Positions 1 through 40,891 of a stretch of 40,891 bases of DNA are shown piece by piece. The first letter of the stretch is position 1, and each line of letters starts with the position of its first letter. This stretch comes from Gemmatimonadota bacterium (GTDB lineage Bacteria; Gemmatimonadota; Gemmatimonadetes; JACCXV01; JAHWKZ01): the NCBI GenBank assembly GCA_025937815.1, contig JAICQP010000006.1, positions 1 through 40,891 of the forward strand. Direction: 5' to 3'. The notes under the pieces are model-generated. The model saw only the letters and a program-made list of their open reading frames with translations, searched no databases and was not told the DNA's origin. Position numbers and translations under genes: made by a program.

Positions 1-352
1 CCTCCACGGTGCGTTCGTTCCGCACGTTTCCGGTATTGAGGGTCCCCGCCGGCTCGAAGAGGAGCAGGTGGACCTCGCCGACGGCCACCGGCCGGTGCTC
101 GACGCCGCGCGGCACGACCACCATCTGACCCGGGCCGAGGACGACCGCTCCGTCCCGCAGCTCTATAGTCAGCTTCCCCTCGAGGACGAGGAACAACTCG
201 TCTTCGTCCGCATGGGAGTGCCAGACGAATTCCCCCTCCAACTTGGCGAGCTTCACCTGCTGGCCGTTGAGCTCCGCGACGATGCGGGGGCTCCAGCGCT
301 CGTCGAACCCTGAGAGCTTCTCGGCGAGATCGATCCGCTCGGGCCGGGTCAT
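1..352 (-). CDS. Cupin-domain protein (3' end cut by window edge)
   Basis: Small single-domain cupin; 117 codons are visible, reading leftwards off the window with no stop. Cupin motif 1 is complete: G40, then H45, H47, E52 and G59 in the G-x5-H-x-H-x4-E-x6-G pattern. Motif 2 follows with G75, P81, G83 and H86. These histidines and the glutamate are the usual metal ligands of the family. The ATG at 352 gives a natural N-terminus (M-T-R-P-E-R-I-D-L) with no signal peptide, so the protein is probably cytoplasmic. It lies 10 bp downstream of the stop of the secreted SnoaL-like gene on the same strand, so the two are probably co-transcribed. The substrate cannot be read from the sequence; small cupins of this kind include mannose-6-phosphate isomerase-like and sugar- or metal-binding proteins. 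Confidence 0.88.
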   Translation of the reverse strand, partial: MTRPERIDLAEKLSGFDERWSPRIVAELNGQQVKLAKLEGEFVWHSHADEDELFLVLEGKLTIELRDGAVVLGPGQMVVVPRGVEHRPVAVGEVHLLLFEPAGTLNTGNVRNERTVE

Positions 353-362
353 CGCGCCGCTC

Positions 363-905
363 TCACGGCAGATACTCGTCGGGGATAGGATCACCTTCGC
401 GCTCCGAGTCCCAGGTCGCGTGCGTGATCCACCAGCGGGTTCCGTCATGGAACAGGTCGATCCCGTTGATGCCGCGACCCGTCCGCCCGTCGGCCGTCGT
501 CCACTCGTACGTGCTCCAGACATGGGCGATGTTGCCGAACCGGCGTGTCTCGCGATGTATCTCCCGCTCGGTGAAGCCCGTTTCCACGAGAAAGCCATCG
601 GACTCGTCCACGAACTGTTGCTTCGAGATGGTGCGAGCCACCGGGGCCCCCGTCTGCGGGTCTTCCGTCGCGATGGTGAACGACATGGGCTCCATATAGA
701 GGGTCGCGTCACGGCCCCAGTCGCGTGGCTGTCCGACCGGCCCCGAGACGACCTCGTAGAACGCATTCACGATCCCGTCGATCGTAGCCACGTCCTCCGG
801 CAGCGGGTCCACCACCGGCACGGTCACGCGGGTCGGAGCGTCCTGCGCGCGGGCCGGCAGGGCTGCGAGGAGGATCGCGGTGACGGCAAGCAGTGTCCTT
901 TCCAT
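363..905 (-). CDS. Secreted SnoaL/NTF2-like protein
   Basis: A 180-residue protein with a Sec signal peptide (M-E-R-T, hydrophobic stretch at about 5-17, cleavage after A-R-A near residue 20). The mature part starts with a helix (D-G-I-V-N-A-F-Y-E-V-V), followed by beta-rich sequence ending W-W-I-T-H-A-T-W-D. This is the length and ending typical of SnoaL/NTF2-like (DUF4440-type) cone-shaped folds. The specific activity is unknown; members include small isomerases, binding proteins and many uncharacterised exported proteins. A GGAGG ribosome site ends 5 bases before the ATG, which supports the start. The gene is transcribed divergently from nuoA and is followed closely by the cupin gene. The fold assignment is inferred from length and pattern, not from catalytic residues. 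Confidence 0.75.
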   Translation of the reverse strand: MERTLLAVTAILLAALPARAQDAPTRVTVPVVDPLPEDVATIDGIVNAFYEVVSGPVGQPRDWGRDATLYMEPMSFTIATEDPQTGAPVARTISKQQFVDESDGFLVETGFTEREIHRETRRFGNIAHVWSTYEWTTADGRTGRGINGIDLFHDGTRWWITHATWDSEREGDPIPDEYLP

Positions 906-986
906 GGCGCCTCCGGGCTGCGGTTAGCGTCCCTCAGGAGGGGATGGTACCGTATCGCGAAGAGCCGCGCCCCGCCGGGCCGCGCC

Positions 987-1015
987 TTGGCATTGTGAAA
1001 CTTTTCACATACATT
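987..1015 (+). promoter_or_regulatory. nuo operon promoter with CRP-type operator in the spacer
   Basis: The -35-like TTGGCA is at 987-992 and the -10-like TACATT at 1010-1015, separated by exactly 17 bases. The spacer contains TGTGA (994-998), six bases, then TCACA (1005-1009). This matches the TGTGA-N6-TCACA consensus of CRP-family regulators exactly. An operator between -35 and -10 would be expected to repress when occupied (inference). The predicted +1 is about 1022, two bases before the nuoA ATG at 1024, and there is no Shine-Dalgarno sequence, so the message would be nearly leaderless. The regulator itself is not in the window. Confidence 0.65.
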
Positions 1016-1023
1016 CGCCGCCG

Positions 1024-1383
1024 ATGCTGACCGAGTACCTGCCGATCGTGTTTCTGCTGTTCGTCGGACTCGTCGTCGGGGGGGTCATCATCGTCCTCTC
1101 CTGGCGGATGGGCCCCCGCACGCGGGCGCTCAGCATCGGCGACTCTCCATACGAGTGCGGCCTGGTTCCTACCGGGGACGCCCGCAGCCGGGTGGACGTG
1201 AAGTTCTACATCCTGGCCATGCTGTTCATCCTGTTCGACGTGGAGATCGTGTTCCTGTTCCCGTGGGCGATCATGTTCGACGCCCTCGGGACACTCGGCA
1301 TCCTCGTCATGTTCGAGTTCCTCGTCATCCTGCTCGTGGGATACGCCTACGTGTGGCGGAAGGGGGCTCTCGAGTGGGACTGA
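1024..1383 (+). CDS. nuoA: NADH-quinone oxidoreductase subunit A
   Basis: Small membrane subunit of the proton-pumping complex I, next to the quinone-entry site between the hydrophilic and membrane arms. It has 119 residues, the usual size, with three membrane segments at about 5-27, 60-82 and 90-110. The conserved loop S-P-Y-E-C-G is at 41-46 and [12 protein letters not shown] at 71-82; both are diagnostic of NuoA/ND3. It is the first gene of a complete nuoA-N operon. The ATG has no ribosome site upstream, consistent with a leaderless transcript from the promoter at 987-1015. The end overlaps the likely GTG start of nuoB by 10 bases. Confidence 0.97.
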
Positions 1384-1943
1384 AGGGGGAGAGGGTGGAG
1401 ACGACCCGGCCGGGGAGCGACACCAAGCCGCCCGAGAGCGTGTTCACGACCACGCTCGACAAGATGGTCCGCTGGGCGCGCGCGGGTTCGCTCTGGCCGC
1501 TCCCCTTCGGGACGGCGTGCTGCGCGATCGAGTTCATGTCCGTGGTCTCTTCGCACTACGATCTGGCTCGCTTCGGCGCCGAGGTCGTCCGATTCAGCCC
1601 GCGGCAGTCGGACATGATGATCGTGGCGGGAACGGTGGTGGACAAACAGGCGCCGATCCTCAAGCTCATCTATGAGCAGATGTGCTCTCCCAAGTGGGTA
1701 ATCTCCATGGGGGTATGCGCCTCCTCGGGCGGCTTCTACCGCGCCTACCACGTCATGCAGGGCATCGACGAGATCGTGCCCGTGGACGTGTACGTCCCGG
1801 GCTGTCCGCCCACTCCTGAAGGCCTGATCTACGCCATCATGAAGCTGCAGGAGAAGATCGAACGCGGCGAGCCATCGCACTATCAGGTCGTTCTCGATCG
1901 CGAGGCCGCCGAGGCCCGCGAGCGCAAGCTGGCGAGGGTCTGA
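1374..1943 (+). CDS. nuoB: NADH-quinone oxidoreductase subunit B
   Basis: Peripheral-arm subunit that holds cluster N2, the [4Fe-4S] centre that reduces quinone. Numbered from the GTG at 1374 (189 residues), the N2 ligands are the tandem C49-C50, C115 and C144, with the 66- and 29-residue spacings of the family. The surrounding motifs [10 protein letters not shown] and [11 protein letters not shown] are intact. The start was chosen because M-G-L resembles the N-terminus of many NuoB proteins and a GGAAGGGGG sequence lies 7 bases upstream. A second in-frame GTG at 1395, with its own purine-rich site, would give a protein 7 residues shorter. The chosen start overlaps nuoA, suggesting coupled translation. 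Confidence 0.95.
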
Positions 1944-1944
1944 G

Positions 1945-2499
1945 GTGGCCGAGTTCGTGCTCGAGAACCTGCGCCGGCGATTCGGCGACGCTCTTCAGCG
2001 CGTGAGCGACGACCATGGCGATCTGACGGTATGGATCGGCCGCGACCGGGTGCACGAGATGCTCGTGCACTGCAAGCGCGATCCGGAGCTCGACTTCTGC
2101 TTCTGCATGGACGTAACCGCTGTCGACTATCTGTCGCTCGGCGGTGATCCGCGGTTCGCCGTGGTCTACCATCTCTACTCTCTCAAGACCGGCAAGCGGA
2201 TCCGCGTGAAGACGGGCGTTCCGGAGGACGACCCCGTGGTCGACACGGCGGTCGATGTCTGGAAGGCGACCGATTGGTTCGAGCGTGAGGTCTACGACAT
2301 GTTCGGCATCCGTTTCGAGGGCCATCCGAACATGAAGCGCATCCTCTGCCATCGCGACTTCCAGGGTCACGCGCTGCGCAAGGACTATCCCGCCGACCTG
2401 CGCTGGAAGCTGTTGCGCCCCGACGATCTCCTGGACGAGATCTCGACCGAGGAGATGCAGCGCATCCGGGCCCGCGTCAGCCATCCCATTTCGGAGTAG
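1945..2499 (+). CDS. nuoC: NADH-quinone oxidoreductase subunit C (30 kDa)
   Basis: Peripheral-arm structural subunit, 184 residues, with no cofactor. The 30-kDa subunit signature runs through E-R-E-V-Y-D-M-F-G-I-R-F-E-G-H-P at about 113-128, followed by the K-R-I-L and K-D-Y-P motifs that pack against NuoD. The start is a GTG one base after the nuoB stop; no better in-frame start lies upstream. NuoC and NuoD are separate genes here, unlike the fused NuoCD of Escherichia coli. Two bases separate its stop from nuoD. Confidence 0.96.
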   Translation: MAEFVLENLRRRFGDALQRVSDDHGDLTVWIGRDRVHEMLVHCKRDPELDFCFCMDVTAVDYLSLGGDPRFAVVYHLYSLKTGKRIRVKTGVPEDDPVVDTAVDVWKATDWFEREVYDMFGIRFEGHPNMKRILCHRDFQGHALRKDYPADLRWKLLRPDDLLDEISTEEMQRIRARVSHPISE

Positions 2500-2501
2500 C
2501 C

Positions 2502-3872
2502 ATGGTCTTCAAGGACGCCGCCCTCACCCCGGAGGAGTTGCCGAAGACCACCCCCGTGCCCGATCCGCACGGCGGGCGGCTGCCGACCGGCGTGTCGCTG
2601 GAGCCGCTGGGCGTCCACGGGGAGCTCACGAGCGTCGCGCGCGGCACCGCCCTCGAGGTAGAGCGGCACATCGTCGAGGAAGAGGGCCTGTCCGTCGATC
2701 CCCTGTCGGAGGACCTGATGGTGGTGAACATCGGGCCCAGCCATCCGGCCATGCACGGGACCTTCCGGCTCAAGTGCTGGCTCGACGGGGAGACGATCGT
2801 CAAGGCGATCCCCGAGATCGGCTACCTCCACCGGTGCTTCGAGAAGATGGCCGAGCTGCACCCCTGGCAGGAGATCTTCCCGTACACGGACCGGCTCAAC
2901 TACATGAGCTCGTTCCTGAACAACGTGGGGTACGCCATGGCGGTGGAGAAGCTCCTGGGGATCGAGATCCCCAAGCGCGCCCAGCGGATCCGCGTGATAC
3001 TCGGCGAGCTGTCGCGGATCATGGACCACTTCGTCTGCGTGGGAACGAATCTCGTCGACCTCGGCGCGCTGACGAACTTCTGGTACCTGTTCCGCGGCCG
3101 CGAGGAGATCTACTCGCTCATGGAGCATGTCTCCGGCGCCCGGATGATGGTCGCCTACGGCCGGATCGGGGGCCTGATGCGCGACGTTCACGCGGGATTC
3201 GAGGAGGAAGCGAGGGCGCTCCTCAAGTCTCTGCCCAGGTACATCGACGACGTCGACCGCCTGATCACTGACAACCGGATCTTCATCGACCGCGCCCGCG
3301 GAGTTCACGCCATCAGCCCCGAGGATGCGATCGACTGGGGCTGGACGGGACCGTGCTTGCGTGCGGCCGGCGTCGCGTACGACGTCCGCAAGGCGCACCC
3401 CTATTACGACTACGACAAGTTCGAGTGGCAGGTGCCGGTCGGAACGACCGGGGACGTCTACGACCGCTACCTCGTGCGCATGGAGGAGATGCGTCAGAGC
3501 CTTTCGATCGTGGAGCAGGCCCTGGACGACCTCCCCGACGGGCCCGTCAACGTCGACGACTGGACCATCGCGCCCCCGCCGAAGGACGCGGTCTACAACA
3601 CGATCGAGGGCATGGTCGCGCACTTCAAGCTGACGTTCGAAGGGGTCCAGGTCCCGGCGGGCGAGGTGTACTCGTACACCGAGGGCGGCAACGGCGAGCT
3701 GGGCTTCTACATCGTATCGGAGGGCGCCGGCCTGCCGTACCGCATCCACTGCCGCGCGCCTTGCTTCGCCATCTACCAGAACATCGGCCAGTCCCTGGAA
3801 GGCTGCATGCTCTCGGACATCGTGGCCATCGTCGGATCTCTGAACGTCATTGCCGGCGAGCTGGATCGCTGA
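2502..3872 (+). CDS. nuoD: NADH-quinone oxidoreductase subunit D (49 kDa)
   Basis: Forms the quinone-binding cavity with NuoB. It has 456 residues; the family core starts near residue 70 with N-I-G-P-S-H-P-A-M-H-G (76-86), followed by I-G-Y-L-H-R-C-F-E-K-M-A-E (106-118) and the quinone-site region D-R-L-N-Y-M-S (130-136). H81 and Y133 correspond to the conserved His and Tyr that contact the quinone head group. Oddities: the first 65-70 residues are a Pro/Gly-rich extension without recognisable homology, and a Cys follows Y-L-H-R where many family members have Gly. The stop overlaps the nuoE ATG by one base (TGATG). Confidence 0.96.
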   Translation: MVFKDAALTPEELPKTTPVPDPHGGRLPTGVSLEPLGVHGELTSVARGTALEVERHIVEEEGLSVDPLSEDLMVVNIGPSHPAMHGTFRLKCWLDGETIVKAIPEIGYLHRCFEKMAELHPWQEIFPYTDRLNYMSSFLNNVGYAMAVEKLLGIEIPKRAQRIRVILGELSRIMDHFVCVGTNLVDLGALTNFWYLFRGREEIYSLMEHVSGARMMVAYGRIGGLMRDVHAGFEEEARALLKSLPRYIDDVDRLITDNRIFIDRARGVHAISPEDAIDWGWTGPCLRAAGVAYDVRKAHPYYDYDKFEWQVPVGTTGDVYDRYLVRMEEMRQSLSIVEQALDDLPDGPVNVDDWTIAPPPKDAVYNTIEGMVAHFKLTFEGVQVPAGEVYSYTEGGNGELGFYIVSEGAGLPYRIHCRAPCFAIYQNIGQSLEGCMLSDIVAIVGSLNVIAGELDR

Positions 3873-4474
3873 TGGCCGCGTTCACGATGCCCGACGAGGC
3901 GGTGCGCTGGATCGAGGCCACGATCGCCCGTTACCCCGACCGGCAGGCGGCGATGCTGCCCGTCCTCTGGGCGGTGCAGCGTGAGAAAGGCTGGATCTCC
4001 CCCGACGCGATGGTGTGGGTCGGAGACCGTCTTGGCTGCTCCGCGTCCGCCGTCCAGGCCGTGGTGAGGTTCTATACGATGTTCGACGAGGCGCCGGTGG
4101 GCCGCTGGAAGCTGCAGGTCTGCCGCACCCTGTCGTGCGAGCTGATGGGCGCGCGGGCGATCGTCGACCGCATCCGTGAGCAGCTGGGGATCGAGCCCGG
4201 CGAGACGACGCCCGACGGGGAGTTCACGCTCCAGGAAGTCGAGTGCCTGGCCTCGTGCGGCACCGCGCCGATGCTCCAGTGCAACTTCAAGTTCTACGAG
4301 AACCTGACGCCGGAGAGGATCGACGCGCTCCTGGAGGAGTTGCGGGCCCGGACACCGGATCCCGACGACGTCGAGCCCGTGATCTACGAGCGCCCCGACG
4401 CGGAGGCGTACCACGCGATGTTCCCGCGCGCGATCGAACCGGCGGCGGGCGCCAGGGAAGGCGAGGTAGCGTGA
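3872..4474 (+). CDS. nuoE: NADH-quinone oxidoreductase subunit E (24 kDa)
   Basis: Thioredoxin-fold subunit of the NADH dehydrogenase tip, carrying the [2Fe-2S] cluster N1a. It has 200 residues from the ATG that overlaps the nuoD stop. The cluster ligands are C84, C89, C125 and C129 (C-x4-C ... C-x3-C, in C-R-T-L-S-C and E-C-L-A-S-C). The N-terminal helical domain holds the W-I-S-P and F-Y-T-M-F motifs of the family. A C-terminal tail of about 35 residues (from P-D-P-D-D-V) extends past the core. The last codon overlaps the GTG of nuoF (GTGA). Confidence 0.96.
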   Translation: MAAFTMPDEAVRWIEATIARYPDRQAAMLPVLWAVQREKGWISPDAMVWVGDRLGCSASAVQAVVRFYTMFDEAPVGRWKLQVCRTLSCELMGARAIVDRIREQLGIEPGETTPDGEFTLQEVECLASCGTAPMLQCNFKFYENLTPERIDALLEELRARTPDPDDVEPVIYERPDAEAYHAMFPRAIEPAAGAREGEVA

Positions 4475-5793
4475 ACGCTCCGAGGATCCTGATGCAGCGC
4501 GGGCTCGACCGGCCGGGCGAAAGCCACGTCCTCGAAGCGTACGAGGCGGCGGGCGGCTACCGGGCGATCCGGAAGGCGCTCGGCATGAGCCCCGAGGCGA
4601 TCATCGAGGAGGTCAAGAAATCGGGCCTTCGCGGCAGGGGAGGCGCCGGCTTCCCGACGGGCACCAAGTGGTCGTTCATCCCGCGAGACTCCGACAAGCC
4701 GCGCTACCTGCTCTGCAACTCCGACGAGTCGGAGCCGGGCACCTTCAAGGACCGCTGGCTCCTCGAGAACGACCCGCATCTCGTCCTCGAGGGAATGATG
4801 GTCGCCGCCGTCGCGATCGGAAGCCATCTCATGTTCAACTATTTCCGCGGCGAGTTCACGTATCCCCTCGCCCGGTGGCGGGCCGCTGTCGAGGAGGCCT
4901 ACCGGAAGGGATACCTGGGGAAGGGGATCTTCGGCTCCGACTACGATCTCGAGCTGGTGACCCATTACGGCGCCGGCGCCTACATTGCGGGCGAGGAGAC
5001 TGGGATGCTGGAATCCCTCGAGGGGAAGAAGGCGTTTCCGCGCAACAAGCCCCCGTTTCCCGCGGTCGAGGGGCTGTTCCGGTCCCCGACGCTCATCAAC
5101 AACACGGAGACCCTGGCCACCGTACCGTGGATCGTCGAGAACGGGGCGGACTCCTACGTCCAGTACGGAACCGAGAAGTCGCGGGGAACGAAGCTCTGGT
5201 CGTGCTCGGGGCCCATCGGTCGGCCGGGCGTCTATGAGCTCGAGATGGGCTACGACCTGATGGAGTTCCTGGAGGGGGACCTGGGCGGGATGATGGAGGG
5301 CGTCGAGCTCAAGGGGATCATCCCCGGCGGCTCGTCCGTTCCCGTCCTGACGCCGGAGGAGTGCCGCGGCGCCAAGCTGGACTACGAGGGGCTCAGGGAG
5401 CGCGGGAGTCTAGTGGGGTCCGGCGGCTTCATCGTCATCGGGGACAACATGTCCGCGGTCGACTGCCTGCTGAACCTGGCGCACTTCTACGCGCACGAGT
5501 CCTGCGGCCAGTGCACGCCCTGCCGCGAGGGGTGCGGCTGGATCGAGCAGCTGGTGCAGAAGATCCTCGACGGTCGCGGCACGCAGGCGGACCTGGAGAC
5601 GATCCTCCGTGTCTCGGATCTCATGGCCGGCAAGACGATCTGTGCGCTGGCCGATGCGATGGCCTGGCCCGCGGTCGCGTTCATCAAGAAGTATCCGCAG
5701 GAGTTCGCGGCCCTCTGCGCCGAGCCGGTCGACATGAACGAGTTGACCGCCGCGGTGGGGCGTCACGATCACATTCTCCCGAGAGCCTCGTGA
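4471..5793 (+). CDS. nuoF: NADH-quinone oxidoreductase subunit F (NADH/FMN, 51 kDa)
   Basis: Catalytic subunit that binds NADH and FMN and carries cluster N3. It has 440 residues from a GTG overlapping the nuoE stop. The FMN/NADH glycine-rich loop G-L-R-G-R-G-G-A-G-F-P-T-G-T-K-W is at 52-67 and E-S-E-P-G-T-F-K-D-R at 86-95. N3 ligands are C345, C348, C351 and C391 (E-S-C-G-Q-C-T-P-C-R-E-G and T-I-C-A-L). An AGGGAAGG/GCGAGG-rich stretch precedes the GTG. Its stop overlaps a 23-codon micro-ORF that leads exactly to nuoG. Confidence 0.97.
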   Translation: MNAPRILMQRGLDRPGESHVLEAYEAAGGYRAIRKALGMSPEAIIEEVKKSGLRGRGGAGFPTGTKWSFIPRDSDKPRYLLCNSDESEPGTFKDRWLLENDPHLVLEGMMVAAVAIGSHLMFNYFRGEFTYPLARWRAAVEEAYRKGYLGKGIFGSDYDLELVTHYGAGAYIAGEETGMLESLEGKKAFPRNKPPFPAVEGLFRSPTLINNTETLATVPWIVENGADSYVQYGTEKSRGTKLWSCSGPIGRPGVYELEMGYDLMEFLEGDLGGMMEGVELKGIIPGGSSVPVLTPEECRGAKLDYEGLRERGSLVGSGGFIVIGDNMSAVDCLLNLAHFYAHESCGQCTPCREGCGWIEQLVQKILDGRGTQADLETILRVSDLMAGKTICALADAMAWPAVAFIKKYPQEFAALCAEPVDMNELTAAVGRHDHILPRAS

Positions 5794-5861
5794 AACAGGG
5801 AGCTGGAGGACGTCTCGAGATGCCCGAGATCAAGCCGCGCGACGAGCGGTCCATTCCATGA
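5790..5861 (+). other. 23-codon micro-ORF bridging nuoF and nuoG
   Basis: A GTG at 5790 overlaps the nuoF TGA (GTGA), and the micro-ORF ends at a TGA overlapping the nuoG ATG (ATGA). It reads M-K-Q-G-A-G-G-R-L-E-M-P-E-I-K and on to P. A purine-rich GGAGCTGGAGG sequence lies inside it. The simplest role is to carry ribosomes across the 64-base gap by coupled translation; a functional peptide is not implied. No homology is recognised. Confidence 0.3.
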
Positions 5862-7651
5862 GACGCAATGTCGGCACCGAGAAGGACACGGCCTACGGCG
5901 GCCGGCGACGCTCGCCCGACGCGTTGGCGTCGGTCCTGCCCCCGTCGACACCCACGCCTTCCCGGCGGGCGCCGGAGGAAGTGCCGGCGGAGCGGTCCGT
6001 GGCGCCGGTTCCCGGGGAGATCAAGGTGACGATCGATGGCGTGGAAGTAAGCGTCGCCAAGGGCGCCACGATCTTCCAGGCCGCCGAGCGGGCGGGGTAT
6101 ACGCCTCCTCATTTCTGCTTCCATCGCGATCTCTCGATCCCCGCCAACTGTCGCATGTGTTTGTGCGAGGTCAAGGATCAGCCGAAGCTCCAGACCTCCT
6201 GCTCGACGGCCGCCGCCGACGGCATGGTCGTGGCCTTCGACACCCCGCGGGTCAAGGAAGCGGTTCAGGGAGTCGTCGAGTTCGTGTTCAAGAACCACCC
6301 GCTAGACTGCCCGGTCTGCGACCAGGTGGGGGAGTGCTACCTCCAGAAGTACTACATGGAGGTAGGGAACTACGATCCGAAGCCGATCGAGAAGGTGCAC
6401 AAGGACAAGGTGAAGGATCTGGGCCCGATCACGCTCGACGCCGAGCGATGCGTCCTGTGCAGCCGCTGCGTGCGCTTCGGCGAGGAGGTCGCGGGGACCG
6501 CCGACTTCATGATCGCGCACCGCTCCGACCACTCCGAGATCATGACCTTCGACGACCGGCCGATCGACTCGGCGTACGCGCTCAACTACACGGACATCTG
6601 CCCCGTCGGCGCGCTTACCTCGAACGACTTCCGGTTCCGTAAGCGCGTCTACTTCCTGCGCTCGGCGAAGTCGGTATGCCCGGAATGCTCCACGGGGTGC
6701 AACATCTATTCCGACGAAGCCGAGGACAGGGTTTACCGGTACCGGCCCAGGCACAACGACGCGGTCAACGACTCCTGGATGTGCGATCCCGGCCGCCTGT
6801 CCCATGCGCGCGTCGCCGATCTCAGCGACAGGCTGATCGAGCCGCTGGTACGCCAGTCGAACCGGATGGTGCCGATCGGATGGGAGGAAGCGGTCGAGAG
6901 GGCGGCCCGGGCGCTGAGGGACATGGCGGGCGCCGTCGCGGCGATCGCCAGCCCGCGGATGTCGAACGAGGACGTTTGGGAGCTGACGCGCCTGCTGCGC
7001 GCGGCTGGCGGAGGGTCGATCGACTTCCGGGGGGACGAGACTTGGAGGGGTGTAGACGATCTCGTCGACGGCATACTGATCCGGCGCGATCCGAACCCCA
7101 ACACGCGCGGCGCAATGGCGATCCTCGGACTGGACGGCGAATCCGGGGTGGGCCGGATGCTCGACGGCGTGGCCGCGGGTGACACGCGGGGCCTCATCGT
7201 CTGCGACTGGGACATGGCGACTCTCGGGGAGCGCGGCGCGCGCGCACTGGAGGCTGCCGAGTGGGTCCTCTTCATCGGGCCGCGGGCCCCGACCCTTCTC
7301 GACCACGTCGACATGATCCTTCCGACATGCGTCCACGTCGAGCGCGACGGGACGTTCACCAACTACGCGGGCCGCGTGCAGCGTTTCTGGCGGAACGTGT
7401 CGGCGCACGAGGCGTCGCGGCCCGCCTGGCAGGCGCTCGCGGGAATCACGGAGGCGCTGGGTGGTGGGGAAGCCCCGGGCTCGGCGGCCGAGTCGTTCGC
7501 GTCGCTGGCGGCGGCGGTGCCCGCGTTCGCCGGCCTGTCGTACGCCGCGGTTGGGGACCAGGGCGCGTGGCTCGCCGGCTGGGGCCAGGCACAGATGCCG
7601 CCCGTGGGGTTCGATCCCAAGCCCGGGGTGCGGGCTCCGGTCATCGTCTGA
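5858..7651 (+). CDS. nuoG: NADH-quinone oxidoreductase subunit G (compact form)
   Basis: Largest peripheral-arm Fe-S subunit, 597 residues against about 900 in Escherichia coli; the C-terminal molybdopterin-type region is strongly shortened. The four cluster sites read: [2Fe-2S] C87, C98, C101, C115; N5 H147, C151, C154, C160 (H-x3-C-x2-C-x5-C); N4 C198, C201, C204, C248; and the off-pathway N7 site C274, C277, C281, C309 (C-x2-C-x3-C-x27-C). N7 is absent in many lineages but complete here. The first 53 residues are a low-complexity Arg/Pro/Ser extension before E-I-K-V-T-I-D-G. The ATG at 5858 is supported by its overlap with the bridging micro-ORF, but a GTG at 5999 is a possible alternative. 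Confidence 0.94.
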   Translation: MRRNVGTEKDTAYGGRRRSPDALASVLPPSTPTPSRRAPEEVPAERSVAPVPGEIKVTIDGVEVSVAKGATIFQAAERAGYTPPHFCFHRDLSIPANCRMCLCEVKDQPKLQTSCSTAAADGMVVAFDTPRVKEAVQGVVEFVFKNHPLDCPVCDQVGECYLQKYYMEVGNYDPKPIEKVHKDKVKDLGPITLDAERCVLCSRCVRFGEEVAGTADFMIAHRSDHSEIMTFDDRPIDSAYALNYTDICPVGALTSNDFRFRKRVYFLRSAKSVCPECSTGCNIYSDEAEDRVYRYRPRHNDAVNDSWMCDPGRLSHARVADLSDRLIEPLVRQSNRMVPIGWEEAVERAARALRDMAGAVAAIASPRMSNEDVWELTRLLRAAGGGSIDFRGDETWRGVDDLVDGILIRRDPNPNTRGAMAILGLDGESGVGRMLDGVAAGDTRGLIVCDWDMATLGERGARALEAAEWVLFIGPRAPTLLDHVDMILPTCVHVERDGTFTNYAGRVQRFWRNVSAHEASRPAWQALAGITEALGGGEAPGSAAESFASLAAAVPAFAGLSYAAVGDQGAWLAGWGQAQMPPVGFDPKPGVRAPVIV

Positions 7652-7668
7652 TGGAGCGAGTCAAGTGA
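7651..7668 (+). other. 5-codon micro-ORF bridging nuoG and nuoH
   Basis: ATG at 7651 overlaps the nuoG stop (TGATG). The frame encodes M-E-R-V-K and stops at a TGA that overlaps the nuoH GTG at 7665 (GTGA). It contains GGAGCGAG, the likely nuoH ribosome site. It may act only as a re-initiation bridge, or it may be chance. Confidence 0.2.
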
Positions 7669-8735
7669 CTGACTGGACAGGAATTGGCATCTCGCTTCTC
7701 AAGGCGTTTCTCGTCTTCTTCGGGGTCGTGAACGTGGTGCCGATCCTGGTCTGGGCGGAGCGGCGGGGGAGCGCCTTCATCCAGCACCGGCTGGGGCCCA
7801 ACCGCGTCAACATCGCGGGCATCACGCTCTTCGGCCTCGTCCAGCCGCTCGCCGACGTCGTCAAGTTCATCTGGAAGGAGGACTACGTCCCGTCGCACGC
7901 CAACCGGGCGTTCTATGTCCTCGCCCCCGTGATGCTCCTCATCCCCGCGGCGATGACGTTCGCGGTGATTCCGTTCGCGGACGACCTCGTGATCGCCGGC
8001 CGCACGATCAAGATGCAGGTGGCCGATCTGAACGTCGGCATCCTCTACGTCTTCGCGCTGACGTCGCTGGCCGTGTACGGCATCGTCCTGGCGGGCTGGT
8101 CGTCGAACAACAAGTACTCGCTGCTCGGCGCGATCCGCTCTAGCGCGCAGATGATCAGCTACGAGCTGGCTCTCGGGTTGTCCGTGGTGGGGATCCTGAT
8201 GATCTACGCGTCGGTGCAGCTGGACGACATCGTGCGGGGCCAGGGAGAGCTGTTGTTCGGGATCCTGCCGAAGTGGGGAGTCGTCACCCAGCCGGTCGCC
8301 TTCTTCCTGTTCCTGGCGGCTATCTTCGCGGAGTCGAACCGGCTGCCGTTCGATCTCCCGGAGGCGGAGAACGAGCTCGTCGTCGGCTATCACACGGAAT
8401 ACTCGGCGATGAAGTTCGCGATCTTCTTCATGGCCGAGTACATGGCGATGGTGACGGGAGCCATGCTGATCGTGACGCTTTTCTTCGGCGGCTGGCAGAT
8501 CCCGTGGGTCGAGAGCGCCGAGCTCAAGGCAACGGTCGGAGAGATACCGGCGTTCCTGCTCCAGCTGGGCGCCTTCTCCGCCAAGGTGCTCTTCTTCCTG
8601 TGGCTCTTCATCTGGGTGCGCTGGACGCTTCCGCGGTTCCGTTACGATCAGCTGATGCGGCTCGGCTGGAAGGCGATCCTGCCGCTCGCGCTCGCCAACC
8701 TTTTTGTGACCGGCATAGTCCTCTACTTCACTTAG
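7665..8735 (+). CDS. nuoH: NADH-quinone oxidoreductase subunit H (ND1)
   Basis: Membrane subunit that forms the quinone entry channel with NuoB and NuoD. It has 356 residues and about eight membrane helices. Signature motifs are present: A-E-R-R-G-S-A-F-I-Q-H-R-L-G-P-N-R-V near residues 31-48, G-L-V-Q-P-L-A-D-V-V-K-F at 57-68, and the Glu-rich loop A-E-S-N-R-L-P-F-D-L-P-E-A-E-N-E-L that links the quinone site to the proton channels. The GTG at 7665 was chosen because it sits 14 bases after the nuoG stop with GGAGCGAG in front; the frame is open further upstream, but only inside nuoG. Confidence 0.96.
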   Translation: MTDWTGIGISLLKAFLVFFGVVNVVPILVWAERRGSAFIQHRLGPNRVNIAGITLFGLVQPLADVVKFIWKEDYVPSHANRAFYVLAPVMLLIPAAMTFAVIPFADDLVIAGRTIKMQVADLNVGILYVFALTSLAVYGIVLAGWSSNNKYSLLGAIRSSAQMISYELALGLSVVGILMIYASVQLDDIVRGQGELLFGILPKWGVVTQPVAFFLFLAAIFAESNRLPFDLPEAENELVVGYHTEYSAMKFAIFFMAEYMAMVTGAMLIVTLFFGGWQIPWVESAELKATVGEIPAFLLQLGAFSAKVLFFLWLFIWVRWTLPRFRYDQLMRLGWKAILPLALANLFVTGIVLYFT

Positions 8736-8776
8736 ATCGAGCCATTCTCAACCACGTGAGCGCATAGAGGGATCCG

Positions 8777-9370
8777 ATGCCCATCGATCCGAGCCAGGTA
8801 AAGGTCCTGCGGGCCGACGAGATCATCCGCGCGAGGGAAGACACGCGGGCCTGGTGGAAGCGCCTCTATCTGCCGGCCATCGCGATGGGCCTCGGGGTCA
8901 CGATCCGGAACATGGTGAGGAATCTCCTGAACCCGGGGGGACTACCCACCATACGCTACCCGGAGGAGCGTCGGGACTATGGCCACCGGTTCCGTGGGCG
9001 GCACTATCTCAAGAAGCGGCCCAGCGGCGAGCCGCGCTGCGTGGCATGCATGATGTGCGCGACCGCCTGCCCTGCGGACTGCATCTACATAGTGGCCGGC
9101 GAGCATCCCGACCCCGCGATCGAGAAATACCCGGTGCGCTTCGACATCGACGGTCTGCGCTGCATCATGTGCGGCTACTGCGTCGACGCCTGTCCCGAGG
9201 ACGCGATCGCGATGACCAAGGAATACGAGTGGGCGAGCTACGAGCGCGAGGACTTCATCTGGGACAAGGAGTACCTCCTGAGCTGGCGTGACGAGAAAGT
9301 GGTCGACGACGGCTATCAGCCCTACGAGGGGGAGATCGACAAGTCGCGCATGTCCCGGGGAACGCTGTGA
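8777..9370 (+). CDS. nuoI: NADH-quinone oxidoreductase subunit I (23 kDa, 2x[4Fe-4S])
   Basis: Ferredoxin-like peripheral subunit carrying clusters N6a and N6b between NuoG and NuoB. It has 197 residues. Two C-x2-C-x2-C-x3-C motifs are present: C88, C91, C94, C98 and C129, C132, C135, C139, the last Cys of each followed by Pro. The N-terminal helix ([15 protein letters not shown]) lies on the membrane surface in known structures. The C-terminal 50 residues are rich in acidic and aromatic residues. A 41-base gap separates it from nuoH, the largest after the nuoF-nuoG gap, with AGAGGGATCC before the ATG. The stop overlaps the nuoJ GTG. Confidence 0.96.
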
Positions 9371-9882
9371 CCGGAGTGGCGATAGCGTTCTGGGTCCTGG
9401 CGGCCGTGGCGGTGCTCTGCAGCCTGCTCGTGATCACGAGCCGCAACCCGGTCGCCTCGGTGCTCTACCTGGTGGTGACGTTCTTCTGCCTCGCCGGGCT
9501 GTTCGTGACCTTGCACAGCCACTTCCTGGCCGCCATCCAGGTGATCGTCTATGCGGGCGCGATCATGGTGCTGTTCCTGTTCGTCGTCATGCTGCTCAAT
9601 CTGGGGACCCCGCAGTGGTTCGACGTCGCCACGACCCCGCTGAAGGCCGTGGCGCTCGTGCTGGGCATAGGGTTCGTGGGGGCCCTGGCGGCCGCCGGCG
9701 TGGGAGACTTCGAGCCGTCGGCTACCGGTCCCGCCGCGGGTGTGCACCCCGACGTTCTGGGATCGACCGAAGCCATCGCGACCGCGCTCTATTCCGCCTA
9801 CTACCTGCCGTTCCTGGTCACCGCGCTCCTCCTCCTGGTCGCTATGGTGGGAGCGGTAGTGCTCGCGCGGAGGGAGCGATGA
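9367..9882 (+). CDS. nuoJ: NADH-quinone oxidoreductase subunit J (ND6)
   Basis: Membrane-arm subunit, 171 residues, about five transmembrane helices. The conserved third-helix segment [21 protein letters not shown] is present; this is the helix with the pi-bulge involved in coupling. The start is a GTG overlapping the nuoI stop (GTGA), and the stop overlaps the nuoK ATG (ATGA). The loop between helices 4 and 5 is Ala/Gly/Pro-rich, as is common for the family. Confidence 0.95.
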
Positions 9883-10187
9883 GCGAGGTCGGCGTCGGCC
9901 ACTACCTGACGCTGAGCGCCATCCTCTTCACGATCGGTGCGATCGGCGTTCTGACGCGCAAGAACGCGATCATCGTGTTCATGGCCATCGAGATCATGCT
10001 GAACGCGGCCAATCTGGCGTTCGTGACATTCGCCATGTCGATCGGCGACCTCGGGGGTCTGGTCATGGTCCTGTTCGTGATCGCCGTGGCGGCCGCGGAG
10101 GCCGCGGTCGGGCTGGCAATCATCGTGGCCATGTACCGCCATCGCGAGACGGTCAACGTCGAGGCCTTCACCGCGATGCGGGGCTGA
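9879..10187 (+). CDS. nuoK: NADH-quinone oxidoreductase subunit K (ND4L)
   Basis: Small membrane-arm subunit, 102 residues, three helices. The two buried glutamates needed for proton translocation are visible: E38 in [12 protein letters not shown] and E74 in [11 protein letters not shown]. The ATG overlaps the nuoJ stop, and the TGA overlaps the nuoL ATG by one base. An AGGGAGCG sequence lies just before the start. Confidence 0.96.
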
Positions 10188-12145
10188 TGGCCGCCAACTG
10201 GATCTGGCTCGTGCCGGCTCTCCCGCTGGCCGGTGTCCTGGTGAACGGACTGCTGGGACGGCGGATAGGGAAGGGCGGCGTGTCGGTGATCGGCCCCGGT
10301 ATGGTCGGAGCGGCGTTCGCCGTCTCGCTCTGGCTGTTCCTCGATCTCGCCGCCCGGGCGCCGGAGGCGCGGACCCTGAGCCAGAACGTCTACACCTGGA
10401 TCTCGGCGGGCGACTTCCGGGCCTCGGTCGCGTTCCTCGTCGACCCGCTGTCGGCCACGCTCATGCTCGTCGTCACCGGGGTCGGATTCCTGATCCACGT
10501 CTACAGCGTCGGCTACATGCACGACGAGGACCGGCGCGGGTTCGCCCGCTACTTCACGTATCTGAACCTGTTCACGTTCGCGATGCTGGTTCTCGTCATG
10601 GCGGACAACTTCCTGCTTCTGTTCGTCGGCTGGGAGGGCGTGGGGCTCTGCAGCTATCTGCTGATCGGGTTCTGGTTCAAGGACCGGGCGAACGCCACGG
10701 CGGGCAAGAAGGCGTTCATCGTCAACCGCATCGGCGACTTCGGCTTTCTGCTCGGCATCTTCCTGATGTTCGGCGCGTTCGGGTCGGTCGCTTTCGCGGA
10801 CGTGCTCCCGTCGGCCGCCACCGTGCTCGATGCCGGCGGACCGCTGGCGTTCTGGATCTGCCTGTTCCTGTTCGTCGGCGCGGTGGGCAAGAGCGCGCAG
10901 ATCCCGCTCTACGTGTGGCTTCCGGACGCGATGGCCGGTCCGACGCCGGTATCGGCTCTGATCCATGCCGCCACCATGGTGACCGCTGGCGTGTACATGG
11001 TGGCCCGCTCCCATGCGCTCTACGACATGGCGCCGGCCGTGCTGGCGATCGTAGCCGGCATCGGGGCCGCTACCGCGCTCTACGCCGCTACGATCGGCCT
11101 CGTCCAGACCGACATCAAGAAGGTCCTGGCGTACTCCACGATCAGCCAGCTGGGCTACATGTTCCTCGGCGTGGGCGTGGCGGCGTACGCCGCGGGGATC
11201 TTCCATCTGGTGACCCACGCGTTCTTCAAAGCGCTCCTGTTCCTCGGCGCGGGAAGCGTGATCCATGCGCTTCACGGCGAGCAGGACATGCGCCGGATGG
11301 GCGGCCTCAAGCGAGCCCTTCCCGTGACCTACTGGACGATGCTGGCGGCAACGCTGGCGATCGCGGGGATTCCACCCCTCGCCGGGTTCTTCTCCAAGGA
11401 CGAGATCCTCTGGCGGACCTGGGACGCCGGGCACCCGGTGCTGTGGGCGATCGGGCTCGCGACGGCCGGCCTCACGGCGCTCTACATGTTCCGGCTCTTC
11501 TTCCTGACGTTCCACGGATCGTTCCGTGGCACCGGCGAGCAGCGGCAGCACCTGCACGAGTCGCCGCCCAGCATGACCATTCCGCTGACCGTGCTCGGCG
11601 CGCTATCGGTGGTCGGCGGCTGGATCGGCATCCCGCCGGCGATCGGACAAACGCTGGGCGGCGTGCCGAACGCGATCGAGTCCTGGCTGGCGCCCGTCTT
11701 CGCGGACGCGCACGCCGAAGGCGCCGCGCATGCCGCCGGGGAAGCGCATGCCATTCCGCCGATGGAGTACGCGCTCATGGCCGCCTCGATCGCCGTGGCT
11801 CTCCTGGGGATCCTCGCGGCGCGGTACCTGTGGCTGACGCGGCCCGAGCTGCCCGTGCGGATCGGCCTGCAATTCCGGGTGGCGGCCACGGTCCTCTCGA
11901 ACAAGTACTACGTGGATGAGCTCTACGACGCGATCGTGGTCAGGCCTTACAACGCACTCTCCCACTTCGCATGGCGCGTGATCGACGAGGGACTGATCGA
12001 CGGCCTCGTGGTCGGCGGGACGGGCGCGGTTGTGAGATGGCAGAGCCGGGTTTCCAGCGCCTGGCAGTCGGGCGCCATACCCACCTACGTGACGGTCTTC
12101 TTCGGCGGCGTGGTGGCGATCCTCGTCTACTACCTGTTCGGGTGA
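10187..12145 (+). CDS. nuoL: NADH-quinone oxidoreductase subunit L (ND5)
   Basis: Distal antiporter-like proton-pumping subunit, 652 residues with about 16 membrane helices plus the long lateral helix at the C-terminus. E150 (F-V-G-W-E-G-V-G-L-C-S-Y-L-L-I) and K235 (G-A-V-G-K-S-A-Q-I-P-L-Y-V-W-L-P-D-A-M) match the key Glu and Lys of the first half-channel. H-A-A-T-M-V-T-A-G-V-Y follows at about 260-270. An Ala/His-rich linker (from D-A-H-A-E-G-A-A-H) precedes the last helices. The start overlaps nuoK and leaves four bases to nuoM. Confidence 0.96.
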   Translation: MAANWIWLVPALPLAGVLVNGLLGRRIGKGGVSVIGPGMVGAAFAVSLWLFLDLAARAPEARTLSQNVYTWISAGDFRASVAFLVDPLSATLMLVVTGVGFLIHVYSVGYMHDEDRRGFARYFTYLNLFTFAMLVLVMADNFLLLFVGWEGVGLCSYLLIGFWFKDRANATAGKKAFIVNRIGDFGFLLGIFLMFGAFGSVAFADVLPSAATVLDAGGPLAFWICLFLFVGAVGKSAQIPLYVWLPDAMAGPTPVSALIHAATMVTAGVYMVARSHALYDMAPAVLAIVAGIGAATALYAATIGLVQTDIKKVLAYSTISQLGYMFLGVGVAAYAAGIFHLVTHAFFKALLFLGAGSVIHALHGEQDMRRMGGLKRALPVTYWTMLAATLAIAGIPPLAGFFSKDEILWRTWDAGHPVLWAIGLATAGLTALYMFRLFFLTFHGSFRGTGEQRQHLHESPPSMTIPLTVLGALSVVGGWIGIPPAIGQTLGGVPNAIESWLAPVFADAHAEGAAHAAGEAHAIPPMEYALMAASIAVALLGILAARYLWLTRPELPVRIGLQFRVAATVLSNKYYVDELYDAIVVRPYNALSHFAWRVIDEGLIDGLVVGGTGAVVRWQSRVSSAWQSGAIPTYVTVFFGGVVAILVYYLFG

Positions 12146-12149
12146 CGCC

Positions 12150-13721
12150 ATGGCCTTCTACCTGACCACGATCCTGTTCTTCCCGATCCTGGGCGCGGTG
12201 ATGCTCGCGGGCATTCCGGGAAGGAACCGCGCGGCGATCCGGCAGGCGACACTCGCCATTGCGGTGATTCACTTCCTGATCGCGCTGCCCCTGTGGTGGC
12301 TCTACGCACCCGGCGGGGCGGACTATCAGTTCGTCGAACACGTGCCGTGGATCGACTCGCTCGGCGTGGAGTACCACCTCGGGGTCGACGGCGTGAGCGT
12401 ACTGCTCACGCTCCTGACTGTCCTTCTCACCCCGCTCGCGGTGCTCGGCTCCTGGCGCTACATCGATCACCACGTCAAGGAATTCCACATTCTGCTCCTC
12501 GTCCTGACCACCGGCATGCTGGGTGTTTTCTTTGCGCTCGACCTGTTCGTCTTCTACGTGTTCTGGGAGCTGATGCTGGTGCCGATGTACTTCCTGATCG
12601 GCGTGTGGGGAGGAGAGCAGCGCGTGTACGCCGCCGTGAAGTTCTTCCTCTACACGTTCCTCGGAGGGGTCCTGATGCTGGTAGGCATCCTGGCGCTCTA
12701 TTTCCATCACCAGGGAGTGACGGGCGTCTACACCACGTCGCTGGCCGATCTGATGGCGATACCCGTGCCGGGCGAGCTCCAGCTCGCGCTCTTCCTGGCG
12801 TTCGCGATCGCGTTCGCCATCAAGGTTCCGATGTTCCCGTTCCACACCTGGCTGCCCGACGCCCACGTCCAGGCGCCGGCGGCGGGCAGCGTGATCCTGG
12901 CCGCGGTGCTGCTGAAGATGGGGACCTACGGCTTCTACCGGTTCGCGATGCCGCTGTTTCCCGAGGCCGCACGCCAGGCCCTTCCCTGGATCGCGGGGCT
13001 GGCGGTCGTGGGGGTGATCTACGGGGCGATGGTCGCGCTCGTCCAGCCCAACGTGAAGAAGCTCGTCGCCTACTCGTCGGTGAGTCACCTCGGATTCGTC
13101 ATGCTGGGTCTGTTCGCGCTCAACGTGACGGGCGTGCAGGGGTCCGTAATTCAGATGATCAACCACGGGATCTCCACCGGGGCCCTGTTCTTCATCTGCG
13201 GGATGCTCTACGAGCGCCGACACACCTACGAGATCGCGCAGTTCGGCGGCCTGTCAACGGTCATGCCCGTGTTCGCGGTGCTGTTCATGATCGTAACGCT
13301 CTCGTCGATCGGCCTTCCGGGGCTGAACGGCTTCGTGGGGGAGTTCCTGATCCTGGTCGGGATGTTCCAGAACCACCCCTGGATGACCGGGATCGCGACC
13401 GCCGGCGTCATCCTGGCGGCGTACTACATGCTCCGCATGTTCCAGAGCGTGATGTTCGGGGACGTCGAGATCGAGGCGAACCGCAAGCTGCCGGACCTCT
13501 CGGGGAGAGAGGTGGCGGTGCTGTTGCCGCTGGTCGCGCTGATCGTGTGGATCGGCGTGTATCCCGCCCCGTTCCTGTCCCGCACGGAGCCGTCGGTGGA
13601 CCGCTTCGTCGAGCGCGTGACACGGACCGCGGGGACGCAGCCGGCTGAGGTCGCCGAGCTCGACGCGGACGAGGCCGAACCGCCCGAGGCGGTACCGGCC
13701 GGCCTCGAGGGCCGCCCATGA
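12150..13721 (+). CDS. nuoM: NADH-quinone oxidoreductase subunit M (ND4)
   Basis: Middle antiporter-like pumping subunit, 523 residues, about 14 helices. E140 (F-W-E-L-M-L-V-P-M-Y-F-L-I-G), K225 (A-I-K-V-P-M-F-P-F-H-T-W-L-P-D-A-H) and K256 (L-L-K-M-G-T-Y-G) are the functional charged residues of the family. The C-terminal 30 residues form an acidic tail (A-E-L-D-A-D-E-A-E-P-P-E-A) that is not part of the core fold. The ATG lies four bases after the nuoL stop. Confidence 0.96.
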   Translation: MAFYLTTILFFPILGAVMLAGIPGRNRAAIRQATLAIAVIHFLIALPLWWLYAPGGADYQFVEHVPWIDSLGVEYHLGVDGVSVLLTLLTVLLTPLAVLGSWRYIDHHVKEFHILLLVLTTGMLGVFFALDLFVFYVFWELMLVPMYFLIGVWGGEQRVYAAVKFFLYTFLGGVLMLVGILALYFHHQGVTGVYTTSLADLMAIPVPGELQLALFLAFAIAFAIKVPMFPFHTWLPDAHVQAPAAGSVILAAVLLKMGTYGFYRFAMPLFPEAARQALPWIAGLAVVGVIYGAMVALVQPNVKKLVAYSSVSHLGFVMLGLFALNVTGVQGSVIQMINHGISTGALFFICGMLYERRHTYEIAQFGGLSTVMPVFAVLFMIVTLSSIGLPGLNGFVGEFLILVGMFQNHPWMTGIATAGVILAAYYMLRMFQSVMFGDVEIEANRKLPDLSGREVAVLLPLVALIVWIGVYPAPFLSRTEPSVDRFVERVTRTAGTQPAEVAELDADEAEPPEAVPAGLEGRP

Positions 13722-13734
13722 CCGGGGGGGCGGC

Positions 13735-15264
13735 GTGAACCCGGAGATCCAGGAGCTGCTGGTCGCCTACCGCGTGGTGCGGCCGGCGCTGTTTCCGGTC
13801 CTGCCGGCAGCGGTCCTGACGCTGTTCGGCCTCCTCGCGCTCCTCGTCGACGTCTTCGAGCTGGGCCGCACCCGCGGGCCTGCCGAGGGCGAGACGGGCA
13901 CGCCGATCATGGCCCCCTATCTGGCGCTGATCGGCACGGCGCTCGCGTTGGGATGCGTCGGCTGGCAGGCCGCCCGACTCGAAACCGCCGGCGGGCCGTA
14001 CTTCAGCGGCATGGTCGTCCTGGACGGTTTCGGGGTCTTCCTGTCGGGCGTCGTACTGGCCGGAACGCTCCTCACGCTCCTCCTCACGATCGGGTATTGC
14101 CGGCGACACGACATCCACCTGGCCGAGTACTACCACCTGATTCTCATGGCCGCCGCGGGAATGCTGATCATGGTGCTGGCGGGCAACCTGATCACGATCT
14201 TCGTGGGACTCGAGCTGATGTCGGTCGGCGTGTACGTGCTGACGGGCTTCCGCCGCACCCGGCTGCGGTCGGTAGAGGGGGCGCTCAAGTACTTCGTCCT
14301 GGGAGCGTTCTCGACCGGGTTCTTTCTGTACGGGATGGCGCTCGTGTACGGCGCCGCCGGCACCTTCGACCTGGCCGGCATCCGGGATGCCGTATCGGTC
14401 CCGCCCGCGAGCCCCGTGCTGCTGGCCGGGGTCGCGCTCCTCATCGTGGGATTCGGCTTCAAGGTCGCGCTGGTCCCTTTCCACATGTGGTCCCCGGACG
14501 TGTACCAGGGGGCGCCGGCGCCGGTGACCGCGTTCATGGCCACCGGTGTGAAGACGGCGGGCTTCGCGGCGTTCGTGCGCGTCTTCATGAGCACGTTCGA
14601 CGGGCTGGCGGACCAGTGGATTCCTGTGCTTTGGGCGCTCGCGGTGCTGACGATGGTCGTCGGCAACGTCGCGGCCATCCGACAGGACGACATCAAGCGC
14701 ATGCTGGCGTACTCTTCGATCGCGCACGCCGGATACCTGCTGGTGGCGCTGATCGCGCACAGCGACATCGGGACGGCCGCATTCCTCTACTACATGGCGG
14801 CCTACACGCTGATGACGATGGGGGCCTTCGGGATCGTCATCGTGCTGGGGGAGAAGGGCACCGAGAACACCTCGATCGAGCGCGACTACGCCGGGATCGC
14901 GTGGCGGCACCCTCTCCTCGCCGCGGCGATGGCGCTCTTCATGTTCAGCCTGACCGGGATCCCGCCGACGGCGGGCTTCGTCGGGAAGTTCGCGATCCTG
15001 TCCGCCGCGGTGAACTCGGGCCACGTCCCGCTGGCGGTCCTGCTCGTCCTGACCTCCGTGATATCCGCCTACTACTACCTCAAGGTCGTGGTCTCCATGT
15101 ACATGCGGGCCTCGGAGCGAGAGCCGATCCGATCGCAGGTTCCGGCGATGGCCGCGATCGCGCTGCTGATCGCTGTCGTGGGAGTGCTGGGCCTGGGGAT
15201 CTTTCCCGGACAGTGGGTCGAGATGGCGCGCGCGTCCGTGGTCGCGGTGACGGGCCTGCCGTGA
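13735..15264 (+). CDS. nuoN: NADH-quinone oxidoreductase subunit N (ND2)
   Basis: Third antiporter-like subunit, 509 residues, 14 or so helices. E160 lies in F-V-G-L-E-L-M-S-V-G-V-Y-V-L, and K243 in G-F-K-V-A-L-V-P-F-H-M-W-S-P-D-V-Y-Q-G-A-P, the NuoN signature. The start is a GTG after a G-rich sequence (GGGGGGGCGGC). It is the last gene of the operon; a small lipoprotein gene begins 19 bases downstream. Confidence 0.96.
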   Translation: MNPEIQELLVAYRVVRPALFPVLPAAVLTLFGLLALLVDVFELGRTRGPAEGETGTPIMAPYLALIGTALALGCVGWQAARLETAGGPYFSGMVVLDGFGVFLSGVVLAGTLLTLLLTIGYCRRHDIHLAEYYHLILMAAAGMLIMVLAGNLITIFVGLELMSVGVYVLTGFRRTRLRSVEGALKYFVLGAFSTGFFLYGMALVYGAAGTFDLAGIRDAVSVPPASPVLLAGVALLIVGFGFKVALVPFHMWSPDVYQGAPAPVTAFMATGVKTAGFAAFVRVFMSTFDGLADQWIPVLWALAVLTMVVGNVAAIRQDDIKRMLAYSSIAHAGYLLVALIAHSDIGTAAFLYYMAAYTLMTMGAFGIVIVLGEKGTENTSIERDYAGIAWRHPLLAAAMALFMFSLTGIPPTAGFVGKFAILSAAVNSGHVPLAVLLVLTSVISAYYYLKVVVSMYMRASEREPIRSQVPAMAAIALLIAVVGVLGLGIFPGQWVEMARASVVAVTGLP

Positions 15265-15275
15265 ATGGGTATCCT
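15247..15275 (+). promoter_or_regulatory. Possible promoter for the small lipoprotein gene
   Basis: GTGACG (15247-15252) and TATCCT (15270-15275) are separated by 17 bases, inside the nuoN end and the short gap. The GTG start at 15284 lies eight bases after the -10-like box, the same distance as in the nuo promoter, and has no ribosome site. The -35 match is only partial, so this is tentative; read-through from nuo is equally possible. Confidence 0.3.
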
Positions 15276-15283
15276 GGCCTTCC

Positions 15284-15847
15284 GTGATCCTCCTCTCCTG
15301 GCCTCTCCGGACGATCCTCGCGATCGCTCCCGCCCTCGTGGCCGCGTGCGGAACGGAGGTTCCCCCCGATCGGCCAGGGGCGGTCGCGGCTGCGCGCTCG
15401 CCCGTGCAGATCGCCCACTTTCCGCTGAGCGAGAACCGGGTGCCGGCGGGGGCGGATGCGGTCTTCGATCCGGACGTGTCCCAGGATGGTGGGGGGAGCC
15501 TCAGGGTCCTGACGGGGGAGGAGGGCGGCCGGCTGCGGCTCTACCGGCTCGACGACGTCGGCCCCGTCGAAGGTTCCCTCCTCTACACGGGATTCCTGAA
15601 GAGCCAGGACCTCAGGGGAACGGCCTTCCTCGAGCTGTGGTGCCATCCCCCCGAAGGGAACCCGGCGTTCGTCCGGGGCGTTCCCACCCGGGTAGCCGGC
15701 ACTTCGGACTGGAAGCCGCAGGAGCTTTCCTTCAGCCGCCCCGAGACCTGCCACGATCCTGTTTCCGTAGAGCTCAATGTGGTCATCCATGGCGCTGGAA
15801 CGGTCTGGATCGACAACCTCCGACTTTGGGACGTGGCTGTGGAATGA
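15284..15847 (+). CDS. Small lipoprotein with beta-sandwich-like domain
   Basis: A 187-residue predicted lipoprotein. A hydrophobic signal ends in a lipobox-like L-V-A-A-C with C22 as the lipidation site. The mature part shows a jelly-roll, carbohydrate-binding-module-like pattern: a strand-rich region (Y-T-G-F-L-K-S-Q-D-L-R-G-T-A-F-L-E-L-W), then T-S-D-W-K-P-Q-E-L-S-F, and a last strand G-A-G-T-V-W-I-D-N-L-R-L. The ending G-x-V-W-I-D-N-x-x-L is common in galactose-binding-like domains. No catalytic motif is visible. The GTG at 15284 is the only start that keeps the signal intact. It sits between nuoN and a diguanylate cyclase on the same strand. Function is unknown. Confidence 0.75.
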   Translation: MILLSWPLRTILAIAPALVAACGTEVPPDRPGAVAAARSPVQIAHFPLSENRVPAGADAVFDPDVSQDGGGSLRVLTGEEGGRLRLYRLDDVGPVEGSLLYTGFLKSQDLRGTAFLELWCHPPEGNPAFVRGVPTRVAGTSDWKPQELSFSRPETCHDPVSVELNVVIHGAGTVWIDNLRLWDVAVE

Positions 15848-15868
15848 TTGTTGCACAAGCACGTCGGA

Positions 15869-15897
15869 CGGGCGGTCTTCGGTGATTTTACCGCCCG
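15869..15897 (+). terminator. Stem-loop after the lipoprotein gene
   Basis: CGGGCGGT (15869-15876) and ACCGCCCG (15890-15897) form a perfect 8-bp stem around a 13-base loop, followed by ATTTCCC. It lies between the lipoprotein stop and the diguanylate cyclase start. The T-rich stretch is in the loop rather than after the stem, so it is only a weak terminator candidate. Confidence 0.3.
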
Positions 15898-15941
15898 ATT
15901 TCCCGCAGTTTCCCCAGGCCTTCTGCGAGGAGCCCTTAGGG

Positions 15942-16979
15942 GTGAGCATCGAAGTGACCGAGACACCCAGCCGAGCGGACCGATTTCAGGCACTGTGCGA
16001 GCTCAGCCAGGAGATGGCCCTCGTCGAGGACGAGTGGTCGATCTACCGCGTCGTCCTCGAAGTCGCCCGCAAGGTCCTCGATTTCTTCAACTGCGCCATC
16101 CTGCTGGTCGACGAGCAGACGCGGGAGCTCGTCATCGTCGACGAGCACGGCTACCCGGCCGGCACGCGCGGAATGCGGATCGCGCTCACCGGCGAGCGCG
16201 GCATCTCCCGCTGGGTGGCGGTAAACGGGGAAGCTCTGTACGTGCCGGACGTCCGGCAGGACGAGCGCTACGTGTCGGGCGTTCCGCAAGCCCGCAGCGA
16301 GCTCGCGGTTCCGATCAAGATCCGCGATCGCGTCCTCGGGGTCCTCAACGTCGAGAGCGACAAGGTCGACGCCTTCGACCAGGACGAGGCCCTTCTCCTG
16401 CAAGCGCTCGCCAGCCAGCTGGCGGTGGCGCTGGAACTGAATCGGGCACGGGCCGAGCTGGACCGTCTGACGATCACCGATCCCTTGACCGGCGTCTACA
16501 ATCGCCGGTACCTGGACCGCGTGCTCCCGACCGAGCAGGACAGAGCGGAGAGGTTCGACCGGCCGTTCGCGCTCATGATGCTCGACCTCGACGACTTCAA
16601 GACCGTCAACGACCGCTATGGCCACCGCCAGGGAGACCAGATCCTGGTCGCTTTCGCGCAGGCGCTCCAGCGAAACGTGCGCTCCATCGACGCGGTCGTG
16701 CGCTACGGCGGCGACGAGTTCCTGGTCGTGCTGCTGGAGACCGACGCCGAGGGCGCGGGGAAGGCATGCGAGCGGATCAGGATGCGCGTGGTCGAGGCGC
16801 TCGAGCGCTCGCCGGCCGTGCCGGAAGACGCGAAGATCGGGGTTTCCGTCGGGCTGGCCGTCCGCAATCCCGGCGAGAACGTGGACGAGAAGCTCGCCGA
16901 AGCCGATCACCGCATGTACTCCGAGAAGCGCCGGACGGACGAGTCGCGGGATCTGAAGGACCTGGCCCAGGTGCGTTGA
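15942..16979 (+). CDS. GAF-GGDEF diguanylate cyclase
   Basis: Predicted cytoplasmic enzyme making cyclic di-GMP from two GTP. It has 345 residues from the GTG at 15942; the frame is open upstream but would overlap the lipoprotein gene. A GAF sensor domain spans about 25-165 (F-N-C-A-I-L-L-V-D through L-G-V-L-N-V-E-S-D), and the GGDEF domain about 175-335. The active site G-G-D-E-F is intact at 256-260, the substrate loop D-L-D-D-F-K is at 215-220, and the inhibitory I-site R-x-x-D (R-S-I-D, 247-250) lies five residues upstream, so feedback control by product is likely. No membrane segment. The GAF ligand is unknown. Confidence 0.93.
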   Translation: MSIEVTETPSRADRFQALCELSQEMALVEDEWSIYRVVLEVARKVLDFFNCAILLVDEQTRELVIVDEHGYPAGTRGMRIALTGERGISRWVAVNGEALYVPDVRQDERYVSGVPQARSELAVPIKIRDRVLGVLNVESDKVDAFDQDEALLLQALASQLAVALELNRARAELDRLTITDPLTGVYNRRYLDRVLPTEQDRAERFDRPFALMMLDLDDFKTVNDRYGHRQGDQILVAFAQALQRNVRSIDAVVRYGGDEFLVVLLETDAEGAGKACERIRMRVVEALERSPAVPEDAKIGVSVGLAVRNPGENVDEKLAEADHRMYSEKRRTDESRDLKDLAQVR

Positions 16980-16987
16980 GCCCCGGA

Positions 16988-17016
16988 CCGCGTTCAATCG
17001 AACGCGGAGCCCTTTT
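16988..17016 (+). terminator. Rho-independent terminator-like hairpin after the diguanylate cyclase
   Basis: CCGCGTTC (16988-16995), loop AATC, GAACGCGG (17000-17007) is a perfect 8-bp stem with a tetraloop, followed by AGCCCTTTT. It starts 9 bases past the stop codon and lies just before the tRNA-Glu gene. The T-run is short. Confidence 0.6.
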
Positions 17017-17061
17017 CGATTCGCTGCGCGGCGAGTAGTTTTGGAGCCTTCCTTCCCGGAA

Positions 17062-17137
17062 GGCCCCATCGTCTAGTGGCCTAGGACGTAGCCCTCTCAA
17101 GGCTAAAACACGGGTTCGAATCCCGTTGGGGCCACCA
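17062..17137 (+). tRNA. tRNA-Glu (CUC anticodon)
   Basis: A 76-base tRNA with the CCA end encoded. The acceptor stem GGCCCCA (17062-17068) pairs with TGGGGCC (17127-17133), with discriminator A and CCA at 17134-17137. The anticodon stem TAGCC/GGCTA encloses the loop CTCTCAA, giving anticodon CTC, which reads GAG (Glu). The T arm has the standard GGTTCGAATCC core. The fold matches the usual bacterial tRNA-Glu. Confidence 0.96.
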
Positions 17138-17177
17138 CTGTGATGCGAGCGGTCACCACGCCGCTCCGTTCAATTCA

Positions 17178-17198
17178 GAGGCGCCCGACCGGCGCCTC
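17178..17198. terminator. Symmetric hairpin between tRNA-Glu and the convergent lipoprotein gene
   Basis: GAGGCGCC, loop CGACC, GGCGCCTC: a perfect 8-bp stem in the 66-base gap between the tRNA (plus) and the lipoprotein stop (minus). It may act on both transcripts. Neither side has a strong T-run. Confidence 0.45.
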
Positions 17199-17203
17199 GC
17201 GGC

Positions 17204-18814
17204 TCACGGCGCCCATGTCGCGAAGGAGTCCGACCCCGTCAGCGATACGTTCGTCTGGTTCGACCCGCCTGCGTCCATCACCCAGATCGTCTGCGTACCG
17301 CTTCTGTCCGACGTAAAGGCGATGGACTGGCCGTCCGGCGACCAGGCCGGACGCGTGTCGACGCCGGTGTCCGTCGTCAGGCGGACTTCGTTCGTGCCGT
17401 CCGCATTCATCACGTAGATGTCGAAGTGCCCGTTGCGGAAGGTGTCGAAGGCGATCTTCGTTCCGTCGGGAGAGAAGTTCGGAAATCGATCCTCGGAGGT
17501 GTTGGTCGTGAGCCGCGTCTGGTCAGAGCCGTCGGCGTCCATGACGTAGATCTCGCGATTCCCGTTGCGTGTGCTTACGAACACGATCTGGGAGCCGTCG
17601 GGAGACCAGCTCGGGGCGCCGTTGTCTCCCAGGGTCGTGAGCTGCAGGGGGTTCGTTCCGTCGGCGTTCATGACCCAGATGTGGGAGCTCCCGCTGCGAT
17701 TAGAGTAGAAGGCGATCTTCGAGCCGTCCGGGGAGAATTCCGGGTCGAAGTTGAACTCGCCGGTGGCGGTGGAGTTCGTCAGCTGATCGAGGTTGGAGCC
17801 GTCGATGTCAGCTGCCCAGATGTTGCTCGTGGCGGCGTTGTCCGAGAAGACGATCGCCTGCCCGTCCGATGACACGTCGGGCTGGCTGTCGTTTCCCCCG
17901 GTCGTCACCTGCTCCTGGTTCGAGCCGTCGGCATCCATGATCCAGAGCCCGCTCCCGGAGCGGGCGAACACGATCCGATCCGGAACGACGATGGCCGTGC
18001 AGGTGACGGTGAAGGTCGTCTCGGCGGTGGCGCCGGCGGATACCGCGACCGTGCGCGGGTTATCGCCGCCGACCGAGCAGTTGGCGGCCACGTCCGCGAG
18101 CTGGACCTGGTAGTCCCCCGGCGCGAGGCCGGGGAAGTCGAGCGAGTCCTCCACGCCGATCGCGCTTCCAGGTCCGCCGCCGACGGTGACGGTGTATCCG
18201 TCCGCGTCGACGTCGTTTCCGCCAGTCGTCGTGACGACCCGCAGATCCCCCGCCGTCGGCGGCAGCGCCGAGCAGGTGACGGTGAACGTCGTCTGCGCCG
18301 TGGCGCCGGAGGCGACCGCGATGGTCCGCGGATTGTTGCCCGCGACCGCGCAGTTGGCGGCGACGTCGCCCAGCTGGACCTGGTAATCCCCGGGCCCCAG
18401 GTTCGGCCTGGTGACGACGGCGTTGGCCCCGATCGGCTCCGCCGTTCCCCCGTCCACGGTCAGCGTGTACCCGTCGGGATCCGGGTCCTCGCCGGTGGTG
18501 CTGGTTGTGATTTCGAGGGCGCCGTCGGAGGGCCCTTCGGCCTCCTGGCACGAGGCGATGATCGCGCGGATGTCGGCGAGGATGAACTGAATGGACTGCC
18601 CGCGGTAGGAGGGCAGGTGCTGACGGAAATTCTGCCATATACACCCGCGGTACCAGCTCAGGGTGAGGTCGCTCCGGGAGAGCTCCTCTCGCAGAAGCGC
18701 CTCGGGGTCGACCGTGCTCGGGGCGGTGGGAGATTCACCGCATCCGGCCCACAGACAGGCCCCCGCGACGATCGTCAGGAACGCGCGCCTCGCCTCGGAT
18801 CCATTCGGCCTCAT
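17204..18814 (-). CDS. Lipoprotein with two Ig/transthyretin-like repeats and a TolB-like propeller
   Basis: A 536-residue exported protein. A signal ends at L-W-A-G-C (C25), followed by G-E-S-P-T-A-P, a lipoprotein N-terminus I associate with Gemmatimonadota-like genomes. Residues about 35-90 form a helical region with two Cys (C58, C89). Two tandem repeats of about 90 residues follow (about 98-187 and 189-279), each with D-x-D-G-Y-T-x-T-V, P-G-D-Y-Q-V-Q-L, D-V-A-A-N-C and T-T-F-T-V-T-C; the two Cys of each repeat could form a disulfide. From 280 to the end are about six PD40/WD40-like blades (W-S-P-D-G-x-x-I-x-F, I-W-V-M-N-A-D-G-T-N) as in TolB. A GGAGGAG ribosome site precedes the ATG. Probably a periplasmic or surface binding protein; ligand unknown. 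Confidence 0.85.
   Translation of the reverse strand: MRPNGSEARRAFLTIVAGACLWAGCGESPTAPSTVDPEALLREELSRSDLTLSWYRGCIWQNFRQHLPSYRGQSIQFILADIRAIIASCQEAEGPSDGALEITTSTTGEDPDPDGYTLTVDGGTAEPIGANAVVTRPNLGPGDYQVQLGDVAANCAVAGNNPRTIAVASGATAQTTFTVTCSALPPTAGDLRVVTTTGGNDVDADGYTVTVGGGPGSAIGVEDSLDFPGLAPGDYQVQLADVAANCSVGGDNPRTVAVSAGATAETTFTVTCTAIVVPDRIVFARSGSGLWIMDADGSNQEQVTTGGNDSQPDVSSDGQAIVFSDNAATSNIWAADIDGSNLDQLTNSTATGEFNFDPEFSPDGSKIAFYSNRSGSSHIWVMNADGTNPLQLTTLGDNGAPSWSPDGSQIVFVSTRNGNREIYVMDADGSDQTRLTTNTSEDRFPNFSPDGTKIAFDTFRNGHFDIYVMNADGTNEVRLTTDTGVDTRPAWSPDGQSIAFTSDRSGTQTIWVMDAGGSNQTNVSLTGSDSFATWAP
17980..18523 (-). repeat. Tandem intragenic repeat (two copies, about 270 bp each)
   Basis: Two head-to-tail copies of the Ig/transthyretin-like module inside the propeller lipoprotein gene, roughly 18250-18523 and 17980-18250. 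DNA identity is visible in blocks such as CAGTTGGCGGC and AGCTGGACCTGGTA, which occur in both copies. Many differences lie between the blocks, so the duplication is not very recent. Confidence 0.75.
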
Positions 18815-19094
18815 CGATTCTCCTCCATGCAGGAAGCGGGATTCGTCGCACGCCCGGGGGCCGCGATGCCATCGCGGTAGCTATCCACGTGGCGCTATTT
18901 GGTGCGGAGTGACCACATTGGATGTCCGGGTCGATGTTCGTCGCAGGTGACTTGCAAGAACGCGGCCCGAGGGAGGAGGGCCGCTTCGTTCGCCATTGCT
19001 GATCCCGCCACCCCGGCTACCTTGCTTCATCGCGCGCGCTTCCACGGTGCTGCCCCCGCAAGGGTAGCGCCCCGCCCACCCAACGGAATCCAGC
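18815..19094. other. 280-bp gap between divergent lipoprotein and MarC genes
   Basis: This gap should hold the promoters of both flanking genes. On the minus side it contains the lipoprotein ribosome site and a short hairpin at 18861-18877 (CCGCGA, loop TGCCA, TCGCGG), probably in the 5' leader. A weak plus-strand pair, TTGCTG at 18996-19001 and TACCTT at 19018-19023 (16 bases apart), could serve the MarC gene. No protein or RNA gene is supported. Confidence 0.45.
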
Positions 19095-19682
19095 GTGGAC
19101 TTCGCCGCCGCCGTTATCACGCTGTTCCTGACCATGGACCCGCTGGGGAACATCCCTCTGTTCCTGTCGGTGCTGAAGTCCGTGCGTCCGGAAAGGCGTC
19201 GGCGGGTTCTGTTGCGCGAGATCCTGCTCGCGTACGTCGTCCTGCTCGCGTTCCTGCTCTTCGGTAGTTACGTGCTCCAGTTCCTGCAGCTCGAGCAGGA
19301 CACGATCAGCATCGCGGGCGGAATCGTGCTGTTCCTCATCGCGGTGCGGATGATCTTCCCACGCGAGCGGTTCGGAGAGAGCGACGAGCTCGAGGGCGAG
19401 CCGTTCCTCGTCCCGCTGGCCGTCCCGCTGATCGCGGGCCCCTCCACGCTGGCCGTCCTCTTACTCTTGCAGCGATCGTCCTCCGGGCAGCCGGTGGCCC
19501 TGCTTTTCGCGCTCACGATCGCCTGGGGGGCGAGCGCGGCGGTGCTGCTGTCGTCCACGTTCCTCTATCGCATCCTGCGGGAGCGAGGATTGATCGCCAT
19601 CGAGCGGCTGATGGGGATGGTCCTGGTGATGATGTCGGTGCAGATGTTCATGAACGGGATCCGCGACTTCCTGGCGCGCTGA
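19095..19682 (+). CDS. MarC-family integral membrane protein
   Basis: A 195-residue protein with about six transmembrane helices. Family hallmarks are M-D-P-L-G-N-I-P-L-F near the N-terminus (residues 14-23), A-G-G-I-V-L-F-L-I-A-V-R-M-I-F in the middle, and V-P-L-A-V-P-L-I-A-G-P-S-T-L. The MarC/YhgN family (formerly UPF0056) has no firmly established transport substrate despite its old link to the mar locus. The start is a GTG preceded by GGAATCCAGC, a weak ribosome site. The 3' end overlaps the convergent glycoamylase-like gene by 35 bases. Confidence 0.92.
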   Translation: MDFAAAVITLFLTMDPLGNIPLFLSVLKSVRPERRRRVLLREILLAYVVLLAFLLFGSYVLQFLQLEQDTISIAGGIVLFLIAVRMIFPRERFGESDELEGEPFLVPLAVPLIAGPSTLAVLLLLQRSSSGQPVALLFALTIAWGASAAVLLSSTFLYRILRERGLIAIERLMGMVLVMMSVQMFMNGIRDFLAR

Positions 19683-21024
19683 GGCGGCGCTCCTCCGTTT
19701 CCAACCAGCCGCCGCGAAACCCGGCGCGCTGGAGACCCTCCTTCAGGTATCGGCAGCCACGCATGAGCTCCCAGATCATGCCGCTCCGGAAATTCTCGAT
19801 CATGAGGACGACGGGACCCTGGTCGAGTCCGTAGTAGCCGCTCGAGATCCAGCCTTTCTTACCGGTCTCCGCCGAACTGTTCCCCGCCGTGGCCGTGTCC
19901 GAAAACGTCGGATTGAAGCTGCACCGGTAGCCGAGCTCGCTCCTCATGTCAGGATAGCGGCTGTCGATCTCGTGCAACGTGCGCACGACGAGGCGGGGCT
20001 CGAAGGGGAGGGAGGCGACCACCGCCCAGGGAGTGAGCGTTCCGTCGTCGGGTCCCCAAGGAACCCCTCGCGCGCGGTAGTCCCAGAAGCGACGCTCCCG
20101 TCCGCCGACCCTCCGAACCGCCGGCCCCGGACCGTCGCTCGCCGAGATCCCCCAGACATGCTCGCCATAGCCCTCGAACGCGCGCGGGTTTCGGACAGCG
20201 TAGCGCTGCTGCACGAGCGCGGCGCGGCGGCTGTTCTCGAAGTAGTCGATTCCCTTCTCGCGCATGAACGCGTCCTGGATTCCGCGAAAATCGATCCATA
20301 CGTGAGACAGCTGATGCATGAAGAGCGACGAGCCGTAGAGGAACTCGATGCCGTAGAGCCTGGTCCACCGGTAGGTGCTGACCCAGGCATCGTAGGCGGA
20401 AGCCTGGAGGGGGTGGGTGGGCGAGCCGAGGGCCAGCGCGTACAGGAGCAGGGCCTCGTTGTAGCCTCGCCAGTGGTAGCGGAGAAAGCCAGCCTCGGGC
20501 TTCCACCCGTGGCACACGGCATCGCCGCCGGCCATGGCCCAGCGCCAGTCTGCCTCGCGGTAGAGCTGGTCCGCCAGCTCCCGCACCTCGCTCTCGGTCT
20601 CGTCGTCCCCGTCGAGATAGGCGGCTGTCGTCAGGCCGCCGGCCAGCAGGAACGTCGTATCGACGGTCGAGACCTCGCAGCGCCTGTGGCGGCGCGCCGT
20701 CCGCATGTCGAGGAAGTGGTAGAAGAAGCCGCGGTGCCCGATCGCGTCCCGATCTCCGCCCGGTCCGTGCCGGAACGTCCGGAGCACGGCTCGCGCCCGA
20801 CCGGCCGCGTCCCGCCGCGATACCCAGCCGCGCTCGGCCGCTACGGGCAGGCAGGCGAGGCCGAAGCCCGTCGCCGCGATGCTGGATGGCGCGCCCTGCT
20901 TGGTGCTGTCCGGAACGAGGCCGTTGACGGGATTGGAGAGATCCCAGAAGTAGCGGAACGTGTCCCGCTCGAGCGCGTCGAGGTTCTGGAGCTGGGCCCC
21001 GGTCAGGGTCTCCACTGACACCAT
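19648..21024 (-). CDS. Glycoamylase-like (PF10091/GH144-type) glycoside hydrolase
   Basis: A 458-residue (alpha/alpha)6-barrel protein of the glucoamylase-like COG5368 group. Its known members in family GH144 are endo-beta-1,2-glucanases. Motifs seen: T-F-R-Y-F-W-D-L near the N-terminus, S-I-A-A-T-G-F-G-L, H-R-G-F-F-Y-H-F-L-D, S-T-V-D-T-T-F-L-L-A-G, the W-R-G-Y-N-E-A-L-L-L-Y-A-L-A-L-G segment, H-Q-L-S-H-V-W-I-D-F-R-G, and W-G-I-S-A-S-D-G-P-G near the active site. I chose the ATG at 21024, because a -10-like TAGAAT lies eight bases before it; a TTG at 21051 would add nine residues. No signal peptide is visible, unusual for this family, so the enzyme may be cytoplasmic. The last 35 bases overlap the MarC gene tail to tail. 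The substrate is inferred. Confidence 0.85.
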   Translation of the reverse strand: MVSVETLTGAQLQNLDALERDTFRYFWDLSNPVNGLVPDSTKQGAPSSIAATGFGLACLPVAAERGWVSRRDAAGRARAVLRTFRHGPGGDRDAIGHRGFFYHFLDMRTARRHRRCEVSTVDTTFLLAGGLTTAAYLDGDDETESEVRELADQLYREADWRWAMAGGDAVCHGWKPEAGFLRYHWRGYNEALLLYALALGSPTHPLQASAYDAWVSTYRWTRLYGIEFLYGSSLFMHQLSHVWIDFRGIQDAFMREKGIDYFENSRRAALVQQRYAVRNPRAFEGYGEHVWGISASDGPGPAVRRVGGRERRFWDYRARGVPWGPDDGTLTPWAVVASLPFEPRLVVRTLHEIDSRYPDMRSELGYRCSFNPTFSDTATAGNSSAETGKKGWISSGYYGLDQGPVVLMIENFRSGMIWELMRGCRYLKEGLQRAGFRGGWLETEERRLSAPGSRGSRS

Positions 21025-21032
21025 AGCACAGC

Positions 21033-21038
21033 ATTCTA
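21033..21038 (-). promoter_or_regulatory. Possible -10 box of the glycoamylase-like gene
   Basis: TAGAAT on the minus strand matches the -10 consensus at five of six positions and sits eight bases before the ATG at 21024. No ribosome site precedes that ATG. No convincing -35 box is seen 16-18 bases upstream, so confidence is low. Confidence 0.3.
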
Positions 21039-21192
21039 AACTCTCCGGCAAGTGGCGGCGGACGAAGGACGAGGCGGCTCGGGGGTGGATTGACTAAGTC
21101 TCTGGGCCACCGAAGATTCCCGACACGCAGAATGGAGACCTTCCCGACGGCGATCCGTGCCAAACTTTGGAATGCTAGATGGAGGAGGGATC

Positions 21193-21963
21193 ATGCCCTG
21201 GAAAGCGGTTGTCGGCGGGATCGCCACGGTGTTGTTGCTGGGTTCCGGGCTCGCGCTCGGTGGATGCCGGGGAGATAGCGCTCGAAACGATTCCCCTGAG
21301 GAGGAGGAGTTCCTGACTCAGGTCGACACGTTGCTGAGCGAGCTCGGCGGCCGCGCGACTGCCAGCCTGGACCGGGGTCAGCGCTGGAGGATGGTGAGTT
21401 CGATGGGCTCGGGGCTTCCGCCCCCCAGCTTCAATCTGCGGAACCTGCCCGAACCCGAAGCCAGGGGCGCGAAGCTGCTCGGAGCATATTGCGTTCAGTG
21501 TCACTCGCTGCCCGCGCCGCAGATGCACGCCGCCGTAGAGTGGCCGATCCTCATGCGCAGGATGGTCATGCGCGCCCAGACGCTTCACGATCGGATGGGC
21601 GGCCCGATGATGCGCGGCATGCTGGGCGAGGTCCTCGTCTCGGGAATGGCGAGCGCGCAGATTCCCACGGTAGAGGACACTGACAGTCTCGTGGCGTATC
21701 TCCAGCGGCACGCCATGCCGGTGGCCACGCCGGAGGAGCTCGGAGACGGCGAGGAGGTGGAGTTCTTCACGGGTCGCTGCGGTTTCTGCCACGAGACCCC
21801 TTCTCCCTCGGCGCACCCGGCTTCCGACTGGCCGGCTGTCCTCGATCGCATGCAAGCGAACATGGCCTTGATGAGCGTGCGGCCCCTGTCGGAGGAGGAA
21901 TCCCGGCGCGTCCTGCGGTATCTGGAGGAGAAATCCGCCTCTCGGCCCGCTGTTCCCGACTGA
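21193..21963 (+). CDS. Dihaem cytochrome c lipoprotein
   Basis: A 256-residue exported c-type cytochrome. The signal ends in A-L-G-G-C with C25 as the probable lipid anchor. Two haem motifs are present, C100-V-Q-C-H104 and C196-G-F-C-H200. Each is followed by P-x-P or P-S-P-S, a His, and a W-P-x-L-x-R-M segment (W117-P ... R-R-M and W213-P ... D-R-M), so the protein looks like two copies of one single-haem module; the Met of R-M could be the sixth haem ligand. The ATG at 21193 is preceded by GGAGGAGGG. It lies 199 bp upstream of actA on the same strand, which suggests a role as electron carrier with alternative complex III (inference). Confidence 0.88.
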   Translation: MPWKAVVGGIATVLLLGSGLALGGCRGDSARNDSPEEEEFLTQVDTLLSELGGRATASLDRGQRWRMVSSMGSGLPPPSFNLRNLPEPEARGAKLLGAYCVQCHSLPAPQMHAAVEWPILMRRMVMRAQTLHDRMGGPMMRGMLGEVLVSGMASAQIPTVEDTDSLVAYLQRHAMPVATPEELGDGEEVEFFTGRCGFCHETPSPSAHPASDWPAVLDRMQANMALMSVRPLSEEESRRVLRYLEEKSASRPAVPD

Positions 21964-22021
21964 CGCCGTAACGCTCGCCGGTTTGATCCGTCGGTCATCT
22001 TTCGGGTCTTGATCCCGCAGT

Positions 22022-22060
22022 GTGTCATCCACTTGACACCCCTGCCCTCCGGCGCATATT
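22022..22060 (+). promoter_or_regulatory. act operon promoter candidate with overlapping dyad
   Basis: A perfect TTGACA (22033-22038) is followed after 16 bases by CATATT (22055-22060), about 100 bases upstream of actA. The -35 box overlaps a perfect inverted repeat, GTGTCA (22022-22027), six bases, TGACAC (22034-22039). The dyad suggests a dimeric regulator; its identity is not known from the sequence. Confidence 0.5.
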
Positions 22061-22162
22061 TCCCGGCGCTTTTCGAGCCCGACCGGCCCCGCCTGACCGA
22101 CCAGCGGGCGCTCCACCAGCATCGACGACCGCATCCAACGTTCACCCAGCCCCGGTGACGGA

Positions 22163-22717
22163 ATGTCGTGTAAAGCGTCTGGCTGGCGACGGTCGAACTC
22201 CCCGATCCTCGCCTGCGTGACAGTCGCGTGGGCTCTCCTGGCCGCAACGGCGTGCGAGCCGACGTGGAAAGCGGAGATCGTCCAGGACACCACTCCCGTT
22301 CAGCCGCTTCAGTTCATGCACGACGTGCACGTATCGGCTGAGAGCATTCCGTGCGCCTACTGTCACTATTCCGCCAACGTATCCGAAGAGGCAGGTATCC
22401 CTCCGGTCGGCACGTGCATGGGGTGCCACCGCTTCGTCCCGGGGACGTCCGACGCATTCAGGACCGAGATCCAGCTGCTGATGGGCTTCGCGGCCGACTC
22501 CCAGCCCATTCCCTGGAACCGGGTATACAGCGTGCCGGCCTTCGTGCAGTTCACCCACAAGCCCCACATTCGCGCGGGTGTCACGTGCGCGCAGTGTCAC
22601 GGCGATGTGGCCAGGATGGTTCAGGTCTCACGCGCGACGCCGCTCTCGATGGGTTGGTGCGTCGACTGTCATCGCACCAATGGGGCGCCGGACGACTGCG
22701 CCACCTGCCACTACTGA
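22163..22717 (+). CDS. actA: Alternative complex III pentahaem cytochrome subunit ActA
   Basis: Exported multihaem cytochrome subunit of alternative complex III, a quinol:electron-acceptor oxidoreductase that replaces the bc1 complex. It has 184 residues with five C-x-x-C-H motifs at 64-68, 85-89, 142-146, 166-170 and 179-183, and extra His residues for bis-His ligation (H53, H56, H132, H135). The N-terminal hydrophobic stretch at about 14-30 ends in A-A-T-A-C (C31) and could be a lipoprotein signal or an uncleaved anchor. The protein ends three residues after the last haem Cys, as is common in ActA. It is the first gene of actABCDEF; 19 bases separate it from actB. Confidence 0.95.
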   Translation: MSCKASGWRRSNSPILACVTVAWALLAATACEPTWKAEIVQDTTPVQPLQFMHDVHVSAESIPCAYCHYSANVSEEAGIPPVGTCMGCHRFVPGTSDAFRTEIQLLMGFAADSQPIPWNRVYSVPAFVQFTHKPHIRAGVTCAQCHGDVARMVQVSRATPLSMGWCVDCHRTNGAPDDCATCHY

Positions 22718-22736
22718 GGGCGGGGCGGAGAGGCCG

Positions 22737-25700
22737 ATGGAGAGACGCGACTTCCTCAAGCTGATCGGAATCACCGGCGCCGGCGCGGCCACGGCCTGCG
22801 ACGCCAAGGTAGGTCCGCAGTCGCTCATCCCCTACATGGTGCCGCCGGAGGACATCACGCCGGGCATTCCCACGTGGTACGCCTCGACCTGCCGGGAGTG
22901 CCCGGCAGGCTGCGGGACGCACGTCAAGACCCGGGAGGGCCGCGTAATCAAGCTGGAGGGCAATCCCGACAGCCCGGTGAACCGCGGCAAGCTCTGCGCG
23001 CGCGGGCAGGCGGCCCACCAGAACCTGTACGACCCGGATCGCTTGAAGGGACCCAAACGGCTCCAGGACGGAGACTACGTCGACGCGCCCTGGGAGGAGG
23101 CGGCCGCCGCGATCGCCGCAGAGATCGGGCGGCTGCGCACGCAGTCGGGCGGCGAGCCCGGCGCCGTTGTCCTGCTGACCGGACTCCAGACCGGCACCCG
23201 CGAGCGGCTCTACGACGAATGGGCCCAGGCTCTGGGAGCTCGGCGCGTCGTCTACGAGCCGTTCGCATACGAGGCCCTGCTCGAGGCGAACCGGCGCGTG
23301 TTCGGCGAGGCGGCGCTGCCCGCCTACGACATCGAAGGGGCGGAGTTCGTGATATCCTTCGGGGCCGAGTTCCTCGAGACATGGATCTCGCCGGTCCGCT
23401 ACGCGGGACAGTGGGCGAGGATGCATGCCTTCCGCGGGGACGAGGCGGTCGAGAAGGGGATCTTCGTGGCGGTCGAGCCGCGGCTGTCGATGACGGCCTC
23501 GAACGCCGACGAGTGGGTGTCGGTCAAGCCCGGCACGGAATACCTCGTCGCGCTCGCCATGGCGAACGTGCTGGGGGCGGGAGGCGAGGCGTCCGAGTGG
23601 ACGCCCCAGCGGGCAGGGGAAGCAACCGGAGTCGATCCGGCGACGATCGAGCGCCTGGCGCGCCTGTTCGCCGACAAACGAAGCGTCGCGCTCCCGGGCG
23701 GGATCTCCACGTCCCATCCGAAAGCGACCGCCGCCGCCGTGGCGGTGAACCTCCTCAACCGCGCGGGCGGCGCCTTCGGGGACACCGTCACGCTGTCCGC
23801 TCCCGTGACGGGCCCGGTGGCGGGGTCCTACCGCGCCATCGTCGACCTCGTCAGCGAGATGCAGACCGGGACGATCCAGGCGCTGCTCATCGCGGATGCC
23901 AACCCCGTGTACTCGCTTCCTCCGGCGCTCGGGTTCGCGGAGGCCCTCCGCCAGGTGCGGCTTCGGGTTTCGTTCAGCTCGGTGTTCGACGAGACCTCCG
24001 CCTGGTGTCACTGGCTCCTGCCCGATCACACCCCGCTCGAGTCGTGGGGCGATTGGGTGCCCCAGCAGGACGTGATCGGCATCCAGCAGCCCGCCATGCG
24101 TCCGGTCTTCAACACGCGCGCGACCCCCGACGTCCTGCTCGACGTGTGGCGCGCGATAGGCGGAGGCGAGGAAGGCGCGGCGGCGCCGGAGGAGGCCACG
24201 TGGTACGACTACTTGCGCGCCGCGTGGAGCGATCGAGCGCCGGACGAGCGAGCGTGGGCCGCGGTCCTCAAGGCGGGGGGCATCTGGGAAGCTGCGGCCG
24301 TCACGCCCTCCTACCTTCAGCCGACCGACGCGGCGACCGCCGGGCGGGCGGGGGCGGGCGCCGCCGCGACGGCCGAAGCCGGCGGCGGCGAGGCGGCGGA
24401 CTTCAGCCCGGCGGAGTTCGAGGGACCGTCGGGCGAAGGCACGTTCGCGCTCGTCGTCTACCCCCAGCTCGCGCTCTACGACGGTCGCACTGCCAACCGC
24501 CCGTGGCTCCAGGAGCTGCCGGACCCGGCGACGACGGTCGCCTGGCAGACCTGGGTCGAGCTCCACCCCGAGACCGCCGACGAGCTGGGTCTGGTCAACG
24601 GGGACGTCGTCTCGGTCGACTCGGGGCATGGCTCGGTCGAGGCGCCGGTCATCCGCTATTACGGCGCGCGGCGGGACACGGTCGCCATGCCGCTCGGCCG
24701 CGGCCACGACCGGATGGGACGCTTCGCGGCGGGCCGGGGAGTGAACCCGATCGCCCTGTTGCCCCCGACGGCGGATGCGGACAGCGGCGGCTTCGCCTGG
24801 CAGGGCGTTCGCGTTCAGCTGACGAAGACGGGCGCGAAGGTCGAGCCGCTGACATTCCAGGGGTCGGACTCCGACCACGGCCGCGACCTGGCCGAAGCGA
24901 TTCCGATGGCGGAAGCGCTCCGCCTGGCCTCGGGAGGCGCGGAGGAGCACGTCGAAGAGCACGTGGTGGGGGAGGACATACCGCTCACCGTCGAGCGCGT
25001 GGCGCGGGACTCGGACTCCGAGAGCCCGTATCGGTGGGGCATGGCGATCAGCGTCGACGCGTGCATCGGATGCAACGCCTGCGTCGCCGCGTGCAGCGCA
25101 GAGAACAACCTGCCCTTCGTGGGCCCCGAGCGCGTGGCCCGCAGCCGCTTCATGAACTGGATCCGGATCGAGCGCTATTTCGAGGAAAAGCCGGGCGGCG
25201 GGGTCGAGACCCACCACCTGCCGATGCTGTGCCAGCACTGCGGCGCGGCGCCGTGCGAGCCGGTCTGTCCGGTTTATGCCACCTATCACAATCCGGACGG
25301 TCTCAACGTGCAGGTCTACAACCGTTGCGTGGGCACCCGCTACTGCTCGAACAACTGCCCGTACAAGGTCCGCTACTTCAACTGGTTCCAGTATGAGTGG
25401 CCTGAGCCCCTGAACTGGGGTCTGAACCCGGACGTGACGGCGCGCGAGAAGGGCGTGATGGAGAAGTGCACCTACTGCGTGCAGCGCATCAACGCCGCCA
25501 AGATCGTCGTCAAGGATCAAGGGCCGGACGCGGTGATACCCGAAGGGATGTTCCAGACCGCTTGCCAGCAGACGTGCCCCACCGACGCGATCGTCTTCGG
25601 AAATCTCAAGGATCCCGCGAGCCGGGTGGCGCGGCTGGCTGGCGGACCGCTGGCGTACAGCGCCCTGGAGCACCTGAACACCCGGCCCGCGAATTTCTAT

Positions 25701-25772
25701 CTGAAGCACGTGACGGATCGCGGCGGCGCCCCGACCGCGGAGCCGGCGGCGCAGACGACCGGCGCACACTGA
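22737..25772 (+). CDS. actB: Alternative complex III iron-sulfur subunit ActB
   Basis: Large periplasmic subunit, 1011 residues: an N-terminal molybdopterin-oxidoreductase-like part (about 45-740) fused to a C-terminal ferredoxin-like part (about 765-960). A Tat-type signal (R3-R4-D-F-L-K) is followed by a Cys at 21, a likely lipid anchor. The C-terminal part has 15 cysteines in four groups (776, 779, 782, 786; 832, 835, 840, 844; 864, 870, 874; 911, 914, 943, 947), which fits three [4Fe-4S] and one [3Fe-4S] cluster as in known ACIII structures. Unexpectedly, the N-terminal part also keeps C52, C55, C59 and C87 (C-x2-C-x3-C-x27-C), the pattern of the extra cluster in Mo enzymes. The ATG at 22737 was chosen because it begins the Tat signal. 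Confidence 0.95.
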   Translation: MERRDFLKLIGITGAGAATACDAKVGPQSLIPYMVPPEDITPGIPTWYASTCRECPAGCGTHVKTREGRVIKLEGNPDSPVNRGKLCARGQAAHQNLYDPDRLKGPKRLQDGDYVDAPWEEAAAAIAAEIGRLRTQSGGEPGAVVLLTGLQTGTRERLYDEWAQALGARRVVYEPFAYEALLEANRRVFGEAALPAYDIEGAEFVISFGAEFLETWISPVRYAGQWARMHAFRGDEAVEKGIFVAVEPRLSMTASNADEWVSVKPGTEYLVALAMANVLGAGGEASEWTPQRAGEATGVDPATIERLARLFADKRSVALPGGISTSHPKATAAAVAVNLLNRAGGAFGDTVTLSAPVTGPVAGSYRAIVDLVSEMQTGTIQALLIADANPVYSLPPALGFAEALRQVRLRVSFSSVFDETSAWCHWLLPDHTPLESWGDWVPQQDVIGIQQPAMRPVFNTRATPDVLLDVWRAIGGGEEGAAAPEEATWYDYLRAAWSDRAPDERAWAAVLKAGGIWEAAAVTPSYLQPTDAATAGRAGAGAAATAEAGGGEAADFSPAEFEGPSGEGTFALVVYPQLALYDGRTANRPWLQELPDPATTVAWQTWVELHPETADELGLVNGDVVSVDSGHGSVEAPVIRYYGARRDTVAMPLGRGHDRMGRFAAGRGVNPIALLPPTADADSGGFAWQGVRVQLTKTGAKVEPLTFQGSDSDHGRDLAEAIPMAEALRLASGGAEEHVEEHVVGEDIPLTVERVARDSDSESPYRWGMAISVDACIGCNACVAACSAENNLPFVGPERVARSRFMNWIRIERYFEEKPGGGVETHHLPMLCQHCGAAPCEPVCPVYATYHNPDGLNVQVYNRCVGTRYCSNNCPYKVRYFNWFQYEWPEPLNWGLNPDVTAREKGVMEKCTYCVQRINAAKIVVKDQGPDAVIPEGMFQTACQQTCPTDAIVFGNLKDPASRVARLAGGPLAYSALEHLNTRPANFYLKHVTDRGGAPTAEPAAQTTGAH

Positions 25773-25782
25773 GGAGTCGGAC

Positions 25783-27153
25783 GTGAGCGACAGGACGATG
25801 GAGAAGAGCGGACGCGCGCAGGCACAGATCTTCCGGCGCGTCAACCGGGACATCCTGGCCACGCTCCAGCGGCCCGGCGTCGGCTGGGCGGCCATGATGG
25901 CGGTCGTCCTGACGGTGCTCGGGATAGGAGTCATCGCCGAGGTCTATCAGATCAAGGTGGGGCTCGGCGTGGCCGGCTACGAGCCGCCGGTCATGTGGGC
26001 GGTGTACATCACCGACTTCGTGTTCTGGGTCGGCATCGCGCACTCCGGAACGCTGATCTCGGCGATCCTGTTCCTGTTCCGCGCCCAGTTCCGGACGGCG
26101 GTCTATCGCATCTCCGAAACCATGACCGTGTTCGCGGTCATGACCGCGGGACTGTTCCCGCTCATCCACCTGGGCCGCGTCTGGTACTTCTATTACCTCG
26201 TCCCGTATCCCAACGAGCGGCTCCTGTGGCCGAACTTCCGGAGCCCGCTGGTGTGGGACTTCTTCGCGATATCGACATACTTCACGATCAGCTCCGTATT
26301 CCTGTACGTGGGGCTGATTCCGGACATCGCGGTCGCACGGGACCGCGCCCGGACTCGCTTCCGGCGGCGGCTGTACAGCGTTCTCTCGCTGGGGTGGCAG
26401 GGAACTGACACGCAATGGCGTCACTACAACCGGGCCTATCTCTTCCTGGCGGGCCTCGCGACGCCGCTCGTCCTGTCCGTGCACTCCGTCGTGTCATGGG
26501 ACTTCGCCATGGCGATCGTTCCCGGCTGGCACTCCACGATCTTCGCACCGTACTTCGTGGCGGGCGCGATCTTCAGCGGCGTGGCGATGGTGATCACGCT
26601 CGTGGTACCGCTGAGGCGGGCGTTCGGACTGCAGGATTACATCGACGAGTATCATCTCGATCGACTGGCCAAGCTCCTGCTTCTGACGTCCTCGATCGTC
26701 TTTTATGCCTATCTCGTGGAGTTCTGGACGGCCTGGTACTCCGGTTCGGATTACGAGAGAGCCGTCTTCTGGGATCGGGCGTTCGGGCAGTACGCGTGGG
26801 CTGCGTGGATCATGTACAGCTGCAACTGCATCATCCCTCTGGCCCTGTGGTTCAGGCGCGTACGGACGTCGTGGTTCTGGATGTTCATCATCTCGATCTT
26901 CGTCAACCTCGGAATGTGGTTCGAGCGGTTCGTCATCATCATCCAGTCGCTGGCTCACGAGTTCGAGCCCTTCCAGTGGGACTACTACACTCCCACCTGG
27001 GTCGAGATGGCGATCACCGCCGGTTCGTTCGCCTGGTTCCTGATGTGGTTCCTGCTATTCATCAAGTTCCTGCCATCGATGGCGATCGCGGAGCTCAAGG
27101 AGCTGTTGCCTCCGAAGCTTAAGCGGGCGAAGGAGGAGGTGGAGAAGGCATGA
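25783..27153 (+). CDS. actC: Alternative complex III membrane subunit ActC (NrfD-like)
   Basis: Quinol-oxidising integral membrane subunit of the NrfD/PsrC family, 456 residues with about ten transmembrane helices. Motifs seen include W-V-G-I-A-H-S-G-T-L-I-S-A-I-L-F near 85-100, W-D-F-A-M-A-I-V-P-G-W-H-S-T-I-F-A-P-Y-F-V-A-G, and N-L-G-M-W-F-E-R-F-V-I-I. All are typical of ActC, where the quinol site is formed from helices facing ActB. The start is a GTG with GAGGAGTCGGAC upstream. It overlaps actD by four bases. Confidence 0.95.
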   Translation: MSDRTMEKSGRAQAQIFRRVNRDILATLQRPGVGWAAMMAVVLTVLGIGVIAEVYQIKVGLGVAGYEPPVMWAVYITDFVFWVGIAHSGTLISAILFLFRAQFRTAVYRISETMTVFAVMTAGLFPLIHLGRVWYFYYLVPYPNERLLWPNFRSPLVWDFFAISTYFTISSVFLYVGLIPDIAVARDRARTRFRRRLYSVLSLGWQGTDTQWRHYNRAYLFLAGLATPLVLSVHSVVSWDFAMAIVPGWHSTIFAPYFVAGAIFSGVAMVITLVVPLRRAFGLQDYIDEYHLDRLAKLLLLTSSIVFYAYLVEFWTAWYSGSDYERAVFWDRAFGQYAWAAWIMYSCNCIIPLALWFRRVRTSWFWMFIISIFVNLGMWFERFVIIIQSLAHEFEPFQWDYYTPTWVEMAITAGSFAWFLMWFLLFIKFLPSMAIAELKELLPPKLKRAKEEVEKA

Positions 27154-27680
27154 GCGCCGAATTGCTGGAGCGGGGGGTGCGCGGCGCCTTCTACACTCTC
27201 GAGGAGGCCGCCCACGCGGTGGACGTCCTGGAGGAGAACGGCTTCGCCCAAAGCGACATAACGGTGTTTTCTCCGATACCGACGGCGGAGGTGGAGGAGC
27301 ACTTCGTCCGGCCTCGAAGCCCCGTGAGATACATGACCCTGACCGGCGGGATCCTGGGCTGCATCACGGGGTTCGCGCTCACCTACTGGACCTTCTTCGC
27401 CTGGCCCCATCACGTGGGCGGCAAGCCCGTCTCTTCCTTCCCGGTAGCGGTCGTCATCATGTTCGAGCTTACAGTGCTGCTGGGCGGTCTCTTCTCGCTG
27501 GCCGCGGTCTTCATCTTCAGCCGCATCCCCGCGCTGACCATGAAGCCCGGGTATCACCCGCGCTTCTCCGAGGACCTGTTCGGGGTCTTCGTGCACACCT
27601 CGGAGGAAGAAGGCAAGCGGAGCGCGAGCCGGGTGCTGGACGGCCTGGGCGCGCTGGAGGTGCGCGATGAGCCTGCGTAG
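27150..27680 (+). CDS. actD: Alternative complex III subunit ActD (DUF3341)
   Basis: A 176-residue DUF3341 protein. An N-terminal cytoplasmic alpha/beta domain (G-A-F-Y-T-L-E-E-A-A-H-A-V-D-V-L) is followed by two transmembrane helices (about 65-85 and 100-125) and a C-terminal segment containing F-S-E-D-L-F-G-V-F-V. In ACIII structures this subunit braces ActC and ActF on the cytoplasmic side. The ATG overlaps the actC stop (ATGA), and its end overlaps the actE start by 14 bases. Confidence 0.94.
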   Translation: MSAELLERGVRGAFYTLEEAAHAVDVLEENGFAQSDITVFSPIPTAEVEEHFVRPRSPVRYMTLTGGILGCITGFALTYWTFFAWPHHVGGKPVSSFPVAVVIMFELTVLLGGLFSLAAVFIFSRIPALTMKPGYHPRFSEDLFGVFVHTSEEEGKRSASRVLDGLGALEVRDEPA

Positions 27681-28191
27681 AGAGCTCCTCATGGCGCTGG
27701 CCCTGCCCCTGGCCGCATGCGAGTGGTTCAGCACGATGAGCGATCCGCCCTCGATCGAACCGCACGAGCGGGCGCCGCTCCTGGCGGCCGAGCATTCCGT
27801 TCCACTGGACGGGCTGCCGGACTACGACCTGACCAATGCCGACGACCGCGTCTCGAACCCGCAGCCCTCGTCGCCGTCCTCGCTGGAGGCCGGGAGGGCA
27901 TACTACGATACCTTCTGCGCCGTGTGCCACGGAGCAAGCGGTCGCGGAGACGGTCCGCTGACCAGGCGCTTCCCGGCGATCCCGGCCATCGCGACCGCGC
28001 AGGTTGCGGGATACACGGATCCCTACGTGTTCGCGCTCATCTCCAAGGGGCGAGGGCTCATGCCCGAGTACAGCCGAATTCCTGTCTCGGCGCGCTGGGA
28101 CATCGTCAACTACGTGCGAACGCTGTCGCCGGGCGCCGGGGCGACGGGCGCCTCGGGGGCCGGGACCACCGGTGATGGAGGCGCGCCATGA
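27667..28191 (+). CDS. actE: Alternative complex III monohaem cytochrome subunit ActE
   Basis: Lipid-anchored cytochrome c subunit, 174 residues. The signal ends in L-A-A-C with C18 as the anchor. One haem motif is present, C84-A-V-C-H88, in the class I pattern G-R-A-Y-Y-D-T-F-C, with M132 (G-R-G-L-M-P-E-Y) as the probable axial ligand and the C-terminal helix W-D-I-V-N-Y-V-R-T-L. The last 20 residues are a Gly/Ala/Thr-rich tail. In ACIII this haem hands electrons to the oxidase or a soluble carrier. It overlaps actD and actF. Confidence 0.94.
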   Translation: MSLRRELLMALALPLAACEWFSTMSDPPSIEPHERAPLLAAEHSVPLDGLPDYDLTNADDRVSNPQPSSPSSLEAGRAYYDTFCAVCHGASGRGDGPLTRRFPAIPAIATAQVAGYTDPYVFALISKGRGLMPEYSRIPVSARWDIVNYVRTLSPGAGATGASGAGTTGDGGAP

Positions 28192-29486
28192 GCGCGCACG
28201 GACATCCGCTCCCGACTCTGAAGGTCGACGATCTGGTGGCCAGCATGGACGACCGCTCGCGCGGTGTCTATGCCCTGGCGGTGGGTCTCTGCCTGCTCGG
28301 CGTCGTGGGGTTCATCGCCGGAGTGCTCAGCGACCCGCAGCGGGCCTGGACGGCGCTCGTCTGGAACTGGTCGCTGTGGAGCGGAATCGCCGTCGGCGGC
28401 GCCGCGGTGGTGGCCGCGGCCAGCATCTCCTATGGGCATTGGCTGCGTCCGATGCGGCGGATCGCCGAAGGGCTTACGGCGTTCCTGCCGGTTTCGTACC
28501 TGATCATGCTGGTGATGCTGTTTGGACTGGAACACGTGTACGAATGGGTGGAGCATCCGATCGCGGTGAAGGAGAAGTGGCTCAACCCGACGTTCTTCTC
28601 GGTTCGCCAGATCGTCGGCCTGGCGATCCTCTACGGAACCGCGCTGGCGCTCGTCTACTGGTCGATGCGCCCCGATCTGGGGCGGCTCAGGGATCGCGTC
28701 CACGGCTGGAGGCGGACCCTGTACGACCGGCTGACAGGCGGCTGGGAAGGGGAGGACGTGGAGCTCGAGCGGGCCGCCTCCGCGCGCGCGAAACTGGCTC
28801 CGGCCTATGCCGTCATCTATGCCGTCTTCGTAACCGTGTGGGCCTGGGACTGGCTGATGTCGATCGACCCGCACTGGTTCTCGACACTGTTTCCCGCCTG
28901 GATCTTCATGACCTACTTCCTCGGCGCGCTCGGGGTGACGGCCATCATGACGTGCCGCCTGCGGGCATATCCTCCCTTCGCGAACGCCGTTCCGCTCCGG
29001 TATCTCCACGACATCGGCAAGATGGTGTTCGCGTTCACCGTCTTCTGGACGTATCTGTTCTTCGCCCAGTACCTGGTCATCTGGTACGGGCGGCTTCCGG
29101 AAGAGACGGGCTTCGTCAAGCTGCGGCTCTGGGGAGCGTACGAGCCGATCGCGATCGGCGTACTGGCGTGCGTGTTCCTGATCCCGTTCCTGGGTCTCCT
29201 GGGCATCCACTCGAAGCGCAACCCGGTGACGCTGACCCTCTTCTCGACGATCAGCCTCTTCGGGCTGTGGCTGTTTCATCTCCTGCTGGTCGCGCCGACG
29301 CCCTATCCCGATTTCATCGCCTTCGGCTGGATCGAGGCCCTGGTGGCGATCGGTATGGCGGGCACGTTCGCCATGTGCTTCCTCACGTTCGTGCGGGCCT
29401 TCCCGCCCCTCGCCATCGCAGCGGGACTTCCGACCGAGGAGGACGAGATGAAGCTGCGACGGGAGACCGGGCCGCTGCACGACTGA
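28188..29486 (+). CDS. actF: Alternative complex III membrane subunit ActF
   Basis: Second NrfD-like membrane subunit, 432 residues with about ten transmembrane helices, paired with ActC in the complex. Features typical of ActF: G-H-W-L-R-P-M-R-R-I-A-E near 85-96, W-L-N-P-T-F-F-S-V-R-Q, W-D-W-L-M-S-I-D-P-H-W-F-S-T-L-F, and H-D-I-G-K-M-V-F-A-F-T. The ATG overlaps the actE stop (ATGA). It ends the act operon; no cytochrome oxidase gene follows, and the next gene is convergent, 22 bases away. Confidence 0.94.
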   Translation: MSAHGHPLPTLKVDDLVASMDDRSRGVYALAVGLCLLGVVGFIAGVLSDPQRAWTALVWNWSLWSGIAVGGAAVVAAASISYGHWLRPMRRIAEGLTAFLPVSYLIMLVMLFGLEHVYEWVEHPIAVKEKWLNPTFFSVRQIVGLAILYGTALALVYWSMRPDLGRLRDRVHGWRRTLYDRLTGGWEGEDVELERAASARAKLAPAYAVIYAVFVTVWAWDWLMSIDPHWFSTLFPAWIFMTYFLGALGVTAIMTCRLRAYPPFANAVPLRYLHDIGKMVFAFTVFWTYLFFAQYLVIWYGRLPEETGFVKLRLWGAYEPIAIGVLACVFLIPFLGLLGIHSKRNPVTLTLFSTISLFGLWLFHLLLVAPTPYPDFIAFGWIEALVAIGMAGTFAMCFLTFVRAFPPLAIAAGLPTEEDEMKLRRETGPLHD

Positions 29487-29508
29487 GCCGACCCGGGACG
29501 GATTGGAG

Positions 29509-30486
29509 TCAGAGTCCGCGCAAAGCGTTCAGCAGCCGTAGCTGACTGCCGGTGGAAGCAGGATCCTTCCTCACCTGGGCAGCATTTCCGTCGAGCGTCA
29601 AAGTCAAGCCTGCGGGAGCGAGGCAATCATCGAGCGGCAGGGTCGCCGTTCCCGCGACGTACTCGCCGAAGAAGGCGGTGCGGTCCTCTCCACGGACCTC
29701 GGCGACATAGGCCATTACGTCGTCTAGCGTATAGCGACGATCCGCCGCGCCGTGACGGGCAAACAGGAGCCGCATCACGTCGTCGAGTGTCCTTTCATCT
29801 CCGCTGCTGGTTCTGATCTCGATATCGAGGCAAAACGCCACCGCCAGCCCTCCTCCCTCGACCAGGCCTGTGTGCTCCTCCTTGGCCGGTCCGGCCTCGC
29901 GCATCGAGATGGATCCGAGGCCCGGGTCCATCAGGTACATCTCGAGGAGCCGACCGAGCACGTACAGGAACGTCGGTTCGTCCAGCGCCCCCATCCTCCC
30001 CAGCGCGCGCAACGTGTAGTACTGGGTGAACCCCTCGCTCAGCCACTGCTCCTCGACGCCCGCGTAACGAAAGCCCTCGGCGTTCCACAGGTGGAAGATC
30101 TCATGCGTCAACACGCCCCTCCACAGGAGGTGATCGAGCTGCTCCTCTGGCGGAGGCATCGTCATGTCGATCCGGCCGGGCTCTGACTCGCCGCGGAGCA
30201 CATCGCCCTCGACAATCGCGATCGTGATCCCTTCGTAGGGACCGCTGAGGAACGTTTCGGGAAGCGAGCCGAAGAGCTCGAGGTCGTAGGCGAAGGCGCC
30301 CTCGGCGGTCGCGCGGATCTCGTCCGCGAGCGCGACGAGCGCCGGGCCGTGCAACGCGAAGGCGATCTCGACAGAGTCGGCCTCGATCGTGAATCGGCGC
30401 TCTGGCTCTTGGGCGGGCAGAGGGCCCACCCCCAGCAGGGTCCATGCGAGAGGTGCCAAGGGAACGAGAAGGACCTGGGGTCGCAT
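29509..30486 (-). CDS. Exported M61-type (gluzincin) metallopeptidase
   Basis: Predicted periplasmic zinc peptidase, 325 residues, with a Sec signal (about 1-25, ending L-P-A-Q). The active site H128-E-I-F-H132 is followed after 18 residues by E151 (W-L-S-E-G-F-T-Q-Y-Y), the HExxH-x18-E pattern. Both H-E-I-F-H-L-W-N and S-E-G-F-T-x-Y-Y resemble the M61 glycyl-aminopeptidase group more than M1. It lacks the C-terminal PDZ domain often found in M61 proteins and has a short N-terminal domain. The ATG at 30486 was chosen because GGGAGGG precedes it and the signal peptide begins there; an upstream start would add 37 low-complexity residues. The substrate is unknown. Confidence 0.82.
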   Translation of the reverse strand: MRPQVLLVPLAPLAWTLLGVGPLPAQEPERRFTIEADSVEIAFALHGPALVALADEIRATAEGAFAYDLELFGSLPETFLSGPYEGITIAIVEGDVLRGESEPGRIDMTMPPPEEQLDHLLWRGVLTHEIFHLWNAEGFRYAGVEEQWLSEGFTQYYTLRALGRMGALDEPTFLYVLGRLLEMYLMDPGLGSISMREAGPAKEEHTGLVEGGGLAVAFCLDIEIRTSSGDERTLDDVMRLLFARHGAADRRYTLDDVMAYVAEVRGEDRTAFFGEYVAGTATLPLDDCLAPAGLTLTLDGNAAQVRKDPASTGSQLRLLNALRGL

Positions 30487-30620
30487 CGTACCCTCCCTAC
30501 GTCGCCGCCGTCCCCCGGGTTTCGCGTCGGACGGCCCTCCGAGAGCTGGTGGTGGAAACCGTGCGGGACGGTAGATTGCCGGTGGCAGCACTCTCATCGA
30601 AAGATCTGAACCCGAGGACC
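30487..30620. other. Divergent promoter region, peptidase and ctaA
   Basis: This 134-bp gap must hold start signals for the minus-strand peptidase and the plus-strand ctaA. A -10-like TAGATT at 30572-30577 could serve ctaA, but no good -35 box lies 16-18 bases upstream. The peptidase ribosome site is next to its ATG. No clear operator is seen. Confidence 0.3.
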
Positions 30621-31598
30621 ATGACTACGATCCGCGTCGCCCACCGTCCCGCGCTGGGTGTCTACACGAAGATCGTCGCCGTTTGCACGTTCCTGCTGCT
30701 CCTGGCCGGCGCCATGGTCACGAGCACGGGGTCCGGCCTCGCGGTGCCGGACTGGCCGCTGTCGTTCGGCAAGGTCATGCCGGCCATGGAGGGCGGCGTG
30801 CTCTACGAGCACGGCCACCGCATGGTGGCCACGTTCGTGGGAGCGCTGATCGTCGGCGAGGCTCTCTGGCTATGGCGCATCGAGCCGCGGCGATGGGTGC
30901 GCGTCCTCGGATGGTTCGCCCTCGGCGGCGTGATCCTGCAGGGAGCGCTCGGCGGGTTGACGGTTCTTCTCCGCCTGCCGGACGCCGTGTCGGTGAGCCA
31001 CGCCGCCCTCGCCCAGCTCGTGTTCGGCCTCACGGTCGCCATCGCCGTGGCGTGCTCCCGATCGTGGCTACGGGACGGCGCCGCCGAGGCCGTAGACGCC
31101 GACGCGTTCTCGCTCTTTTCGCTCGCGGCGCTCGCCTGCGCCGCGATCTACCTGCAGATCCTCCTCGGCGCCGTGGTGCGGCACACGGGAGCCGGGCTCG
31201 CCATCCCGACCTTTCCGCTCGCCTTCGGCAGGCTTGTTCCGCCGCTCGATTCGTTTCCGGTCGCGATCCACTTCGCCCATCGCGTCGGCTCGATCGCGGT
31301 GACGCTGGTCGTCGCATGGGTCGCGGTGCGGGCTCTTCGGCGGCATCGGAGTCTGCCCCGCATCGTGGGCCCTGCGCTCCTCTTGCTCGCACTGGTCGCC
31401 ATCCAGATGGGGCTCGGGGCGTGGGTTGTCCTTTCCTACAAGTCGGCCTGGGTGACGTCCGCCCATCTGGGGACGGGCGCGCTCCTCTTCGCCACCGCGC
31501 TGTCGCTCGCCCTTCGCTCCCGGCGATACCTCGCGCTCGCCCCGCGGCCGGCCCACCCGCCGATCCGCCCTCACCGAGAGCCTGCCGGGGCCCGGTGA
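30621..31598 (+). CDS. ctaA: Haem A synthase (COX15/CtaA)
   Basis: Integral membrane enzyme that oxidises the C8 methyl of haem O to the formyl group of haem A for aa3-type oxidases. It has 325 residues and eight transmembrane helices. The conserved E63-H-G-H66-R motif and H127, H220 and H282 mark the two four-helix halves and the haem ligands (E-x-x-H-R in the first half, H-F-A-H-R in the second). T-G-S-G-L-A-V-P-D-W-P-L and T-G-A-G-L-A-I-P-T-F-P-L are the paired periplasmic loops. I chose the ATG at 30621, because the upstream extension has no family character and crosses the intergenic region. Its end overlaps the ctaB GTG. Confidence 0.95.
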   Translation: MTTIRVAHRPALGVYTKIVAVCTFLLLLAGAMVTSTGSGLAVPDWPLSFGKVMPAMEGGVLYEHGHRMVATFVGALIVGEALWLWRIEPRRWVRVLGWFALGGVILQGALGGLTVLLRLPDAVSVSHAALAQLVFGLTVAIAVACSRSWLRDGAAEAVDADAFSLFSLAALACAAIYLQILLGAVVRHTGAGLAIPTFPLAFGRLVPPLDSFPVAIHFAHRVGSIAVTLVVAWVAVRALRRHRSLPRIVGPALLLLALVAIQMGLGAWVVLSYKSAWVTSAHLGTGALLFATALSLALRSRRYLALAPRPAHPPIRPHREPAGAR

Positions 31599-32458
31599 GA
31601 CACCTCATCAACGATTACATGATCCTCACGAAGGTGCGGATCACAGCGCTCGTCCTCGTGACCGCCGCGACGGGCTTTCTGCTCGCGTCGGGCGCCGGTG
31701 TCGACCTCCCGTTGCTCGGCTGGACGCTCCTCGGAACCGGCCTGGCCGCGAGCGGGGCCGCGGCGCTGAACCAGGTGCTGGAGCGGGAGGCCGACGCCCG
31801 GATGCGGCGGACCGCTGGACGGCCGATTCCCGCGGGGCGGATGTCGGCGCCGCACGGCCTCGCGGTCGGCGTCGCGCTGTCTCTCGCCGGAGTGGGGGTG
31901 CTGGCCGCGCGTGTGAACCTGCTCACCGCGGCCCTGGCCCTCGTGACCGTGCTCCTGTACGTGGGCGTCTATACGCCCTTGAAGCGCATGACCACTCTCA
32001 ACACGATCGTGGGCGCCGTGCCCGGCGCGATACCCCCCGTCATGGGCTGGACCGCCGCCTCCGGGGACCTCGGCGCTCCCGCGGGCGTACTGTTCGCGAT
32101 CCTCTTTCTGTGGCAGCTGCCCCACTTCCTGGCGATCGCGTGGATCTTCCGCGACGACTACCGCCGGGGTGGCTTCCCGATGCTGCCTGTCGTGGACCCC
32201 GAGGGCCGCACCACCGGACACCAGGTGGCGCTCTACTCTGCGGCGCTGGTTCCGGTCTCGCTCCTCCCCACGTTTCTCGGTCTGACCGGGCCGATCTACT
32301 TCTTCGGGGCGCTCGTCCTGGGCCTCGGGTTTCTGGGCTTCGGCCTGCGCATGGCGCGGAACCGCCGCGGGAGGGAAGCGCGGGGGGTGCTCCTGGCCTC
32401 GGTCACCTACCTGCCCCTGCTCCTGGCGCTCCTGGTCATCGACCGCGGCCCTGCCTAG
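31595..32458 (+). CDS. ctaB: Protohaem IX farnesyltransferase (haem O synthase)
   Basis: UbiA-family membrane prenyltransferase that adds farnesyl to protohaem to make haem O, the substrate of CtaA. It has 287 residues and about nine helices. The first Asp-rich-type motif reads N59-x3-E63-x3-D67 (A-L-N-Q-V-L-E-R-E-A-D-A-R-M-R-R-T), and the second region is W-I-F-R-D-D-Y-R-R-G-G-F-P-M-L-P. The GTG at 31595 overlaps the ctaA stop (GTGA) and is the likely start; an ATG at 31619 is an alternative. Also known as CyoE. Its TAG stop touches the next gene. Confidence 0.95.
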   Translation: MRHLINDYMILTKVRITALVLVTAATGFLLASGAGVDLPLLGWTLLGTGLAASGAAALNQVLEREADARMRRTAGRPIPAGRMSAPHGLAVGVALSLAGVGVLAARVNLLTAALALVTVLLYVGVYTPLKRMTTLNTIVGAVPGAIPPVMGWTAASGDLGAPAGVLFAILFLWQLPHFLAIAWIFRDDYRRGGFPMLPVVDPEGRTTGHQVALYSAALVPVSLLPTFLGLTGPIYFFGALVLGLGFLGFGLRMARNRRGREARGVLLASVTYLPLLLALLVIDRGPA

Positions 32459-33415
32459 GTGGCCGCTGCGCCTTCGATCGAGGTCGCCGGCGTCGCGTAT
32501 CGCTACGGCGCGCGTGAAGCGCTGCGGAACGTCTCCTTCCAGGTCCAGGCCGGGGAGCTGTTCGGCCTCCTGGGCCCGAACGGCGGCGGGAAGACGACGC
32601 TGCTCGAGATCCTGGCCACGCTTCGCCGCCCGACGGAAGGCGCGGCCAGGGTGGGCGGAGTGGACGTGGCCGCGAAGCCGGGCGAGGCGCGGCGGCTGAT
32701 CGCCGTCGTCTTCCAGCGGCCGGCTCTGGACGCGCAGCTGACGCCGGCGGAGAACCTGCGGCATCAGGGACATCTGTACGGGCTCGCGGGTCGGACCCTT
32801 CGGGAGCGGTCCGCGGAGCTCCTCGATCGGTTCGGGGTGGCGGATCGCGCGGATGACAGGGTGAAGGAGCTGTCGGGGGGTCTGCGTCGGCGCGTCGAGC
32901 TCGCCAAGGCGCTCCTCCATCGGCCACGGGTCCTTCTCCTCGACGAGCCCACGGTCGGTCTCGATCCCGGCGGCCGGCGGGAGCTGTGGCGGCACGCGCG
33001 CCGGCTCCGGAGCGAGTCCGGCGTCGCGATCCTGGTGACGACCCACCTGCTGGACGAGGCCGAGAATTGCGATCGGGTCGCGATCCTGGACCGCGGGAAG
33101 CTGGTCGCGCTCGATACGCCGGACGGGCTCAAGGCCGCCATCCGAGGGGAAGTGATTTCCCTCGACTGCGCCGAGCCCGAGCGGCTGGCCGGCGAGATCC
33201 GGAAGCGGTTCGCAGTCGAGGGCACGGTGGTGGACGGGACGGTGCGGATCGAGCGCCCGGACGGGGCCGCGCTCGTGCCCCGTCTTGCGGAGGCCTTCCC
33301 GGGAGCCATCCGTTCGATGACCGTCGGGAAGCCGACGCTCGAGGACGTGTTCGTCCAGCGTACCGGCCATCGATTCCACGAGACTCCGGCCGCGCGCGAA
33401 GGAGATGAGGTATGA
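32459..33415 (+). CDS. ABC exporter ATP-binding protein (DrrA-like)
   Basis: A 318-residue ATPase that would power the permease encoded next. Walker A is G-P-N-G-G-G-K-T at 39-46, the signature L-S-G-G-L near 138-142, Walker B L-L-L-D-E-P-T near 159-165, and the H-loop in V-T-T-H-L-L-D-E-A-E. A C-terminal extension of about 90 residues ends P-T-L-E-D-V-F-V-Q-R-T-G-H, the DrrA-type tail. CcmA of haem export is about 100 residues shorter and lacks this tail. The GTG start directly follows the ctaB stop, so it belongs to the haem A operon. The substrate is unknown; a role in oxidase cofactor or copper handling is only inferred from position. Confidence 0.9.
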   Translation: MAAAPSIEVAGVAYRYGAREALRNVSFQVQAGELFGLLGPNGGGKTTLLEILATLRRPTEGAARVGGVDVAAKPGEARRLIAVVFQRPALDAQLTPAENLRHQGHLYGLAGRTLRERSAELLDRFGVADRADDRVKELSGGLRRRVELAKALLHRPRVLLLDEPTVGLDPGGRRELWRHARRLRSESGVAILVTTHLLDEAENCDRVAILDRGKLVALDTPDGLKAAIRGEVISLDCAEPERLAGEIRKRFAVEGTVVDGTVRIERPDGAALVPRLAEAFPGAIRSMTVGKPTLEDVFVQRTGHRFHETPAAREGDEV

Positions 33416-34176
33416 GATCCTTCGCGCTGGCGAGCGCGAGCCTCTGTCATCGCGAATGCCTGCGGTTCTTTCGCGACCGGGCGCGGGCGATGAGCTCGAT
33501 CGTCACCGCCGTGCTGTTCTGGTTGCTGATAGGCTTCGGGCTGGGAGGGTCCTTCGCGCCACTGGGAATGCCGCGGGACATGGGATCGATCGAATACCTG
33601 TTTCCAGGGACGGTCGTCTTCGTGGTGCTCCTGACCGCGATCGTGGGGACGTTCTCGCTGATCGAGGATCGCCGCGAAGGATTTCTGCAGGGAGTTCTCG
33701 TGGCTCCCGTTCCGCGGTCGTCGATCGTCATGGGGAAGGTGCTCGGGGGCGCGACGATCGCGGTGGCACAGGGCGCCCTCCTGCTCCTGGTCGCGCCGCT
33801 GGTAGGGATTCCGCTGCAACCGGCAAGCATGGGACTGGCCATGGTGGCGCTGTTTCTGATCGCGTTCGCGTTCAATGCGCTCGGTTTCGTGCTGGCGTGG
33901 CGTATGGAGTCGATTCAGGGGTTCCACGGGATCGTCAACCTGGTCCTCATGCCCATGTGGTTTCTGTCCGGGGCGCTGTTCCCGATCGCGGGCGCCGCTC
34001 GGGGGCTCGAGATCGCGATGCGGGCCAATCCGGTCACCTACGGTCTGGCCGCCTTCCGCGAATCCCTCTACGCGGGCCCGGCCGCGGGACCCGTAGCGCC
34101 CGAGAGCGCCTGGCTCGTGACGGTCGCGTTTGCGGCGGTGGCGTTCGCGCTGGCCGTCGCGGTCGCCCGGCGATGA
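33412..34176 (+). CDS. ABC-2 type exporter permease
   Basis: A 254-residue membrane protein with six predicted helices, of the ABC-2 (DrrB/NodJ-like) type. Features: the N-terminal amphipathic R-F-F-R-D-R-A-R, E-D-R-R-E-G-F-L-Q-G-V-L-V-A-P-V near the first cytoplasmic loop, and M-P-M-W-F-L-S-G-A-L-F-P near the C-terminal third, which is the usual P-x-W-F-L-S-G signature. It overlaps the ATPase gene by four bases (ATGA) and the DUF420 gene by four bases, so the exporter is embedded in the ctaA-ctaB-DUF420 operon. Confidence 0.9.
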   Translation: MRSFALASASLCHRECLRFFRDRARAMSSIVTAVLFWLLIGFGLGGSFAPLGMPRDMGSIEYLFPGTVVFVVLLTAIVGTFSLIEDRREGFLQGVLVAPVPRSSIVMGKVLGGATIAVAQGALLLLVAPLVGIPLQPASMGLAMVALFLIAFAFNALGFVLAWRMESIQGFHGIVNLVLMPMWFLSGALFPIAGAARGLEIAMRANPVTYGLAAFRESLYAGPAAGPVAPESAWLVTVAFAAVAFALAVAVARR

Positions 34177-34610
34177 TCGGCTTCCACGACCTTCCAGCGC
34201 TGAACGCGGCACTGAACGCGGTGGCCGCTACGCTGCTCGTGACTGGTCACGCGCTCATCCGCCGGGGTCTGATCTCGCGACACCGGGCGTGCATGACCGG
34301 AGCGCTCATCGTGTCCGCGCTGTTCCTCGTGTCGTACGTCGTCTATCATGCGGAAGTCGGCTCCGTGCGCTTCACGGAGGGGGGTTGGCCGAGGCTCCTC
34401 TACTTCGCGATCCTGGCGACCCATGTGCCTCTGGCCGCGGCGGTGGTGCCGCTGGCGCTTCTGACGCTGCGGAGGGCGCTGAGAGGGGAGTTCGACCGGC
34501 ATGTTCGGATGGCCCGCTGGACGTACCCCATCTGGCTGTACGTCTCCGTCACGGGGGTAATGGTGTACGTGATGTTATACCACCTATGGCCTTCATCCGA
34601 GCTACTTTAG
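34173..34610 (+). CDS. DUF420 (CtaM-like) membrane protein
   Basis: A 145-residue protein with four transmembrane helices. The DUF420 pattern is seen: L-P-A-L-N-A-A-L-N-A near the N-terminus, a G-H-A-L-I-R-R-G helix, S-Y-V-V-Y-H-A-E-V-G after helix 2, H-V-P-L-A-A-A-V-V-P-L in helix 3, and W-T-Y-P-I-W-L-Y-V-S-V-T-G-V in helix 4. Conserved His residues face the membrane surface. A related protein, CtaM of Firmicutes, is needed for aa3-type oxidase function, so a role in oxidase assembly is likely. The ATG overlaps the permease stop. Confidence 0.88.
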   Translation: MIGFHDLPALNAALNAVAATLLVTGHALIRRGLISRHRACMTGALIVSALFLVSYVVYHAEVGSVRFTEGGWPRLLYFAILATHVPLAAAVVPLALLTLRRALRGEFDRHVRMARWTYPIWLYVSVTGVMVYVMLYHLWPSSELL

Positions 34611-34626
34611 GGTAGGAGGTACGAGC

Positions 34627-35127
34627 ATGAAGGGAGTTCTTGGACGGTGGTCGATCGCCGCAGCCGTGGCCGCCACGACCATCGCGGGAAGCCAGGCACT
34701 GGCGCAGGATCTTCCCGGGGAAGCCGAGCGTGCCTTCGAAGAGGTCTACGCGGCCTTCTCGGCCGCCTACCGCGCGGGAAACCCCGAGGGGGTGGCGGCC
34801 CTCTATGCGGAGGACGCGTTCTACCTCGCGCCGGGAGGCGAGATCGAGCGCGGGGACGTGGTCCGGCATTTTGGCTTCCTGTCCTCTGTCCAGCCGGGCG
34901 CGGGGCCCGTGATCGATTTCGAGGTCGTCGACCGGGGGATCTCGGGCGACCTCGCCTACGACATCGGGTACTTCACGTTCCGGCGAGACGGCGATCCGGC
35001 GGAGAGCGCGGGGCGGGGGAAGTTCATCGTCATCTGGAAGCGGGGAGAGGACGGAGTCTGGCGGATCCACGCCGACGGGTACAGCGACGTCGAGGAACCG
35101 GACGCGCCGGCCGTGGAGGGGGAGTGA
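34627..35127 (+). CDS. Secreted SnoaL/DUF4440-like protein
   Basis: A 166-residue exported protein. The Sec signal (about 1-27) ends at Q-A-L-A-Q. The mature domain is a single NTF2-like fold: an N-terminal helix pair (A-F-E-E-V-Y-A-A-F-S-A-A-Y), the typical G-V-A-A-L-Y-A-E-D-A-F-Y-L-A-P-G-G segment, and the ending K-F-I-V-I-W-K-R-G-E-D-G-V-W-R-I-H-A-D. That pattern matches DUF4440/SnoaL-like proteins closely. The TAGGAGG ribosome site, 8 bases upstream, is one of the best in the window. It follows the DUF420 gene by 16 bases and overlaps the CcmD-like gene. Function unknown. Confidence 0.85.
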   Translation: MKGVLGRWSIAAAVAATTIAGSQALAQDLPGEAERAFEEVYAAFSAAYRAGNPEGVAALYAEDAFYLAPGGEIERGDVVRHFGFLSSVQPGAGPVIDFEVVDRGISGDLAYDIGYFTFRRDGDPAESAGRGKFIVIWKRGEDGVWRIHADGYSDVEEPDAPAVEGE

Positions 35128-35279
35128 CAGAGGCCACGTTCGCCATCGTGTACGCGGTTCTGTGGGGCGTGTTCTTCGTCTGGCTGTTCCGGCTGGGACG
35201 GCAGTCGAGGAGGCTTCAGGATACGACCCGGGCGATCAAGCGGAACCTGCACTCGGGGTGGCCGGACCCGGAGGGATGA
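35124..35279 (+). CDS. CcmD-like small membrane protein
   Basis: A 51-residue protein from a GTG overlapping the preceding stop (GTGA). One transmembrane helix at about 5-24 (A-I-V-Y-A-V-L-W-G-V-F-F-V-W-L-F) is followed by a basic segment (R-L-G-R-Q-S-R-R-L) and a short helix. This is the layout of CcmD-family proteins, which in cytochrome c maturation release holo-CcmE from the CcmABC complex. No other ccm gene is in the window, so it may belong to a ccm system elsewhere, or the match may be superficial in so short a protein. It ends the ctaA-to-CcmD-like run. Confidence 0.65.
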   Translation: MTEATFAIVYAVLWGVFFVWLFRLGRQSRRLQDTTRAIKRNLHSGWPDPEG

Positions 35280-35296
35280 TGGCTCCCGGGGATTGA

Positions 35297-35387
35297 TGGC
35301 GGAGAGGGCGGGATTCGAACCCGCGAGACGCTGTTAACGTCTACGCGATTTCCAGTCGCGCTCCTTCGACCACTCGGACACCTCTCC
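35297..35387 (-). tRNA. tRNA-Ser (GGA anticodon)
   Basis: A 91-base class II tRNA with a long variable arm; CCA is encoded. On the minus strand the acceptor GGAGAGG pairs with CCTCTCC. The anticodon stem GCGAC/(G)TCGC-type arm reads CGCGA-CTGGAAA-TCGCG, giving anticodon GGA, which reads TCC and TCT (Ser). The variable arm contains AGACGTTAACAGCGTCT. The T arm GGGTTCGAATCCC is standard. Its variable loop shares GTTAACAGC with the second serine tRNA. Confidence 0.95.
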
Positions 35388-35673
35388 GCAGAGCCAAAAG
35401 CTACTTCAAGATCTTTCCGAAGACCTTTTTCGGATGGCGCCGAACCCCCCAGCTGGGGTGGGATGGGCGCCTTCGGCGCTAAACCCCACCCTGGTGGGAT
35501 GGGCGCCTTCGGCGCCATCCCTTCGCTCGCCGCGGGGCATTCGGACCATCCCCGTCTCCACGGCGGGCCTCCGGCCCGCTGAGATCGCCGATCGACGAGA
35601 TCCGGCGAGCGAGCTCGCCTCCTCTCGTCGGATCGGCGACGCGCCTCTTCGAGGCGCTTCGTGGAGACGGGGA
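35388..35673. other. 286-bp palindrome-rich spacer between two tRNA-Ser genes
   Basis: There is no protein-coding signal. It contains CCCCAGCTGGGG (35447-35458), two copies of a 23-bp direct repeat (35457-35479 and 35493-35515), and an imperfect hairpin at 35496-35521. After that comes a large cloverleaf-like palindrome at 35546-35676. The first 50 bases (35388-35436) hold only a weak short inverted repeat. Read from the minus strand, the spacer lies directly 3' of tRNA-Ser(CGA). Confidence 0.8.
35457..35515. repeat. Pair of 23-bp direct repeats with internal hairpins
   Basis: The same 23 bases occur at 35457-35479 and 35493-35515 (GGTGGGATGGGCGCC, then TTCGGCGC). Each copy contains the hairpin GCGCC-TTC-GGCGC. 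The second copy extends into an imperfect stem with ATCCC at 35517-35521. The copies start 36 bases apart. Confidence 0.9.
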
Positions 35674-35676
35674 TGG
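35546..35676. repeat. 131-bp cloverleaf-like palindromic element
   Basis: A perfect 17-bp outer stem pairs 35546-35562 (CCATCCCCGTCTCCACG) with 35660-35676. Inside are three hairpins with almost no linker. One is GCGGGCC-TCC-GGCCCGC (35563-35579). The second is a 15-bp stem with one bulged base, 35586-35600 with 35623-35638, capped by GGCGAG-CGAG-CTCGCC. The third is GCGCCTC-TTC-GAGGCGC (35641-35657). The outer stem's right arm ends in the TGG that encodes the CCA of tRNA-Ser(CGA). It could act as a structured RNA, a terminator or a mobile palindromic unit. Confidence 0.9.
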
Positions 35677-35764
35677 CGGAGGGGGTGGGATTCGAACCCA
35701 CGATACGCTGTTAACGTATACCGGTTTTCGAGACCGGCGCCTTCAACCGCTCGGCCACCCCTCC
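35674..35764 (-). tRNA. tRNA-Ser (CGA anticodon)
   Basis: A 91-base class II tRNA with encoded CCA. On the minus strand, acceptor GGAGGGG pairs with CCCCTCC. The anticodon arm CCGGT-CTCGAAA-ACCGG gives anticodon CGA, which reads TCG (Ser). The variable arm contains ATACGTTAACAGCGTAT, and the T arm is GGGTTCGAATCCC. The CCA bases are shared with the arm of the adjacent 131-bp palindrome. Confidence 0.95.
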
Positions 35765-35803
35765 ACGGAAGGGGCCTGAATATCGCCAGAGAGGGTCGGC
35801 GAT

Positions 35804-36259
35804 TCAACCGCGGCGCGCGCGGAAGAAGTCCTTGAGGAGAGCGCCGCAGTCGGCGGCGAGAATGCCGCTGAAGATCTCCACTCGATGGTTGAGGCGAGGA
35901 TCGGTGGGGATGCTGGCCAGGCTGCCGCACATGCCGGCCTTGGGATCGGCGGCGCCATAGACGAGCCTGTCGATGCGCCCCAGCACACAGGCCCCCGCGC
36001 ACATCGCGCACGGCTCGAGCGTCACGTAGAGGGAGACGCCGATCAAGCGCCACGAGCCGAGCGCGGCCGCGGCCTCGCGAATGGCCAGCATCTCGGCGTG
36101 CGCGGTCGGGTCCTGGAGCTCCTCGGTCCGGTTGCGCCCGCGGCCGACGATCCCGCCCCCCCGAACGGCCACGGCCCCCACGGGAACCTCGCCGCCCGCC
36201 AGCGCGGCGCGCGCCTCTTCGAGCGCGACCTCCATCCATCGCCCGTGCTCAGCGAGCAT
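35804..36259 (-). CDS. tadA: tRNA adenosine(34) deaminase
   Basis: Zinc enzyme that converts A34 to inosine in the ACG anticodon of tRNA-Arg, and is normally essential. It has 151 residues, the usual size. The catalytic H54-A-E56 (P-T-A-H-A-E-M-L-A-I) and P83-C84-A-M-C87 (E-P-C-A-M-C-A-G-A) are intact, with the start region P-V-G-A-V-A-V typical of the deaminase fold. The ATG overlaps the stop of the large glucan synthase-like gene by one base (TGATG), so it may be translated with it; the frame upstream lies inside that gene. It is followed by the tRNA-Ser pair. Confidence 0.95.
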   Translation of the reverse strand: MLAEHGRWMEVALEEARAALAGGEVPVGAVAVRGGGIVGRGRNRTEELQDPTAHAEMLAIREAAAALGSWRLIGVSLYVTLEPCAMCAGACVLGRIDRLVYGAADPKAGMCGSLASIPTDPRLNHRVEIFSGILAADCGALLKDFFRARRG

Positions 36260-39200
36260 CAGCCCAGCGTTACGCGGATGCGATGCTGGCGGCCGTCGTC
36301 GACGAGCTGGATGCGCGCCCCTCTCCCGGGCTCCAGTGAAGCGTCTGCGCCGTCGTCGGGGAGGGAGGCGTCCGCTCCCAGAGCGCGCGGGGCGGCGTGC
36401 TCCCGCACTCCGTGGGGCACTTCGCGCCCGTCGACCTCCACCCGCTGGATCCCGCGCATCACGCCGAGCGGATTTTCGACGTCGATCTCGTAGCGCGACG
36501 AATGATAGGCGAAGGATATCCGGAACCCCGGCCAGTCGCGGGGGATGCAGGGGTCGAGGTGTAGCCTCTCGCCTCGCAGGCGAAATCCCAGGATCCACTC
36601 GATTCCCGCGCGATACATCCAGCCGGCCGATCCGGTGTACCACGTCCAGCCCCCGCGGCCGAGGTGCGGCGGCTCGGCGTACACGTCCGCCACCGCGGCG
36701 TAGGGCTCGACCTTGTAACGGTAGATGCCCGCGCGGGTGGACGTCTGGTTGATCGGATTGAGGATCGAGAACAACTCGGCCGCCTTGTCGCCCTCACCGA
36801 GCTCGGCGAAGGCGATCACGGACCACAGCGCGGCATGTGTGTACTGCCCGCCGTTCTCCCGCACCCCCGGGAGGTAGCCTTTGATGTAGCCGGGGTCGAC
36901 GTCCCAATTGTCGAATGGCGGGGTGAACAGCAGAACCAGGCCGTCGCCGCGCCGGATGAGGTACTGCTCGACCGCCCGCATCGCCTGCTCGGCGCGCGGA
37001 GCCGGGGCCGCGCCGGAGATCACGCCCCAGGACTGCGCGATCGAGTCGATCTTGCACTCCTGGCTGGAAATCGATCCGAGCGGCGTTCCGTCGTCGAAGA
37101 ACGCTCGTCGATACCAGTTCCCGTCCCAGCCGTGAAGATCGATGGCGTCGTCGAGGTCCCGAAGCCAGTCCCGCCACCGAGCGATGCGTTCGGCGTCCCC
37201 CCGCTGCTCGGCCAGCGGCAAGAACCGGCCGATCGTCAGATGGAGGAACCAGGCCAGCCAAACGCTCTCCCCCTGGCCCTCGTCGCCGACCCGGTTCATG
37301 CCGTCGTTCCAGTCCCCGGACCCCATGAGCGGGAGGCGGTGCGGGCCGAGCCCCAGGCTGATGTCGATCGCGCGCGCGCAATGCTCGTACAGCGTCGCGC
37401 TCTCGGTCGAGGGTTCCGGCTCGAAGTATCGCTCGCTTTCGCCCTCTTCCAGCGCCGGTCCCTGGATGAACGAAGCCTCCTCGTCGAGGATCTCCACGTC
37501 CCCTGTCACGTCGAGATAGTGGACCACCGCGAAGGGCAGCCATCCTCGGTCGTCGCTGAAGCGCGTTCTGACCCCGCGTCCGGACGGCGTGTGCCACCAG
37601 TGCTGGACGTCTCCCTCCGGGAACTGGCGGCCAGCGCAACGCAGCAGGTGCTCGCGCACGATCTCGCGTCGCGAGACGATCAGCGCGGTCACGTCCTGGA
37701 GCTGGTCGCGGAAGCCGTAGGCCCCGCCGGACTGATAGAACGCCGAGCGCGCCCAGACCCGGCAGCTGAGAGTCTGATAGAGGAGCCAGCGGTTGAGCAT
37801 GATCGTCATGGACTCGTCCGGGGTGCTCACCTTCACAGCGTCGAGCACGTCGTCCCACATCGTGCCCACGCGCTCGAGAACCGCGTCCAGGTCCACAGTC
37901 CGGTATTCTGCGACCAGCCGACGCGCCTCCTCCGCGTCCGCACCCTGTCCGAGCAGCAGCACGACCTCCGCCGAACCGCCCGCGGGCACGGTGATCGGCG
38001 CGCGAAGCGCCGCGCACGGATCGAACCCCCCGCCGACCGAACCCGACAGCTCGACGTCGGGCTCCATCCCCGCCGGGTAGGACAGGCTCCCGTTCCGGCC
38101 AAGGAACTCGGAGCGGTCCGAAGTCCATGAGCTCTGCCGTCCCCGCATGTCGACGAAGGCCACGCGGGCGCCGAACTCTTCCGACCAGCGATTGTGTACG
38201 AAGAGCGCCCGTGTGGCTTCATCGACCTCCGTCCAGACGAACGGCGCGGAGGCCTCCCGGAGAACGCCTAGCACCCACTCGATGTAGGCGGTCACGGTAA
38301 GACGACGCGGACCGTCCGAAAGGTTTCGGATGACCAGCCGCGAGATCTTGACCGGATCATCGGGAGGAACGAACAGGACCAGTTCGAGCGCGATGTCGTG
38401 GCTCTGGTGCTCGAAGCGGGAATAGCCCTGACCGTGCCGGATCACGTAAGGGGTCGTCTCGCGGATCGGTAGCGGAGTAGGGGTCCAGACGGTCCCGGAC
38501 TCCTCGTCGCGCACGTAGAGCACCTCCCCCGGCGGATCGTTCACCGGGTCGTTCGACCACGGGGTCAAGCGGTTCTCGCGGCTGTTGCGTGCCCAGGTGA
38601 AGCCCGACCCGGATTCCGACAAGGTGAATCCGAAGTCCGGGTTCGCGATCACGTTGATCCATGGCACCGGCGTCCACTGGCCCTCGCCGAGCACCGTCAC
38701 GTACTCGCGCCCGCCCTCGGCGAAGCCTCCCAGGCCGTTGAAGAACGACAGCTTGAGGCGCGGCGGCGGGGCCTCGGGCTCCTGTTGCGCCGGGGGCTGG
38801 GCGGGAGCGGCGACGTACTCTTCTTCGCGGATCGCAGCTTCGAGCTGCTCGGCCAGCGACCCGTGGTGGCTGAGGAGGACGGCTCGGGCCGCCGAGCGTA
38901 TCAGGTCGCGGTCTTCCTCGGAGAGCTGATCGCCCCGGAGGATGAAGACCCCGCCGTGCGCCTCGTGTCCCTGATGGGCATGCGACCGACTCACCCGCAC
39001 TACCCGCTCCAGCCAGTCCTGCAATTCGTCGGTATACGAGAACTCGTGCTCGTTGAGGATGACCAGATCGACCGCCACACCCTTCCACCCCCAGTACTCG
39101 TGGGCCCGAAGCAGCTGCCGGACGATATCGCGATCGCGTATCTGATCGATGCGAGCGAGGACGATCGGCAGATCGCCCGAGATGCCGTGCCGCCAGAGCG

Positions 39201-40891
39201 CGCGCTGGCCGCCGGTCATGCGCGCCAGAACGTTGGCCGGCGGACGCAGAGCGGGGTCGAGATAGAAGATGCGGCTCGCCAGTCGCTGGAAGAGATGCGC
39301 CTCGTTCGCCGAGATCCCGAAGTGATGCAGCAGCACCTGCGCGTGGGTCCACGCCAGCGCCGCCTCACGCTCGAAGATCGCCGGGTCGTGATACTTGTCG
39401 GCCAGCGCTAGTGCCTTTTCGCGCGAATCCGCGACCAGGGTGGAGAAAGTCACGACGGCCGTCTCACCCGGCCGCACGCGGACCGTGCGCCGCAGGCTGA
39501 AGATGGGGTCGAGCACGGCGCCGGTGGTATTGGAGAGCGGGCGTCCGTCGACGATCGTGCTGGGGGCGCGGATGCCACGCCCGCGGTCCAGGAACCGGGC
39601 GCGGTCGGTCTCGTACTGCACCGATTCCATGGACCCGCCCTCGATGGCGGCCACGTGAACGGCCCAGATCGGAAGGTCCTCGGAGGAGCGCGGACGGCGT
39701 GTCGCGAGGAGCCCCCCATAGGTAGGAACGAACTCCGTCTGGACGAAGAGATTCTGGAACGCGGGGTGGGCGGAATCGGCCGCCGGCGGCGAGAGCACGA
39801 TTTCGGCATAGCTCGTGAGCTCCAGGAAGCGTTCGCGCGATCCCAGGTTCTTGATCGAGACACGCCGCAGCTCGCCGTCGTCCTCGGGGGAGACGATCAC
39901 GTCGAGCGTCGTGGCCAGGGATGAATCGCGACGCCGGATCTCGACGCGATCCTCCATGAACGCCGCTTCGTAGCTCTCGGCTGCGACCGTGGTCGGCTGA
40001 TGGCCGGCCGACCATATCGAGCCCGTTGAAACATCGCGGACATAGATGAACGTTCCCCAGGAGTCGCGTGTGGCGTCCTCACGCCAGCGGGTGACCGCCA
40101 GGTTCCGCCAGCGGCTGTATCCGGCTCCCGCGTTGGTCACCATCACGCTGTAGCGTCCGTTGGACAGGACATGTGTCCGGGGCGTGCGCTCGTGGGGTGT
40201 GTGGAAGCGGCGCTCGACGGGCGGCACCACCTCGCGAACGTGGCGCACCGCATGGACTTCTTCGGCGCGGGGCCTCTGCACGGCGACGTCTCGCGGCACG
40301 CGCTCCTGAAGCAGCAGGTCGTGCGCGCCGATCACGGGCACGCGGTGGAACCTGCGGCGCATGATGCCACCGTGCAGGGTGTTCGCCAACGCGAGCACCG
40401 TCATGCCCTGGTGGTGAGCCATGTACGCCTTGACCACCGCCGCCCTGCTTCCCTGGGGCAGGCGCTCTGGTGTGTAGTCGATGGCCTCGTAGAACCCCAT
40501 GGAGCCCCGCGCGCCTTCTTCGGCGAGGCGCCTGAAGTTCCGGGCGGCCGATCGCGGCGCGACCATCGCGGCCAGTGCGGTCGCGTACGGGGCGATGACG
40601 AGATCCTCGGACAGGCCCCGGGTCAGGCCGAGTCCCGGCACCCCGAAATGCGAGTACTGGTAGGTGAGCTCCAGGTCACGCGCGTTGTAGGCGGACTCGG
40701 AGATTCCCCACGGCACGCCGCGCTCGGCTCCATAGCGGATCTGGCGCTGGACGACGAGCTGCTTGGTTCGCTCCAGAAGCGTCTCCGGAGCGCCCTGCAT
40801 GATGAGATGGGGCATGAGATACTCGAACATCGAGCCCGACCACGAGAGGAGCGCCGCGTCGCGTCCGACCGGGGTGACGGGCCGGCCGAGG
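36259..40891 (-). CDS. ndvB: Cyclic beta-1,2-glucan synthase-like protein, C-terminal part (5' end cut)
   Basis: The last about 1543 residues of a very large NdvB/ChvB-type protein; full family members are about 2800. The visible part begins inside the glycoamylase-like (cyclisation) domain, with S-G-S-M-F-E-Y-L-M-P, G-V-P-W-G-I-S-E-S-A-Y-N-A-R-D, F-G-V-P-G-L-G-L-T-R-G-L and A-Y-M-A-H-H-Q-G-M-T. Two beta-sandwich segments of the GH94 type follow (S-N-G-R-Y-S-V-M-V-T-N-A-G-A-G-Y-S and F-F-N-G-L-G-G-F). The GH94 phosphorylase catalytic domain is last, with G-S-G-D-W-N-D-G-M-N-R-V-G (catalytic Asp) and P-G-V-R-E-N-G-G-Q-Y-T-H-A-A. The C-terminal domain presumably trims glucan length. The N-terminal GT84 transferase would lie outside the window, so the assignment to a synthase rather than a lone phosphorylase is inferred. 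Confidence 0.9.
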   Translation of the reverse strand, partial: LGRPVTPVGRDAALLSWSGSMFEYLMPHLIMQGAPETLLERTKQLVVQRQIRYGAERGVPWGISESAYNARDLELTYQYSHFGVPGLGLTRGLSEDLVIAPYATALAAMVAPRSAARNFRRLAEEGARGSMGFYEAIDYTPERLPQGSRAAVVKAYMAHHQGMTVLALANTLHGGIMRRRFHRVPVIGAHDLLLQERVPRDVAVQRPRAEEVHAVRHVREVVPPVERRFHTPHERTPRTHVLSNGRYSVMVTNAGAGYSRWRNLAVTRWREDATRDSWGTFIYVRDVSTGSIWSAGHQPTTVAAESYEAAFMEDRVEIRRRDSSLATTLDVIVSPEDDGELRRVSIKNLGSRERFLELTSYAEIVLSPPAADSAHPAFQNLFVQTEFVPTYGGLLATRRPRSSEDLPIWAVHVAAIEGGSMESVQYETDRARFLDRGRGIRAPSTIVDGRPLSNTTGAVLDPIFSLRRTVRVRPGETAVVTFSTLVADSREKALALADKYHDPAIFEREAALAWTHAQVLLHHFGISANEAHLFQRLASRIFYLDPALRPPANVLARMTGGQRALWRHGISGDLPIVLARIDQIRDRDIVRQLLRAHEYWGWKGVAVDLVILNEHEFSYTDELQDWLERVVRVSRSHAHQGHEAHGGVFILRGDQLSEEDRDLIRSAARAVLLSHHGSLAEQLEAAIREEEYVAAPAQPPAQQEPEAPPPRLKLSFFNGLGGFAEGGREYVTVLGEGQWTPVPWINVIANPDFGFTLSESGSGFTWARNSRENRLTPWSNDPVNDPPGEVLYVRDEESGTVWTPTPLPIRETTPYVIRHGQGYSRFEHQSHDIALELVLFVPPDDPVKISRLVIRNLSDGPRRLTVTAYIEWVLGVLREASAPFVWTEVDEATRALFVHNRWSEEFGARVAFVDMRGRQSSWTSDRSEFLGRNGSLSYPAGMEPDVELSGSVGGGFDPCAALRAPITVPAGGSAEVVLLLGQGADAEEARRLVAEYRTVDLDAVLERVGTMWDDVLDAVKVSTPDESMTIMLNRWLLYQTLSCRVWARSAFYQSGGAYGFRDQLQDVTALIVSRREIVREHLLRCAGRQFPEGDVQHWWHTPSGRGVRTRFSDDRGWLPFAVVHYLDVTGDVEILDEEASFIQGPALEEGESERYFEPEPSTESATLYEHCARAIDISLGLGPHRLPLMGSGDWNDGMNRVGDEGQGESVWLAWFLHLTIGRFLPLAEQRGDAERIARWRDWLRDLDDAIDLHGWDGNWYRRAFFDDGTPLGSISSQECKIDSIAQSWGVISGAAPAPRAEQAMRAVEQYLIRRGDGLVLLFTPPFDNWDVDPGYIKGYLPGVRENGGQYTHAALWSVIAFAELGEGDKAAELFSILNPINQTSTRAGIYRYKVEPYAAVADVYAEPPHLGRGGWTWYTGSAGWMYRAGIEWILGFRLRGERLHLDPCIPRDWPGFRISFAYHSSRYEIDVENPLGVMRGIQRVEVDGREVPHGVREHAAPRALGADASLPDDGADASLEPGRGARIQLVDDGRQHRIRVTLG

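Follow-up and report, generated by a model that had tools for sequence, protein, structure and literature searches.

The DNA directly 3' of tRNA-Ser(CGA) in this Gemmatimonadota genome carries a cloverleaf palindrome. At about even confidence, it is best explained as a MITE-like non-coding palindromic repeat, genus-restricted as far as was searched, that copies onto the 3' ends of tRNA-Ser genes and is probably transcribed as a pre-tRNA trailer. Both the mobilisation and the RNA role are what we infer from the comparisons below. The tRNA carriers differ and yet the shape survives letter changes, which argues for a small palindromic repeat rather than a chance fold. The window is the whole stretch of DNA that was analysed (40,891 nucleotides). 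This genome (G000) was compared with a second genome of the same genus (G001) and with four other relatives of the family or order (G002 to G005).

The cloverleaf was folded on the minus strand, which is the tRNA strand. The sequence-only reading of a 131-bp cloverleaf with a perfect 17-bp outer stem and three hairpins was confirmed, with 17 of 17 outer pairs being Watson-Crick. The outer stem encloses hairpin 1 (7 bp, triloop GAA), then a middle arm whose 10 + 7 pairs contain one bulged base and which ends in a 6-bp top hairpin, and lastly hairpin 3 (7 bp, triloop GGA). The linkers are 2, 0, 4 and 0 nt. Most hairpins carry cGNAg triloops (GAA, GGA, GCA) on the tRNA-sense strand. In the passage of PMC6479982 that cites Yoshizawa et al. 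(1997), hairpins of the cGNAg type are described as extraordinarily stable DNA minihairpins. Folded as RNA, the cloverleaf reached a minimum free energy of -106 kcal/mol; dinucleotide shuffles averaged -61.5 +/- 4.3 (z = -10.3, 0/200), so the earlier statement that the structure is too ordered for chance holds. Folding as DNA gave -63.5 (z = -10.5) and folding of the plus strand as RNA gave -102.6 (z = -10.0). Among 2038 tiles of 131 nt from the plus strand of the window (mean -52.5, sd 8.0), the lowest-energy tiles overlap the element. The position given by ARAGORN for tRNA-Ser(CGA) (Table 1) makes the encoded CCA the first three bases, and hence the first three pairs, of the outer stem, and places the element 3' of the gene in the tRNA sense. 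The CCA-encoding bases therefore do lie in the right arm, as had been noted. The CCATCC of the left arm, which had been taken to mimic a tRNA 3' tail, reflects nothing more than the inverted repetition of the right arm.

Table 1. Features of the element and of the two adjacent tRNA-Ser genes (window positions).
Feature	Position	Strand	Remarks and evidence
tRNA-Ser(GGA)	35297..35387	-	element-free in G000, filled in G001
TTCGGCGCCATCC	35432..35444	-	pairs with 35508-35520, closing a second palindrome over the tail; inverted repeat I5, fold
tail hairpin H5	35460..35485	-	second, degraded H4-like unit, 3 mismatches; inverted-repeat and H4 near-match scans
tail hairpin H4 GGGATGGCGCCGAAGGCGCCCATCCC	35496..35521	-	follows all four copies; alignment, fold
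spacer with weak small hairpin (GCCCCGCGGCGAGC)	35522..35545	-	common to the G000 GCT copy, shorter relative in G001; alignment, fold
cloverleaf palindrome	35546..35676	-	starts with the CCA of the tRNA, element proper from TCCC at 35673; folds, second copy, covariance model R1 150 bits
outer stem 3' arm CGTGGAGACGGGGATGG	35546..35562	-	sequence, fold, inverted repeat I1
hairpin 3 GCGGGCC-GGA-GGCCCGC (cGNAg triloop)	35563..35579	-	fold
middle arm, conserved top GGCGAG-CTCG-CTCGCC	35584..35640	-	fold, copy comparison
hairpin 1 GCGCCTC-GAA-GAGGCGC (cGNAg triloop)	35641..35657	-	fold
outer stem 5' arm CCATCCCCGTCTCCACG	35660..35676	-	sequence, fold
tRNA-Ser(CGA)	35674..35764	-	CCA encoded 35674-35676; ARAGORN; Rfam RF00005 62.2 bits

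The span first reported for the cloverleaf, in plus orientation, is correct, but two things had been missed: the palindromic unit extends past 35546 to about 35432, through further hairpins, and the neighbouring tRNA-Ser(GGA) is element-free. A copy is made up of a cloverleaf (about 125-131 bp) and, after it, one or two hairpins based on GGGATGG/CCATCCC. CCATCCC starts every copy, GGGATGG/CCATCCC is repeated in the tail, and the 'GGGATGGCGCCGNAGGCGCCCATCCC' hairpin tail is common to the copies. Near-matches to H4 numbered four in the whole G000 genome, all of them within the two elements.

A BLAST search of G000 gave one further copy (G000:C1:215-344), fused to tRNA-Ser(GCT). The two G000 copies have 89% identity by BLAST; counted over aligned bases, the figure is 92.6%, and the alignment has 4 gap columns. 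Two copies were found in G001, after tRNA-Ser(CGA) (69.9 bits) and tRNA-Ser(GGA) (59.3 bits). In total, the two genomes carry four copies, two each, at three tRNA-Ser loci. For G000, 38 tRNA genes were listed; among the tRNA 3' regions listed for it, the element was present after Ser(CGA) and Ser(GCT) only, and when 83 non-redundant tRNA 3' regions were ranked, the longest closing stems belonged to three element copies. The element was absent from the tRNA-Ser(GGA) of the window and from tRNA-Ser(GCT) and tRNA-Ser(TGA) of G001. DNA and covariance-model searches gave no copy in G002 to G005, and the tRNA-Ser loci inspected in G002, G003 and G005 had none. Covariance-model searches of about 390 genomes of the class and about 395 of the phylum, with eight candidates per genome scored, gave nothing beyond the genus; this selection limits the sensitivity of the wide search, and the class-wide run missed the known GGA copy of G001. 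The plasmids and phages searched gave no match. In viral contigs, the H4 hairpin had 0 matches and the outer-arm pattern 21, none with a tRNA or a cloverleaf.

Several candidates were rejected. The loose pattern CTCCGCCATCCC-N-GGATG, used in a genome-wide contig scan, gave no cloverleaf among the 80 loci examined from the matches listed. Loci outside G000 and G001 that were found class-wide with the top-loop 16-mer had no tRNA. A match of 25 bits in G358 had no nearby tRNA and a sequence unlike the element, and was judged to be due to chance. A match in G001:C221 was an unrelated 20-bp hairpin. Beyond the four known copies, matches to a class-wide tRNA-end pattern (e.g. TTCGACTCCCGCCGCCTCCATCCC, in one distant genus) were not palindromic by eye. 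G001:C221:3134-3178 has a long GC-rich hairpin, GACCCCGCCTCCCCGC...GCGGGGAGGCGGGGTC, and no tRNA lies close to it. In this genus, gene ends may commonly carry long hairpins.

Two of the three loci are polymorphic: GGA is empty in G000, GCT is empty in G001, and both genomes have the element at CGA. The CGA/GGA pair has the same genes around it, in the same order, in G000 and G001. Synteny of Ser(GCT) with gltX is found in G000, G001, G002 and G003, and the element in G000 only. A filled and an empty site could be paired: the flank beyond the Ser(GGA) copy of G001 matches the sequence directly after the element-free Ser(GGA) of G000 (86% over 78 nt). This insertion polymorphism supports mobility. 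Direct repeats resembling CCATC lie on either side of the units. No clean target-site duplication was found; the empty sites have diverged too far for the borders to be fixed. At the Ser(GCT) locus of G003, an ordinary hairpin with a run of T was observed, unlike the filled G000 locus.

The orthologous CGA copies of G000 and G001 are separated by 42 gap columns, and the surrounding orthologous DNA is 72-76% identical. Since the G000 copies resemble each other far more than the orthologous CGA copies do, copying after the species split is likely. The G001 copies have identical outer stems and hairpins 3 and different middle arms; the distance between them is only a little smaller than their distance from the G000 copies. 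Because of the different middle arms, the evidence for copying within the G001 lineage is weaker than for G000. The simplest history starts from an ancestral copy at CGA, from which GCT received its copy later, in the lineage of G000. Alternatively, all three loci may once have been filled and one lost per lineage, with gene conversion in addition.

The four copies were aligned by hand according to their structure. Pairs changed on both sides (compensatory changes) number about nine, against one one-sided change to a G-T wobble and at most two breaks at the stem tip; the copies being few and related, these changes are strong for structure and are not a formal test. Three further 'COMP' rows, which reflect indel register, were left out. 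The two-sided changes sit at outer stem pairs 10, 11, 12 and 14, hairpin 1 pair 4, hairpin 3 pairs 1, 2 and 5, and one pair of the middle arm. The outer stem has 15-17 bp in all four copies. The sequence-only reading had proposed a search for other copies in the same and related genomes and for compensatory changes; both were found, the opposite of the outcome it had set against itself. In 4/4 copies, the fold of the tRNA-sense strand is more stable than that of the antisense strand by 3-7 kcal/mol, and the sense fold has 1-2 G-U pairs per copy and no 1x1 A-C mismatches. This slight preference hints weakly at a role as RNA. Such a role, and the new structured RNA that had been suggested, would agree with the conserved fold, but maintenance of the palindrome at the DNA level could also give it.

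These data bear on another reading, in which the element is a selected structured 3' trailer of pre-tRNA-Ser (a terminator without a U-tract, or a processing or stability signal) spread by gene conversion between tRNA-Ser genes. We hold it to be possible, if doubtful. The two-sided pair changes, the better sense fold of all four copies and the GNA triloops on the sense strand are in its favour. In G000, the GCT copy is placed where a terminator would be useful, with the tRNA on one side and, on the other, a gene whose end faces the tRNA, and G001 has other long GC hairpins. However, the other tRNA-Ser genes of the same genomes, and all the family and order relatives checked, are without the element, the cloverleaf itself has no Rfam match, and the asymmetry between strands concerns very few positions. 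A terminator-like hairpin followed by a T-run was also lacking: 0 were found on either strand of 35000-36000.

The two-sided changes could also arise without selection if the element were a neutral palindrome, its arms kept alike by mutation (template switching or quasi-palindrome correction) and copied by ordinary homologous recombination, with no function and no dedicated mobility. Arm-to-arm correction is an established mechanism, described for yeast quasi-palindromes in PMC3820800. The presence of every copy on a tRNA-Ser gene and the almost identical stretch common to tRNA-Ser 3' ends at the left edge fit this explanation, but the layout, hairpin sizes, top-loop GGCGAGCTCGCTCGC and GNA triloops are kept while stem sequences change. 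Arm correction by itself does not keep a layout of several arms intact, nor does it set the boundary on the right, and we consider the neutral palindrome quite unlikely. An assembly artefact or a chance fold is hardly credible. The assemblies are drafts (264 and about 250 contigs), but the same architecture is found in two separate assemblies, at syntenic loci and in diverged sequence, and the shuffles never approach the energy of the cloverleaf.

The element was compared with known systems. It resembles palindromic repeats and MITEs and, to a lesser degree, REPs; REP/RAYT, intrinsic terminators and Rfam families were rejected. With bacterial MITEs and small palindromic repeats (Correia/NEMIS, RPE, YPAL/RU-2; PMC2229807, PMC10969869) it shares a non-coding unit of 100-200 bp, terminal inverted repeats (here the 15-17 bp outer stem of each copy), strong RNA hairpins and presence/absence between relatives. 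It differs from them in being GC-rich, in its copy number (two per genome, with 2/3 loci polymorphic), in its four-arm layout and in its confinement to tRNA-Ser 3' ends. The word 'tRNA' appears in neither of these two reviews. Literature searches among open-access papers yielded no description of a family confined to tRNA-Ser 3' ends. REP/REPIN with RAYT and CGTC-tagged REPs (PMC3733652) also have palindromic hairpins and dimers in inverted order, and terminal tails, mostly CCA, are reported for CGTC REP elements (PMC3733652). The genomes here, however, are without a Y1/RAYT gene and have two loci each, not a large family, and the four copies have neither a conserved GTAG tag nor a CGTC tag. 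The search for transposases covered Y1/RAYT (PF01797) and gave a hit in 0/6 genomes (G000 to G005), with control genomes positive.

Intrinsic terminators are similar in having stable GC hairpins right after a gene, but the element is a three-hairpin cloverleaf with no T-run, and sibling tRNA-Ser genes are without it. The rtT repeats lie immediately 3' of E. coli tyrT tRNA-Tyr genes and are co-transcribed with them, as a tandem array carrying a copy of the tRNA 3' end. The element is likewise a repeat directly 3' of a tRNA gene, but it is one cloverleaf palindrome spread over different tRNA-Ser loci, with no Rfam rtT match, and a tandem copy of the tRNA 3' end was not found beyond a short GCCATC motif. 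At the gathering score, Rfam gave tRNAs only. Below threshold, sX4 (RF02223; gathering score 70) was observed at both tRNA-Ser genes (35277-35396, 27.0 bits; 35613-35787, 41.9 bits). The sX4 model seems to contain a tRNA-Ser-like part.

For the MITE-like repeat, the following course is proposed. An ancestral copy would have been present on tRNA-Ser(CGA) in the genus, and each lineage would then have copied it onto another tRNA-Ser 3' end, by a recombination or transposition step specific for tRNA-Ser/CCATC or by recombination via the shared tRNA-Ser 3' sequence. Insertion would be tolerated because the tRNA is left intact. Transcription would make the element a very stable trailer of the pre-tRNA, requiring an endonucleolytic cut, and the trailer cloverleaf may stall or end transcription. 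The mobile palindromic repeat targeting tRNA ends that had been suggested gains from the further copies, all on tRNA-Ser 3' ends, and from the insertion polymorphism; the many copies that had been expected came to two per genome in two genomes, which counts against mobility, typical MITE and REP families being far larger. The lack of a Y1/RAYT transposase in G000 to G005 and of a clean target-site duplication weighs in the same direction. A more specific proposal, which we find rather improbable, is a kind of element that colonises the CCA end of tRNA-Ser: the cloverleaf RNA or ssDNA, starting with the CCA of the tRNA, would itself be the substrate of the copying step onto other tRNA-Ser ends, and the fold, not the sequence, would be selected.

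If confirmed, the element would be a compact example of a palindromic repeat for which a tRNA 3' end serves as a safe place to land, and which encodes no protein and keeps its fold through sequence turnover. As a tractable system, it would allow one to ask whether RNA selection, DNA-hairpin mobility or arm-to-arm correction lies behind the compensatory changes of bacterial palindromes, and would show how pre-tRNAs are processed when their CCA is locked in a 17-bp stem.

Other features of these loci were recorded. The tRNA-Ser(CGA) and tRNA-Ser(GGA) genes are in tandem, 377 bp apart (window 35297-35764). No tRNA-Ser(TGA) was present among the G000 tRNA genes, probably through assembly incompleteness. 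In G002, the CGA and GGA tRNA-Ser genes are on one contig, about 9 kb apart, with relatives of tadA and of the GH94-like gene described next nearby. On the minus strand of the window, a reading frame of 1523 aa (36259-40830), which we take to resemble cyclic beta-1,2-glucan synthase/GH94 proteins, has a G001 counterpart that is 81% identical over 1380 aa.
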